Shown one piece after another: positions 1 through 64,000 of a DNA stretch of 64,000 bases. This stretch comes from Spiroplasma endosymbiont of Polydrusus cervinus (GTDB taxonomy: Bacteria; Bacillota_I; Bacilli_A; Mycoplasmatales; Mycoplasmataceae), in NCBI RefSeq assembly GCF_964019755.1, contig NZ_OZ026469.1, forward strand, positions 310,001 through 374,000, written 5' to 3'. The notes beneath the pieces were generated by a model that was not told where the DNA came from, did no database searches, and was given only the letters and a program-made list of their open reading frames with translations. Position numbers and translations under genes: made by a program. The stretch's first letter is position 1; every line of letters starts with the position of its first letter.

Positions 1-1037
1 GTGTTAAAAAAATTAGTAGAGCAGTATATATTCTACAATTAGAATTTGATTTAAAACCAAAAGTTGAAATTAGTAAATATACTGGCTTTACTGGTGAGCA
101 CTTAAAAAAAGAAAAAGTTGAAATAAAAGAAAAAGATATTGAAGATAATATTAATCAAATTCGTAATCGTTTTTCCATTTTTAAAGCAAAAAAAGAAAAA
201 AAAGGAGAATCAGAAGTACCAGGAAAAATTGCCAAAGGTGATATCGTAATTTTTGATTTTGAAGGTTTTGTTGATGGAAAACTATTTAAAGGTGGCAAAG
301 CAACAGATTTTACCTTAGAAATTGGTAGCAATCAATTTATTCCAGGTTTTGAAGATGCCATGATTGGTTTCAAAGCTGGGGAAAAAATATCAATTAATGT
401 TACTTTCCCTGCGGATTATCATGTTGAAGAATTGCGTTCAGTTGCTGCTATTTTTAAATTAAATATTAAAGAGGTTAAAGAAAAAGTATTGCCACCATTA
501 AATGACGATTTAGCAAAAGACGTTAATATAAAAGGAATTAATACATTAGCCAAATTGGAAGCGCATGTTAAAAATAATATTTATGAACAATCAATCAAAC
601 AAGAATATGATCATTTTATTGGTCACTTATTCCATTTAATTGCCGAGGATTCAAAGATTGCTTTACCAGAGTCAATTATTCGAAAAGAAACAAATCAATT
701 AAAACATGAATTTGAACAAAAATTGCAAGGACAACAAATGGATATCAAAACTTATAAGAAACGAACAGGAATGTCTCAAGAAGATATTTTTGATGAGCTA
801 TTTAAAGATGTTAAAACTCGGTTAGAAAATGATATTATTCTTGATGCTGTTGTTCAAAAAGAAAAAATTACTGCAACTGAAGCAGAAATTAATGAACAAT
901 ATGAGAAATTAGGAAAACAATTTGGGATTGATGGGAAAACATTAAAAGAAACGAAATTAGTGTCTGATCAACAAGTAAAAGAACAAGTTATTCATGATAA
1001 GGTATTTTCCTTTTTATATGAAAATAACGGAGAATAA
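1..1037 (+). CDS. tig: Trigger factor, C-terminal part (5' end outside window)
   Basis: Ribosome-associated peptidyl-prolyl isomerase and chaperone. The frame is open from base 3 to the TAA at 1035-1037. The central FKBP-type domain is visible (GDIVIFDFEGFVDG, then FIPGFEDAMIGF near 330-370), followed by the long charged helical C-terminal arm. The N-terminal ribosome-binding domain is mostly cut off by the window edge. It is followed by a hairpin terminator and then lon, a common chaperone/protease neighbourhood in Firmicutes and Mollicutes. Confidence 0.93.
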   Translation, partial: VKKISRAVYILQLEFDLKPKVEISKYTGFTGEHLKKEKVEIKEKDIEDNINQIRNRFSIFKAKKEKKGESEVPGKIAKGDIVIFDFEGFVDGKLFKGGKATDFTLEIGSNQFIPGFEDAMIGFKAGEKISINVTFPADYHVEELRSVAAIFKLNIKEVKEKVLPPLNDDLAKDVNIKGINTLAKLEAHVKNNIYEQSIKQEYDHFIGHLFHLIAEDSKIALPESIIRKETNQLKHEFEQKLQGQQMDIKTYKKRTGMSQEDIFDELFKDVKTRLENDIILDAVVQKEKITATEAEINEQYEKLGKQFGIDGKTLKETKLVSDQQVKEQVIHDKVFSFLYENNGE

Positions 1038-1062
1038 AAACTAACATTTTTTGTTAGTTTTT
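1036..1062 (+). terminator. Rho-independent terminator after tig
   Basis: AAAAACTAAC / GTTAGTTTTT stem with a T-rich loop and a U tract, starting at the tig stop codon. Confidence 0.75.
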
Positions 1063-1115
1063 ATATTGGTGGAAGATTAGACTGTAAAGGTTCTTAATTT
1101 TCCTTCTTTTTGTGG

Positions 1116-1121
1116 TATAAT
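1116..1121 (+). promoter_or_regulatory. Candidate -10 box upstream of lon
   Basis: Perfect TATAAT; a second TATAAT lies at 1173-1178. Neither has a good TTGACA 17 bp upstream. The 1220-1265 leader holds an imperfect inverted repeat (GCGATAT ... ATATTGC). No CIRCE-type element is seen. Which -10 box is used cannot be decided from sequence. Confidence 0.35.
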
Positions 1122-1291
1122 ATTAATATTATTAAGTACTAAAACTGGTATTTCTTATTTTAGAATATAAGATATAATAAAGCATAGGTGTGATGATTTT
1201 TTTGTAATTTAATTTATATTGCGATATTTCGGAAAATACGATAAGATATTGCCAATATAAGTGAAGAAAAGAAACAGGAGGTGTTTTGAAG

Positions 1292-3610
1292 ATGGATTCA
1301 AAAATAACACAATTAAAAAATGTGCCAGTTTTAGTAACACGGGGTAGTTATATTTTTCCAGGCTTTGAACAAGTATTAGAGGTAGGACGCGATAAATCAA
1401 TTTTAGCAGTAAATACAGCTAGTAAGGATTTTGATAATCATATTGTTTTAGTTAGTCAGAAAAAACCGTTAGAAGATAATCCGAAATTATCGGAAATTTA
1501 TCGAATTGGTATTTTAGCAGAATTAAAAATTCGCAAAGTATGGGAAGATGGTAGTTTAACAGTTAACTTTAAAGCCGTTGATCGGGTAAAACTTTTAGAA
1601 TTACGCAAAGGTGAATTTTATGCGGCTGATATTGATATTTTAAAATCATTTGTTCAATCAGAAGATAAAATTGTTGAAAAATTAACTGCTAATATTAAAG
1701 AATTAATGGAATTGCAAGATATTTTACCAGAAGATTTATTAGATCAAATTAGTAATTCAGTTAATGGGAATGAAGTTGTTGATACTATTGCCCAATTTTT
1801 ACCATTTATTCCAGTGGCAAAAAAACAAGAAATTATTGAAGAATTAGATGTTGAAAAAAGACTTCAAATAATTTTTGATCATTTAGTTAATAAACAACAA
1901 GCGAATGATATTGACAATAAAATTAGTAAAAAAATTAAAGAACGCGTTGATGAACAACAACGGGAATATTACTTACGGGAAAAATTAAAAGCAATTAAAG
2001 ATGAACTGGATGAATTTGATGGCGCAGCGGATGAAATGAAAATATATAAAGAACGCTTAGCAAAAGAATCATTCCCCAAAAATATTAAAGAAAGAATTGA
2101 ACAAGAAATCACTCGTTATGAAGCCTTGCCACAAGCATCAAGTGAATCAAATATTATTCGAACTTATATTGATTGAATGATGCAAATTCCATGATGACAA
2201 AAAACCGATGAAAAAAATGATTTAAAGTTTGCGAAAGAAGTACTAGATAAATACCATTTTGGCTTAGACAAAGTTAAAGAACGGATTATTGAATACTTAG
2301 CGGTTAAAACAATCACAAAATCTTTAAAAGGACAAATTATCTGTTTATTTGGACCACCAGGGGTTGGGAAAACAAGTTTAGCAAAATCAATTGCCGAAGC
2401 AACAGGACGTAATTTTGTTAAAATGGCCTTGGGAGGCGTAAAAGATGAATCAGAAATTCGTGGTCATCGTAAAACATATATTGGGGCAATGCCAGGACGC
2501 ATTATTCAATCAATGAAGCGCGCTGGATCAACCAATCCAGTGTTCTTATTAGATGAAATTGATAAAATGGCATCAGATTACCGTGGTGATCCAGCTAGTG
2601 CAATGTTAGAAGTATTAGACCCAGAACAAAATTCAGCCTTTTCTGACCATTACTTAGAAGAAACATATGATTTAAGTGATGTTATGTTTATTGCAACAGC
2701 AAACTATTATGATAATATTCCCGAAGCATTAATTGACCGAATGGAAATTATTCAATTATCATCATATACAGAATTGGAAAAATTCCATATTGCCAAAGAT
2801 TATTTAGTACCAAAAGTATTAAGTAATAATGGTTTAGCTGATGGTCAATTAACAATTGCCAATGAGGCAGTTAATGAAGTAATTAAATATTATACTCGTG
2901 AAGCAGGAGTTCGTCAGTTAGAACGGGACCTAAATGCTATTGCGCGGAAATTTATTGTTAAATTTTTAAATAAAGAAATGGTAAACTTAGTTGTGCAACC
3001 AAGCACAGTTAATGAGCTATTAGGTAAGCGTCGTTTTGAGCATACTGAAAAAGAAAAAGAATCACAAGTTGGGGTTGTAACAGGATTAGCATATACCCAA
3101 TTTGGGGGCGATATCTTACCAATTGAAGTTAATAGTTTCTTAGGAAAAGGTTCATTAGTCTTAACCGGGAAATTAGGAGATGTAATGAAAGAATCAGCCT
3201 CAATTGCTTTAGACTATGTTAAAGCAAATTCTGGTAAGTTTAACATTGATCCAAAATTCTTTGAAACCCATGATATTCATATCCATGTTCCTGAAGGAGC
3301 AGTACCAAAAGATGGGCCATCAGCGGGAATTACTTTAACAACCGCAATTATTAGTGCGTTAAGTAATCGCCCAGTTTCGAAAGATATTGGGATGACAGGA
3401 GAAATTACCTTACGAGGACAAGTCTTACCAATTGGAGGGTTACGGGAAAAATCAATTTCCGCTAACCGTAGTGGTTTAAAAACAATTTTAATTCCGCATA
3501 AGAATATCAAGGATATTGAAGATATTCCAAAAGAAGTGCAAGAAACTTTAAATATTATTCCAGTTGGAACATATGATGAAGTTTTCAAAAATATTTTTGG
3601 CACAAACTAA
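1292..3610 (+). CDS. lon: ATP-dependent Lon protease
   Basis: Cytosolic AAA+ serine protease of 772 aa, full family length. The N-terminal substrate-binding domain is followed by a coiled region, Walker A GPPGVGKT (about residues 354-361), Walker B LLDEID (about 418-423) and the protease domain with the Ser/Lys dyad (Ser677 in GPSAGI, Lys720 in GGLREK). The ATG at 1292 is chosen because AGGAGG at 1276-1281 is 10 nt upstream; an in-frame TTG at 1286 is too close to it. TGA at 2174 and 2192-2195 encodes Trp. A hairpin terminator follows. Confidence 0.96.
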
Positions 3611-3614
3611 GTTT

Positions 3615-3643
3615 TAAAATGTATCAAATTGATACATTTTTTT
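3615..3643 (+). terminator. Terminator after lon
   Basis: AAATGTATC / GATACATTT stem followed by a run of T. Confidence 0.75.
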
Positions 3644-3659
3644 ATTTTAATTTTAAATT

Positions 3660-3890
3660 GATTGTAAATTGTAAATACTAATCCCATTTTAGATAATTTT
3701 AATCGTGGAATATCAATCTTCATATCTACTTTTGGTTTACTACTAGCAAACAAATACACCTTGAATTCGATGTGTTAATAATATTGCAATCCCATTACCG
3801 CAATATTGATCATAATTATATCAATTAATATTATCTTTAATTGCATTAATCATTCCATATTCTAATCAACAATTTAATGCTAAAAATATT
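3660..3890 (-). pseudogene. Unidentified gene fragment between TGTAAATTGTAAATAC repeats
   Basis: Read on the minus strand with code 4, two overlapping frames give a plausible protein tail (..GMINAIKDNINWYNYDQY.. then ..KVDMKIDIPRLKLSKMG..). They are separated by one frameshift and a stop near 3745. No family was recognised. A TTGTAAATTGTAAATAC repeat lies at each side, which suggests the fragment was trapped or deleted between repeat copies. Confidence 0.4.
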
Positions 3891-3891
3891 T

Positions 3892-4100
3892 GTTGTAAAT
3901 TGTAAATACCAAATCATAAAAAGTTAACTATTAATTTAGTTAACTTTTTTTAAATTAATTTTTAAGTTAATTATAGGAGGTTGAAATTATGCAAATAAAG
4001 AAATATTTATTTTGCAGTCGTTAGTAAAAAAGTATGGTAAAAATATTGTTATTAATACTGTCAATAAGATTGCAAATGATATTAAAATTAAAACGTAAAG
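3892..4100 (+). repeat. Repeat unit R2 with broken 36-codon ORF (copy 1)
   Basis: Begins TTGTAAATTGTAAATACC, then a palindrome around GTTAACTATTAATTTAGTTAAC, an AGGAGG ribosome site and an ATG at 3989. The ORF should read MQIKQYLI..; here one base is missing after codon 7, so it stops early. The remaining sequence still matches the intact copies at 43133, 56630 and 62376. GTTAACTATTAATTTAGTTAAC could also act as a hairpin. Confidence 0.7.
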
Positions 4101-4152
4101 AATAAATTATCCCACGTAATTTATAATGGTTTAATTTAATCCCCCGTAACAG

Positions 4153-5454
4153 TTAATACTTATCAACTTTATAGTTAGCAATAATCTTATCAAGTTTATA
4201 CGATAAGATTTTAGCATCCGGATCAGAAACAACAATTGCTGCTTTAATCTTTTTATATTCTAAAACGGAAGTTGAAACAATAATAACTTCATTATTAATA
4301 TCGTTCCCTTCATAATGATCACGCGCTGGAATTCGCACAATGTCATTTGGATAATGAACATATTGTAACCCTGAAACGATTGCATCACCTTTTGAAGTAA
4401 TAACCATTAAACTACGATATTTAAATTTCGGGAAAATAATATCAATTGCAATTGTTTGCACAACAACAAATAAATATGAAGCAAATAACGCCGGGCCAAA
4501 GAAGTATTTAATTTTGTGAGTCGCAATATCACCGCCAATTAACCCGCCTTCATCAATTTTAAAGCCAAGTTCTTTAATTTGGTCAATGTGGGCCGCTCAA
4601 TCTTTACCAAAATAAATACTTGTAATTTCACTACGACTTAATAATGTGGTATGAATTGCTAACATTGCAACAATAATAATATAATTAACAATGCGGTTAT
4701 AGTTCGCAATTGAGATTTTTTTCTTAGCTGAATAATAGGCAAAAACAAAATCAGTTCCGGCTGTTGAAGCTCCCCCTTTATAAACTAATCCATAAGCAAT
4801 TCCATTTAAAATTCCCGCTACCGCGGCAAACACAAATAATCAAATTTGATACATTCCCCCATAATTAGTAAAAAAATTTAAACTACTATAATTAACAATA
4901 AAAAATAATTCTTGGGGATTAATAACAGGAATATAAGCAAAAGTAAAGTGGAACCCATTTTGCAAAGCAATATAAACAATTGTTCGGAATGAGAACCGAA
5001 TCCCTACTTTAATAACCCCAAAAATAAATAAGGGAACATTAAAGACAAAGTAAAATACTCAGTACATACTTGTCTGAATTTGTAATTCATTTTTTTCTGG
5101 TCAAATTCCAATGGCAATTCCCCGGGCAATGGCCCCAATCCCACTTGGGGTAATCCCGTTACTTGTTGTTGACGCAATAAAATAATCATAACTCGCCATT
5201 CCTAAAAAAGCGGCAAAAATAATATAACCATAATCACGGAATAAGCGTGATTTAAAGTAAGCTTTAAAACGTAAATTAAATTCTGTTCGGGAAATCCGTT
5301 CACGACTACGGGTTTTCCGTTCATTTATTTTTTCTTTCGAATAATTTTCTGCTTTTTTACTTTTTATATTATCAGGGCTAATTCCAGAGTTATTACTATT
5401 TCTTTCTTGTTTTAATCTGTTTTCTTCATCATTAACCATTTTTCGTTTTTCCAT
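4153..5454 (-). CDS. YitT family membrane protein (DUF161/DUF2179-like)
   Basis: 433 aa. A highly charged N-terminal segment (about 1-75, Lys/Arg/Glu-rich, cytosolic) is followed by five or six hydrophobic helices and a soluble C-terminal domain (about 330-433, with SLMVITSKGDAI and HYEGND) resembling the DUF2179 domain of YitT proteins. Several Trp are TGA codons, which split the standard reading at 4461, 4833 and 5101. The helix starting ILNGIAYGLVYKGGASTAGTDF is typical of the family. The substrate is unknown. A YitT-family call is likely; the long charged N-terminus is a lineage extension. Confidence 0.8.
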
Positions 5455-5506
5455 GCGCTTTCTTAACCGTAATTATTATAAATAAGTATAACACCATTTA
5501 AAAATT

Positions 5507-5533
5507 AAAAAACAACCAAAAGGTTGTTTTTTA
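5507..5533 (-). terminator. Terminator downstream of fib
   Basis: AAAAAACAACC / GGTTGTTTTTT hairpin, reading out of fib on the minus strand. Confidence 0.75.
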
Positions 5534-5550
5534 ATAAAATTAGTTAAAAA

Positions 5551-7089
5551 CTACTCACTTTTTAAACGAATTGTAACTTTGAATGAACCAACTTTAATTG
5601 GATCATAATCATTTCTCGTAATATCAACGACAGTGTAATCTCTTTGGTACTTTTGTTTTAAAGCGCTAAATTTAACACCTCTGTTTGCTCCTTTATTTGA
5701 AGGAATAAACACGGGAATTTTACGATAATCTAATGCTGGAATTGTCATATAAATAACAATTTGTTGATATGGTGAATCAACATCTTTTAATGCTTCATTC
5801 AAGTATTTAACAAATTCATTACTTACTAATTGTGTCCCAAATTCTTTATCTTCCACAAATTCATGTGATTGATTGTGGGTAATGTAAAATGAAACTTTAG
5901 CATCACAATTTATTAATAAGTATTTTTCTGATACTGTTGCACCATTATATGTATATGATGAATTATCTTGAGATTTTTCAGAAATAGCAGCTGCTATTTC
6001 ATTGGCAACTGTTTCAATTTTATATAATCTTTCATTATTTAAATCATATTTTTCTGATTTATTTCATAATAATTCATCATCATTAACACGAACTTGTTCT
6101 AAAAATAATAACTTACGTAATCATTTTTTTGGCGCATTTTTCCATTCATCTTCGCCTAAAATCACTTTACTTGGTCCTTCTGTTTCTTTCGCTTTTGAAT
6201 GCATTACTTGAATAATATCCAAGGCAACTGGTGTTCTTTCTGCTTTATCAACTAACATTAATGAAGGTCCAAATCCCGATAATACTTTGTGTGTATTTGG
6301 TTTAAATAATTTAATTCATTGGTCATGTTTAATTTCAAATAATTCATTAATTGAATCTAAATCATCTTGTAAAGATTGTGACAAGTCAATAATATATCTT
6401 GAACTTAATAAATTAAATAATCTTCTTAATAAATATTTTAATGTATTAACTGTTTCATACATTTTAAATTTATGAATTGGGTCATTATCTCATGGTGATA
6501 ATGCATTATTATAAATAATTTTTAAAGCAATATAATTAATACTTGACTTTTTCGAAATTTGTGCAATTGCACCAGCTTCAGTGTCAATCACATCAATGGC
6601 ATACTCATATTTATCAACCATTTCTTTAAATTGTTTTGAGTTATAAATCAACACATCTGCTGTTCCAGTAACCCCTTCAGTTAATCCTAATTTAAAGTCT
6701 TTAACAACCTTAGAAAATTCACCATCGAATTGGAATGATTCTGGTTCATTAACAATTTGCCCATATTTAATATCTTTGAAAACTGTTAAGTCCGCATCAC
6801 GATAAATAAATTTTGTTGATATTGTTGTATCTCCTATGTCATGTTTATCATTTGTTGATAATGCTAAGTCTACATTTAAAATTGTTTGTAAACCAGGATA
6901 TTTTTCTAATAAATAAGTAATAGCCATTGCAGCGTTTGTTTTACCATATCCTACTGTTGCTATAATGAAAGTTTTTCCATGGTATTTAACATGTTGAATT
7001 ACACAGTTCTTTCACCAATATTTTTTTACTGTTTTAATACTGTGTTTATCTTTCATAGTAAAATATGCTGTTGAAATTACACCGATCAT
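5551..7089 (-). CDS. fib: Fibril protein, cytoskeletal ribbon subunit
   Basis: 512 aa (about 59 kDa), the length known for Spiroplasma fibril. The protein polymerises into the internal ribbon that follows the shortest helical line of the cell and supports helicity and motility. The N-terminal half has the nucleoside phosphorylase / MTA-SAH nucleosidase fold (MIGVISTAYF; ATVGYGKTNAA; DIGDTTIS; DVIDTEAGAIAQ). The glutamate expected near residue 12 and the SD-x-x-D acid loop are absent (NNALSPWDND instead). The roughly 280-residue C-terminal half is specific to fibril. Start ATG at 7089 follows GAGGTGG. TGA encodes Trp at several sites. Monocistronic, with its own terminator. Confidence 0.93.
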
Positions 7090-7259
7090 TTATTTTCCAC
7101 CTCTATTTTCATATTTTTATTTCCAAAAATTGTCTATTTTTAGTGCATCTTACTATAATTAATATTTGATTATATGCAAAATACAACTATGCTTATTGTA
7201 TCGTATTTTGGCCTAATTATCAATGACTAACCCTAAAATGTTCAAAATTGTTAAAATCT

Positions 7260-7524
7260 GTATACTGTAAAACTAAATCATAAAAAGTTAATAAAATTAT
7301 AACAAATTAAAAATAAAAAACAATAATCGCAAAAAATTTTTTTAAATTAAATTAGTGTTTGTTAAGATTAGTAAAATTTATTTTTTGTTGTGTTTAATTT
7401 TATAATTTTAAAAATAAATATTAAAAACAATATTTTTAATTTAATATTTTTTGCGATTATTGTTTTTTATTTTTAATTTGTTATAATTTTATTAACTTTT
7501 TATGATTTAGTTTTACAGTATACA
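7260..7524. mobile_element. IS30-related mini-element (MITE-like) upstream of fib
   Basis: 265 bp with long terminal inverted repeats that start GTATACTGTAAAACTAAATC and extend about 80 bp (through TTATAACAAATTAAAAATAA). The interior keeps only the last bases of the IS30-A transposase gene. It is therefore an internally deleted derivative that cannot move without a transposase in trans. It lies 170 bp upstream of the fib start and between fib and the ABC ATPase gene. Confidence 0.75.
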
Positions 7525-7536
7525 CGTAATTTACGA

Positions 7537-8481
7537 CTAGTGGTCATATTTAGGCGGTAAGGTAATATTTAGTTTTTGCAATAAGAAATTAAATGAAAAT
7601 TCAACTTCACTAATTTTTAAAATTTTAATACGTTTTTTTAAGGCATACTGCGTTACATAATATAAATGTAATGGCGAATTTAAAACGAAATTTAACGAAT
7701 TATTCACACGATCATACCAGTTTGGAACACGGTTGGCATTAAAAAACCGGATTATTTCTTGGGGATTATTTGTAACAAGATAGTAATTATTTTTAACATT
7801 AAAAGCAGCTAATTGCCCTGTATAAATTTGTGTTCCACGCATTACCATCGTAAATTCATCAATATAGTCTTTAATTTCATCTAACAAGTGGGAAGAAAAA
7901 AAGACTGTTTTACCACATAATGTTAACTGTTTTAAATAAAAAATAATTTTTTTTCGATTATTAATATCTAATCCGGCTTCTGGTTCATCTAAAATTAAAA
8001 TTTTTGGATCATGAATAATTCCTTGAATAATCATGACCCTTTTTTTCATTCCCGATGAAAAGGAATTAACATCCTTATCACGGTGTTCTCAAATTTCTAA
8101 TGATTTCATTAAGTATTCAATACGATCGCGAAGATATTTTCCGCGTAAACCATTAGTTTTTCCTAAATACTTTAAAAAATTATAAGAACTAATATTTTCG
8201 GGAAAAGTAACAAATTCTGGTACATAACTAATCATTTTTTTCATACTAATTTTTGTTGCTTTTTTACCAAAAATGGTAATTTCCCCTTTAAAGCCCTTTA
8301 AACCACCAATTAAAGATTTAATAAAAACCGTTTTTCCACTTCCCGATGATCCTAAAATAGCATGTAATTTCCCCCGGCCAACATTAAAATTAAAAGGACC
8401 AACAATACTATTTTTAAATTTTTTACTAAAATTACGCGCAGCAATGGCAACATCACTAAGCACTAATGCATTATTATTCAT
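7537..8481 (-). CDS. ABC transporter ATP-binding protein
   Basis: 314 aa ATPase subunit. Walker A GSSGSGKT near residue 44, signature FSSGMKKRV, Walker B ILILDEPEAGLD, and switch His in SSHLLDEI. One TGA (Trp) at about 8083 splits the standard frame. The C-terminal 100 residues resemble the extension of drug/lipid export ATPases of the CcmA/YadG type. The gene starts 25 bp after the stop of the membrane subunit gene (8507-10399), with AAAGGAG between them, so the two probably form one exporter. Confidence 0.88.
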
Positions 8482-8506
8482 CTTTTAACATCTCCTTTGT
8501 CATCAT

Positions 8507-10399
8507 TTAAGTAATATTTTTGCAGCATAAAACTAGGTAAGAATTAAGTAAAAATAAACCAGATATTCCTAAATAAATATATAATAATAAGTTAATATTT
8601 AAGAATGGTGGTGGATAAAGATTAACTTTTTTATCTGTCATGCCCAATAATATTGGAAAATCTTGATAACTCATTAAATAATTGTTTTGAACATTAAAAT
8701 CAATATTGCTTCGTTCAATTGGAGTAAATCAAAATGGAACATACGATAACAAACTTGTTCAAATTTGATTTCAATGTTCAATAATATTCAATTTCGAAAT
8801 TAAACTATAAGTTTCCATTAAATCATTATATTTTTGTCAGGCGCTATTTGTTTTTAATGGTATTAATTCAAGTAATTTATAATCCATTATTTTTTTTACA
8901 ATATCAAGTTCAATTTCCCGTAAAACATAAAGCGTTTTAATGACAAAATCATTTTGATTATCAAAATCAAAATCATCTGAATTTTTAATTCCAAAATAAA
9001 TAAAAATTCATTTTTGAAACTCATCACCATTATTATAAATTGATTCAATTGGTAAAAAACCCATTCGATCAAAGTCTGCTTTAAAGACCGATACCGGATT
9101 AAAGGAATTTGGTTCTGATAATTTTCGGTCAACAGTTACTAACTTTGGATCATTATTTTTTGATGATAAATTATAATATGATTTATCTAAATTAAAATAA
9201 AATAAAGAAGTTCCATTAAAATAATTTAGTCTAAGATACGGCAATCATGTTGTTTTTTTGCCAATGACATTAATAAAATCAAGTAGGTCTTTATGAATTT
9301 CATTATGTGGGTCTAATTCACTTGGTGCTTTAAAGAAGTAGTCAGTTGCAAAATGAACTTTCATTTTAAGATTCTGCGTTCCAACACTACTAATAACTTG
9401 ACTGACAGTACTATCTTTTCCATCATAATTATATTTTGTTGTTGAATCCCACTTTTGAAGAGCATCAATTTCATATTCACTTTCCTTTGTTTTAGTTAAA
9501 CCAAGTGATTTATAAAACTCTAAACGTTGAATTCGTAACATCGAATCATCTGTAATATTCCGATAGTCAGAATTATCAAAAACTTTTTTTAAATCATCAT
9601 AGTCATATTGACTATAAAAATTTCACATTTCATTAGTTAACTTATCATAGTTAATTAATTTTTGTTCTAATTTTCTTTTAAAATTAATGGTATCTTTAAT
9701 AATTTTAACGGGATAATTTTGTTTAACAATTGATTCATTAGCAAATGATAAATCAATGTTATTCGTTAAACTCATAATTAATCAATATGGCATTCCCCCA
9801 ACTAAAAACAAACTACAGAAAATAACAACAATTAATAAAACAATTTGTGAATTTAAAAAAGTTACCGCAAATAAAATCCCACTTGAAGCAAAAAAAGATA
9901 ATATTAAAGAATAAATAAATAACTTTAATAATAAACTTTGATAAACTTGGAAATATTCGGGGTTCTGCTGTTTAAAGAAACTTCCAATATAACCAGTGCC
10001 GAAAGCGAACAAAGTAATTGTTCCTAAAAAAAGAAGAATTAAAATTCAAAGCGAAATTAATTTTAATAAAAATAAAACAAAACGGGAATACGGCTTTGAA
10101 ATTAATAATAAATAAGTTCCATCTTCAAACTCTCGTCCAAAAATTTTAATAATTACTAACAAAATAAACAATAATAATAAAATGTTATTAAAAATAAATA
10201 CAGCATACTGAAAATTTTTTAAAAATTCATTAATATCTTTTGAAGATAAAAAAAGAGTACTTGCAATTGTTCCAAATAAAACAAGTGACAGTAAAAGTAA
10301 CACTCAGACTACCATTGAACGACGAATTTTAAAAATCGAAAAAGATATTATTGACCATCATGAATTTGATCTTCTTTTTTTTAACATTTTATTTCCCAT
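8507..10399 (-). CDS. ABC transporter permease (ABC-2 type)
   Basis: 630 aa. One N-terminal helix (about 20-45), a cluster of further helices up to about residue 210, a large hydrophilic loop of about 370 residues (probably extracellular), and a final helix near the C-terminus. This TM-loop-TM layout fits ABC-2 permeases. Frame continuity across TGA codons (10304, 10013, 9542, 9245, 9008) was checked by coordinate arithmetic. Start ATGGGAAATAAAATG at 10399. It is transcribed ahead of its ATPase. Substrate unknown. Confidence 0.8.
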
Positions 10400-10493
10400 C
10401 TATTTTCCTCAAATTATTTATTTATATCTGCTAAGTTTATATGGATGTATTTTATCATTTTTTAATTTGTTTTACTAGTTTAATTAATTAAAT

Positions 10494-10613
10494 GTATACT
10501 GTACTGTAAAATTAAATCATAAAAAGCTAATAGAATTATAACAAATTAAAAATAAAAAACAATAATCACAAAAAATATTAAATTAAAAATATTGTTTTTA
10601 ATATTTAATTTTA
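10494..10613. repeat. Solo end of IS30-related repeat (R1)
   Basis: GTATACTGTACTGTAAAATTAAATCATAAAAAGC followed by the AATAAAAAACAATAATCAC segment and a short hairpin; a single terminal arm without transposase, between the permease gene and rpmA. Confidence 0.65.
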
Positions 10614-10623
10614 CAATTTACAT

Positions 10624-10917
10624 TTATTTAACTTGTTTTTGATAAACTGATGCTTTTGTTTTATTTCGTTCAAATTTTTCAAACTTAAGAATTCCATCAA
10701 TTAAGGCAAATAAGGTATCATCTCCACCACGCCCAACATTTACTCCTGGGTGAACTTTTGTTCCACGTTGACGATAAATGATTGATCCTGCTCTAATTAT
10801 TTGGCCATCAGCTCTTTTTGCGCCTAATCGTTTTGAATGTGAATCACGACCATTTTTAGTCGACCCTACTCCTTTTTTTGAAGCAAATAACTGTAACCCT
10901 AATAAGAACTTCATCAT
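10624..10917 (-). CDS. rpmA: 50S ribosomal protein L27 with cleavable N-terminus
   Basis: 97 aa. The N-terminal extension [11 protein letters not shown] precedes [14 protein letters not shown], where mature L27 normally begins. In Firmicutes and relatives this peptide is removed by the cysteine protease Prp, which here is encoded immediately upstream and overlaps the start by one base (TAATG). L27 lies at the peptidyl-transferase centre. Last gene of the rplU-prp-rpmA operon. Confidence 0.95.
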
Positions 10918-11231
10918 TATTCTTCAACCTCCTTTACACTAATAAATTTTTGATATTGCTGATAAATTGTTAAAAATTGATAATAAATTGTTTGTAACAT
11001 AACTTGTAAGTCAGCACTATCATTTTTGACAATAATATTAATTAGTCCTTCCTTAACAAGGAACTCACAACTATCTGGTTTAATTTGATCAATTGCATTT
11101 AAACCACCCGTTGTAATTGCTGTTATTGCCGCACAAACAAGGTTTTTGCCATATTCAGCTGCTTTCGCATGACCAGTAATTTCAATTTTTTTAATTTTTT
11201 GTTCAGTTTTAGTAATTATAATTTTAATCAT
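10917..11231 (-). CDS. prp: Ribosomal-processing cysteine protease Prp
   Basis: 104 aa, usual length for the YsxB/Prp family. The catalytic His is in [11 protein letters not shown] and the Cys in LVCAAITAI; both are present. It removes the N-terminal peptide of L27 before ribosome assembly. Its ATG overlaps the rplU stop by 4 bp (ATGA), indicating translational coupling. Confidence 0.92.
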
Positions 11232-11662
11232 AATGTATTACTCGTCACTTTTTTTGTTTTTGTTGCTGGTTTTTTTGCTGATCTTGTTGATGAACTTTTA
11301 GCAGCCGGTTTAGCCGCAGTAGCTGTTTTTGCTGTTGCTGGTTTAGTTGCTTTCATAGTTCCTGATAACAAGATTTCATCAATTTTAACTTTTGTATATG
11401 GTTGACGATGCCCATATTTTTTATGTTGTGTTTTCTTTGGTTTATAATGGAAAACAACAATTTTCTTTTGTTTTCCTTGCTTTAAAATTGTTCCTGTTAC
11501 GGATGCCCCTTTAATAAAAGGAGTCCCTACTTCACCATCGATCATTAAAATTTCAGTGAAATTAACTTTTTCACCTTCATTGCCATTTAACATCTCAACA
11601 AATATTTCATCACCTTGAGAAACACGAAGTTGTTTCCCTCCAGTTTTAATTATTGCAAACAT
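11228..11662 (-). CDS. rplU: 50S ribosomal protein L21
   Basis: 144 aa. The canonical L21 core (MFAIIKTGGKQLRVSQGD at the start, HYKPKKTQHKKYGHRQPYT) occupies the first 105 residues. An extra Ala/Lys/Thr-rich basic tail of about 40 residues follows (TKPATAKTATAAKPAAKSSS), an extension of the kind seen on several Mollicute ribosomal proteins. Start ATG follows GGAGGTG. Confidence 0.95.
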   Translation of the reverse strand: MFAIIKTGGKQLRVSQGDEIFVEMLNGNEGEKVNFTEILMIDGEVGTPFIKGASVTGTILKQGKQKKIVVFHYKPKKTQHKKYGHRQPYTKVKIDEILLSGTMKATKPATAKTATAAKPAAKSSSTRSAKKPATKTKKVTSNTL

Positions 11663-11760
11663 TTTTACACCTCCAGTTTATACTCGCCTTGTAAGTAGAT
11701 AAGTATTGCATATCCTTTTGGTACTTAAAAGTCAAAGAGCGGTTGAAACTGAAACAACCA
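11663..11760 (-). promoter_or_regulatory. 5' leader of rplU, possible L21 leader RNA
   Basis: On the minus strand a GC-richer leader of about 100 nt runs into GGAGGTG and the rplU ATG. It contains self-complementary stretches (GTTTCAGTTTCAACC; TACTTACAAGGCGAGTA). Structured autoregulatory L21 leaders are known in Firmicutes. Membership in that family is inferred from position only. Confidence 0.3.
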
Positions 11761-11815
11761 TAATTAATTATATCGTTATCTAAAAAAAATTCAATAAATT
11801 TTTAGTTTTTCTTCT

Positions 11816-11832
11816 GTAAATTGTAAATACCA
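11816..11832. repeat. R2 repeat end joined to the 5-FCL pseudogene
   Basis: TGTAAATTGTAAATACC abuts the point where the cyclo-ligase homology stops (after ..LELNSQFGIYN). Confidence 0.5.
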
Positions 11833-12136
11833 AACTGCGAATTAAGTTCTAAATCAGTTGTTAAATTAGAAATATGATGAAATTGTAAATTATTTCCAAC
11901 CACTCGGGGTAATAAGACATTAACCTTTGCCGCTAATAATTGTTCAATAATAAAAGGATATTAACATCACCTTTAACTGAATAATAAAGAGCAATATTTT
12001 TGCTATTTTGAACCGCTGAATGCTGGAAAAAAGCATTAAAAATTTCTGTTTCTTTTTGTTGACGTAAAGCCGATGAAAGCTTATTTCGACCTATTAACTT
12101 TTCTTACCGAATTTGTTGCTTATCAAGAACTGCCAT
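11833..12136 (-). pseudogene. 5-formyltetrahydrofolate cyclo-ligase remnant
   Basis: The minus-strand frame starts [10 protein letters not shown] then a TAA, and continues as NKLSSALRQQKETEIFNAFF, SKNIALYYSVKGDVN, a frameshift near 11957, then LLAAKVNVLLPRVVGNNLQF and LNSQFGI. This matches the N-terminal two thirds of 5-FCL (YgfA/MTHFS). It is truncated at an R2 repeat and carries at least one stop and one frameshift. Its ATG overlaps the sufB stop (TAATG), so it was once co-translated with sufB. Confidence 0.7.
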
Positions 12137-13548
12137 TAACCAACACTACCTTCCATATCCATTTTAATTAATTGATTTAATTCAATGGCATACTCCATTG
12201 GTAATTCTTTCATAAAAGGTTCTAAAAATCCCATAATAATCATTTCTAAAGCTTCTTGCTCAGATAAACCACGATTTTGTAAATAAAACAGCTGTTCTTC
12301 GGAAACTTTACTTACTGTTGCTTCATGTTCAATTTGTGATTCATTATTATAAACCTTGTTTTGGGGAATTGTATCAGAGTGTGATTTTCCATCTAAAATT
12401 AAGGTATCACATTTAACCCTTGCTTTTGAATATTGTGCTTTAGGACCAATATGAACTAAGCCACGATAATTGGCTGTTCCCCCATTAAAAGTCATTGATT
12501 TAGAAATAATCTTCGAAGAGGTATTTTTCCCTAAATGAATCATTTTTGAACCGGCATCTTGAATCACATTTTCTTTAGCAACAGCAATTGAAATACATTG
12601 TCCTTTACTATTATTCCCTTTTAAAATAACACTAGGATATTTCATATTAATTTTTGAACCAATGTTACCATCAATTCATTCCATTTGACCATTTTCCTCA
12701 ACAATACTCCGTTTTGTAACTAAATTTAAAACATTATCACTTCAATTTTGAACTGTGGTATAACGCATTTTAGCATTTTTCCCAACAAAAATTTCGACAA
12801 TCGCTGCATGCAAAAAATCACACGAATAAACTGGTGCTGTACAACCTTCAATATAATGTAACTCAGCATCATCGTCAACAATAATTAATGTTCGTTCAAA
12901 CTGTCCACTATTCTGATAATTAATCCGAAAATAAGCTTGTAATGGTTTTTCTAATTTAACGCCTTTCGGAACATAAATAAATGATCCCCCCGATCAAACT
13001 GCCCCATTTAACGTTGCATATTTATTATCCATATTAGGAACTAGTGTTCCAAAATATTTTTTAAATAATTCTGGATGTTCTCGTAATGCCGTGTCACAAT
13101 CCAAGAAAATAATCCCTTTTTCTTCAACTTCTTTCAGCATACTACTATAAACAGGTTCACTATCATATTGGGCTTTAATTCCAGCTAAATATTCCCGTTC
13201 TGCCTCTGGTAAGCCTAATCGATCAAAGGTTTCTTTAATTTTTTCAGGAACTTCTTCTCATTTTGTCACAATATGTTCTGTTGGCTTAATATAATAAATA
13301 TACTCATTAAAATCCATAAATTGGAGATTTGGACCTCAACTTGGATTTTTCATTTTTAAAAAATTATGATATGACTGTAACCGATATTCTCGCATTCATG
13401 TTGGTTCATTTTTATGATCTGAAATTTCATTAATAATTGCTTCATTAAGACCTTTTCCCGTATTATAGTAGGAAATGTCTCCGTCATTAAAACCATATTT
13501 ATAACTAGAAATTTCTTTAATTTCTTTTTCTTGTTTTAATTTTGGCAT
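12136..13548 (-). CDS. sufB: Fe-S cluster assembly scaffold SufB
   Basis: 470 aa, full SufB length. Conserved segments seen: [53 protein letters not shown], the C-terminal beta-helix core with [17 protein letters not shown] and RGLSEQEAL. It builds and transfers [Fe-S] clusters with SufC/SufD or SufU/SufS. No other suf gene is next to it here. ATG at 13548 follows AAAGGAGG. TGA codons encode Trp (for example in WEEVP). Confidence 0.94.
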
Positions 13549-13584
13549 TAATAAGACCTCCTTTACTTGTTAATTATCATTTTT

Positions 13585-13632
13585 GTATACTGTAAAACTA
13601 AAGCATAACAAAAATTAATATTAATTTGTTAT
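13585..13632 (-). terminator. Hairpin after nusG fused to an R1 repeat end
   Basis: The first 17 bases of the R1 end (GTATACTGTAAAACTAA) run directly into the stem AGCATAACAAA / TTTGTTATGCT. The hairpin lies just after the nusG stop on the minus strand and could terminate that operon. Confidence 0.5.
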
Positions 13633-13633
13633 G

Positions 13634-14290
13634 CTAACCTATTTTTTCACATTGGTCAAATTCAACTTCAGTAGGCGTTAAACGACCAAACATTTCTAAA
13701 TTTACTGTTGCAATCCCTTTTGAAGTATCAATTTTTGTTACTTGTCCTTCCATTTCGGTAAAAATTCCGGATAGAATTCGAACATAATCGTTAACTTTAA
13801 AGTTTGCCACAAATACTTTTTTTACTTTTTTCCCTTGTTGCGATGCCGCTTTTTTTGCAACGATTGATTTTGAAAGCATTGTTTTTGCTTCTTGGTCCGT
13901 TAAAGGAAATGGTTTTGTTCCTCGTCCTGATGAACCAATAAATCCAGTAACGCCTGTTGTATTCCGAACAATATATCAAGCTTCATCATTCATAATCATA
14001 TTAATAAAAATATATCCTGGATAAACATTCTTTTCGATTGGTTTTCCTTTTTTCGCTGGAACCATTTCTTTGACAACTCTAATATCAAAAACAACATCTT
14101 TCATATTTAATGATTCTACCCGTTGGATTAAGTCATCACGAACACGATCTTCATGACCAGAATAACAATTAATTACATATCATTTCCCAGGATATTTTGT
14201 CATATCCTTTAAATTCTCACCGCTATCCAATTTATCATTCGCTTTATCATTATCAATGATTTCATCTGTTATTGTGTTTTTCCCTAACAT
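13634..14290 (-). CDS. nusG: Transcription termination/antitermination protein NusG
   Basis: 218 aa. An acidic N-terminal extension of about 30 residues precedes the NGN domain (KWYVINCYSGHEDRV; VYPGYIFINM) and the C-terminal KOW domain (VRILSGIFTEMEGQVTKID). It couples RNA polymerase to the ribosome and to pausing factors. It follows secE and rpmG in the classical order. Confidence 0.95.
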
Positions 14291-14323
14291 TATTTTACTC
14301 CTTTAAATCTTACCTATTAATTA

Positions 14324-14761
14324 TTATATAATGCGAGCAACAGTTAGTAAATGATGTAAAACTAAATCTAATACTAAATAAAATACCGCAAAAGAAATAA
14401 TAAATAAAATTGTGATTAAAAACTTGTGTCCTAAACTACCTTTACTTGTTCAACGAATTCTTGTAACTTCTTTTGCCATTTTAACAGGAAATTCACGGAA
14501 AGCTAATTTTCAATTAGTCTTTTTATTTTTACCTGAATTTTCGCGTTTGAAAAAACCTTTTTTTATTGGGTCACCATTTTTATAAACTGCTGGGGCGATA
14601 ATTTCTTTTTTCGTTCCAACTTGAATTGGTGCTACCTTATTTGTTTTTTTTTGAAAAATTAAAACTGCTTTTTCATTTTTCTTTTGAATTTTTAAAACTC
14701 TTTTTTCTTCTTTTGTTAAAGCAGTTTTAATTTCCTTTTTTTGTTTTTCCTTTTTTGCCAT
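14324..14761 (-). CDS. secE: Preprotein translocase subunit SecE
   Basis: 145 aa. A long Lys/Glu-rich cytosolic N-terminus (about 85 residues, KKEKQKKEIKT..) is followed by WKLAFREFPVKMAKEVTRI and one C-terminal transmembrane helix (FLITILFIISFAVFYLVLDL). SecE stabilises SecY. ATG at 14761 is preferred over the GTG at 14770, which overlaps the ribosome site GGTAGGTG. One TGA (14510) encodes Trp. Ends 33 bp before nusG. Confidence 0.88.
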
Positions 14762-14770
14762 TACGAACAC

Positions 14771-14920
14771 CTACCTTGTTTCTTTATGTTTAGTATGTTT
14801 ATTACATGTTTTACAAAATTTATTTACTTCTAAACGTTCTTTTTGTGTCATTTTGTTTTTAAACGTTGTATAATTTCGATTTAAACACTCGGAACACACT
14901 AATATGATCTTTTCGCGCAT
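14771..14920 (-). CDS. rpmG: 50S ribosomal protein L33
   Basis: 49 aa with a CSEC ... CKTC zinc ribbon and the typical [11 protein letters not shown] segment. First gene of the rpmG-secE-nusG operon; GGTGAG precedes the ATG at 14920. AT-rich sequence with TATAAT-like motifs lies at 14935-14965. Confidence 0.92.
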
Positions 14921-14984
14921 AATACTCACCGTGGTTAATTATATTATATTAATAACAACATTGATATACTTAATTAATTATTTT

Positions 14985-15095
14985 TTAAAAATCTTTGGTT
15001 TTTTGCATAATTCGTTGCATTGTATTATCAACTTGCCGATAATTTAGTCCTAACAAATGATGAATAGGCGTCCTGTACGATGAACCTGCAAAAAA
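14985..15095 (-). pseudogene. Fragment of a sigma-factor-like gene
   Basis: The minus-strand frame ending in TAA at 14985 reads HHLLGLNYRQVDNTMQRI, then MQKTKDF. The motif (L-G-x-x-Y-x-x-V-D-N-x-x-Q-R) matches the region 4 C-terminus of SigH-like sigma-70 family proteins, a gene often found just upstream of rpmG-secE-nusG in Firmicutes. Only about 36 codons survive; the rest was lost at the IS junction. Confidence 0.45.
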
Positions 15096-15158
15096 TTTTT
15101 AGTTTAAGATAGTTCTATTTTAATTCAAGTTGAAAATAACTACCCATTATATTGCCAT

Positions 15159-15608
15159 GTATACTGTAAAACTAAATCATAAAAAGTTAATAGAATTATA
15201 ACAAATTAAAAATAAAAAACAATAATCACAAAAAATATTAAATTAAAAATATTATTTTTAATATTTATTTTTAAAATTATAAAATTAAACACAACAAAAA
15301 ATAAATTTTACTAATCTTAACAAACACTAATTTAATTTAAAAAAATTTTTTTAAAATATTGTTTTGATGTAAAATTTTCCAAGCAAGGTCTAATTGTGGT
15401 ATTTAATATATCTAAAATAGATTTTAATCTACTACGAATATTAATTAATGGCTCATTTTGAGCCAATCAACGCCTTATATCTCTATTTATTCTTTCTACT
15501 AATGCTTTCTGACGAGGTTTACCAGAATCACAAAAATAAACTCTTATTTTAAAGTGTTTTTCTATTGTTTTTCATCTATAAAATTATTTTTCTCTATCGG
15601 TTAAATAC
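15159..15608 (-). mobile_element. IS30-A 3' fragment with transposase C-terminus
   Basis: Starts at an R1 end (GTATACTGTAAAACTAAATC) and contains the last part of an IS30-family transposase on the minus strand (VYFCDSGKPRQKALVERINR, QNEPLINIRSRLKSILDI). The DDE glutamate is in LVERINRD. The frame has an internal TAA (..DREK-stop-FYRW). It is cut at 15608 by the IR of an IS3-A copy, at the same position as in the composites at 58906 and 60271. Confidence 0.8.
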
Positions 15609-15646
15609 TAGACTGCACCCTGTTTAGTAAGTGTTAATAAAAAGGT

Positions 15647-16534
15647 TTACAAACTTTCATTTATTATATATTTTTCTTTTTGGTTTGAATATCATTTATT
15701 TTATTTTTTAACATCATTAATATATTCATTATGAGATTTATAATTTTTATTATGGATTGTTCCTTTTTTAAGTAATGAATGAAAACTTTCAATAATAATG
15801 TTGTCTGCACAATGATAATTTTTACCCATTGAAATTATAATTTTGTTATCTAAACATTTACTATTATAATCTTTAGATGTATATTGATATCCGTGATCTG
15901 AATGAATTATTGTTTTATTTAGATCTTTTTTTATTTTTTTAATTTTATTAATTGCATCATTTAAATTATCAATTACAAGTTTGTTATTATTAAATTTTGA
16001 TCATTTTACATCAATAATTTCTTTAGTATATCCATCAAGTATTGTTGATTGATAATGTTTTTTACCATTTCAAATTAAATAAGTTACATCAGTAAATAAA
16101 ATTGAAAATCTTTCTTTAATATCATTAAAATTATGATTTACTAAATCAGGATATTTAATTATATTTTTATTTCTATTTTGTTTTATTAATATTTTTCTAC
16201 GCATACGCTTTACATATTCAGCTTGAATATTATTTTCTTTCATAATTCGCAATACTTTCTTAGCATTATAAACAATGCCATAATCTTCTTTTAAATATTT
16301 GGTAATTCGACGATAACCAAATTGTTTTAAATTTTCTTCATAGACTTTTACAATATTTTTTAATGATTCGCTATCCTTACCATTACTTGAATAATTTTTA
16401 TATTTATCTCAATAACTATGCTTTAAATCTGTTATATCAAGTAATAAATTTAGTGGATATTTATTAATGTTTTCTTTGATAAAAGATACAATTTTTCTTT
16501 TATTTAATTGTAAAAGTCATGAAGCTTTTTTAGT
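15647..16534 (-). CDS. IS3-A transposase OrfB, copy 1
   Basis: About 295 codons open in the -1 frame relative to OrfA. DDE residues: FTDVTY, HSDHGYQYT, then E in NIIIESFHS. No ATG lies near the beginning; synthesis is expected as an OrfAB fusion by -1 slippage on A-AAA-AAG at the end of OrfA (family precedent). Confidence 0.85.
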
Positions 16535-16767
16535 AATTCATACCTAACTTTGTAATAGTTTAAATCTCTTTTTTCAAATGATTCTTTTGGACCTTTATTG
16601 GTGTTTAAAATTCCTTTCTTAAAATTTTCATACCATGAAGCAACAGTTTTTTTATTAATTTGATATTTTTTTGCAATAAAACTTATACTATTATTTTTAA
16701 CCTCTTGTACTATCATTTTTCGAAAATATGCTGTATATTTATTAAATTTTTGTCCTTTTCTTGCCAT
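16504..16767 (-). CDS. IS3-A transposase OrfA, copy 1
   Basis: 87 aa helix-turn-helix protein (MARKGQKFNKYTAYFRK; INKKTVASWYENF). ATG is preferred to the upstream GTG within the ribosome site GGAGGTG. Confidence 0.88.
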   Translation of the reverse strand: MARKGQKFNKYTAYFRKMIVQEVKNNSISFIAKKYQINKKTVASWYENFKKGILNTNKGPKESFEKRDLNYYKVRYELLKKLHDFYN

Positions 16768-16830
16768 ATAAAAATGCACCTCCTTTAAAAAGTAGACTGC
16801 ACCCCGTTTAGTAAGTATTAATAAAAAGGT

Positions 16831-17718
16831 TTACAAACTTTCATTTATTATATATTTTTCTTTTTGGTTTGAATATCATTTATTTCATTTTTTAACATCA
16901 TTAATATATTCATTATGAGATTTATAATTTTTATTATGGATTGTTCCTTTTTTAAGTAATGAATGAAAACTTTCAATAATAATGTTGTCTGCACAATGAT
17001 AATTTTTACCCATTGAAATTATAATTTTGTTATTTAAACATTTACTATTGTAATCTTTAGATGTATATTGATATCCGTGATCTGAATGAATTATTGTTTT
17101 ATTTAGATCTTTTTTTATTTTTTTAATTTTATTAATTGCATCATTTAAATTATCAATTACAAGTTTGTTATTATTAAATTTTGATCATTTTACATCAATA
17201 ATTTCTTTAGTATATCCATCAAGTATTGTTGATTGATAATGTTTTTTACCATTTCAAATTAAATAAGTTACATCAGTAAATAAAATTGAAAATCTTTCTT
17301 TAATATCATTAAAATTACGATTTACTAAATCAGGATATTTAATTATATTTTTATTTCTATTTTGTTTTATTAATATTTTTCTACGCATACGCTTTACATA
17401 TTCAGCTTGAATATTATTTTCTTTCATAATTCGCAATACTTTCTTAGCATTATAAACAATGCCATAATCTTCTTTTAAATATTTGGTAATTCGATGATAA
17501 CCAAATTGTTTTAAATTTTCTTCATAGACTTTTACAATATTTTTTAATGATTCGCTATCCTTACCATTACTTGAATAATTTTTATATTTATCTCAATAAC
17601 TACGCTTTAAATCTGTTATATCAAGTAATAAATTTAGTGGATATTTATTAATGTTTTCTTTGATAAAAGATACAATTTTTCTTTTATTTAATTGTAAAAG
17701 TCATGAAGCTTTTTTAGT
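16831..17718 (-). CDS. IS3-A transposase OrfB, copy 2
   Basis: Intact -1 frame with FTDVTY, HSDHGYQY and IIESFHS; same length as copy 1. Confidence 0.86.
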
Positions 17719-17951
17719 AATTCATACCTAACTTTGTAATAGTTTAAATCTCTTTTTTCAAATGATTCTTTTGGACCTTTATTGGTGTTTAAAATTCCTT
17801 TCTTAAAATTTTCATACCATGAAGCAACAGTTTTTTTATTAATTTGATATTTTTTTGCAATAAAACTTATACTATTATTTTTAACCTCTTGTACTATCAT
17901 TTTTCGAAAATATGCTGTATATTTATTAAATTTTTGTCCTTTTCTTGCCAT
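17688..17951 (-). CDS. IS3-A transposase OrfA, copy 2
   Basis: Identical in protein sequence to copy 1 OrfA; ends with slippery A-AAA-AAG before LHDFYN. Confidence 0.88.
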   Translation of the reverse strand: MARKGQKFNKYTAYFRKMIVQEVKNNSISFIAKKYQINKKTVASWYENFKKGILNTNKGPKESFEKRDLNYYKVRYELLKKLHDFYN

Positions 17952-18043
17952 ATAAAAATGCACCTCCTCTAAAGTTTAGCAAAGACTTTTTTTCTTTACT
18001 TACTTTTTTTGGGTGCAGTCTACTATTATTAGCGTTTTATAGA

Positions 18044-18946
18044 TTAAGATCAATCAATTTCACTTGGCTTTTTTGAATGGGTGTTCTTTTTAATTTGGTC
18101 AATTAAACCATTACGAACATGAATAACGGTATTAGCAATATCAGCAATATTCGGGTTATGGGTAACAATAATTACAGTTGTTTTGTATTTTTTATTAACA
18201 TCAACTAAAATTTCAAGTACTTTACGGCCCATTTCTTCATCTAAAGCTCCCGTTGGTTCATCCGCAAACAAGATGTCGGGATTTTTTGCTAATGCTCTAG
18301 CAATCGAAACACGTTGTTGTTGTCCCCCTGACATTTGGTGTGGATATTTATTCATTTGTTCTTCCATCCCAATTGTTTCAAAAATATCTTTAATTGTCAT
18401 ATCTTTATTTTTATTTTTACTTAAGTTTTCACCAACTTCAGCATTTTCTTTGGCAGTTAAATTAGTTAATAAATTATATTGTTGGAAAATAAAACCAATA
18501 TTATCTCGTCTAAATTTTGTTAAATGAACATCTTTTAATAACGATAAATTATAATCGATTACAAAAACATCACCGCTAGAAACTTTATCTAATCCTGAAA
18601 TAATGTTCAATAATGTTGTCTTTCCTGACCCAGAAGGACCTAAAATTACAATAAAATCGCCTTTTTCTAATTTTAAATCAATTCCTTTTAAAACTGGTAT
18701 TTCAACTTCGCCAGTAATATATGATTTTTTAACATTGACTAATTCAATTACATATTTACTTGTATCTGGTTTACTGTTTGTTGTTGAAATAATTTCCCCT
18801 TTTAAAATCCGTTTTGAATATAACTTTGTTTGTTTCTTTTGTTCTTTTAATTTTTGTTTAAATTCTTTAACGGCATTATAATCAACTTTTTCTTTTCCCT
18901 CTGATTTTTTTTGATCTGTACTAGGTACATCTTTAATTTTAGCCAT
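18044..18946 (-). CDS. ABC transporter ATP-binding protein (LolD/MacB type)
   Basis: 300 aa. A Lys-rich N-terminal extension of about 60 residues precedes the ATPase core: Walker A GPSGSGKTT, Q-loop IFQQYNLL, signature MSGGQQQRV, Walker B ILFADEPTGALD, His switch VIIVTHN. This type works with a FtsX-like permease. No permease gene follows; instead, 22 bp after the stop, the tandem IS3 block begins, so the partner may have been deleted. ATG at 18946 has GGGGAGG upstream; the more upstream ATG at 18973 has none. A TGA encodes Trp three codons from the end (..EID-W-S). Confidence 0.9.
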
Positions 18947-19060
18947 CTTGTATTTTTCCTCCCCTTTGAACATTAAATTACATTTAACAAATATTTTTTA
19001 TCATAATAATATCATAACAAAATTATTGTAATTTTATCAACTTATTTGGGTATATTATCC

Positions 19061-19924
19061 TTATTCTTTTAGTAAGATTTTTAAATCGCTAGCTCTAATA
19101 AGATATTTTTTGCGACAAAAGTCACAAGCAATTTCAACTTCAACATTACTTGCTAGAATTTCATTAAGCTGCTCATCACCTAATAATTTAGCTGATTCTA
19201 AAGCTTTTTCATATGAACAACTACATTTAAAATTAACCTCATCAGCTTCTAATACTTTGGCATCTTGATCAATTAATTTAAAAATATTAATTACATTATC
19301 TTCCGCAATTAATTTATGACTAATGTTTTCTAAATTCTCAATCTTTTCTTCTAAATAATCAATATCTTCGTCCTTATGTCCTGATAATAACTGCGCAAAA
19401 AAACCAACCGCTTTGGTAATGGTATTATCTTCATTCATTTTAATTGAACAAGCAATAATAGATTTAATTTGTTCACTTTGTGTTAAATAATAAATAAAAT
19501 CTAAATTAATTTCACCAGAAATTAATTCAATTTGCCCCGAAAAATTATCTTTCATTTCTAAATCTTTCATCACTCGTAAATAACCATCTGTTCCGACTAC
19601 TTGCGAAATAACATTATGATCCCGGTCAATTTCCTCAACATCAAATTGGGGATTAGTACAAAATCCTCGTACTTTATGCCCAGTATACTCCACCATAATA
19701 GTTCCAATTGGACCATTACCATTAACAATACTTGTCATTTTATCAGTTGCATTCTTCATATCACTACCAATTAAAATAGTTGCTAAAACAACTCGTGATA
19801 ACACAATTGTAGCAAGTGGAGTAGTTTCATGTAATTTAATAATATCATTTAATGATTTGGTTGCATCAACAACGGTCATTTTAATATTATGAACATTACT
19901 AATTGCTTTCGTTACTTTATCCAT
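19061..19924 (-). CDS. hslO: Redox-regulated chaperonin Hsp33
   Basis: 287 aa. C-terminal zinc centre FKCSCS ... IACDFCRKKY (CXC and CXXC), oxidised under stress to activate the holdase. N-terminal domain motifs GNGPIGTIMVE and FSGQIELISGEI are typical. It follows ftsH on the minus strand, as in the tilS-ftsH-hslO cluster of many Firmicutes. Confidence 0.95.
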   Translation of the reverse strand: MDKVTKAISNVHNIKMTVVDATKSLNDIIKLHETTPLATIVLSRVVLATILIGSDMKNATDKMTSIVNGNGPIGTIMVEYTGHKVRGFCTNPQFDVEEIDRDHNVISQVVGTDGYLRVMKDLEMKDNFSGQIELISGEINLDFIYYLTQSEQIKSIIACSIKMNEDNTITKAVGFFAQLLSGHKDEDIDYLEEKIENLENISHKLIAEDNVINIFKLIDQDAKVLEADEVNFKCSCSYEKALESAKLLGDEQLNEILASNVEVEIACDFCRKKYLIRASDLKILLKE

Positions 19925-20012
19925 TCTTTTAAAACTCCTTTATAAATTTCTTTCTTTTGCAATTATAGTACAACCATCCGAAAAAGTAAAATAAAAGCAG
20001 GCTTAATTCAAC

Positions 20013-22031
20013 CTACTTTTTATTTTGATCATTATTTTTGTCATCTGCCGGGTGATCTTTTTTTCGTTCTTTTGGTTTAACTTCTAAAATTTCACCTTTA
20101 GCTTCTTTTTCCTTATGCTTAGAAGCACGTTCTTTTTCATGAATTACTTCATCTGGTAACTTATGATATTTATCAATATATTCAATTTGTTCAGCTGTAA
20201 TTGTTTCTAATACTTTTAAACTTTCAGCAATTAAATCTAATAAACTACGGTTTTCAGAAATCAATGCTTTTGCTGTAACATAACAATCATCTAAAATTTT
20301 ACGAACTTCCGTATCAATTTTAGCTGCCACATCTTCTGAATATCGTTTTCTTGTTTCCGTATATTCATCTTTTGGCGATTCAAATTGAACTAATCCTAAT
20401 GAACTCATTCCGTATTCAGTAACCATATGACGAGCAATATTGGTTGCTTTTTCTAAATCATCATGCGCTCCTGTTGTTATTTTTGTTTTTCCAAACATAA
20501 TTTCCTCTGAAGCACGTCCACCTAAATAACCAGTAATTGTTGCATATAAGTTTTCTTTACTATGGAACATTGTTTCTTCTTTTGGGGTCATAATTGTATA
20601 ACCAGCTGCTTGCCCCCTTGGAATAATTGTAACTTTTTGAACTTTTCTAGCAGCTTCTAATCGTAAACCAATTAAAGCATGACCAGCTTCATGATATGAA
20701 ACAATATCTTTATCCATTACTGAATATTTACGTGATTCTTTTGCTGGTCCGCCAACAACACGGTCAATCGCTTCATCAATAATATTAACAGTAATAATTT
20801 TTAAATTCTTACGAACACATAAAATTGCTGCTTCATTTAAAACATTCTCTAACTGTGCCCCAGAAAAACCAGGCGTTCTTTCGGCAATTCGTCTAAAATC
20901 AACTTCTGTTGAAACTGCCTTGTTACGAGCATGTAATTTTAAAATTGCTTCACGCTCATTAATATCTGGTAATGAAATTTGGATTTGACGATCAAAACGA
21001 CCTGGTCTTAATAAGGCTGAGTCTAATACATCAACGCGGTTTGTTGCTGCCATTACAATAACTCCCGTATTAGTTCCAAATCCATCCATTTCAACTAATA
21101 ACTGGTTTAATGTTTGTTCATTACCACTGCTCCCAAATGAAACAGTTCTTTTACGACCAACAGCATCAATTTCATCAATGAAAATAATACATGGTGCTGC
21201 TTTTTTAGCGGCAATAAACATTTCACGAATTCTTGAAGCCCCAACTCCAACAAACATTTCTTCAAATTCAGAACCTGAAATTGAGAAGAATGGTACACCA
21301 GCTTCTCCAGCAACTGCTTTTGCTAATAAGGTTTTCCCTGTTCCAGGTGGCCCTTCCATTAGAACTCCTTTTGGTGCACGAGCTCCCATATTTGAATATT
21401 TTTGTGGGTTTTTCAAATAGTCAAGTAATTCAACTAATTCTATTTTTTCTTCATTAATTCCCGCTACATCCGAAAACTTAACAGTTGATTGAATTTGACG
21501 AGCTTTATTTTTCCCCATTGAAAAAGGATTAGCCCCCGACATTCCACCCGACATTTTTGATAATCGTGCAATAATAAACGCCGCAATTCCCACTATTAAT
21601 AATCATGGCACCAAGTCGACTAACATTGTTTGTCACACTGGAACAAATTCACGATCAATTGAAACAAGACCACCTTTTAATTTTTCTTTAAAATTCTGAT
21701 CTCATATATTTGTTCCTTTTCCCGGTCGGTAAGTATAATTGTTAAAACCTTCACGACTTCATTGAGAACTATAACGGACAGTTTTAATATTCCCGCCTTC
21801 AGAATAACGAATGACCCCTTTCATAACAACACTATTTTTACCAACACCAGCCTCAATAGTCATTTCATTAATTTCTTTTTCATTATATTTCTGGGTATTG
21901 CCAATTCTTTGCATGTCCCCTTCGCTAATTTTTGTAATATCTGCTTTTGTTCATAATACAATTGTTAAAATAATCAAACCAATAAAAATTAATGAACTTA
22001 TAATTGCAAACCACATTCTTTTCTTATTCAT
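20013..22031 (-). CDS. ftsH: ATP-dependent zinc metalloprotease FtsH
   Basis: 672 aa membrane-anchored AAA+ protease for quality control of membrane proteins. An N-terminal helix (about 8-28), an extracytoplasmic loop and a second helix (about 142-157) lead to the AAA domain: Walker A GPPGTGKT (about 227-234), Walker [35 protein letters not shown]. Protease motif HEAGH at about 447-451. A Lys/Asp-rich tail follows. TGA encodes Trp in the N-terminal part (WFAI, WTKA, WLLI). Confidence 0.97.
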
Positions 22032-22103
22032 AACTATTTCTCCTCTATTAAGACTTAAAAATTAATCTTTTTTGGGCATTTTAAACAATAATCCAATTCT
22101 AAA

Positions 22104-23411
22104 TTATTTTATCATAAAAAAAAATAAATTGTTTTTTTCCAAGTAAGTATTATTAATAAATTCATTAATTTTTAAATTAACTAAATTATTGGCATAAATA
22201 AGCTGATTATTTTTATCTAAGACAAAATAACTTTTTCGCGCTAAAAGCGAAACTTTATTTTTAATAAATCAACGATTTAATGGCATCTTATTTACTATTA
22301 CTTTATTTAGTAATAGTAAATCATTAGTAATTGTGATTGGTCATTGCGCTGTTGTAATCTTAAAAAGATGCTTGTTTTTAGTTCCCCAATTAATAGTATT
22401 TTCTTTCCATTTTATAGGTAAATTAGTCTTTGAACTAATTTGTATTGTTGTTGGTTTTAAAAGATCATTATTAATAATATCAACATTATCATATGATTTA
22501 ATTAAGGCATAATCCGCATTAATGTTAAGAATAAGATTGGCTTTTGGACTTTTTAACTCCTTAATTATTTCATCTAAAAATTTTCTTTTTTTATGACTAA
22601 TTAAATGAACAACATTATTAGTTTTAAAATAATTAAAAATAATAATTTTTTGTAATTGAACATTATTAAGAACATTAAAACTAGAAACATTAATTTGACC
22701 AAAATTATCAATTAAATAATTCTTGGCAATTAATTTTAATTGTTCATTCTCTTTATTTTTTTGGTCAATTTCTAATAACATATCTTGTAAATTAATTTGT
22801 TGAATTTCATTGCGAATAATATTGCGGTTATAAATTGCTAAAATATTAGTTGAATCAATCGCATAATTAACTTGCTCGTGCAATAAATATTCAATAATTT
22901 CTTCTCGTGTTATTTTTAACATAATTCGAAAGACATTAAGTTTTGTTCCCAACATTTGTGAATAGTAATAGCTATTTTGATTTAAACCATAATGTTCAAT
23001 AATGCCGTTTCGTTGTTTTTGTAAAATATATGTCTCAATATGATCTGTTAAATTATGAGCAATTAAAACTCCCTGGCAATGATATTTTTCACTAATTTGG
23101 CAAAAGAAATCATAACGTAAATCACGCGCAATCCGCTGGAAATTATGTGATAGCGCTTGATATTGTTGATATTCCTGCGCCGTTACTTTTTTAACATGTA
23201 GCTTAATATTTCGTTTTTGACAATATTCAACAACAATTTGTTCATCATGATTACTATCTTCTCGTTTTTGATAGTTCACTAAACAAACAATAAAATTATT
23301 AATATCTAATTCAGAACTATGATAAATATTATCAAATAAAAACATACTATCTGGGCCACCCGAAACACCAATAACATATTTTTCATTTTGTTTTAAAAGT
23401 TTAGTATCCAT
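22104..23411 (-). CDS. tilS: tRNA(Ile)-lysidine synthase
   Basis: 435 aa. N-type ATP pyrophosphatase with PP-loop GVSGGPDSMFL (about 18-28). Converts C34 of the CAU tRNA-Ile to lysidine so it reads AUA. Conserved DSTN segment (YAIDSTNILAIYNRN) is present. ATG at 23411 follows TAGGTG with normal spacing. One TGA (22341) encodes Trp, so the gene runs 80 codons further than standard code suggests. Located just before ftsH. Confidence 0.92.
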
Positions 23412-23420
23412 TTTAATCAC

Positions 23421-23704
23421 CTATTTTCGAAATAATTTTAAAACTGTTTCTGTATAGTGATAATCACTATTATGTACTATAATTGATTCTTCAACAATAA
23501 GTCCTTCCCCGCTTTAAAAACGAGCTTCAATTAAAACATTATTTGCTTCACTTGTTAAAAAAGGATGAATAAACTGTAATCGTTTAATATTAAAACCATA
23601 TTTAACTAATAAAGCAGTAATTTCTAATAATCTTGTTGTTCGATGAATAATCCTAAAATAACCCCGATTGGCAATTAATTTCTTAGCAGCAAAATAACAT
23701 CTTT
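23421..23704 (-). pseudogene. C-terminal remnant of tRNA1(Val) A37 N6-methyltransferase-like gene
   Basis: Minus-strand frame: IANRGYFRIIHRTTRLLEI, KYGFNIKRLQFIHPFLTSEA, NNVLIEARF, TAA, SGEGLIVEESIIVHNSDYHY. The RLQFVHP..EAN..L.E pattern is characteristic of the TrmN6/YabB C-terminus. It lacks the methyltransferase motifs (lost at the R1 repeat end at 23705) and has an internal stop. Ends just before tilS. Confidence 0.6.
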
Positions 23705-23755
23705 TATACTGTAAAATTAAATCATAAAAAGTTAATAAAATTATAACAAATCAAA
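23705..23755. repeat. Solo R1 repeat end
   Basis: TATACTGTAAAATTAAATC ... TTATAACAAATC, at the junction between the trmN6-like remnant and the broken IS3-B transposase. Confidence 0.6.
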
Positions 23756-24212
23756 AATAATTTGGCGAATTTTTCTTCGCGATAAGATAATATCTTTTCT
23801 GGTTAAAATAGCTTTAATTTTACGAGCTCCATAAATTTTGCGATTAGCATTAAATGCACTGATAACTTCTTGTTCATAATTATTAACATCAACCGTAGCG
23901 TATTTATTAATTTGATAGTAATATGTTGATTTTGCTATCTTTAATATTTGACCCATTTTTCGCACGGAATATTTTTCTTTATTATTGTTAATAATTTCTA
24001 TTTTTTGCCAATTATCAGTGCCGCTTGCTTTAAAATGTCGTTTTCCATTCGTAATTGGATTAATTCTTTCCGCAAGGCAATCTAGTTCATTTTCTTCAAC
24101 AGTGCGGTTATCTTTTGCTTTAAAAGATCCAGAATTATTAAATTTTTCAATTCACTGATATACGACTGATTTCGACACCCCATATTCCTTAAAAATTTCA
24201 AGAATGGTTAGT

Positions 24213-25439
24213 TAAACTGCACCCTGTTTAGTAAGTATTAATAAAAAGGTTTACAAACTTTCATTTATTATATATTTTTCTTTTTGGTTTAAATATCATT
24301 TATTTCATTTTTTAACATCATTAATATATTCATTATGAGATTTATAATTTTTATTATGGATTGTTCCTTTTTTAAGTAATGAATGAAAACGTTCAATAAT
24401 AATGTTGTCTGCACAATGATAATTTTTACCCATTGAAATTATAATTTTGTTATCTAAACATTTACTATTGTAATCTTTAGATGTATATTGATATCCGTGA
24501 TCTGAATGAATTATTATTTTATTTAAATCTTTTTTATTTTTTTAATTTTATTAATTGCATCATTTAAATTATCAAGTACAAGTTTGTTATTATTAAATTT
24601 TGATCATTTTACATCAATAATTTCTTTAGTATATCCATCAAGTATTGTTGATTGATAATGTTTTTTACCATTTCAAATTAAATAAGTTACATCAGTAAAT
24701 AAAATTGAAAATCTTTCTTTAATATCATTAAAATTACGATTTACTAAATCAGGATATTTAATTATATTTTTATTTCTATTTTGTTTTATTAATATTTTTC
24801 TACGCATACGCTTTACATATTCAGCTTGAATATTATTTTCTTTCATAATTCGCAATACTTTCTTAGCATTATAAACAATGCCATAATCTTCTTTTAAATA
24901 TTTGGTAATTCGACGATAATCAAATTGTTTTAAATTTTCTTCATAGACTTTTACAATATTTTTTAATGATTCGCTATCCTTACCATTACTTGAATAATTT
25001 TTATATTTATCTCAATAACTACGCTTTAAATCTGTTATATCAAGTAATAAATTTAGTGGATATTTATTAATATTTTCTTTGATAAAAGATACAATTTTTC
25101 TTTTATTTAATTGTAAAAGTCATGAAGCTTTTTTAGTAATTCATACCTAACTTTGTAATAGTTTAAATCTCTTTTTTCAAATGATTCTTTTGGACCTTTA
25201 TTGGTGTTTAAAATTCCTTTCTTAAAATTTTCATACCATGAAGCAACAGTTTTTTATTAATTTGATATTTTTTTGCAATAAAACTTATACTATTATTTTT
25301 AACCTCGTGTACTATCATTTTTCGAAAATATGCTGTATATTTATTAAATTTTTGTCCTTTTCTTGCCATATAAAAATGCACCTCCTTTAAAGTTTAGCAA
25401 AGACTTTTTTTCTTTACTTACTTTTTTGGGTGCAGTCTA
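24213..25439 (-). mobile_element. IS3-A copy 3, degenerate
   Basis: Complete outer ends (TAAACTGCACCC with one change, and GGGTGCAGTCTA). Both orfs are broken: one T is missing in the homopolymer of orfA near 25250 and one in orfB near 24533, compared with other copies. Inserted in the IS3-B OrfA gene. Confidence 0.88.
24251..25365 (-). pseudogene. IS3-A orfA/orfB, both frameshifted (copy 3)
   Basis: Homology to intact copies over the full length, with single-base deletions in poly-T tracts in each gene. Confidence 0.8.
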
Positions 25440-25545
25440 GGTTTTTTACCATTTTGATAAAGTAAAATAATTTGTTTTTTAAATTCATCGGTATATAAAT
25501 TTCTTCCCATTTTTATATTCCCACTTTCTTCATAATTATATTTTA

Positions 25546-25764
25546 TTTGAAAGTCCACATAAATATGGTCCAACTTATTGTAACCTATCCATATAGTAGT
25601 TAAAATTTGTTTATATGTGTAAAAGTTTTAAAAACTTAATAATAATAACTATTTTATTAAAAAAAGAATGTGGATAAGTCAATTAATAATACTATTTTAA
25701 TAAAATATATTTACTTCTTCTTTGTTCGTTGTAATATTATTAATGATTAAGCAAAGGACGGAAA
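25546..25764 (+). promoter_or_regulatory. dnaB upstream region with a DnaA-box-like site
   Basis: AT-rich, no gene. TGTGGATAA at 25669-25677 is the exact complement of the TTATCCACA DnaA box. It lies about 90 bp upstream of the replication-initiation genes dnaB-dnaI. A single box does not make an origin; it may mediate DnaA control of this operon. The left part still belongs to the IS3-B terminus. Confidence 0.4.
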
Positions 25765-27012
25765 ATGATGGAAAAGGAAGCAACTTATTTAATTAAACAA
25801 GAGTATCAATTGTCAGACGATGAACGTATGTTATTTTTATGTTTATATCGCCCAATTATTGGTGATAAAGCGCATATGTTATATATTGCTTTGACAGCAC
25901 AAGATTTTATCTTGAAATTAAATACGAAATATCATTTAGAAAATCTTTTAACATTATTACAAATATCATATGATGAATTTTTAACAGCAAAAAGTAAATT
26001 AGAAACTATTGGCTTATTAAAAATTGCAAAGCACAAAAAAGGGAAACACTTTATTTTAAAACCGCAATTACCAATTTCTGCGATTTCTTTTTTTGAAAAT
26101 AAAATTTTACGAAATTATTTATTAGATATTGTCGGGGAAAAATCTTTTGCAATGATTAAAACAAAATTTATTAACAATGATCAACCAGAAAATAAAAGTA
26201 GCAATGATTTATCTGAACAATTAGCGAATAAAACAATGACATTTGATTTTGTTTACATTGATAAATATTTAGCATCGAAAAATGCTAATCATAAATTATA
26301 CTTACCATATAGCGAAAAAATTATTCAATTAGCAAATTATTATAATGTTTTGACAAATAATCTTGCTATTTTTATTTACAAAAGTATTGAGTTAACAGCT
26401 AATAATCGCATTTTTAATTATGAAACATTTCAAAATTTATTATCTGATTTTTATCAAAAAACAGTTTTGAAAAAAAAACTTAATAGGGAGCAATTAAACT
26501 TAATTATTAATGAGGAAAATGTGATTAAACCAAGTAGTATGTTAGAAGCAAAAATTAATGAAATGGTTTCCATTGATCCAATTGAATATTTAACATTATT
26601 ACGAGAAAATAGTAGACCAACGCCAATTGAAATTGAATTAATTCGCGATTTAATTATTGATTATTCGTTAACACCTGGGGTTCTTAATTGTTTAATTGAA
26701 TATGTTTGATTTAAAAATTCTCGTCGAATTGAAAGAAAGTATTGCGAAAAAATAGCTAATACTTTGTATCAATTACAAATTAATACTGTTGATAAAGCAA
26801 TGGAACATTTACGTGGGGCTTATGCAAAAACACAAAAAAGTAAAATTACCAAGGATGTTATTAAGACAAAAACATATCAATGAAAAGAAAAAGTGGCTAA
26901 ACAAAATTTGGCGGAATTGGAATATAATAAAATTTATGAACAAAAACGTCAGGAACAAGAAGTTAAGAAAGTTAATCTAACGCAATTATTAGATGATTTA
27001 AAAAACTTATAA
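25765..27012 (+). CDS. dnaB: Replication initiation and membrane attachment protein DnaB (DnaD/DnaB family)
   Basis: 415 aa. The N-terminal winged-helix part (SDDERMLFLCLYRPIIGD) and the C-terminal DnaD-like helices (IELIRDLIIDYSLTPGVLN, KNSRRIERKYCEKIANTL) fit Bacillus-type DnaB, which helps load the replicative helicase with DnaI. Two TGA codons (26708 and 26881) encode Trp. A second ATG directly follows the first; GGACGGA lies upstream. dnaI follows 25 bp downstream. Confidence 0.85.
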
Positions 27013-27037
27013 TAGAAAAATGAAAGAGAGATGGGGT

Positions 27038-27952
27038 ATGGCAAAACTAAGTTTGTTAAAACAAATTCAAAATAATGCAGAGTTAATATTTAATTTACAA
27101 CAAATTGCCTTTGATGTTAATAATTATCAGCAGTTTAGTGCACTCTTTCAGGAATATATAGTTAACTATCATCAATGTGAAAAAAATTCGCCTTTATCAT
27201 TATGCCAACAACAATTTCAAGGCTACAAATATTATTTTAAAAAAGAAAATGATAATTTATTTTTAACACGAATTGAATGCGAACATACCAGCGCTATTAA
27301 AGAAAAAAATAAGGTTAAAAGTAATTATCTTTATTATGACTTTAGTGATGAACTATTAAAATTACGATTAAATGATGATATTAAAAAAGATAAGAATTTT
27401 AATAATATGCATTTTATTATTGACGAAATGGTTAAATTTGTCAAAGGGCAGCGAAAAAAGTGCCTGTATATTCATGGCCATCCGGGGGTTGGAAAAACTT
27501 ATTTATTAATTCGATTAGCTAATGTTTTAGCAAATAATAATCGTAAAGTTGCTTTTATTTCCGTAATTAATTTAATTAACCGTGTAAAAGAGTCATTTAG
27601 TATTTTTAATAGTGAATCATCATTGGTGGAAACATTATTAGGAGCAGATGTTTTATTTTTAGATGACATTGGTGGAGAGTCAGTTTCCTCATGGGTGCGA
27701 GATGATTTATTATTTCGAATTTTAAATGACCGCATTAGTCGGCAATTACCAACTTTTTTTTCATCAAATTTCACCACGACAGCTTTGACAACAATTTATG
27801 CAAATGTTAAAAATGAAATTAGTGATAAGGAAATTAATAAGGTAAAAGCCTTACGAATTGTTGATCGTATTCGAGGGTTAGCAACAGAGTTAGAATTATT
27901 AGGGCATAGCCGCAGAAGTGATGATGATTATGTTGAAAAATTAGTAGTTTAA
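27038..27952 (+). CDS. dnaI: Primosomal protein DnaI, helicase loader
   Basis: 304 aa AAA+ ATPase of the DnaC/DnaI family. Walker A HGHPGVGKTY, Walker B VLFLDDIGGES, sensor SSNFTTTALTT and arginine-finger region RIVDRIRGLATEL. ATG at 27038 with GAGAGATGGGG upstream is preferred over the ATG at 27020, which has no ribosome site. Co-transcribed with dnaB. Confidence 0.92.
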   Translation: MAKLSLLKQIQNNAELIFNLQQIAFDVNNYQQFSALFQEYIVNYHQCEKNSPLSLCQQQFQGYKYYFKKENDNLFLTRIECEHTSAIKEKNKVKSNYLYYDFSDELLKLRLNDDIKKDKNFNNMHFIIDEMVKFVKGQRKKCLYIHGHPGVGKTYLLIRLANVLANNNRKVAFISVINLINRVKESFSIFNSESSLVETLLGADVLFLDDIGGESVSSWVRDDLLFRILNDRISRQLPTFFSSNFTTTALTTIYANVKNEISDKEINKVKALRIVDRIRGLATELELLGHSRRSDDDYVEKLVV

Positions 27953-28111
27953 GTAAGCTTAACTGGATTGTATTTTCGGTTTTTATCAAAAATTTGTTAT
28001 AACAAATAATTTTCGACAAAATGTCTTTGTAAGCAATTAAGTTGTTAAAAGCACCAGGATGTTTTTTTCAGTATAATTATGCTTACATCACAAAAGGAAG
28101 GTGACAATTTA

Positions 28112-28241
28112 ATGAAAAAATTACTAACGCTTTTTAGTGTTTTTGTTTTGGGATTGGGGAGTAGTTTTGAACTTGCGAGTTGTACATCACAAGTAAAACA
28201 TATTATTGATGATGACGATGAGGAAAATCCAAATCAAGATA
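28112..28241 (+). pseudogene. Lipoprotein, N-terminus only, cut by IS3-A copy 4
   Basis: MKKLLTLFSVFVLGLGSSFE then LASC, a Spiroplasma-type lipoprotein signal with Cys of the lipobox, followed by an acidic run (DDDDEE). AAAGGAAGGTGA precedes the ATG. Homology ends at the IS IR at 28242; no continuation is found beyond the IS block. Confidence 0.7.
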
Positions 28242-28280
28242 TAGACTGCAACCCTGTTTAGTAAGTATTAATAAAAAGGT

Positions 28281-29168
28281 TTACAAACTTTCATTTATTA
28301 TATATTTTTCTTTTTGGTTTGAATATCATTTATTTCATTTTTTAACATCATTAATATATTCATTATGAGATTTATAATTTTTATTATGGATTGTTCCTTT
28401 TTTAAGTAATGAATGAAAACTTTCAATAATAATGTTGTCTGCACAATGATAATTTTTACCCATTGAAATTATAATTTTGTTATCTAAACATTTACTATTG
28501 TAATCTTTAGATGTATATTGATATCCGTGATCTGAATGAATTATTGTTTTATTTAAATCTTTTTTTATTTTTTTAATTTTATTAATTGCATCATTTAAAT
28601 TATCAATTACAAGTTTGTTATTATTAAATTTTGATCATTTTACATCAATAATTTCTTTAGTATATCCATCAAGTATTGTTGATTGATAATGTTTTTTACC
28701 ATTTCAAATTAAATAAGTTACATCAGTAAATAAAATTGAAAATCTTTCTTTAATATCATTAAAATTACGATTTACTAAATCAGGATATTTAATTATATTT
28801 TTATTTCTATTTTGTTTTATTAATATTTTTCTACGCATACGCTTTACATATTCAGCTTGAATATTATTTTCTTTCATAATTCGCAATACTTTCTTAGCAT
28901 TATAAACAATGCCATAATCTTCTTTTAAATATTTGGTAATTCGACGATAACCAAATTGTTTTAAATTTTCTTCATAGACTTTTACAATATTTTTTAATGA
29001 TTCGCTATCCTTACCATTACTTGAATAATTTTTATATTTATCTCAATAACTACGCTTTAAATCTATTATATCAAGTAATAAATTTAGTGGATATTTATTA
29101 ATGTTTTCTTTGATAAAAGATACAATTTTTCTTTTATTTAATTGTAAAAGTCATGAAGATTTTTTAGT
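28281..29168 (-). CDS. IS3-A transposase OrfB, copy 4
   Basis: Intact -1 frame; HSDHGYQY and other DDE segments are present. Confidence 0.83.
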
Positions 29169-29401
29169 AATTCATACCTAACTTTGTAATAGTTTAAATC
29201 TCTTTTTTCAAATGATTCTTTTGGACCTTTATTGGTGTTTAAAATTCCTTTCTTAAAATTTTCATACCATGAAGCAATAGTTTTTTTATTAATTTGATAT
29301 TTTTTTGCAATAAAACTTATACTATTATTTTTAATCTCTTGTACTATCATTTTTCGAAAATATGCTGTATATTTATTAAATTTTTGTCCTTTTCTTGCCA
29401 T
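29138..29401 (-). CDS. IS3-A transposase OrfA, copy 4
   Basis: Differs from copy 1 at a few residues (VQEIKNN; KKTIASW; LLKNLHD). The Lys-to-Asn change near the end follows the slippery site, which is intact. Confidence 0.85.
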   Translation of the reverse strand: MARKGQKFNKYTAYFRKMIVQEIKNNSISFIAKKYQINKKTIASWYENFKKGILNTNKGPKESFEKRDLNYYKVRYELLKNLHDFYN

Positions 29402-29425
29402 ATAAAAATGCACCTCCTTTAAAAG

Positions 29426-29506
29426 TAGACTGCACCCTGTTTAGTAAGTATTAATAAAAAGGTTTACAAACTTTTTATTAATACTTACTAAACAGGGTGC
29501 AGTCTA
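29426..29506. repeat. 81-bp palindrome of two IS3-A 3' ends
   Basis: TAGACTGCACCCTGTTTAG ... CTAAACAGGGTGCAGTCTA: two 36-bp arms identical to the IS3-A 3' terminus, separated by GTTTACAAA. Confidence 0.85.
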
Positions 29507-29507
29507 T

Positions 29508-29602
29508 AAATTTCAACCCCCTATAATTAACTTAAAAATTAACTTAAAAAAGTTAACTAAATTAATAGTTAACTTTTTATGATTTGATATTTACAATTTA
29601 CA
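29508..29602 (-). repeat. R2 repeat leader without its ORF
   Basis: Minus strand: TGTAAATTGTAAATATCAAATC, GTTAACTATTAATTTAGTTAAC, then AGGGGGTTGAAATT, where the ATG of the 36-codon ORF should follow. The sequence is cut there by the IS3-A end. Confidence 0.65.
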
Positions 29603-29611
29603 ATCCTTTAA

Positions 29612-30913
29612 CTAAAAAAATAATTTATTAAAATTTTCTATTTTTTCTGAAATATCATTATTATTAATTTTATAAAAATTAATGCTTTGTCGTGTATATT
29701 CTTTAAAATAAATACTATCATTATTATTATTATAATAAATATACATAATTTCAGCATCACTATCATATAAATTATTATTTTTATTAATTTTTATTTTTTG
29801 GTATTTCATTGTATTTGGATTAAACTTATATATTCCTCTACCAGATCCAAAATAAATTTTGCCATTATTGTCATAGCTATAACAATGTGAATTAGGAAGT
29901 AGTTTTATAATTTTGTAATTATAATCTAAAATATAAGTTTGATATAAACAACCAATATAAATATATTTTTTATCAAATAAAAAATAATTTACTTTATCAT
30001 TTTTATTTAAAAATTTTATTTCATTTATTTTTGTAACTGTTGTTTTCCCTTGTTTTAACACAAAAGGACCATTATTTGTCCCAAAATAAATATTGTTATT
30101 TTCATAAACAGCAAAAGAAATAACATCACTAGTTAAATTATTTATTTTAGATGGTATATCTACATTACTTTTTAAAATATATGTACTATTCAAAGTTGAA
30201 AAATATAAATTATTATAATTATCAAACCCTAGTGTTTTTTTATAAAAACCATATTTTTTAAGAGATTCACATAAAAAGACAGTTGTTTCACCATTTTTTA
30301 AAATATATAAACCGTTACTTGAATCAAAATAAACATTGTTTTTGTTATCAATGGTAATATTAAAAATACGTTCATTTATTCCATTAATTTTTTGTGCAGT
30401 AGTTTCACCATTTTTTAATACATATACTTCTCCACCATCAGAACCAAGCAAAACACTATACATAGCAAAATACATATTATTTTTTGAATCAAAATCTATA
30501 TATCAAATATTTGAACTATTAATATTATTAATTTTTATTATTTTATTTTCTTTTTTTCTTAAGAGATATAATCCGTTATCTACTATAAAATAATTATTAT
30601 CATAATTATCATTAAAAAATGAAATAATCTTACTTTTTATCTTATCAAAGTTAATTATTGATTTTTGAGATTTTTTATAAAAATTAAATTCTTTTTCAAA
30701 ATTAACACTTCTTTTAATTTTTTTAATAACATTTTTTTCATTTTTTCCTTGATTTATATAATTTATTCGTTTATTAACAATAATAGGTTTGTTCTTATTC
30801 TTATTTGAAATTACTTTTTTTTCCTTTTGTTTATTAGGTTCACAAGCAATAACATTGCTTATTCCTGTACACATTAAAGCAGCTGTACTTAAAATACTTA
30901 AAATTTTTTTCAT
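29612..30913 (-). CDS. Surface lipoprotein with beta-propeller-like repeats
   Basis: 433 aa. Signal MKKILSILSTAALMCTGISN with lipobox VIAC; Cys24 would be lipid-modified and the protein anchored outside the membrane. After a Lys/Asn-rich linker (to about 90), the rest consists of repeats of about 45 residues with a core like NN-x-YF-x-x-x-x-G-x-Y-x-LK-x-G-x-TT-x-x-x-IN (e.g. NVYFDSSNGLYILKNGETT, NIYFGTNNGPFVLKQGKTT). This suggests a blade-type propeller as in sensor or adhesion domains. Ligand unknown. One TGA encodes Trp at 30503. Confidence 0.8.
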
Positions 30914-30938
30914 TACAATTGACCCTCTTTTTCTTTTA

Positions 30939-31311
30939 TTTTTATGTGGTGTATACTGTAAAACTAAATCATAAAAAGTTAATAAAATTATAACAAATTA
31001 AAAATAAAAAACAATAATTACAAAAAATATTAAATTAAAAATAAAAAACAATAATTACAAAAAATATTAAATTAAAAATAAAAAACAATAATTACAAAAA
31101 ATATTAAATTAAAAATATTGTTTTCAATTTAATATTTTTAATTTAATATTTTTTGTAATTATTGTTTTTTATTTTTAATTTAATATTTTTTGTAATTATT
31201 GTTTTTTATTTTTAATTTAATATTTTTTGTAATTATTGTTTTTTATTTTTAATTTGTTATAATTTTATTAACTTTTTATGATTTAGTTTTACAGTATACA
31301 CCACATAAAAA
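30939..31311. repeat. 373-bp near-perfect palindrome built from R1 ends
   Basis: Two R1 arms (GTATACTGTAAAACTAAATC..) face each other around a short loop near 31123. Each arm contains three tandem units of about 37 bp (AATAAAAAACAATAATTACA...). The inverted symmetry extends 12 bp beyond the R1 ends into flanking sequence (TTTTTATGTGGT / ACCACATAAAAA). It separates a lipoprotein gene from a truncated aldolase-like gene. Confidence 0.85.
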
Positions 31312-31314
31312 TAT

Positions 31315-31470
31315 ATGGCGTCGGGAGGAATTAATTTAACAAATTATGAAGAGGCAACAAGGTTAGGATATGATTTAATCGCCGTTGGGGATTTTATTAC
31401 CGGAGATGTTAATAGTAAAGGTCTTGATTTGGAAAAACTTAAAACATTTGAAACAATAGTTAATCAATAA
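31315..31470 (+). pseudogene. C-terminal fragment of a TIM-barrel aldolase-like gene
   Basis: 51 codons: MASGGINLTNYEEATRLGYD, then LIAVGDFITGD. The S-G-G-I-N then ..VGDFI pattern resembles the phosphate-binding end of KDPG-aldolase/epimerase-type barrels. The first three quarters are missing; the 373-bp palindrome adjoins. AAAGGAG of the next gene overlaps its end. Confidence 0.5.
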
Positions 31471-31484
31471 AGGAGAAAAATAAT

Positions 31485-32060
31485 ATGAAAGATAATAGAA
31501 AAGTAATTTATAATGCGGGCAGTATGTTTACTGAGGCCCAATGAAATACAAGAAAACAAGAAGGTGATTTGTTACGCGAAATGTTTCCAGATTTTGTGAT
31601 TAGTAATCCTGTTGATTTTGAAACAAATCAAACAGTTCGTCCAACAAATAAAGCAATTTTTGAATTAGATTATGCAGAATTAACGGATGCTGATTATGTT
31701 ATTTTTGAATTAGATGGATGAGATTCAGGAACACATATGGAATTTGGTTTAATGGTTGAGCAAGGCTTGCATAATAAGAAGAAATATTTATTTCCAGTGA
31801 TTTCTGATTTTCGTTTACAACAGGGAATTTTAAAAGGAGAATGCCCAGGTTTTGGTTTAAATGAAATGATCACTGGTGCATTATATTTTGAACCATTAAA
31901 TAGTGGTGATATTCCGCAAATTACGTTATGTGTCTCACATAAGATGGCATGTGAAGCAATTAAGGCAATTGAAATGGGAGAAATCGCTGATTATCGAGAA
32001 AAATATGATATTAAGGATATTTTTAAAGAAGATAAGTTATATAATGGTTTTGATTGTTAA
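31485..32060 (+). CDS. Nucleoside 2-deoxyribosyltransferase family protein
   Basis: 191 aa. YNAGSMFTEAQWNTRKQEG near the N-terminus, then LTDADYVIFELDGWDSGTHM with EFG following. D-G-x-x-x-D-x-G-T-x-x-E-x-G is the signature of the deoxyribosyltransferase fold, and the Glu of MEFGL is the expected nucleophile. It would exchange bases on deoxynucleosides for purine/pyrimidine salvage. ATG at 31485 follows AAAGGAG. TGA codons at 31541 and 31720 are Trp. Confidence 0.82.
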
Positions 32061-32102
32061 ATTTAAAATAATTTATCCGAATTACGAAAAAGTTTGGGGT
32101 TT

Positions 32103-32182
32103 TGTAAATTGTAAATGCCAAATCATAAAAAGTTAACTAAATTAATAGTTAACTTTTTATGATTTGGCATTTACAATTTACA
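32103..32182. repeat. 80-bp perfect R2 palindrome
   Basis: TGTAAATTGTAAATGCCAAA ... TTTGGCATTTACAATTTACA with a centre of TAAATTAATA between GTTAAC boxes: two R2 ends facing each other, no ORF. Probably also forms a strong hairpin after the deoxyribosyltransferase gene. Confidence 0.8.
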
Positions 32183-32396
32183 TTGGTTTAATTTTATTAA
32201 CTTTTTATGATTTAGTTTTACAGTATACAATTGATGAAAAGGATCGAGTGTATTTTCAAGCTAAAAAATAAAAAATAACTATATTCTTTTCCAAGAATTA
32301 TGACAATAGTTTACTTTAATTTTAACCAAATATATGATATAATCCATTTATAAACAAATTGGACAGAGGGTATATTGAGTTAGATGGAGGTATCAC
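32183..32396 (+). other. Intergenic: R1 end, gene stub, promoter region
   Basis: An R1 end (ending CAGTATAC at 32228) is followed by a 14-codon tail (..DEKDRVYFQAKK-stop, 32229-32271) of an unknown lost gene. TATAAT at 32338-32343 is the probable -10 box for the gene at 32397; its -35 (TTTAAT at 32315) is weak. Confidence 0.45.
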
Positions 32397-33317
32397 ATGA
32401 ACAATAATGAACCAAATTTTAATGGAGGGAACGAAAATAATTTTAATTCGTTTGGTAATCCAAATGAATTCGGAAATAATAATTTTGCAAACCAAAATCC
32501 AGCGGTAACTCCATTAACTGACCCGATTAAAGTTCCTGGTAATCTAAATGAATTTCAAACTGAAGCTAATCCGCCGTTTAATTCTTCTTATATTTCACAA
32601 AAATTAGGAATTAATAGCACAGCAATGAAACCGCAACATAATAAACCAATTTATCAACCAATTATTTATCAACCAATTGTGATGCCAATGATGGGCAATC
32701 CAATGATGATGGGTTATCCACAAATGTTTCCGTATCCAATGATGATGGGTTATCCACAAATGTCACAATATCCAGGGATGTTAACTTATCCATCAATGGT
32801 TGGAGCAGAAGTAGGACAACAAGGAATGCAACAATATGCTCCTGGTCAAGAATCTGGAAAACACCAAATGCAAGATAATGGTCATCATTTTGCTTTTATG
32901 AATCCTGATTTAATGCAACAACAACCACTTAATGGTGATTTTGATGATAATTTTGGTGGTGGAAATAATTTTGGATCAAATTCAGATTTTGGACAAGGAA
33001 CTTCAAAATTTGGTTCAACGCCAGATTTTAATGCTGCGCCAAGTTTTAGTTCTGTTCCTGATTTTGCCCCACCGGATGTTTTTAATAACAATAGTAATGT
33101 TTTGGGAAAAATGGATTCCACTAAAATGCCATTTCAATATGAAGAAGAAACAAGCAAACTAAAATTACCTGTTTGAGCAATAGTCTTGATTGTGATGTTA
33201 GTCTTTTTAGTTTTAGCAATTATAATTATTGTAATGTTATATTTTAATTTAGAAGCAGTGCACGATTTAATTAATAGTTGATTTGGTTTTGAATTACCAT
33301 TTGAACCGTGATTTTAA
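32397..33317 (+). CDS. Low-complexity, tail-anchored membrane protein
   Basis: 306 aa, no family recognised. Residues 1-60 are Asn/Phe/Gly-rich (NNEPNFNGGNENNF); 85-145 are Met/Pro/Tyr-rich with a direct repeat (YPMMMGYPQM ... NPMMMGYPQM); 175-240 have F-G-S/D repeats. A single strong helix (about 260-283, IVLIVMLVFLVLAIIIIVML) lies near the C-terminus, followed by a short tail ending FEPWF. There is no signal peptide, so most of the protein should be cytosolic and anchored by its tail. GGAGG precedes the ATG. TGA encodes Trp at 33174, 33279 and 33309. Confidence 0.75.
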
Positions 33318-33330
33318 AAATGTTATGGCG

Positions 33331-33371
33331 TGTAAATTGTAAATACCAAATAATAAAAAGTTAACTATTTT
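33331..33371 (+). repeat. R2 repeat end cut by IS3-A
   Basis: TGTAAATTGTAAATACCAAA then AAAAGTTAACTATTTT, joined to TAGACTGCACCC. Confidence 0.6.
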
Positions 33372-33491
33372 TAGACTGCACCCAAAAAAGTAAGTAAAGA
33401 AAAAAAGTCTTTGCTAAACTTTAGACTGCACCCAAAAAAGTAAGTAAAGAAAAAAAGTCTTTGCTAAACTTTAGAGGAGGTGCATTTTTAT

Positions 33492-33755
33492 ATGGCAAGA
33501 AAAGGACAAAAATTTAATAAATATACAGCATATTTTCGAAAAATAATAGTACAAGAGGTTAAAAATAATAGTATAAGTTTTATTGCAAAAAAATATCAAA
33601 TTAATAAAAAAACTGTTGCTTCATGGTATGAAAATTTTAAGAAAGGAATTTTAAACACCAATAAAGGTCCAAAAGAATCATTTGAAAAAAGAGATTTAAA
33701 CTATTACAAAGTTAGGTATGAATTACTAAAAAAGCTTCATGACTTTTACAATTAA
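33492..33755 (+). CDS. IS3-A transposase OrfA, copy 5
   Basis: 87 aa. Slippery A-AAA-AAG at 33728-33734 in the zero frame (CTA AAA AAG) allows -1 frameshifting into orfB. Confidence 0.88.
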   Translation: MARKGQKFNKYTAYFRKIIVQEVKNNSISFIAKKYQINKKTVASWYENFKKGILNTNKGPKESFEKRDLNYYKVRYELLKKLHDFYN

Positions 33756-34612
33756 ATAAAAGAAAAATTGTATCTTTTATCAAAGAAAACATTAATAAAT
33801 ATCCACTAAATTTATTACTTGATATAACAGATTTAAAGCGTAGTTATTGAGATAAATATAAAAATTATTCAAGTAATGGTAAGGATAGCGAATCATTAAA
33901 AAATATTGTAAAAGTCTATGAAGAAAATTTAAAACAATTTGGTTATCGTCGAATTACCAAATATTTAAAAGAAGATTATGGCATTGTTTATAATGCTAAG
34001 AAAGTATTGCGAATTATGAAAGAAAATAATATTCAAGCTGAATATGTAAAGCGTATGCGTAGAAAAATATTAATAAAACAAAATAGAAATAAAAATATAA
34101 TTAAATATCCTGATTTAGTAAATCGTAATTTTAATGATATTAAAGAAAGATTTTCAATTTTATTTACTGATGTAACTTATTTAATTTGAAATGGTAAAAA
34201 ACATTATCAATCAACAATACTTGATGGATATACTAAAGAAATTATTGATGTAAAATGATCAAAATTTAATAATAACAAACTTGTAATTGATAATTTAAAT
34301 GATGCAATTAATAAAATTAAAAAAATAAAAAAAGATCTAAATAAAACAATAATTCATTCAGATCACGGATATCAATATACATCTAAAGATTATAATAGTA
34401 AATGTTTAGATAACAAAATTATAATTTCAATGGGTAAAAATTATCATTGTGCAGACAACATTATTATTGAAAGTTTTCATTCATTACTTAAAAAAGGAAC
34501 AATCCATAATAAAAATTATAAATCTCATAATGAATATATTAATGATGTTAAAAAATGAAATAAATGATATTCAAACCAAAAAGAAAAATATATAATAAAT
34601 GAAAGTTTGTAA
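33725..34612 (+). CDS. IS3-A transposase OrfB, copy 5
   Basis: Open in the -1 frame from the slippery site to TAA at 34610-34612. Integrase core with FTDVTYLIWNGKKHY, HSDHGYQYTSKDY and DNIIIESFHSLLKKG. Trp residues are TGA. Confidence 0.87.
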
Positions 34613-34689
34613 ACCTTTTTATTAATACTTACTAAACAGGGTTGCAGTCTAGGGGTTACCAATCCAAAATAAAGAAAAGGGACAAGAAA

Positions 34690-35253
34690 ATGCGTGTAAT
34701 TAGTGGAAAATATAAGGGTTATCAAATTAAAACATTGGAGGGAATGAATACCCGGCCAATGGCAGGACGTATTAAAAAAGATATGTTTAATATTTTAGAT
34801 AATTATTTTGTTTATGAAAATAAGATTGGGTTAGATATTTTTGCGGGTAGTGGACAATTAGGAATTGAAGGATTATCACGGGGATTACAACTGTGTTATT
34901 TTAATGATTTTAATCAAGGGGCTTATAAAATTATTGAAACTAATTTAAATAAATTAAAAGTTGACAATGCAAAACTACTGAGTTATGATTATCAACTTTT
35001 ACTAAATTGAATGATTCAAAATAAAATACTAATTGATATTTTATTTTTAGACCCACCTTTTAAGCAAATTCAATATTATTATGATATTATTACTGTAATG
35101 TTGAATAACAATATTATCGATAATTATGGAGTAATAGTTTGTGAATCAAATCAAGCGTTATCATTTGATCAATTTAATTTAGTTATATTACGTTGCAAAA
35201 CATATCGTAAAAAGTATTTGTATATTTTAAGGTTAGAAAAAGGAGAAAATTAA
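34690..35253 (+). CDS. rsmD: 16S rRNA (guanine966-N2)-methyltransferase RsmD
   Basis: 187 aa. MRVISGKYKGYQIKTLEG start, SAM motif GLDIFAGSGQLGIEGLSRG and catalytic D-P-P-F (ILFLDPPFK) are all typical of RsmD. A TGA at 35008 (..LLLN-W-MIQ) encodes Trp. AAAAGGGACAAG precedes the ATG at 34690. The gmk gene starts 2 bp after the stop, so they are coupled. IS3-A copy 5 ends 39 bp upstream, so the original promoter may have been replaced. Confidence 0.93.
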
Positions 35254-35254
35254 T

Positions 35255-35830
35255 GTGCAGAAAAAGGGTTTTTTAATTATTTTTTCTGGCCCATCAGGAG
35301 TCGGAAAAGGAACAATATGCCAAGAACTTTTTAAATATCAAGAATTAAATTTGGCTTATTCAGTTTCAATGACAACAAGAGAAAAAAGGCAAGATGAAGT
35401 TGAAGGGGTAAATTATTTTTTTGCTGACCGGCCAACATTTGAAGCGGCAATTAAAAATGATGAGCTATTAGAATATGCTGATTTTGTTGGGAATTATTAT
35501 GGAACGCCAAAATCATATTGTTTTGATCAAATTAATGTTGGAAAAAATGTTTTATTAGAAATTGAAATACAAGGGGCAACGCAAGTATTAGAAAAAGTCA
35601 CAGATGCCGCTTCAATATTTTTAATTCCACCGAGTTTAGAAGAATTAGAAAACCGCATCCGTGGGCGAAAAAGTGAGCCAGAGGAAGTTCTACAAGCACG
35701 TTTAGCAAAAGCAGCGGATGAACTTCCCTTACAAAGTAATTACAATTATGTTGTTGTAAATAATACAGTTGAACAAGCAGTTACAGAAATTAAAGCAATT
35801 TTAGAGCAAGAAATTGCTAAACGGTCATAA
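35255..35830 (+). CDS. gmk: Guanylate kinase
   Basis: 191 aa. P-loop FSGPSGVGKGT, GMP-binding segment VSMTTREKRQDEVEGVNYFF and lid RIRGRKSEP identify the GMP-to-GDP kinase. GTG start at 35255 with AAAGGAGAA upstream inside the rsmD end. Confidence 0.95.
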   Translation: MQKKGFLIIFSGPSGVGKGTICQELFKYQELNLAYSVSMTTREKRQDEVEGVNYFFADRPTFEAAIKNDELLEYADFVGNYYGTPKSYCFDQINVGKNVLLEIEIQGATQVLEKVTDAASIFLIPPSLEELENRIRGRKSEPEEVLQARLAKAADELPLQSNYNYVVVNNTVEQAVTEIKAILEQEIAKRS

Positions 35831-35851
35831 GTTTGAATAAAGAAATAAGAA

Positions 35852-37155
35852 ATGCAAGCAAAAGAATTAGCCTGGAATATTCTATGAAAAATCTTTGGAA
35901 AAAATAAGCTTAGTAATCAATTATTATCAAATATAATTGAAAAAAATGATAACTTTAGTGACCAAGATAAAACTTTAATTTATCGAATTGTGTATGGAAC
36001 ATTAAAAAATAAATTATATTTAGAATATATTGCTAATCAATTTATTAATGCTAATAAAATAAAACAAATCAAAAACTATAAGTTCTGTTATGAATGAGTA
36101 TTTATCAATTTCAGTTTTAGATCGAATTCCTAATTATGCAATTATTAATGAAGCAGTTAATATTGGGAAAACGGTTAATTCAAAATGTGCTGGTTTTATT
36201 AATGCTACTTTAAAGAAAATTTTTGAAAGTAAAGATAGTATTTTTGAAATTAAAGTTTCTGATGAAATGAAAAAATTAAGTATTAAATATAGTTTTCCAT
36301 CAGCATTATATTTAATTCTTCGTAATGAATATAGTGAAGATATTGCGCGGCAAGTAATGGTTGATAGTTTGACAATTCCAAAACTTTCATTTCGCGTTAA
36401 TACGCTAAAAATTAGTCAGGATAAATTGCTAACAAAATATCCAAATCATAAATTAACAAAGAGTTTGGTATCACCAGTTGGTGTTATTGCTGATAAACCA
36501 GTTATTAATTCAGAAATGTTTCAGAAAGGTTTAATTTTTATCCAAGATGAAATGAGTATGCAGATTGCAGAAGTGTTAGATCCGCACGAGATTGATCGTG
36601 TGTTAGATATGTGCAGTGCACCTGGTGGTAAAACAACCCATTTAAGTTAATTAATGAACAATAAGGGGATTATTCATGCATATGATATTAGTGAAAAAAA
36701 TTAATTTAATTAAAATAAATGCCTAGCGATTGGGAATTACTAATATTTATCCGCATTTATTAGATGCCAGAGAAATTAAGACCGAAATTCAATATGATAA
36801 AATTCTGTGTGATGCCCCCCCCTGTAGTGGGTTAAGCGTAATTAAGCGTAAGCCGGAAATTAAATATCATACTTTTACTAACCAAAAATTAGCCAATTTA
36901 GTTGAAATTCAAGAACAATTATTAGAAAAAGCTTACGAATTATTAAAACCAGGGGGAATCTTGGTTTATTCAACTTGTACTTTTGGTGGATATGAGAATA
37001 CGGTTCAGATCCGCAATTTTTTAGCAAAGTATGATGATTTAGAAATTATTGCCACCGAACAAATTTTTAGTTATGAAAATAACACTGATGGATTCTATTA
37101 TTGTAAAATTAGAAAAAAGATAAGTAATTATAAAAAATATGTAAAATATATATAA
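35852..37155 (+). pseudogene. rsmB: 16S rRNA m5C967 methyltransferase (RsmB), degraded
   Basis: Starts MQAKELAWNILWKIFGKNKL. It then shifts frame near 36075, continues with SVLDRIPNYAIINEAVNIGK, RVLDMCSAPGGKTTHLS and meets TAA at 36648 (expected Gln). A second shift near 36700 and a TAG at 36724 follow; the last part has DKILCDAPPCSGLSVIKRKP (catalytic Cys) and LVYSTCTFGGYEN. At least two frameshifts and two nonsense changes in an otherwise recognisable Sun/RsmB gene show loss of function. The positions of the shifts are estimated. Confidence 0.85.
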
Positions 37156-37182
37156 ATAAATAAGAAGAAAGGAAGCATAATT

Positions 37183-38856
37183 ATGAATACGAATGTTAAA
37201 TTAATTGAAAATATTTTACAAGAATATCTAAAAGCCAGCAATTTAACAATCCCAGTCATGGTTGAAAAGCCCCGTCAAGAAGGATTTGGCCATTTATCAT
37301 CCAATTTAGCTTTGTTATTAGCAAAGGATTTAAAAAAGGCTCCTAATAAAATTGCTGCGGAAATTATTGCTTTTATTGAAAAAGATAATAAATCATATTT
37401 TAAAAAAATTGAGATTGCTGGGGCTGGATTTATTAATTTTACCCTAGCTGATGAACAGTTACATCGAGTTATTAATGATGTTTTAAAACTACAAACAACA
37501 TATGGGCATTCTGCTCCGAAAAAGTTTACTTATAATTTAGAAATTGTTTCAGCGAACCCAACTGGTTTCTTACATATTGGTCATGCACAAAATGGGGCAA
37601 TTGGGGATAGTGTTGCGCGCATTTTACGAGCAGCTGGTTATCATGTTCAAACTGAATATTATGTTAATGATGCTGGTAATCAAATCAATACTTTAGCTGT
37701 GACTGTTTTTGTTAGTTATTTAAATTTATTAGGAAAGAAAACTGAATTTCCTCCTGAAATATATCGTGGGGAAATGTATAATGATGTTGCCCAATATTTT
37801 GTTGATCATTATCAAGATAAATTTATTAATTTAACTTTTGATAAAGATTATAAAATTAGTGATCCCGAAGTCCACCAAATCTTTCGCCAAAAATCAATTG
37901 ATTTATTTTTAGATATAATTAAAAACCAATTAAAACTATTTCGCGTTGATATTGAATATTATTCTTCAGAAGCGGCAATGTATGAAGGTGGTAAAATTGA
38001 TGCAACGTTAGCGCAATATGCTAAATTAGGAAAAACTTATGAACAAGATGGCGCATTATGATTAAAAACAACTCATTTTGGGGATGATAAAGATCGGGTT
38101 TTAGTTAAATCGAATGGTGATTTAACTTATATTACCCCGGATTTAGCAGCGCACAATGAACGTTTAATGCGCAGCAAAGCGGATAAATTAGTTAACTTTT
38201 GGGGTGGTGATCATCACGGCTATATTATCCGTATGTTAGCTGGTTTACAGTTATTAGGGTATCAAAAAGATGTTTTAGATATGGATATGATTCAAATGGT
38301 GCGGCTAATTAAAGACGGGGCTGAATATAAAATGAGTAAACGGAAAGGAACAGCCGTTTGGTTAATTGATTTAATTGAAGAAATTGGTGTTGATCCAATT
38401 CGTTATATGTTAGCTTCAAAAAGTGCGCAAAGTCATATGGACTTAGATATTGGAATTTTAAAAGAGCATTCTTCGAAAAATCCGGTTTATTATGTACAAT
38501 ATGCCACCGCTCGTTGCAATAGCGTTTTGCAACAAGCGAAAAAAAACAAGATTAGTATTAGTGATGTGACGAGTTTTGAATTATTAACTTCGCAAAAAGA
38601 ATTAGATCTTTTAAATCAGATTGATCTATTTAATCGTTGCATTGAAGGAGCCGCAAAATTGCGCCAACCACATCTTATCTGTGATTATGTCCAAAGTATT
38701 GCACGTCAATTCCATTCATATTATAATGAATCAAAAGTTATTAATTTAGATAACTTAGAATTAACAAAACAACGCTTAGTATTTATCAAAGTAATTTATC
38801 AAGTTTTATCAAATGCCTTTAATTTATTAGGGATTAATGTTATTGAACAGATGTAA
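37183..38856 (+). CDS. argS: Arginyl-tRNA synthetase
   Basis: 557 aa class I synthetase. The N-terminal Add-1 domain is followed by the HIGH motif ([15 protein letters not shown]), YYVNDAGNQ and the KMSKR loop ([12 protein letters not shown]), then the anticodon-binding helical domain. ATG follows AGAAAGGAAG. Trp is encoded by both TGA (38059) and TGG (FWGGDHHG). The frame is continuous throughout. Confidence 0.96.
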
Positions 38857-38871
38857 TTATTTAAGTTATGT

Positions 38872-38877
38872 TATAAT
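38872..38877 (+). promoter_or_regulatory. -10 box upstream of truncated gene at 38904
   Basis: TATAAT, 27 bp before GTG; no clear -35 at 17 bp. Confidence 0.35.
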
Positions 38878-38903
38878 CTATAAGACAGAAAGAGGGTGCC
38901 TAG

Positions 38904-39027
38904 GTGTTACAAGATAATTGAGATGTTTTTTTATTTAATCCATTAATATTATTATTGTTATTTGTTCTTTACGTTTTAATTTTAATAAAAAACATTAAAA
39001 TCAAACATACTAGTCAGAAAGCATTTC
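38904..39027 (+). pseudogene. N-terminal fragment of a small membrane protein
   Basis: GTG start (AGAGGG upstream): MLQDNWDVFLFNPLILLLLF then VLYVLILIKNIKIK, one transmembrane helix with a basic tail. Cut by the IS3-A IR at 39028; no continuation seen after the IS block. Family unknown. Confidence 0.5.
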
Positions 39028-39065
39028 TAGACTGCACCCTGTTTAGTAAGTATTAATAAAAAGGT

Positions 39066-39953
39066 TTACAAACTTTCATTTATTATATATTTTTCTTTTT
39101 GGTTTGAATATCATTTATTTCATTTTTTAACATCATTAATATATTCATTATGAGATTTATAATTTTTATTATGGATTGTTCCTTTTTTAAGTAATGAATG
39201 AAAACTTTCAATAATAATGTTGTCTGCACAATGATAATTTTTACCCATTGAAATTATAATTTTGTTATCTAAACATTTACTATTGTAATCTTTAGATGTA
39301 TATTGATATCCGTGATCTGAATGAATTATTATTTTATTTAAATCTTTTTTTATTTTTTTAATTTTATTAATTGCATCATTTAAATTATCAATTACAAGTT
39401 TGTTATTATTAAATTTTGATCATTTTACATCAATAATTTCTTTAGTATATCCATCAAGTATTGTTGATTGATAATGTTTTTTACCATTTCAAATTAAATA
39501 AGTTACATCAGTAAATAAAATTGAAAATCTTTTTTTAATATCATTAAAATTACGATTTACTAAATCAGGATATTTAATTATATTTTTATTTCTATTTTGT
39601 TTTATTAATATTTTTCTACGCATACGCTTTACATATTCAGCTTGAATATTATTTTCTTTCATAATTCGCAATACTTTTTTAGCATTATAAACAATGCCAT
39701 AATCTTCTTTTAAATATTTGGTAATTCGACGATAACCAAATTGTTTTAAATTTTCTTCATAGACTTTTACAATATTTTTTAATGATTCGCTATCCTTACT
39801 ATTACTTGAATAATTTTTATATTTATCTCAATAACTACGCTTTAAATCTATTATATCAAGTAATAAATTTAGTGGATATTTATTAATGTTTTCTTTGATA
39901 AAAGATACAATTTTTCTTTTATTTAATTGTAAAAGTCATGAAGCTTTTTTAGT
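39066..39953 (-). CDS. IS3-A transposase OrfB, copy 6
   Basis: Intact -1 frame; one Glu-to-Lys change (DIKKRFS). DDE residues retained. Confidence 0.84.
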
Positions 39954-40186
39954 AATTCATACCTAACTTTGTAATAGTTTAAATCTCTTTTTTCAAATGA
40001 TTCTTTTGGACCTTTATTGGTGTTTAAAATTCCTTTCTTAAAATTTTCATACCATAAAGCAACAGTTTTTTTATTAATTTGATATTTTTTTGCAATAAAA
40101 CTTATACTATTATTTTTAACCTCTTGTACTATCATTTTTCGAAAATATGCTGTATATTTATTAAATTTTTGTCCTTTTCTTGCCAT
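39923..40186 (-). CDS. IS3-A transposase OrfA, copy 6
   Basis: One Ser-to-Leu change in the helix-turn-helix (KKTVALWYEN). The ribosome site survives as GAGGTG directly beside the copy 7 IR. Confidence 0.86.
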   Translation of the reverse strand: MARKGQKFNKYTAYFRKMIVQEVKNNSISFIAKKYQINKKTVALWYENFKKGILNTNKGPKESFEKRDLNYYKVRYELLKKLHDFYN

Positions 40187-40239
40187 ATAAAAATGCACCT
40201 CTAGACTGCACCCCGTTTAGTACGTATTAATAAAAAGGT

Positions 40240-41127
40240 TTACAAACTTTCATTTATTATATATTTTTCTTTTTGGTTTGAATATCATTTATTTCATTTT
40301 TTAACATCATTAATATATTCATTATGAGATTTATAATTTTTATTATGGATTGTTCCTTTTTTAAGTAATGAATGAAAACTTTCAATAATAATGTTGTCTG
40401 CACAATGATAATTTTTACCCATTGAAATTATAATTTTGTTATCTAAACATTTACTATTGTAATCTTTAGATGTATATTGATATCCGTGATCTGAATGAAT
40501 TATTATTTTATTTAAATCTTTTTTTATTTTTTTAATTTTATTAATTGCATCATTTAAATTATCAATTACAAGTTTGTTATTATTAAATTTTGATCATTTT
40601 ACATCAATAATTTCTTTAGTATATCCATCAAGTATTGTTGATTGATAATGTTTTTTACCATTTCAAATTAAATAAGTTACATCAGTAAATAAAATTGAAA
40701 ATCTTTCTTTAATATCATTAAAATTACGATTTACTAAATCAGGATATTTAATTATATTTTTATTTCTATTTTGTTTTATTAATATTTTTCTACGCATACG
40801 CTTTACATATTCAGCTTGAATATTATTTTCTTTCATAATTCGCAATACTTTCTTAGCATTATAAACAATGCCATAATCTTTTTTTAAATATTTGGTAATT
40901 CGACGATAACCAAATTGTTTTAAATTTTCTTCATAGACTTTTACAATATTTTTTAATGATTCGCTATCCTTACCATTACTTGAATAATTTTTATATTTAT
41001 CTCAATAACTACGCTTTAAATCTGTTATATCAAGTAATAAATTTAGTGGATATTTATTAATGTTTTCTTTGATAAAAGATACAATTTTTCTTTTATTTAA
41101 TTGTAAAAGTCATGAAGCTTTTTTAGT
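40240..41127 (-). CDS. IS3-A transposase OrfB, copy 7
   Basis: Intact -1 frame with HSDHGYQY. Confidence 0.86.
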
Positions 41128-41360
41128 AATTCATACCTAACTTTGTAATAGTTTAAATCTCTTTTTTCAAATGATTCTTTTGGACCTTTATTGGTGTTTA
41201 AAATTCCTTTCTTAAAATTTTCATACCATGAAGCAACAGTTTTTTTATTAATTTGATATTTTTTTGCAATAAAACTTATACTATTATTTTTAACCTCGTG
41301 TACTATCATTTTTCGAAAATATGCTGTATATTTATTAAATTTTTGTCCTTTTCTTGCCAT
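41097..41360 (-). CDS. IS3-A transposase OrfA, copy 7
   Basis: One Gln-to-His change (IVHEVKNN); the sequence before the ATG reads TACACC instead of TGCACC, with GGAGGTG intact. Confidence 0.86.
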   Translation of the reverse strand: MARKGQKFNKYTAYFRKMIVHEVKNNSISFIAKKYQINKKTVASWYENFKKGILNTNKGPKESFEKRDLNYYKVRYELLKKLHDFYN

Positions 41361-41430
41361 ATAAAAATACACCTCCTTTAAAGTTTAGCAAAGACTTTTT
41401 TTCTTTACTTACTCTTTTGGGTGCAGTCTA

Positions 41431-41478
41431 AAGTTTAGCAAAGACTTTTTTTCTTTACTTACTTTTTTGGGTGCAGTA
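41431..41478 (-). repeat. Remaining 5' end of IS3-A copy 6
   Basis: AAGTTTAGCAAAGAC ... TTTTTTGGGTGCAGT. Confidence 0.75.
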
Positions 41479-41503
41479 TAGTCTACCCTTTTTAGGAGAC
41501 TTT

Positions 41504-41612
41504 TTATATGGACTGTTGTTTTCTAAATTCAACAGGTGTTAAATAATTTAAACTACCGTGAATTCGAATATTGTTATATCAATGCACAAAGTCAAATAAT
41601 TTGTATTTTAAT
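41504..41612 (-). pseudogene. IS3-B OrfB C-terminal fragment
   Basis: Minus strand: LFDFVHWYNNIRIHGSLNYL then TPVEFRKQQSI and TAA. H-W-Y-N-N-x-R-I-H-x-x-L-x-x-x-T-P-x-x-F is the standard end of IS3-family OrfB. It is cut upstream by an R1 end. The same tail occurs at 48108. Confidence 0.75.
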
Positions 41613-41615
41613 TGT

Positions 41616-41675
41616 GTATACTGTAAAACTAAATCATAAAAAGTTAATAACATTATAACAAATTAAAAATAAAAA
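41616..41675. repeat. Solo R1 repeat end
   Basis: GTATACTGTAAAACTAAATC ... TTATAACAAATTAAAAATAA, adjoining the tRNA operon terminator. Confidence 0.65.
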
Positions 41676-41692
41676 ACACTTTAAAAGTGTTA
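41671..41692 (-). terminator. Terminator of the tRNA operon
   Basis: On the minus strand AACACTTTTAAAGTGTTTTTT, a stem followed by U tract, 17 bp after tRNA-Leu. Confidence 0.7.
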
Positions 41693-41708
41693 ATTTATTG
41701 TTTATTTA

Positions 41709-41793
41709 TGGTCCGGGTGAAGGGACTTGAACCCCCACGAGTTACCCCGCCAGATCCTAAGTCTGGTGCGTCTGCCAGTTCCGCCACACCCAG
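41709..41793 (-). tRNA. tRNA-Leu (TAG)
   Basis: 85 nt with a long variable arm (class II). Anticodon loop CTTAGGA, T-loop GTTCAAGTC, encoded CCA, acceptor CTGGGTG / CACCCGG. Confidence 0.92.
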
Positions 41794-41811
41794 GTAGTCG
41801 GTTTTAAAAAA

Positions 41812-41887
41812 TGGTCTTCTGTAAAGGACTTGGACCTTTGACCAACTGGTTAAGAACCAGTTGGTTACCCTACTGAGCCAACAGTCA
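41812..41887 (-). tRNA. tRNA-Lys (CTT), structurally degenerate
   Basis: 76 nt. Anticodon stem-loop is sound (ACTGG TTCTTAA CCAGT). The acceptor is poor: 5' TGACTGT against 3' ACAGAAG leaves mismatches at 2:71 and 3:70. The T-loop is TCCAAGT instead of TTCAAGT, and the D-stem (GGCTCAGTAGGGTAACC) lacks the usual GAGC partner. It may be a pseudo-tRNA. Confidence 0.65.
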
Positions 41888-41888
41888 A

Positions 41889-41966
<78 letters not shown>

Positions 41967-41982
41967 TCATTAATATAAAAAA

Positions 41983-42058
41983 TGGTCGGGTGTAACGGAC
42001 TTGAACCGCTGACCACCTGCTTGTAAGGCAGGCGCTCTCCCAACTGAGCTAACACCCG
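41983..42058 (-). tRNA. tRNA-Val (TAC)
   Basis: Acceptor CGGGTGT / ACACCCG, anticodon loop CTTACAA, GGTTCAAGTCC T-arm, encoded CCA. Confidence 0.94.
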
Positions 42059-42062
42059 AAAA

Positions 42063-42138
42063 TGGTGACCTGTACGGGATTTGAACCCGTGAGTGCATGC
42101 GTGAAAAGCATGTGTGTTAACCGCTTCACCAACAGGCC
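42063..42138 (-). tRNA. tRNA-Glu (TTC)
   Basis: Acceptor GGCCTGT / ACAGGTC, anticodon loop TTTTCAC, GGGTTCAAATCCC T-arm, encoded CCA. Confidence 0.94.
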
Positions 42139-42168
42139 GTTAAATATTAAAAATTGTCAAAAAAATAA

Positions 42169-42244
42169 TGGCGCCTAGTGCAGGACTCGAACCTGCGACC
42201 GATCGGTTAACAGCCGAATGCTCTACCGACTGAGCTAACTAGGC
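42169..42244 (-). tRNA. tRNA-Asn (GTT)
   Basis: Acceptor GCCTAGT / ACTAGGC, discriminator G, anticodon loop CTGTTAA, encoded CCA. First gene of the operon Asn-Glu-Val-Thr-Lys-Leu. Confidence 0.93.
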
Positions 42245-42267
42245 ATGGCATTTTTTTAACCTTATTT

Positions 42268-42297
42268 ATTATATACTAAAAATTAAAAAACAAGCAA
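42268..42297 (-). promoter_or_regulatory. Promoter of the tRNA operon
   Basis: Minus strand: -35 TTGCTT (42292-42297), 18 bp spacer, -10 TATAAT (42268-42273), about 25 bp ahead of tRNA-Asn. Confidence 0.65.
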
Positions 42298-42331
42298 CTA
42301 TTTTTATCCTTTTTTTATTTTTTCTAAAATA

Positions 42332-42441
42332 CGTATACTGTACGATATTATAGCTAGTAGTTCCAACCATTAAGTCACTTGTATCAACTAATTCTCAATC
42401 ATTACCAGTATTAATACAAATATTATCATTACAGTATACAC
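42332..42441. repeat. Segment bounded by 10-bp R1 tips
   Basis: GTATACTGTA ... TACAGTATAC enclose about 90 bp unlike any R1 interior. On the minus strand it is open (DNICINTGNDWELVDTSDLM then VGTTSYNIVQ), so it looks like a captured gene piece. No family recognised. Confidence 0.45.
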
Positions 42442-42525
42442 GTCTCAGTGGCATTTCGCAGAACAAGCATTAACTTCAATACCACCGGCAACCAGTGCCT
42501 TAATTTTAGTTTTAATAGGATTTTA
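42442..42525 (+). pseudogene. Possible fragment of an NCS2-type permease
   Basis: The plus frame reads SQWHFAEQALTSIPPATSAL then ILVLIGF and TAA. A-x-x-S-I-P-P-A-x-x-x-x-x-x-x-x-x-G-F recalls the xanthine/uracil/adenine permease family. Only about 26 codons; weak call. Confidence 0.3.
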
Positions 42526-42627
42526 ATGTAATCTAACAGTTAATTCTAATTTATTAAATCTTTTATTTTTAATTTTAGGTTTATTAGTTATTGATTTTTT
42601 AGATAAATTACTTTTAGTTTGGGACAT
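42523..42627 (-). CDS. Small basic protein, plectrovirus-like gene cluster
   Basis: 34 aa: MSQTKSNLSKKSITNKPKIK then NKRFNKLELTVRLH. Its ATG overlaps the stop of the preceding gene (TAATG). No function assigned. Confidence 0.5.
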   Translation of the reverse strand: MSQTKSNLSKKSITNKPKIKNKRFNKLELTVRLH

Positions 42628-42905
42628 TATTTCACATCCTTACTAGGTAATTTTTCATATTTTTCTTTCGAAATATAACCTCTATAGCTATTCTTTAAAT
42701 CAGGAACAATAAGAAAATCTTCTTTAAATAATATTTGTTGTTTTAATTCTTTAATTTTACTATCTAAATTTTGATTAAAATAATGTGCCATATCTATTTG
42801 TTGTTTAAAACTATTAATTTCTTGTTCTTTTTCGGCAAGTTCTTTTTTAAGAGTTTCATTTCCTTCTTTAAGTTTGTCAAATTTTATTAATTCTGTTATA
42901 GTCAT
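42627..42905 (-). CDS. Coiled-coil protein, plectrovirus-like gene cluster
   Basis: 92 aa. Residues 5-60 are an uninterrupted amphipathic Lys/Glu/Leu coiled coil (KLKEGNETLKKELAEKEQEI). The start overlaps the stop of an upstream frame, and the next ORF overlaps its stop. Such tight TAATG coupling of tiny genes is typical of filamentous spiroplasmaviruses (SpV1 group). Function unknown. Confidence 0.55.
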   Translation of the reverse strand: MTITELIKFDKLKEGNETLKKELAEKEQEINSFKQQIDMAHYFNQNLDSKIKELKQQILFKEDFLIVPDLKNSYRGYISKEKYEKLPSKDVK

Positions 42906-43051
42906 TATTTATCCTCATTTTTTAAAAAATATTGTAAATGTTTTCATGCATCGTGTTCTGTCATTTTAATATTTCCTTTATATATATAATTTTTCTTAAT
43001 GACTGGTGATTGTAAAGCATATTTTAAATTAAATAGATATTTACATAAAAC
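42905..43051 (-). pseudogene. 5'-truncated plectrovirus-like ORF
   Basis: Frame ending ..MTEHDAWKHLQYFLKNEDK with TAA overlapping the next ATG. An internal ATG with AAAGGA upstream could start a 19-residue peptide; the longer open part (YLFNLKYALQSPVIKKNYIY) is cut by an R2 end at 43052. Confidence 0.4.
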
Positions 43052-43280
43052 TGTAAATTGTAAATATCAAATCATAAAAAATTAACTATTAATTTAGTTA
43101 ACTTTTTAAGTTAATTATAGGAGATTGAAATTATGCAAATAAAGCAATATTTAATTTTTCGGTCGTTAGTGAAAAAGTATGGTAAAGATATTGTTATTAA
43201 TACTGTCAATAAGATTGCAAATGATATTGAAATTAAAAAGTAAAGAATAAATTATCCCGCGTAATTTACAATCTTCAATT
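43052..43280 (+). repeat. R2 repeat unit (copy 2)
   Basis: TGTAAATTGTAAATATCAAA, GTTAACT palindrome, GGAG, the 36-codon ORF and the TTATCCCGCGTAATTTACAA tail. Confidence 0.8.
43133..43243 (+). CDS. 36-aa conserved repeat-borne peptide (R2 ORF)
   Basis: MQIKQYLIFRSLVKKYGKDI then VINTVNKIANDIEIKK. It is basic and predicted helical, with a good ribosome site (GGAGATTGAAATT). The same peptide is encoded at 56630 and 62376 and, in broken form, at 3989 and 49774. Function unknown. Confidence 0.6.
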   Translation: MQIKQYLIFRSLVKKYGKDIVINTVNKIANDIEIKK

Positions 43281-43295
43281 AACTTTCAATTACTT

Positions 43296-44159
43296 TCAAC
43301 TGGTAGTTGTTGTGCTTTTTCTGGTTTGGTATTTACAATTTACATTACCTTGTTGCGGATATTTCGCAAGTTTCAAAATAATAAAATGATATAAACTACC
43401 AAAAGCAAGAATAATCCCGGAAATTAATACAATGGCAATCACAAACCAAACAATTCCCGATAACCCTGCTACTTTTGGGTTTGTTATTTGTAAAAAGAAA
43501 TACTGATAAGCAATGTTCGGATGCATCCCACTGTACTTACATAAAATTCCTTTAATAATTCCATAGACCCCATACAAAATTGGATAAAGAAAATATCATC
43601 CTAATTTTTGTTGATAAAATTGCCTTGTTGAAACTAATGTTGATTGTTTAGTAAAGCCAACAATATAAAAAATGGTTAATAAAGGAACAACAACATGCAA
43701 CATAATTTGTCCTGCTCAGCGAATCGCATTTCAAGTTAAATCTTTATTTTTCAAAATTGATGGTAATAATAAGAAATTATAAATTAAACAAGTAACAGTA
43801 ATATAAACTGTAACTGATAATGAAAAATATGTTTTTAATGGTTTAATAATTCCTTCATGCCGATGACCAATAATTGCAATTAAAAATCAAATTAATACTA
43901 AAAAATTTGATTGGGTTGTAAAATACGAAATTCATGACATAGTATAACCAGCATAATTTCAATGACTAATTACCCCCGCTTTATCATACACAGCTCATAA
44001 ATATATTGGTTTTTGATCACTTCCAGTCACAATCATTTTATCTAAATACATTAAATTTGTTAAATAATCTGTTATTAAACCAAATAAAGCAATCATTGCG
44101 ACAACTATTTTAAATCAAAACCTTCAATTGCAACAATAATATTTGATAAAATTTTGCAT
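43296..44159 (-). CDS. Pr6Pr-family-like multi-pass membrane protein
   Basis: 287 aa with about six or seven helices. Segments FTTQSNFLVLIWFLIAIIG, YNFLLLPSIL and QIMLHVVVPLLTIFYIVGF match the pattern of the Pr6Pr/FAR-17a-like family. The last 15 residues (NVNCKYQTRKSTTTTS) are encoded by R2 repeat DNA, so the original C-terminus was replaced. Many TGA codons encode Trp. Function unknown. Confidence 0.65.
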
Positions 44160-44178
44160 TTAATACCTCTTTCTATTT

Positions 44179-45253
44179 GTATACTGTAAAATTAAATCAT
44201 AAAAAGTTAATAAAATTATAACAAATTAAAAATAAAAAACAATAATTACAAAAAATATTAAATTAAAAATATTGTTTTTAATATTTATTTTTAAAATTAT
44301 AAAATTAAACACAACAAAAAATAAATTTTACTAATCTTAACAAACACTAATTTAATTTAAAAAAATTTTTTTAAAATATTGTCTTGATGTAAAATTTTCC
44401 AAGCAAGGTCTAATTGTGGTATTTAATATATCTAAAATAGATTTTAATCTACTACGAATATTAATTAATGGCTCATTTTGACCCAATCAACGCCTTATAT
44501 CTCTATTTATTCTTTCTACTAATGCTTTCTGACGAGGTTTACCAGGATCACAAAAATAAACTCTTATTTGAAAATGTTTTTCTATTCTTTTTCATCTATA
44601 AAATTCTTTTTCTCTATAGGTTAAAATACAACTAAATTTACTAATACCAATTTGTTTAATCATTTTCATTAAAATTGTTAATACAATATTTGCCTTTTTA
44701 CTAAATAAAATATGATAAAAAAGTATTTTTGATTTACGATTTACTAAAACTAACAAATAAAAATTACCACAATCAAGAGTATCCATTTCTCAAATTCCAC
44801 TAAAACTTAAATCATTTCCATAATCATTTAAAAATTGCTTATAATCTCTAATATTAAGTAATTTTCCACGATTATCATTTTGTTCCCCATTTTTTGTTTT
44901 TCTTTTTTTATTTTTAAAATATAACATTTCTTTTTTTAAATTAAAATAACCTAATTTAATATATTTATATATTGTTTTAAAACATACACCAAATTTTACA
45001 TTATATTGTAATTCATACGAAGTAATAATATTTTGTGGCGAACGACCAAAATTATTATATTCATTAGAAAAATGACTTAATTCTTGTGAATTTAACATTG
45101 AATATTTACGACATTGTTTTTTATTTTTATCATGTATTTTTTGTGCTTTTGCAGCATTATAATTATTAATATTATCAAAACATATTTAACTCTTGCCAAA
45201 TAGTTCTATAATCTCTATTCATTTGCTTAGTAATTTTTCAAATATTAAATTGT
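44179..45253 (-). mobile_element. IS30-A partial copy
   Basis: From an R1 end (44179) to a scar of IS3-A at 45254; lacks the 5' end of the transposase gene. Confidence 0.8.
44352..45250 (-). pseudogene. IS30-A transposase, 5'-truncated and frameshifted
   Basis: Minus strand. The best-preserved IS30-A reading in the window: YSMLNSQELSHFSNEYNNF, SGIWEMDTLDCGNFYLLVLV (first D), ILTYREKEFYRW, VYFCDPGKPRQKALVERINR (last D/E region). A one-base insertion near 45175 (TTTTGATAAT) shifts the N-terminal part, and the first 25 codons are missing. Confidence 0.8.
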
Positions 45254-45300
45254 AGACTGCAAACCTTTTTATTAATACTTACTAAACAGGGTGCAGTCTA
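45254..45300. repeat. Minimal IS3-A scar
   Basis: TAGACTGCA joined to AACCTTTTTATTAATACTTA and the 3' IR CAGGGTGCAGTCTA: only the two ends remain. Confidence 0.7.
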
Positions 45301-45301
45301 T

Positions 45302-45484
45302 TTCAAGTAAAGGTACTATCTTCTTGCTCTTGTAAGTTTCATATCTTCATCTGTTAGAAAGGTTTAATTTATTGGTTAAATCATTTAAAGTATAGGGAAT
45401 ATTAGGTAATTTATCATGTCAAAACTGCTCTATTTTACGCTCAAATGTTCGTAAATTTGCTGTTTTTGGATTAAATTCTTTCAT
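45302..45484 (-). pseudogene. N-terminal fragment of an unidentified gene (possibly phage)
   Basis: ATG at 45484 (AGGAG upstream): MKEFNPKTANLRTFERKIEQ, WHDKLPNIPYTLNDL, NRWRYETYKSKKIVP, about 60 codons, cut by the IS3-A scar. No recognised domain; TGA is Trp. A phage origin is a guess from the neighbourhood. Confidence 0.4.
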
Positions 45485-45564
45485 TTTTTACTCCTTTTTG
45501 CATATTAAAATTGCTATTATTTAATGAATGTGATTAAATAAAAGAGTAAGTTATAGAAATGTAT

Positions 45565-45590
45565 AAAAGAACCACAATGGTTCTTTTTTT
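45565..45590 (+). terminator. Hairpin terminator
   Basis: AAAGAACCA CAA TGGTTCTTTTTTT; could serve either strand. Confidence 0.6.
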
Positions 45591-45657
45591 ATTACTTACA
45601 TTTTACATCAAAATAAAAAAAGTGAATTACTTTACTCCTTTATTTTGTAATACAAGT

Positions 45658-46915
45658 AATAGAGATACAAATTTGTTACTTGTTACAATTTAATTGTATA
45701 ATTCTTAAAATTTTTGTCAATATCTTTTTAAAAAAATAGTGTATAAATAAATTTAAATAAAAAGATTGGAGATACAAAGATATGAAAAAATATACACATG
45801 TAAAATTTGATGAGCGAGATTTGTTTAAGGATTTATTATTATCTGATAGTTGTAAAAAGAAAAACGGCACAATTAATTTATCTGAAATAGCAAGACAAAC
45901 TGGAAGAGATATTAATACTATTAAAAGAGAGATTAAGCGATTTAAAAATATAGAAGATTACACCCCTTATAAAGCACAAAAAGATTATAAACAAAAGCGG
46001 AAAAAATGTATTAAAAAACTACCCGAATTTACAGAAGAACAGAAAGAATGATTAAATTTACGATTTAATATTCTTCATGATTCACCAATACAAATTATTC
46101 ATCGTTATTTTATAAAATTTGGTGCTAAATTTCCTGCTTGTGTTAAAACTTTTTATAAATGAATTAATTTAAAATTATTAGGTTTAAATAAAAAAATTTA
46201 CGACATCATGGTAAGAAATATAAAATGAAAGGAAAACCTGATAATCGTGGTAAATTAAATAATTTTAAATCAATATGAGATATTGAAAATAAAAAATATA
46301 ATGTTGGTTTATTTGAAATGGATACTGTAGTTGGTAAAGATCATCAATCTAGTAATTTAGTTTTAGTAGAACAATCAAGTAAAAATTACTTTGTAATCAA
46401 ATTAAAAAATAATACTGCTAATGAAGTTGTAGAAAAATTTAAAGATATTGTTATAAACAATAATTTAATTGGTAAAATTAAAGGAATAATAACTGATAGA
46501 GGAAAAGAATTTAGTAAATGGAGAGAAATGGAAATATTTGCTGAAACACAAGTTTATTTTTGTGATCCTGGTAAACCACAACAAAAACCATTAATTGAAT
46601 ATATGAACTCTGAACTTAGACATTGGTTTCCCAAATGAACAGATTTTAATAATGTTATGCAACAAGAAATAGATTGGGTAGTTAATATTATAAATGATAA
46701 ACTTCGACCATGTTTAAACTGAGTAAGTGCAAAAGCAATGTTTTTAAAAAATATTAAGTAAATTTTTATTAATTAAATTTAATAAATTATTTTTTAGTGT
46801 GTCAAAATATGTTCAAAATAATAACAATTTAAAAATAATTTATTTTTTTAAAAAAATAGTTGCATTTATTTTAAATAATGTTATTATTAATTTAATAAGA
46901 GATACAAATTTGGAG
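45658..46915 (+). mobile_element. IS30-B element
   Basis: A second IS30-family element, different from IS30-A. AGAGATACAAATTTG occurs in direct orientation on both sides of the transposase gene (45662-45676 and 46900-46914) and may be a long target duplication, as known for mycoplasma IS1630. No clear terminal inverted repeats were found by eye. Confidence 0.6.
45782..46761 (+). pseudogene. IS30-B transposase with one frameshift
   Basis: N-terminal part MKKYTHVKFDERDLFKDLLL, helix-turn-helix SEIARQTGRDINTIKREIKR; C-terminal part FEMDTVVGKDHQSSNLV (first D), IITDRGKEFSKW (second D), CDPGKPQQKPLIEYMNSELR (E). The two parts are joined by a -1 shift at an A7 run near 46190. This is either a one-base deletion or slippage. 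TGA encodes Trp. Confidence 0.8.
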
Positions 46916-46938
46916 CTTGTATCTACGCAATGCCATTA

Positions 46939-47050
46939 AAAATAAATATTAAAAACAATGTTTTTAATTTAATTTTTTTGTGATTATTGTTTTTTATTTT
47001 TAATTTGTTATAATTTTATTAGCTTTTTATGATTTAGTTTTACAGTATAC
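46939..47050. repeat. R1 repeat arm truncating nadD
   Basis: Ends ..TAGTTTTACAGTATAC at 47050, directly beside the nadD stub. Confidence 0.7.
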
Positions 47051-47120
47051 AAAGATTAATCATTGTTAAATGATCAGTATGAAAAAAATCAAAACTACCA
47101 CCAAATAACGCTATTTTCAT
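47051..47120 (-). pseudogene. nadD: nadD stub (nicotinate-nucleotide adenylyltransferase N-terminus)
   Basis: MKIALFGGSFDFFHTDHLTM then INL, from ATG 47120 with GGAGCGG upstream. G-G-S-F-D-x-x-H-x-x-H is the nucleotidyltransferase signature of NadD. Only 23 codons remain before the R1 end; a functional gene must exist elsewhere. Confidence 0.75.
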
Positions 47121-47171
47121 CAATTTTTCCGCTCCAATCTAAAATTAAAATAAACAAAAATAAAGGGAAAA

Positions 47172-47894
47172 TTATTCATCTTTATTTTTAATTCCCAACT
47201 CAACTAAAACATCTTCCACTGTATCACGAACAACTTGTTGAAATTGTTCAACAGATAAAGTAATGGTAAGATTATCTTTTTCCTCAATATTATTCAAAGG
47301 ATTATTTGGTAATTTTTGTTTTAAACTCGTAATTTCTTCTTTATCACCAGTAATTGTAATTTTATTTTTTTTCCCTACTTTGTTATTCTTTTTTACTTCT
47401 AATGGCTTAACATTTTGGTCTAATTCTAATTTATCATCATCACGATGAAAAACTTTAATTCGTTCCATAATATATGTCATACGATCATTAAAATTACGTT
47501 CTTTAATACGATTTAACATTTGTTGAAATTCATTTGGTTGGGCTTGGGAACTATCACGTAATTTTTTTAATTGTTCTAAGCGTTCTAATAAATTTTCATG
47601 TTCATTCACATTATTTTCTTCTTTGTATTTATTGATTTGGTGACGAGCATTTTGCACAAGATAATGGATATTGTTAACATCTTTTGGTTCTTGTTTTAAC
47701 TCTTGTTCTTCATTATCTTTTATTTCCGAATTTGGTGATTTCGTTCGTGTTATTGATTTAGCTAAATCAATTCTAAATGGTTCATCGCTAAAACTAATCC
47801 CGCTAAATCCTTCAATTTCGTCATCAAAAGTATTAGCTGTTGCTAAATTTACTATTCTTGCTTCAGTTTTTTTTCGTCTTCATAATTTAAACAT
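47172..47894 (-). CDS. Conserved hypothetical protein, charged/coiled-coil
   Basis: 240 aa, no recognised domain. Starts MFKLWRRKKTEARIVNLATA (one Trp as TGA). The central part (about 95-165) is a Lys/Glu-rich coiled coil with NARHQINKYKEENN and ERLEQLKKLRD. The C-terminus (LTITLSVEQFQQVVRDTVED) is hydrophobic-helical. No signal peptide or transmembrane helix. It stands just ahead of the nadD stub, with which it probably formed an operon. Confidence 0.6.
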
Positions 47895-47920
47895 ATCTCT
47901 TGCCTCTAATTTTATATATT

Positions 47921-48107
47921 GTATATTGTAAAACTAAATCATAAAAAGTTAATAAAATTATAACAAATTAAAAATAAAAAACAATAATCACAAAAAATAG
48001 TAAATAAAAAACAATATTTTTAATTTACTATTTTTTGTGATTATTGTTTTTTATTTTTAATTTGTTATAATTTTATTAACTTTTTATGATTTAGTTTTAC
48101 AATATAC
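47921..48107. mobile_element. R1 hairpin mini-element
   Basis: 187 bp, two R1 arms (GTATATTGTAAAACTAAATC / GATTTAGTTTTACAATATAC) with matched single changes at both tips and a centre TAAATAAAAAACAATATTTT. Confidence 0.75.
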
Positions 48108-48144
48108 AGCACCTGTTGAATTTAGAAAACAACAGTCCATATAA
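48108..48144 (+). pseudogene. IS3-B OrfB last codons
   Basis: ..PVEFRKQQSI-stop, identical to the tail at 41504; truncated by the R1 mini-element. Confidence 0.6.
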
Positions 48145-48204
48145 AAAGTGTCCTAAAAAGGGTTGCCAATCCAAAATAAGAGAAAAGAGGAGTTAATAAT
48201 TCTT

Positions 48205-48777
48205 ATGAAAGTCATTAAAAAGGATAATAAAAAAGAATCTACTAATAATTGAGAACATTTACCACCAGAAATGCAAAATGATTTAGCATTTCATGCTTCA
48301 CGAACAGGATTTTGAAAAAGCTTTTTATTTTTAATTATTGAAGCAGTAGGGCCATTTTTATTATTGTTTTTCTTAACTTCCCCAGATTTAAATTTTACCT
48401 ATCATTTTGATGTTGGCGTTGGGATTGACTTTGGCTTAGCAATGATTGTTAGCGTCTTTTTATTGACTGGCCTTGGTTTTGTTTTACATTGTCATCAAGC
48501 GGACCAGTTTACTTATACAATTACTTTATCTTGAACTTTATATGGGATTTATTTGACAGGGTATTGATGAGGATGAGATAAAATTCTCTATCGTTGTTTA
48601 GTTTCCTTTCTTTTTTTACTAATTGCGATTTTTTTTGGAACCTTTATCGCCGTATGAATGTGCAATTTACGCGCGCATTTCCAAATGAAAAAAGCGCAAA
48701 AGCATTATTTGGCCCCTGCTGATCAAAAGGATAATAAGGCATTACAAGATCCACCATTCCCGACAAAAGAACCTTAA
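48205..48777 (+). CDS. Four-helix membrane protein of unknown function
   Basis: 190 aa. Charged N-terminus, then helices at about 42-60 (FLFLIIEAVGPFLLLFFLT), 75-95, 100-120 and 130-150, and a hydrophilic His/Lys tail ending PPFPTKEP. Rich in Trp encoded by TGA (WWGWDK). GAGGAG precedes the ATG. The stop overlaps the converging kinase gene. No family recognised. Confidence 0.65.
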
Positions 48778-49559
48778 TTATTTTTTTGTAAATTAGTTCA
48801 TTTTCCTTCAATAATGTCCAAGAAAATCTTTTGGTTTGTTTGTTCATATATATAATTAGCTCAATAAATTCAAAGAATATTTTGATAATACATTCACATT
48901 GCTACTTTTTCTTGTTGGCTAGGTGTTAAATTAAAAAGACTAAATCAAGCAGTTTGGTCTGCTTTTGTTGTTAATGTTTCAGAAGCGAATGAAGCAATAT
49001 CAAAAAATTTGTCATTCAACATTGCATACTCAAAATCAATTAAGTACAAATTATGATCTAAAAAGACTAAGTTACCACTATTCAAATCATTATGGCATAA
49101 GATAAGTTCTGATGGTTTTAATTTTGCATAAATTATTTTATCTTCATAAGGGGCTAAATTAACTAATTTTTTTTGTACCGCTATTTTAAAGGTTGTTAAA
49201 AATTGTTGGGGATTAAAAGTTTTAATTTTTGAATTTGGCCTAATTTCAATGGCTCATAATTGTTGAATTATTGTGGCAACTTGTGATAGGACTTGCTTTG
49301 TTATTTTAACAGCACTAAGTGGTTGTAAAGTTGGATAGTAGGGGGTTACTAAAAAGAAATGCTCATTATCATAACCATAGTCAACAATTGGCAAAGTTAA
49401 ATTAGTATTTTTAATTTGTTCTAAAACAAAAATTTCATTTTGATGGTCAATGAATAAGTTAGTAAAAGGATTACTGTAGCGTATAAAAAAATTATCAATA
49501 CTTTGATAATTTTTATTAGTAATACCTAAATTCAGTTTTGTTTTAATTCGGTATTTCAT
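48774..49559 (-). CDS. Choline/aminoglycoside-kinase-like phosphotransferase (LicA-like)
   Basis: 261 aa. Brenner-type catalytic loop LILCHNDLNSGNLVF (H-N-D) and metal site YLIDFEYAMLNDKFFDIA identify the choline kinase/APH fold. Family members phosphorylate choline or thiamine-like alcohols; in Mollicutes the substrate is often assumed to be choline. ATG at 49559 with AAAGG upstream is preferred over 49577. One TGA (49254) is Trp. Confidence 0.82.
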
Positions 49560-49605
49560 GATATCGTTGCCTTTCATTTCAATATTTTATTAATTTTATT
49601 ATGCT

Positions 49606-49709
49606 GTATACTGTAAAACTAAATCATAAAAAGTTAATAAGATTATAACAAATTAAAAATAAAAAACAATAATTTTATTAAATTTTTATGATTTAGTTTT
49701 ACAGTATAC
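49606..49709. mobile_element. Shortest R1 hairpin mini-element
   Basis: 104 bp. GTATACTGTAAAACTAAATC on the left and its inverse on the right with almost no interior. Confidence 0.7.
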
Positions 49710-49867
49710 ATAACAATATCTTTACGATACTTTTTCACTAACGACCGCAAAATTAAATATTGCTTTATTTGCATAATTTTAACCTCCTATAATTAACTTA
49801 AAAATTAACTTAAAAAGTTAACTAAATTAATAGTTAACTTTTTATGATTTGGTATTTACAATTTACA
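49710..49867 (-). repeat. R2 unit, ORF truncated (copy 3)
   Basis: ATG at 49774 reads MQIKQYLILRSLVKKYRKDI and is cut by the R1 mini-element at 49709. The GTTAACT palindrome and TGTAAATTGTAAATACC end are intact. Confidence 0.7.
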
Positions 49868-49938
49868 CATAAAAATGCACCCCCTATAAAAATTTAGCAA
49901 AGACTTTTTTTCTTTACTTACTTTTTTGGGTGCAGTCT
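49868..49938 (-). repeat. Solo IS3-A 5' end
   Basis: CATAAAAATGCACCCCCTAT ... TTTTTTGGGTGCAGTC: leader and IR only. Confidence 0.7.
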
Positions 49939-49969
49939 TACTTAGTTTTTTTAATTTATTTTAATCTAA

Positions 49970-51604
<1,635 letters not shown>

Positions 51605-51880
51605 CTATTCTTCAATGACACCTAAGATATCATCTGCTGGAATTACAACTAATTTTTTATTATTGCATTCAATTTCAGTTCCGGCATATTCACGATAAAG
51701 AACTTTACTGTTCATCTTGCCTTCAAATGTTCCATCTTTACTAATTTCGGTACTAATTGCAATTATTTTCCCAATATGACTTTTACTTTTCTCATCTTCT
51801 TGTAAATAAATTCCATTAATAAATGTTTCTTGTTTTTCTTCTTTTTCTAAGACAATATTTTTGCCTACTGGTTTGATCAT
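51605..51880 (-). CDS. groES: 10-kDa co-chaperonin GroES
   Basis: 91 aa. MIKPVGKNIVLEKEE start, mobile loop FINGIYLQEDEKSKSHIGKI, and roof CNNKKLVVIPADDILGVIEE. ATG at 51880 follows AAGGAGGG; the longer upstream reading is not supported by a ribosome site. Confidence 0.95.
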   Translation of the reverse strand: MIKPVGKNIVLEKEEKQETFINGIYLQEDEKSKSHIGKIIAISTEISKDGTFEGKMNSKVLYREYAGTEIECNNKKLVVIPADDILGVIEE

Positions 51881-51909
51881 ATCTTGTCCCTCCTTATTAA
51901 TATGAACTA

Positions 51910-51936
51910 TTAGCAAATGGCATATGTAACTGCCAA
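51910..51936 (-). promoter_or_regulatory. Degenerate CIRCE-like operator ahead of groESL
   Basis: Minus strand: TTGGCAGTT - 9 bp - ATTTGCTAA. Spacing is exactly 9-9-9 as in CIRCE (TTAGCACTC-N9-GAGTGCTAA), with 6 of 9 matches in each arm. It lies about 30 bp upstream of groES, where HrcA would repress the operon. Confidence 0.45.
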
Positions 51937-52000
51937 TAATATATTTAACAAATTTTAGAAAAAAATGCAAGTATTTTTAAATTGGAAATGCAAACAAAAT

Positions 52001-52028
52001 AAAAAATCTTTCTCAAAAGAAAGATTTT
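52001..52028 (-). terminator. Hairpin terminator
   Basis: AAAATCTTTCT / AGAAAGATTTT; on the minus strand a T-rich tract follows. It probably ended the NSS transporter operon before the IS30-A fragment arrived. Confidence 0.6.
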
Positions 52029-52032
52029 AACT

Positions 52033-52327
52033 GTATACTGTAAAACTAAATTATAAAAAGTTAATAAGATTATAACAAATTAAAAATATTTTTTTTAATA
52101 TTTATTTTTAAAATTATAAAATTAAACACAACAAAAAATAAATTTTACTAATCTTAACAAACACTAATTTAATTTAAAAAAATTTTTTTAAAATATTGTC
52201 TTGATATAAAATTTTCCAAGCAAGGTCTAATTGTGGTATTTAATATATCTAAAATAGATTTTAATCTACTACGAATATTAATTAATGGCTCATTTTGACC
52301 CAATCAACGCCTTATATCTCTATTTAT
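52033..52327 (-). mobile_element. IS30-A 3' fragment
   Basis: R1 end plus the last 45 or so codons of the IS30-A transposase (QNEPLINIRSRLKSILDI), cut at 52327. The 70 bp up to the next gene hold nothing recognisable. Confidence 0.75.
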
Positions 52328-52400
52328 ATTTGTAAAATATTCATCAACTATTGAATTGACTGAAATTATAAAATATTATGATAATTAAGAAATATTAAAC

Positions 52401-52595
52401 CTACTCCCCTTTATCAGTTTTATGATCTAAACTTGGTTCTAAATCTATTTCTAATTTATTTTCTATTGCCAGCTTTTGGTCAACCTCTAATGTATGCTGA
52501 CTACGTTGTCAATCCTTATAAATAAAAAAACCAAAAGCAACAGCTAATAAAGTTGCTAAAACCAATAAGACAACAATAGCAATTGTGACTAACAT
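52401..52595 (-). CDS. MetS-like small subunit of NSS transporter
   Basis: 64 aa. One transmembrane helix at the N-terminus (MLVTIAIVVLLVLATLLAVA), basic YKDWQRSQ, then an acidic tail. Its ATG overlaps the stop of the NSS transporter gene (TAATG). Small one-helix partners in this arrangement are known for NSS amino-acid transporters (MetPS). The assignment rests on position and topology. Confidence 0.7.
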
Positions 52596-54136
52596 TATTT
52601 TACCCCGCCTTTTTCGCATTTTATTCCATAATAACTATTTAGACTTGCCACTAAGACTGGTACAAAAATTCCTAAAACAAACGCTAAGACTGAAATATAT
52701 CACATATTTTTAGTACAACTAATAATAAAATCATAAATTGAAAAGCCAATAATAACCCCTAAAATCAAGGGAATTAAATAATGCATCATTAATTGATATA
52801 ATTTTCGTAATTTAATTCATGACACTTGATTATTGTAATTTATAATAATATGAATTTTTTTGGCATATCAAACAAAGAAAATAATTTGGGCTAACGATAC
52901 TAAAATTAAATCTAACCCTGCTGCTAACAATTGGAATGAATTAATTACTTGGTAAGTACTTTCAAAAACTAATGCTAAACCAACCAAAATAATTATTGAA
53001 CAAATTCCACAAATTACTTTTTGATTACTAATTTCATATTGCGTTTCAATCGCATCAACAATAACTTCGACATTCCCGACTGTTGTACTTAATCCAGCAA
53101 TAAATAAAGCGAGAAAGAATAAAACCCCTAAGAAATTCCCAACTCCGACGGCAGTATTCTGATTAATAATGTGGAATGTTTCGGGTAAAACATTAAAAAC
53201 AAAAACCATTGAATCATTCCCGAACTTTGCGGCAATTTGTTGTTGAAATAATAAAATATTACTTTTATCCATAACTAAATTATTAACGATTGCTCCTGAT
53301 GCGCCAAAAATAAAAATAAAATTAGTAATCGATAAAAATAAAATTCCAATTACCAATAAATACGCTTTTGAAGCATTATCTTGGTTATGCGGTCCAACAC
53401 CAGCAAACCGCAACATCATTCCCATCCCTAATGATGTTGTAAAAAAGGCTAGGAAAAAAACACTTGATCAGGCTTCACTTTGTTGTAATTTTTTTAAATT
53501 TTCGGGTAAAAATAATGTTGCTAATCCTTGGTGGCTACCGGGAACAGTTAAAATATAAATTGCTAAAATTAAAATAATTAAAAATAATAAGGGCATAAAA
53601 AACTTATTAACTTTTTCAATTCCTTTAATTCCAAATAATAAAATAATTCCAACTAACAAGACCACAAATAGAAAAGCTAAAAAGACAATTCATTGAAAAC
53701 CACCATTATTTGTGACGCCAAAACCACCCTGTTCTAAAATCTGATGATTAAAAATATTCCCATCAACATTACTAATTAAGGTCGGACTAAACTCAATCCC
53801 AATTGAAATAATCGTATAACCAACTAGTACTGAATAATAAATCGGAATAATAATCATTAATGTCGCTTGAAATCACCCCATAAACCGGCTAAAGCGCACA
53901 CTTTCCTTATCAAAAATATTAATAACACTTTTCCGACAGAGATTCCCCAAATTAAATTCAAAAATTAATAAGGGCACCCCAACAATTAACATTGCCAAAA
54001 TATAAATTAAGAAAAAATAAAATCCCCCATTTTTATTAATATAACCAGGTAACCCTCAAATTACCCCTAAGCCAATTGCAGCTCCTAACGATGAAACAAT
54101 AAATCCAAATTTTGTCATTTGCTTCTTACTACTCAT
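52595..54136 (-). CDS. Sodium-dependent transporter, NSS (SNF) family
   Basis: 513 aa, about 12 helices. TM1 has the family signature FIVSSLGAAIGLGVIWGLPG; later helices include YSVLVGYTIIS and FLALFIAGLSTTVGNVE. It would import an amino acid with Na+; specificity cannot be told. GGAGGAG precedes the ATG. TGA codons encode Trp. Followed by the small MetS-like gene. Confidence 0.9.
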
Positions 54137-54160
54137 TTTTCTCCTCCTTTGCTTTTAAAT

Positions 54161-54188
54161 AAAAAATGCAAGATTGTTGCATTTTTTA
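54161..54188 (-). terminator. Terminator after the metalloprotease gene
   Basis: AAAAAATGCAA / TTGCATTTTTT hairpin. Confidence 0.75.
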
Positions 54189-55841
54189 TTAATCTTTTTT
54201 GTTTTGTGGTGGCAGCTTGGGACGTGCCCCCAAAATAACGGCAATAATAATACTTGTACAAAAAATCCCAAAAATAACAATTAAAATAATTTTAATAAGA
54301 TTAACTTTTTGATTATAACTAGAAATATCATCGTAACCAAAAATATTCCCTGAATATTGACCGCTAACCCCAAGATTATCTAAAATGTCTTTAAAATAAT
54401 CTTGTGCCTTATTACGGGCTTCTTTAATCATTCCATAATAAGCATCAATAGCATGTCCCATCTCATGATTTAAAATATAAAATTGATTCGGTGTACTTCA
54501 TCATCCACTATTATATTGCGAACGAACTCTTCCACGCATAATATTATTAATTCCTTCAGTAGAAATAACAACATTTGCTTTTCTTGTTGTAATAATTTGA
54601 TTTCTTGTTCCTATCACATTTTCAAAAGAATAACTTGTATAAGCTGCTGTCCGTCCCGATTGATTTGCCAATCGGGCATCTGGTGAAAAAATAAAACCCG
54701 TTAAGAAATATTTAAAATTATTATTCGTTACAGCATAGGTTATATTAAATAAATCCAAAATTTGATTTTTAAAAGCCCTAACTTCATCATCACTTCAACG
54801 ATAATAATCTTGAACTGCTTGAATACTATCTTTTAAGAAAATGGTGCTACCTTTTCGGTGATAATAATTATTCTCATACCTTGTTAAAGTTTTTAAAGTC
54901 TGATCTAATTTATCAAATGATGCATAATTCTTTTGTTTTGCCGCACTCATAAAATCTTCATATTTTCTACGGGATGACCTTTGGGCTTTCGTATAGGAAT
55001 CATTCATCATTTTTGCTAATTCATCAGATAAATCCCATCATCCATTGGTAATAATATTTTGGTATATTACACTACTTAAAATAGGAAAATGAATATTTTT
55101 AATGTCCTTATTTTTATTTGATTGTCACATAATTAATGCTGTTTTAAGAGCATTAAAAGTATAACTCTCTTTTCCTCCCATTGGAATTGTTTGTTGTAAC
55201 CCAAAACGAGAACCAAAAATATTAGAACTATATTTTAAATTAACAGCATCAGATGGTTTTTTTTCTAAATTAGTATCGTAAATAATTTTTGATGACGCAA
55301 GATACTGATCAATGAAATCATGGCTCTTTTGAAGCGTACTTATTTGTGAACCAAAATTAGTTTTTTGTAAGGGCGCATAAATCTCAATAAAAAACTCATT
55401 CAAAATTTCTCAACTCTTATTTTTCATCGCATCTGGTGTTGTTGTTCACTTCGCATATGCTTCCGCAAAAAATTCTTTTCAACTTTCCATTCCATAACTA
55501 CTAATGTTGACAATTGAACCGATTAACGACATTTCAAACAGTTCTTTTTGATTTATTGTAACATTCCATGTCTTATCTGAACCATTATAAATGGTATCTT
55601 TATTTTGAATAATATTTTTTTCGATTTTTCTTATTGTACTGTTACTACTAATATTTGATGATTTATAAATAAATTCAAGCAATATTCGTCCAGAATAGAT
55701 AAAATCATCTTGACTGGTTGATGTAATATTTCTTAATCCAAGGTATCCATTTGAATCAACAAAATTAGTAGTTGGTATAAATGCCAAATTAACAGTTCCA
55801 AACACTCATAAACTACTCGCTATTGCATGAAACTTTCCCAT
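54189..55841 (-). CDS. Membrane-anchored zinc metalloprotease (HEMGH)
   Basis: 550 aa. An N-terminal signal-like helix (MGKFHAIASSLWVFGTVNLA), a long extracytoplasmic domain, zincin motif NHEMGHAIDAYY (HEMGH at about 459-463) and a C-terminal helix (IILIVIFGIFCTSIIIAVIL) with a short basic tail. The layout suggests a surface-exposed protease anchored at its C-terminus. The H-E-x-G-H form and following A-x-D recall anthrax-lethal-factor-type and related endopeptidases, but no further homology was established. TGA codons split the standard reading into five pieces. Confidence 0.7.
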
Positions 55842-55978
55842 AATTTTTTCTCCTTTTATATTTTAAAAATTTATTACTACTACACACTAGTTTAATTTAA
55901 AATACAACTTATTTTAAACAAAAAAGGACTTTTAAAAAGCATACTTTTAAACTAACTAATGCTACTAATAAAATATAA

Positions 55979-56500
55979 TTATCAAATATTTTCTAATTGT
56001 AATAACGATGCTTTCATTTCTAACCCAACCACGATAACCACGTAAAGCATTATTTTTGCCTAAAACACGATGACATGGAACAATAATTGTCATAGCAGTA
56101 TTCCCAATTGCTGTCCCCACTGCCCGCATTGCTTGCGGATATCCAATTTTCTGTGCAATATCAGCATAGCAAGTTGTTGTTCCATAAGGAATTTTAGCAA
56201 CCTCTGCTCAAACTTTTTTTGAAAAGAAGTCCCCGTAAAATCAAACGATAAAGTAAAATTTGTTCGTTTGCCTGTTAAATATTCTCTTAATTGTGTCACA
56301 ACAGGTGTTGTTTTCCCCGTTTGATCAGCAATTAACAAAATATTAGGGCTCTTTTTCTTTTGCCAAGATTCTAATTCACAAAACCCCTTGTTATTAGAAC
56401 CAATAAAAGTCAGGCCTTGATCAGAAACAGCAACATATAAATTTCAATTATTAACCGTTAAATTAATATAATATCATTTAATTAACCTTGCTTCGGCCAT
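55979..56500 (-). pseudogene. ogt: Methylated-DNA-protein-cysteine methyltransferase, frameshifted
   Basis: MAEARLIKWYYINLTVNNWN start, then a -1 shift at an A7 run near 56222; after it KIPYGTTTCYADIAQKIGYP, MRAVGTAIGN and the active-site motif IVPCHRVLGKNNALRGYRG, then a second shift near 56040 before LEMKASLLQLENIW. Both shifts are single-base. The cysteine is intact but cannot be reached in one frame, so O6-alkylguanine repair from this locus is probably lost. Confidence 0.82.
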
Positions 56501-56579
56501 TTTCTAACCTCCTGTTGCTGCTTTTGATTAAAATAAATTTTTGTGCTTTAAGGTATTTAAATTATACTATTAATTTATA

Positions 56580-56760
56580 TAAATTGTAAATACCAAATCA
56601 TAAAAAGTTAATTATAGGAGGTTGAAATTATGCAAATAAAGCAATATTTAATTTTGCGGTCGTTAGTAAAAAAGTATGGTAAAAATATTGTTATTAATAC
56701 TGTCAATAAGATTGCAAATGATATTGAAATTAAAAAGTAAAGAATAAATTATCCCGCGTA
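56580..56760 (+). repeat. R2 repeat unit (copy 4)
   Basis: TAAATTGTAAATACCAAATC without the GTTAACT palindrome, then TTATAGGAGGTTGAAATT and the intact ORF. Confidence 0.75.
56630..56740 (+). CDS. 36-aa R2 peptide (copy 4)
   Basis: MQIKQYLILRSLVKKYGKNI then VINTVNKIANDIEIKK, with AGGAGG at ideal distance. Same peptide as at 62376. Confidence 0.6.
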   Translation: MQIKQYLILRSLVKKYGKNIVINTVNKIANDIEIKK

Positions 56761-56933
56761 ATTTACAATCTTCAATTAACTTTCAATTACTTCCAACTGG
56801 TGGTTGTTGTGGTTTGGGTTCTGGTTTATTACTCGCCGTTTTCACTATTATTTGGTTTTTCGCAACTAATTAATGATGTTGTACTTGTTGCTCTTAATCC
56901 GATTGCTCCTAAAATACTTAACAATTTTTTCAC
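56761..56933 (-). pseudogene. Lipoprotein remnant beside R2
   Basis: GTG start at 56933: (M)KKLLSILGAIGLRATSTTSL then ISCEKPNNSENGE, a lipoprotein signal with Cys. A frameshift follows, after which SNKPEPKPQQPPVGSNW continues in another frame into R2 DNA. The same remnant without its N-terminus occurs at 62100-62250. Confidence 0.6.
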
Positions 56934-56937
56934 ACCT

Positions 56938-57008
56938 TACCTCCTAAAATATTTAAAATGTTATAATTATTGCACATAAATTATAACATTTTAAATATTT
57001 TAGGAGGT
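56938..57008. promoter_or_regulatory. Inverted identical leaders (71 bp)
   Basis: TTACCTCCTAAAATATTTAA ... TTAAATATTTTAGGAGGTAA: the region between the lipoprotein remnant and the IS30-A transposase is an inverted repeat. Each arm has the same AGGAGG leader and leads to GTG-AAA-AAA. Confidence 0.75.
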
Positions 57009-57747
57009 AAAGTGTGAAAAAATATGAAAGATTAGATTTTAATGAAAGAGTAAATTTGGAAAAATTAAAAGATAATGAATTATTTAAAAAGGAAAATAGA
57101 ACAATTAATATTCGAAAAATTGCTAAGCAAATGAATAAAGATTATAGAGCTATTTGGCAAGAGTTAAATATGTTTGATAATATTAATAATTATAATGCTG
57201 CAAAAGCACAAAGAAATACATGATAAAAATAAAAAACAATGTCGTAAATATTCAATGTTAAATTCACAAGAATTAAGTAATTTTTCTAATGAATATAATA
57301 ATTTTTTTCGTTCGCCACAAAATATTATTACTTCGTATGAATTACAATATAATGTAAAATTTGGTGTATGTTTTAAAACAATGTATAAATATATTAAATT
57401 AGGTTATTTTAATTTAAAAAAAGAAATGTTATATATTAAAAATAAAAAAAGAAAAACAAAAAATAGGGAACAAAATGATAATCGTGGAAAATTACTTAAT
57501 ATTAGAGATTATAAGCAATTTTTAAATGATTATGGAAATGATTTAAGTTTTAGTGGAATTTGAGAAATGGATACTCTTGATTGTGGTAATTTTTATTTGT
57601 TAGTTTTAGTAAATCGTAAATCAAAAATACTTTTTTATCATATTTTATTTAGTAAAAAGGCAAGTATTATAGATAGATAGACTGCATCCAAAAAAGTAAG
57701 TAAAGAAAAAAAGTCTTTGCTAAACTTTAAAGGAGGTGCATTTTTAT

Positions 57748-58011
57748 ATGGCAAGAAAAGGACAAAAATTTAATAAATATACGGCATATTTTCGAAAAAT
57801 GATAGTACAAGAGGTTAAAAATAATAGTATAAGTTTTATTGCAAAAAAATATCAAATTAATAAAAAAACTGTTGCTTCATGGTATGAAAATTTTAAGAAA
57901 GGAATTTTAAACACCAATAAAGGTCCAAAAGAATCATTTGAAAAAAGAGATTTAAACTATTACAAAGTTAGGTATGAATTACTAAAAAAGCTTCATGACT
58001 TTTACAATTAA
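57748..58011 (+). CDS. IS3-A transposase OrfA, copy 8
   Basis: Same protein as copy 2; slippery site intact. Confidence 0.87.
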   Translation: MARKGQKFNKYTAYFRKMIVQEVKNNSISFIAKKYQINKKTVASWYENFKKGILNTNKGPKESFEKRDLNYYKVRYELLKKLHDFYN

Positions 58012-58868
58012 ATAAAAGAAAAATTGTATCTTTTATCAAAGAAAACATTAATAAATATCCACTAAATTTATTACTTGATATAACAGATTTAAAGCGTAGT
58101 TATTGAGATAAATATAAAAATTATTCAAGTAATGGTAAGGATAGCGAATCATTAAAAAATATTGTAAAAGTCTATGAAGAAAATTTAAAACAATTTGGTT
58201 ATCGTCGAATTACCAAATATTTAAAAGAAGATTATGGCATTATTTATAATGCTAAGAAAGTATTGCGAATTATGAAAGAAAATAATATTCAAGCTGAATA
58301 TGTAAAGCGTATGCGTAGAAAAATATTAATAAAACAAAATAGAAATAAAAATATAATTAAATATCCTGATTTAGTAAATCGTAATTTTAATGATATTAAA
58401 GAAAGATTTTCAATTTTATTTACTGATGTAACTTATTTAATTTGAAATGGTAAAAAACATTATCAATCAACAATACTTGATGGATATACTAAAGAAATTA
58501 TTGATGTAAAATGATCAAAATTTAATAATAACAAACTTGTACTTGATAATTTAAATGATGCAATTAATAAAATTAAAAAAATAAAAAAATATTTAAATAA
58601 AATAATAATTCATTCAGATCACAGATATCAATATACATCTAAAGATTACAATAGTAAATGTTTAGATAACAAAATTATAATTTCAATGGGTAAAAATTAT
58701 CATTGTGCAGACAACATTATTATTGAAAGTTTTCATTCATTACTTAAAAAAGGAACAATCCATAATAAAAATTATAAATCTCATAATGAATATATTAATG
58801 ATGTTAAAAAATGAAATAAATGATATTCAAACCAAAAAGAAAAATATATAATAAATGAAAGTTTGTAA
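57981..58868 (+). CDS. IS3-A transposase OrfB, copy 8
   Basis: The second Asp motif reads HSDHRYQY (Gly to Arg beside the catalytic Asp), which may reduce activity. Confidence 0.84.
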
Positions 58869-59396
58869 ACCTTTTTATTAATACTTACTAAACAGGGTGC
58901 AGTCTAGTATATAACCGATAGAGGAAAAGAATTTTATAGATGAAAAACAATAGAAAAACATTTTAAAATAAGAGTTTATTTTTGTGATCCTGGTAAACCT
59001 CGCAAGAAAGCATTAGTAGAAAGAATAAATAGAGATATAAGGCGTTGATTGGCTCAAAATGAGCCATTAATTAATATTCGTAGTAGATTAAAATCTATTT
59101 TAGATATATTAAATACCAGAATTAGACCTTGCTTGGAAAATTTTACATCAAGACAATATTTTAAAAAATTTTTTTAAATTAAATTAGTGTTTGTTAAGAT
59201 TAGTAAAATTTATTTTTTGTTGTGTTTAATTTTATAATTTTAAAAATAAATATTAAAAACAATATTTTTAATTTACTATTTTTTGTGATTATTGTTTTTT
59301 ATTTTTAATTTGTTATAATTTTATTAACTTTTTATCATTTAGTTTTGCAGTATACATTATTGTAATTTAAAAACAGAGAAGAACGGTGAGAACACA

Positions 59397-59867
59397 ATGA
59401 ATGAAGAAATTTTGTTAACTAAAGAGGGAATTAAAGACTTACAAGAAGAATTAGATAATTTAATTAATGTTGTCCGTCCGAAAGTTATTGAAGAATTAAA
59501 AGAAGCTCGTGCCCAAGGAGATTTATCAGAAAATGCTGATTATGACGCAGCGCGTAATCGTCAAGCGGAAGTTGAAGGGCGAATTAAAGAAATTGAATCA
59601 TTATTAACAAAAGCAAAAGAAATTAAAGAAGTTAAATCAAAAACAGGAATTATTAAATTAGGAAGTACCATATTTTTTACTAATTTATTAATTAATAAAA
59701 AATATGAACTTAAAATTGTTGGGGTGGTTGAAGCAAATCCTTTTGAAAATACAATTTCAAATGAATCACCAATTGCGAAAGCAATTATTGGAAAAAAAGT
59801 TGGTGATTTAGTTGAAATCAAAGGAATTCAAGAACCATATAAGGTTAAGATTCTAACTGTTGAGTAA
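59397..59867 (+). CDS. greA: Transcription elongation factor GreA
   Basis: 156 aa. The N-terminal coiled coil with the acidic tip (EARAQGDLSENADYDAAR) reaches into the RNA polymerase channel to rescue backtracked complexes; the C-terminal FKBP-like domain (FENTISNESPIAKAIIGKKV) follows. ATG after AGAACGGTGAG. It stands alone between two inverted IS composites. Confidence 0.96.
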   Translation: MNEEILLTKEGIKDLQEELDNLINVVRPKVIEELKEARAQGDLSENADYDAARNRQAEVEGRIKEIESLLTKAKEIKEVKSKTGIIKLGSTIFFTNLLINKKYELKIVGVVEANPFENTISNESPIAKAIIGKKVGDLVEIKGIQEPYKVKILTVE

Positions 59868-59877
59868 ATAATAAATT

Positions 59878-59902
59878 AAGTAATTTTAAAATTACTTTTT
59901 TT
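59878..59902 (+). terminator. Terminator after greA
   Basis: AAGTAATTTTAAAATTACTT hairpin with a T run. Confidence 0.7.
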
Positions 59903-60308
59903 GAAACTTGTATACTGTAAAACTAAATCATAAAAAGTTAATAAAATTAAACACAACAAAAAATAAATTTTACTAATCTTAACAAACACTAATTTAATTT
60001 AAAAAAATTTTTTTAAAATATTGTCTTGATGTAAAATTTTCCAAGCAAGGTCTAATTCTGGTATTTAATATATCTAAAATAGATTTTAATCTACTACGAA
60101 TATTAATTAATGGCTCATTTTGAGCCAATCAACGCCTTATATCTCTATTTATTCTTTCTACTAATGCTTTCTTGCGAGGTTTACCAGGATCACAAAAATA
60201 AACTCTTATTTTAAAATGTTTTTCTATTGTTTTTCATCTATAAAATTCTTTTCCTCTATCGGTTATATACTAGACTGCCCCCTGTTTAGTAAGTATTAAT
60301 AAAAAGGT

Positions 60309-61196
60309 TTACAAACTTTCATTTATTATATATTTTTCTTTTTGGTTTGAATATCATTTATTTCATTTTTTAACATCATTAATATATTCATTATGAGATT
60401 TATAATTTTTATTATGGATTGTTCCTTTTTTAAGTAATGAATGAAAACTTTCAATAATAATGTTGTCTGCACAATGATAATTTTTACCCATTGAAATTAT
60501 AATTTTGTTATCTAAACATTTACTATTGTAATCTTTAGATGTATATTGATGTCTGTGATCTGAATGAATTATTATTTTATTTAAATCTTTTTTTATTTTT
60601 TTAATTTTATTAATTGCATCATTTAAATTATCAAGTACAAGTTTGTTATTATTAAATTTTGATCATTTTACATCAATAATTTCTTTAGTATATCCATCAA
60701 GTATTGTTGATTGATAATGTTTTTTACCATTTCAAATTAAATAAGTTACATCAGTAAATAAAATTGAAAATCTTTCTTTAATATCATTAAAATTACGATT
60801 TACTAAATCAGGATATTTAATTATATTTTTATTTCTATTTTGTTTTATTAATATTTTTCTACGCATACGCTTTACATATTCAGCTTGAATATTATTTTCT
60901 TTCATAATTCGCAATACTTTCTTAGCATTATAAATAATGCCATAATCTTCTTTTAAATATTTGGTAATTCGACGATAACCAAATTGTTTTAAATTTTCTT
61001 CATAGACTTTTACAATATTTTTTAATGATTCGCTATCCTTACCATTACTTGAATAATTTTTATATTTATCTCAATAACTATGCTTTAAATCTGTTATATC
61101 AAGTAATAAATTTAGTGGATATTTATTAATGTTTTCTTTGATAAAAGATACAATTTTTCTTTTATTTAATTGTAAAAGTCATGAAGCTTTTTTAGT
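60309..61196 (-). CDS. IS3-A transposase OrfB, copy 9
   Basis: The second Asp motif reads HSDHRHQY, the same Gly-to-Arg change as copy 8, which supports a common origin of the two composites. Confidence 0.84.
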
Positions 61197-61429
61197 AATT
61201 CATACCTAACTTTGTAATAGTTTAAATCTCTTTTTTCAAATGATTCTTTTGGACCTTTATTGGTGTTTAAAATTCCTTTCTTAAAATTTTCATACCATGA
61301 AGCAACAGTTTTTTTATTAATTTGATATTTTTTTGCAATAAAACTTATACTATTATTTTTAACCTCTTGTACTATCATTTTTCGAAAATATGCTGTATAT
61401 TTATTAAATTTTTGTCCTTTTCTTGCCAT
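61166..61429 (-). CDS. IS3-A transposase OrfA, copy 9
   Basis: Same protein as copies 2 and 8. Confidence 0.87.
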   Translation of the reverse strand: MARKGQKFNKYTAYFRKMIVQEVKNNSISFIAKKYQINKKTVASWYENFKKGILNTNKGPKESFEKRDLNYYKVRYELLKKLHDFYN

Positions 61430-62093
61430 ATAAAAATGCACCTCCTTTAAAGTTTAGAAAAGACTTTTTTTTACTTACTCTTTTGGGTGCAGTCTATCTA
61501 CTATAATACTTGCCTTTTTACTAAATAAAATATGATAAAAAAGTATTTTTGATTTACGATTTACTAAAACTAACAAATGAAAATTACCACAATCAAGAGT
61601 ATCCATTTCTCAAATTCCACTAAAACTTAAATCATTTCCATAATCATTTAAAAATTGCTTATAATCTCTAATATTAAGTAATTTTCCACGATTATCATTT
61701 TGTTCCCTATTTTTTGTTTTTCTTTTTTTATTTTTAATATATAACATTTCTTTTTTTAAATTAAAATAACCTAATTTAATATATTTATACATTGTTTTAA
61801 AACATACACCAAATTTTACATTATATTGTAATTCATACGAAGTAATAATATTTTGTGGCGAACGACCAAAATTATTATATTCATTAGAAAAATAACTTAA
61901 TTCTTGTGAATTTAACATTGAATATTTACGACATTGTTTTTTATTTTTATCATGTATTTTTTGTGCTTTTGCAGCATTATAATCATTAATATTATCAAAC
62001 ATATTTAACTCTTGCCAAATAGTTCTAGAATCTCTATTCATTTGCTTAGCAATTTTTCGAATATTAATTGTTCCATTTTCCTTTTTAAATATT

Positions 62094-62250
62094 TTAGGAG
62101 CAATCGGATTAACAGCAACAAGTACAACATCATTAATTAGTTGCGAAAAACCAAATAATAGTGAAAACGGCGAGTAATAAACCAGAACCCAAACCACAAC
62201 AACCACCAGTTGGAAGTAATTGAAAGTTAATTGAAGATTGTAAATTACGC
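62094..62250 (-). pseudogene. Lipoprotein remnant lacking its start
   Basis: ATSTTSLISCEKPNNSENGE, frameshift, NKPEPKPQQPPVGSNWKLIE: same as 56761-56933 but fused to IS30-A instead of its own signal start. Confidence 0.55.
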
Positions 62251-62470
62251 GGGATAATTTATTCTTTACTTTTTAATTTCAATATCATTTGCAATCTTAT
62301 TGACAGTATTAATAACAATATTTTTACCATACTTTTTTACTAACGACCGCAAAATTAAATATTGCTTTATTTGCATAATTTCAACCTCCTATAATTAACT
62401 TAAAAATTAACTTAAAAAAGTTAACTAAATTAATAGTTAACTTTTTATGATTTGGTATTTACAATTTACA
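62251..62470 (-). repeat. R2 repeat unit (copy 5), complete with palindrome
   Basis: TGTAAATTGTAAATACC end at 62470, the GTTAACT palindrome, AGGAGG and the ORF. Confidence 0.8.
62266..62376 (-). CDS. 36-aa R2 peptide (copy 5)
   Basis: MQIKQYLILRSLVKKYGKNI then VINTVNKIANDIEIKK, matching copy 4 exactly at protein level. Confidence 0.6.
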   Translation of the reverse strand: MQIKQYLILRSLVKKYGKNIVINTVNKIANDIEIKK

Positions 62471-62520
62471 ATTTAAATACCTAAGTGGACTTTACAATTA
62501 ATAAAATATTTCAAAAATAT

Positions 62521-62547
62521 AAAAATAGGACTTTGGTTCTATTTTTA
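62521..62547 (-). terminator. Terminator after coaX
   Basis: AAAATAGGAC / GTTCTATTTT hairpin at the coaX stop. Confidence 0.65.
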
Positions 62548-63309
62548 TATTAGGTTATTATCTTGTAAAATAGCAACTAAACCGTGAAAAATTAAATCCT
62601 TATCATAATGATAATTAACTAATTTTTTAATGTAGTCAGCATTGCCCCCTGTTAAAATGACTTGTGGTTTGCTTACTTCACTGGCAAGTTGATTAACAAA
62701 GCCAGTTATTGCTAACAAATGACCATTAACTAACCCAATATTGATTGCTTGTTTGGTATTTTTTCCTAAAATAACATTCTCATAAGAGAAATCAAATTTT
62801 TGTAATAATTGAGCCCGTTCAAATAAGGCTTCAGCTGATATTTCTAAACCAGGCATAATAATTGTTCCTAATAATATGCCTGGTTTTAATAAGGAAATCG
62901 TTGTTACAGTTCCCATATTAACTAAAATAACATCTTGTTTTGGAAATAAATTTAATGTTGCATAAGAGCCAACAATTAAATCCGCCCCAAGATTACGAGG
63001 ATTAGGAATATCTGTTATTAACCGATCGGTTAATAAATTTTTTTTAACTTGATAAAAAGGAATCTTTAAATCTAACGTTAATTGATAAATTAGATCATCT
63101 CACATTGGTCTAACTGATAACAATGCCAATAAAGTAAGATCAGTTAAATTACAATTTATTTTACTTAAAGCAGTAGTTATTTTTTGGCGAAAATTTTTTT
63201 CCGCCACTAATTCATGACTAGACATTATTAAAAAAACAATGATTTTTTTTTGCCGATTAAGAATAGCAAATTTAATTGCGGTGTTACCAATATCAACTAA
63301 TAATTTCAT
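62545..63309 (-). CDS. coaX: Type III pantothenate kinase (CoaX)
   Basis: 254 aa. Phosphate motif 1 LLVDIGNTAIKFAI, NPRNLGADLIVGSYA (GAD retained, usual Arg is Leu), motif 2 VNMGTVTTISLL where most CoaX have D-x-G-T-A-T-T, then GTIIMPGLEIS and VILTGGNADYI. First step of coenzyme A synthesis. ATG at 63309 is chosen; a GTG at 63321 is almost on top of GGAG. One TGA (Trp, RPM-W-DDL) lies near 63099. Overall CoaX fold is clear; the motif 2 Asp-to-Asn change is unusual. Confidence 0.85.
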
Positions 63310-63333
63310 CTTATTGTTCACGCTCCTTTATTA

Positions 63334-63395
63334 GTATATACTGTAAAACTAAATCATAAAAAGTTAATAAAATTATAACAAATTAAAAATAAACA
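63334..63395. repeat. Solo R1 repeat end
   Basis: GTATATACTGTAAAACTAAA ... TTATAACAAATTAAAAATAA. Confidence 0.6.
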
Positions 63396-63503
63396 GCACA
63401 AGTTTAGCCCTATAAATATGACCATACTTTGTATTATATTATCTTATACTTCATGGATACCCTAAAAAAGCAATTTCACTCGGATTGTTTTTTTTTATTT
63501 TAT
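63396..63503. other. No gene recognised
   Basis: Short minus-strand open stretch (NPSEIAFLGYPW..) without a start or known family; probably a gene remnant. Confidence 0.3.
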
Positions 63504-63532
63504 TTGCTTTTTCTAAAAAAAGAGATTATGAT
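63504..63532 (+). promoter_or_regulatory. Promoter of the riboswitch/BMP transcript
   Basis: -35 TTGCTT (63504-63509), 17-bp spacer, -10 TATGAT (63527-63532), just upstream of the aptamer. Confidence 0.6.
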
Positions 63533-63556
63533 GTAAGTATAAAAATAAATGATATA

Positions 63557-63621
63557 CCTGTATATATTAGTAATATGGTCTAGTGTTTCTACGTCTTACC
63601 ATTGGAAAAAGACACTATAGG
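63557..63621 (+). ncRNA. Purine (guanine-type) riboswitch aptamer
   Basis: 65 nt three-way junction: P1 CCTGTA / TATAGG; P2 ATTAG / CTAGT with loop TAATATGGT; J2-3 GTTTCTAC; P3 GTCTT / AAGAC with loop ACCATTGGAA; J3-1 ACTAT. The base equivalent to position 74 of xpt is C, which predicts guanine/hypoxanthine rather than adenine. Confidence 0.85.
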
Positions 63622-63687
63622 TTAATGCTTTTGCTTTTTAAACATTAACCATTCATTTTAATTGAAGATACCAGGTTGATTTTTTTT
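63620..63687 (+). promoter_or_regulatory. Riboswitch expression platform (antiterminator/terminator)
   Basis: Antiterminator hairpin GGTTAATG (63620-63627) / CATTAACC (63643-63650) shares its first G's with P1. The alternative terminator pairs ATTAACC (63644-63650) with GGTTGAT (63674-63680), followed by seven T. Ligand binding should stabilise P1, free ATTAACC and terminate. Confidence 0.65.
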
Positions 63688-63724
63688 GTTTTTAGGAACA
63701 TTAAGTTAAAAAGGAGCAAATTTA

Positions 63725-64000
63725 ATGAAAAGAATTTTACAAAGTTTAATGATTATAAGTATTGCGGGGACTTCAGCTAGCAGTCTTATTGCTTGTATAA
63801 AAAAATATTATTTTGATAGTAGTATTTGAGTTATTATTGATGGTGGGACTATTACTGACCGTGCTTTTAATCAATCGGCATGAGAAGGGGCAAGTAAATA
63901 TGTTGTTGCCCAAAAAAATAACGCGATTTTAAGATTACAATGAAAAACTTCAGATTGACGAGCAAGTTATTTTGAATCAGTTAGTCAAACACCTGGTGAT
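63725..64000 (+). CDS. BMP-family nucleoside-binding lipoprotein (3' end outside window)
   Basis: Signal MKRILQSLMIISIAGTSASS with lipobox SLIAC; after it WVIIDGGTITDRAFNQSAWE then GASKYV, matching the D-x-G-x-x-x-D-x-x-F-N-x-S-x-W-E-G start of BMP/PnrA nucleoside-binding proteins. It would feed purine nucleosides to an ABC importer encoded downstream. AAAAAGGAG precedes the ATG. Control by a guanine riboswitch fits this role. TGA encodes Trp. Confidence 0.85.

Follow-up and report, generated by a model that had tools for sequence, protein, structure and literature searches.

The window, i.e., the whole stretch of DNA that was analysed (64,000 nt, G000:C1:310001-374000), is part of a genome of a Spiroplasma endosymbiont that is assembled as a single contig of 1.12 Mb. 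At the right end of the window a lipoprotein gene is preceded by a leader in which a promoter, an aptamer and two alternative hairpins can be traced. The features are as follows, all on the forward strand.

63504-63532, +, probable promoter, read directly: -35-like TTGCTT (63504-63509), 17 nt, -10 TATGAT (63527-63532)
63538-63637, +, purine riboswitch aptamer, full RF00167 match, 52.1 bits with a gathering score of 37
63556-63562, +, P1 5′ strand ACCUGUA
63566-63584, +, P2 AUUAG/CUAGU (63566-63570/63580-63584) with L2 UAAUAUGGU
63585-63592, +, J2/3 GUUUCUAC, guanine type, with U47 (63586) and U51 (63590)
63593-63613, +, P3 GUCUU/AAGAC (63593-63597/63609-63613) with enlarged L3 CCAUUGGAA in an A.A mismatch
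63614-63615, +, A73 (63614) and C74 (63615)
63616-63622, +, P1 3′ strand UAUAGGU, its GGU common to the antiterminator
63620-63650, +, antiterminator hairpin GGUUAAUG/CAUUAACC (63620-63627/63643-63650), -9.1 kcal/mol
63644-63688, +, intrinsic terminator AUUAACC/GGUUGAU (63644-63650/63674-63680) followed by eight U, about -5.6 kcal/mol
63725-64000, +, BMP/PnrA-like lipoprotein gene, first 92 codons in the window, 466 aa in the genome (L002:2726-4126)

The 466-aa product matches PF02608 with an E value of 1e-15 (58 bits, cut-off 24.1) and has a lipobox-like N-terminus, SSLIAC, whose Cys24 is invariant in the orthologs. Its relatives by sequence in the PDB include TmpC/PnrA and other BMP proteins. 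Nucleoside-contact residues of a PnrA-like protein are named in PMC12892991, and D45, F48, N49, G293, D316 and K334 of the Spiroplasma protein align with PnrA, with the Phe one column off and one Asp uncovered. The gene is under purifying selection (dN/dS 0.19-0.30). Thus the proposal of the earlier note that the leader precedes a BMP nucleoside-binding lipoprotein gene is borne out, the function being putative. The mollicute Mycoplasma agalactiae has a similar PnrA-like lipoprotein, P48, which belongs to an ABC nucleoside transporter; the P48 pocket residues D..FN, G, D and K can be placed in the window lipoprotein (PMC12892991).

A covariance search with the RF00167 (Purine) model, proposed in the earlier note as a check, gave a score well above threshold. 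The match covers the full model, positions 1-102, with an E value of 5.9e-6 when the window was searched with all families, and it is the single copy in the 1.12 Mb genome. Other, weak Rfam matches (AilA_thermometer, STnc410 and others) fall below their cut-offs and were set aside as chance. With xpt numbering, which is our own placement on the Rfam alignment, the pocket is of the guanine type: U22 is at 63563, U47 and U51 are in J2/3, and the ligand-pairing position is a C, C74 being the guanine-selecting residue. J3/1 is ACU and has no insertion. U51 is present in all 137 parsed aptamers of the order, and among these 137 each of six inner P1 positions and five P3 positions is paired in 88-96%, with several pair types per position. 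P2 has one pair in which both sides have changed among the orthologs. Position 73 varies within the genus and is A in the window and G or U in the BMP leaders of relatives (L034, L044, L058 and others). The full-length match, the pocket residues and the three-way junction are shared with the guanine type of RF00167; the differences are an L3 of 9 nt instead of 7 and the U.U and A.A mismatches at the loop bases. The window RNA is very probably a guanine riboswitch (purine class I), as the earlier note had proposed. It is located in the 5′ leader of a PnrA-like nucleoside-binding lipoprotein gene that stands alone, and would turn this gene OFF upon guanine. It is a riboswitch of an already known kind, and the pocket residues point to guanine as its ligand.

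The promoter matches only 8 of 12 consensus bases and is not listed by a simple scan, yet its -10 sequence is kept in 10 genomes of the genus. All 8 pairs of the antiterminator are formed in 10 of 10 orthologs and its strands are invariant; because it never varies, its support is conservation and not covariation. The terminator is weak and AT-rich, with 7 pairs of which 2 are G-C and a loop of 23 nt, and it is missed by a standard short-loop scan. Its cells are 97% paired among the 10 orthologs, with variation on one side (U-A/U-G) and one pair broken in two genomes. Covariation is scant in these ten close orthologs, with 39 of 500 shuffles reaching the observed score, and the strands of P1 and of the terminator have been replaced by other sequence in G164 and G176. 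Promoter, antiterminator and terminator, all three claimed previously, can be retained, the promoter as a probable and the terminator as a weak one.

The helices share strands. GGU is common to the P1 3′ strand and the 5′ strand of the antiterminator, and CAUUAACC is both the 3′ strand of the antiterminator and the 5′ strand of the terminator. With guanine bound, P1 would be held and the GGU of its 3′ strand would be unavailable to the antiterminator; CAUUAACC would then pair with GGUUGAU, and the U-run would then halt RNA polymerase. At low guanine the GGUUAAUG/CAUUAACC antiterminator would form, allowing the receptor to be made. Computed apo energies in the window are -24.5 kcal/mol for the antiterminator state and -18.7 for the alternative, i.e., the antiterminator is favoured by ~6 kcal/mol, which fits the requirement of an OFF switch. 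However the apo energies calculated for ortholog L066, and marginally those for L058, come out in favour of the OFF state, and for this reason we only infer the OFF direction. The minimum free energy structure also pairs the P1 5′ strand with 63667-63676, a pairing only partly kept among orthologs. The leader appears to be a transcriptional OFF switch that works by mutually exclusive helices, judged from the strands and their conservation. A known system of this sort is yxjA (nupG) of Bacillus subtilis, in which guanine turns OFF a nucleoside transporter gene through competition between P1, a central helix and the terminator (PMC9756952). Alike are the guanine aptamer, the transcriptional OFF logic and the control of a nucleoside-uptake gene. 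However yxjA controls a nucleoside transporter protein and the window switch a binding lipoprotein of an ABC system, and in the window the terminator is weaker and AT-rich and L3 is longer.

Both loops had been described earlier as unusual. This holds for L3, which is 9 nt as opposed to the usual 7 and lies within an A.A mismatch, but not for L2, which is essentially the canonical AAUAUGG within a U.U mismatch, the position below the loop being A-U in some orthologs (L062, L034). A 7-nt L3 is usual but not strictly defining; RF00167 treats the extra nt as an insertion and the score is still above the cut-off. P3 plus L3 measures 21 nt in the window and 19 nt in the standard form. With the leaders labelled by sequence keywords, so that gene names are approximate, P3 plus L3 spans 20-22 nt in the BMP leaders (12 of 12) and NCS2-permease leaders (9 of 9) of the genus, and 19 nt in the hpt leaders (8 of 8) and in 7 of 9 guaB leaders; the other two guaB leaders are shorter and one further guaB leader could not be parsed. 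Within the genus the enlarged L3 is thus found in all BMP and NCS2-permease leaders, and no scored hpt or guaB leader has it. Outside the genus the aptamers are mostly short, with 16-18 nt in P3 plus L3.

Two G-C pairs are possible between L2 and L3 (GG 63577-63578 with CC 63599-63600), and none of the 12 BMP leaders of the genus lacks the L2 GG or the L3 CC, so the loop-loop docking is probably retained. The enlarged L3 together with the A.A and U.U mismatches could make this docking weaker. An internal CC..GG pairing inside L3 was also considered but is absent in G171, G164 and G176, and was rejected. It is conceivable, but rather unlikely, that the enlarged-L3 aptamers are a tuned subtype restricted to the leaders of purine-uptake genes in this Spiroplasma genus, in which an altered docking shifts the folding speed or the guanine threshold. 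If this were so, the guanine level that elicits a response would differ between uptake and synthesis genes. The L3 loop differs within one genus according to the type of gene under control, and sister genera have shrunk it, 2′-dG-I being one such case; the set of 138 aptamers is material for testing the evolution of docking against ligand and gene.

RF00167 was found in 61 of 320 genomes of the order, with two to four copies in each of the 13 other genomes of the genus. The leader and BMP gene are orthologous in 11 of these 13. A DNA pattern locates the orthologous region in Spiroplasma phoeniceum and S. poulsonii. The region is also present on plasmid pSciBLH13-1 of S. citri, and the gene that follows it there carries the annotation BMP family ABC transporter substrate-binding protein. 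The window genome therefore falls within the S. citri/poulsonii group. The riboswitch and BMP gene have the ATPase gene of a nucleoside-type ABC transporter directly after them in G164 and G176, and the longer stretch read from G164 continues with permeases of 720 and 304 aa. Transporter genes are likewise downstream of P48, and the part of that source available does not mention a riboswitch (PMC12892991). In the window genome the ATPase and two permease genes are at C1:30923-35548 and have no purine aptamer. The lipoprotein would deliver nucleosides to this ABC transporter encoded elsewhere in the genome, a supply over a distance suggested by the gene arrangement. A second BMP gene (~C1:185303-186655, 47-49% identity) has a leader that carries a MITE and no aptamer. 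No paper describing guanine riboswitches in Spiroplasma was found in the literature searched, and the locus adds a well-supported pair of guanine riboswitch and nucleoside receptor in this genus.

The guaB gene of relatives carries a guanine riboswitch. GMP reductase (guaC) is present in the window genome with no second IMPDH-family gene beside it, and guaB is therefore gone. The sole PF00860 gene (G000:C1:926892-928048, L165) is uracil-permease-like and contains a stop and a frame change that interrupt it; since we take it to be UraA-like, the NCS2 permease that is under riboswitch control in relatives is missing. The hpt gene is present without an aptamer. Thus the BMP leader is the last guanine riboswitch left.

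Upstream, at 63388-63492, is the 5′-truncated copy of a conserved candidate non-coding RNA gene of ~145 nt, intact for example at L193:2469-2613. In nine relatives this unit is nearly invariant and lies directly upstream of the riboswitch promoter. The unit comprises a promoter of its own (TTGAAT, 16 nt, TATAAT), an intrinsic terminator and a long closing helix; its fold has z = -3.6, and no Rfam family matched it. In the window copy the 3′ part is kept and the promoter and 5′ arm are replaced by the end of a MITE-like repeat. This RNA gene is separate from the riboswitch and may be the more novel object.

The loss of every other guanine riboswitch of the genus from the window genome, the weak terminator and the upstream RNA gene cut by the MITE would be consistent with a relic aptamer, in which binding or switching has decayed as the genome shrinks, leaving the gene to plain expression from its promoter. 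This is very unlikely, in that the pocket residues are all intact, the antiterminator strands do not vary and the lipoprotein gene is under purifying selection. It is also highly improbable that the switch is turned ON by guanine or acts on translation. Purine riboswitches of both directions exist (PMC9295807) and the start codon is 44 nt 3′ of the terminator stem; however the 3′ strand of P1 overlaps the antiterminator and not the terminator, and the ribosome binding site AAAAAGGAG is outside all helices.

A 2′-dG-I or 2′-dG-II riboswitch that resembles a guanine one, a variant hinted at in the earlier note, is extremely improbable, even though L3 departs from the consensus and the same order has many 2′-dG-I RNAs, some before lipoprotein genes. 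In 2′-dG-I aptamers the residues that correspond to 22, 51 and 74 are C, and L3 is of 4 nt (PMC8872408). The Mesoplasma florum type (RF01510) shares with the window RNA the three-way junction and the bacterial family, but has a J2/3 of the GACCCGCC type, as seen, exactly or nearly, in ten 2′-dG-I loci of sister genera read as a positive control. The window aptamer has GUUUCUAC there, U22 in place of C22, and U at 63590 in place of the C at position 51/58; since its L3 is longer, opposite to the 4-nt loop of 2′-dG-I, the hint is unsupported. The 2′-dG covariance models agree. RF01510 has no match at E<=10 in the genome and is absent from 14 of 14 genomes of the genus, and the same search finds many in sister genera (33 of the 60 family genomes have matches). 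RF03165 (2′-dG-II) likewise has no match at E<=10, and the window RNA lacks C51 and the J3/1 insertion.

Several repeats are found in the window and elsewhere in the genome. The MITE-like palindromic repeat, with ends GTATACTGTAAAACTAAATCATAAAAAGTTAATAA, has 18 ends in the window (e.g., 7260-7294, 30951-30985 and 63336-63370); it is also found in the hpt leader and in that of the second BMP gene. A motif that seemed to be shared by the hpt and upp leaders, TTGGAGCTT..GATGCCTTTTT, is a dispersed repeat with ten copies in the genome and was rejected as a leader motif. The dispersed repeat TTGGAGCTTCATCGTACATGATGCCTTTTT is at ten places in G000 (e.g., C1:849440-849469), some near phosphoribosyltransferase genes, where it was probably placed by mobile-element spread. 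The region flanking the locus has IS3-type transposase fragments (family assigned by eye) in two near-identical inverted copies, 57736-58868 and 60309-61441, and a truncated second transposase at 61475-62206. In sister genera (e.g., L017, L019, L026, L098) 20 purine aptamers have U at position 74 and are of the adenine type; these precede purA, permease and other genes in Mesoplasma-related mollicutes.
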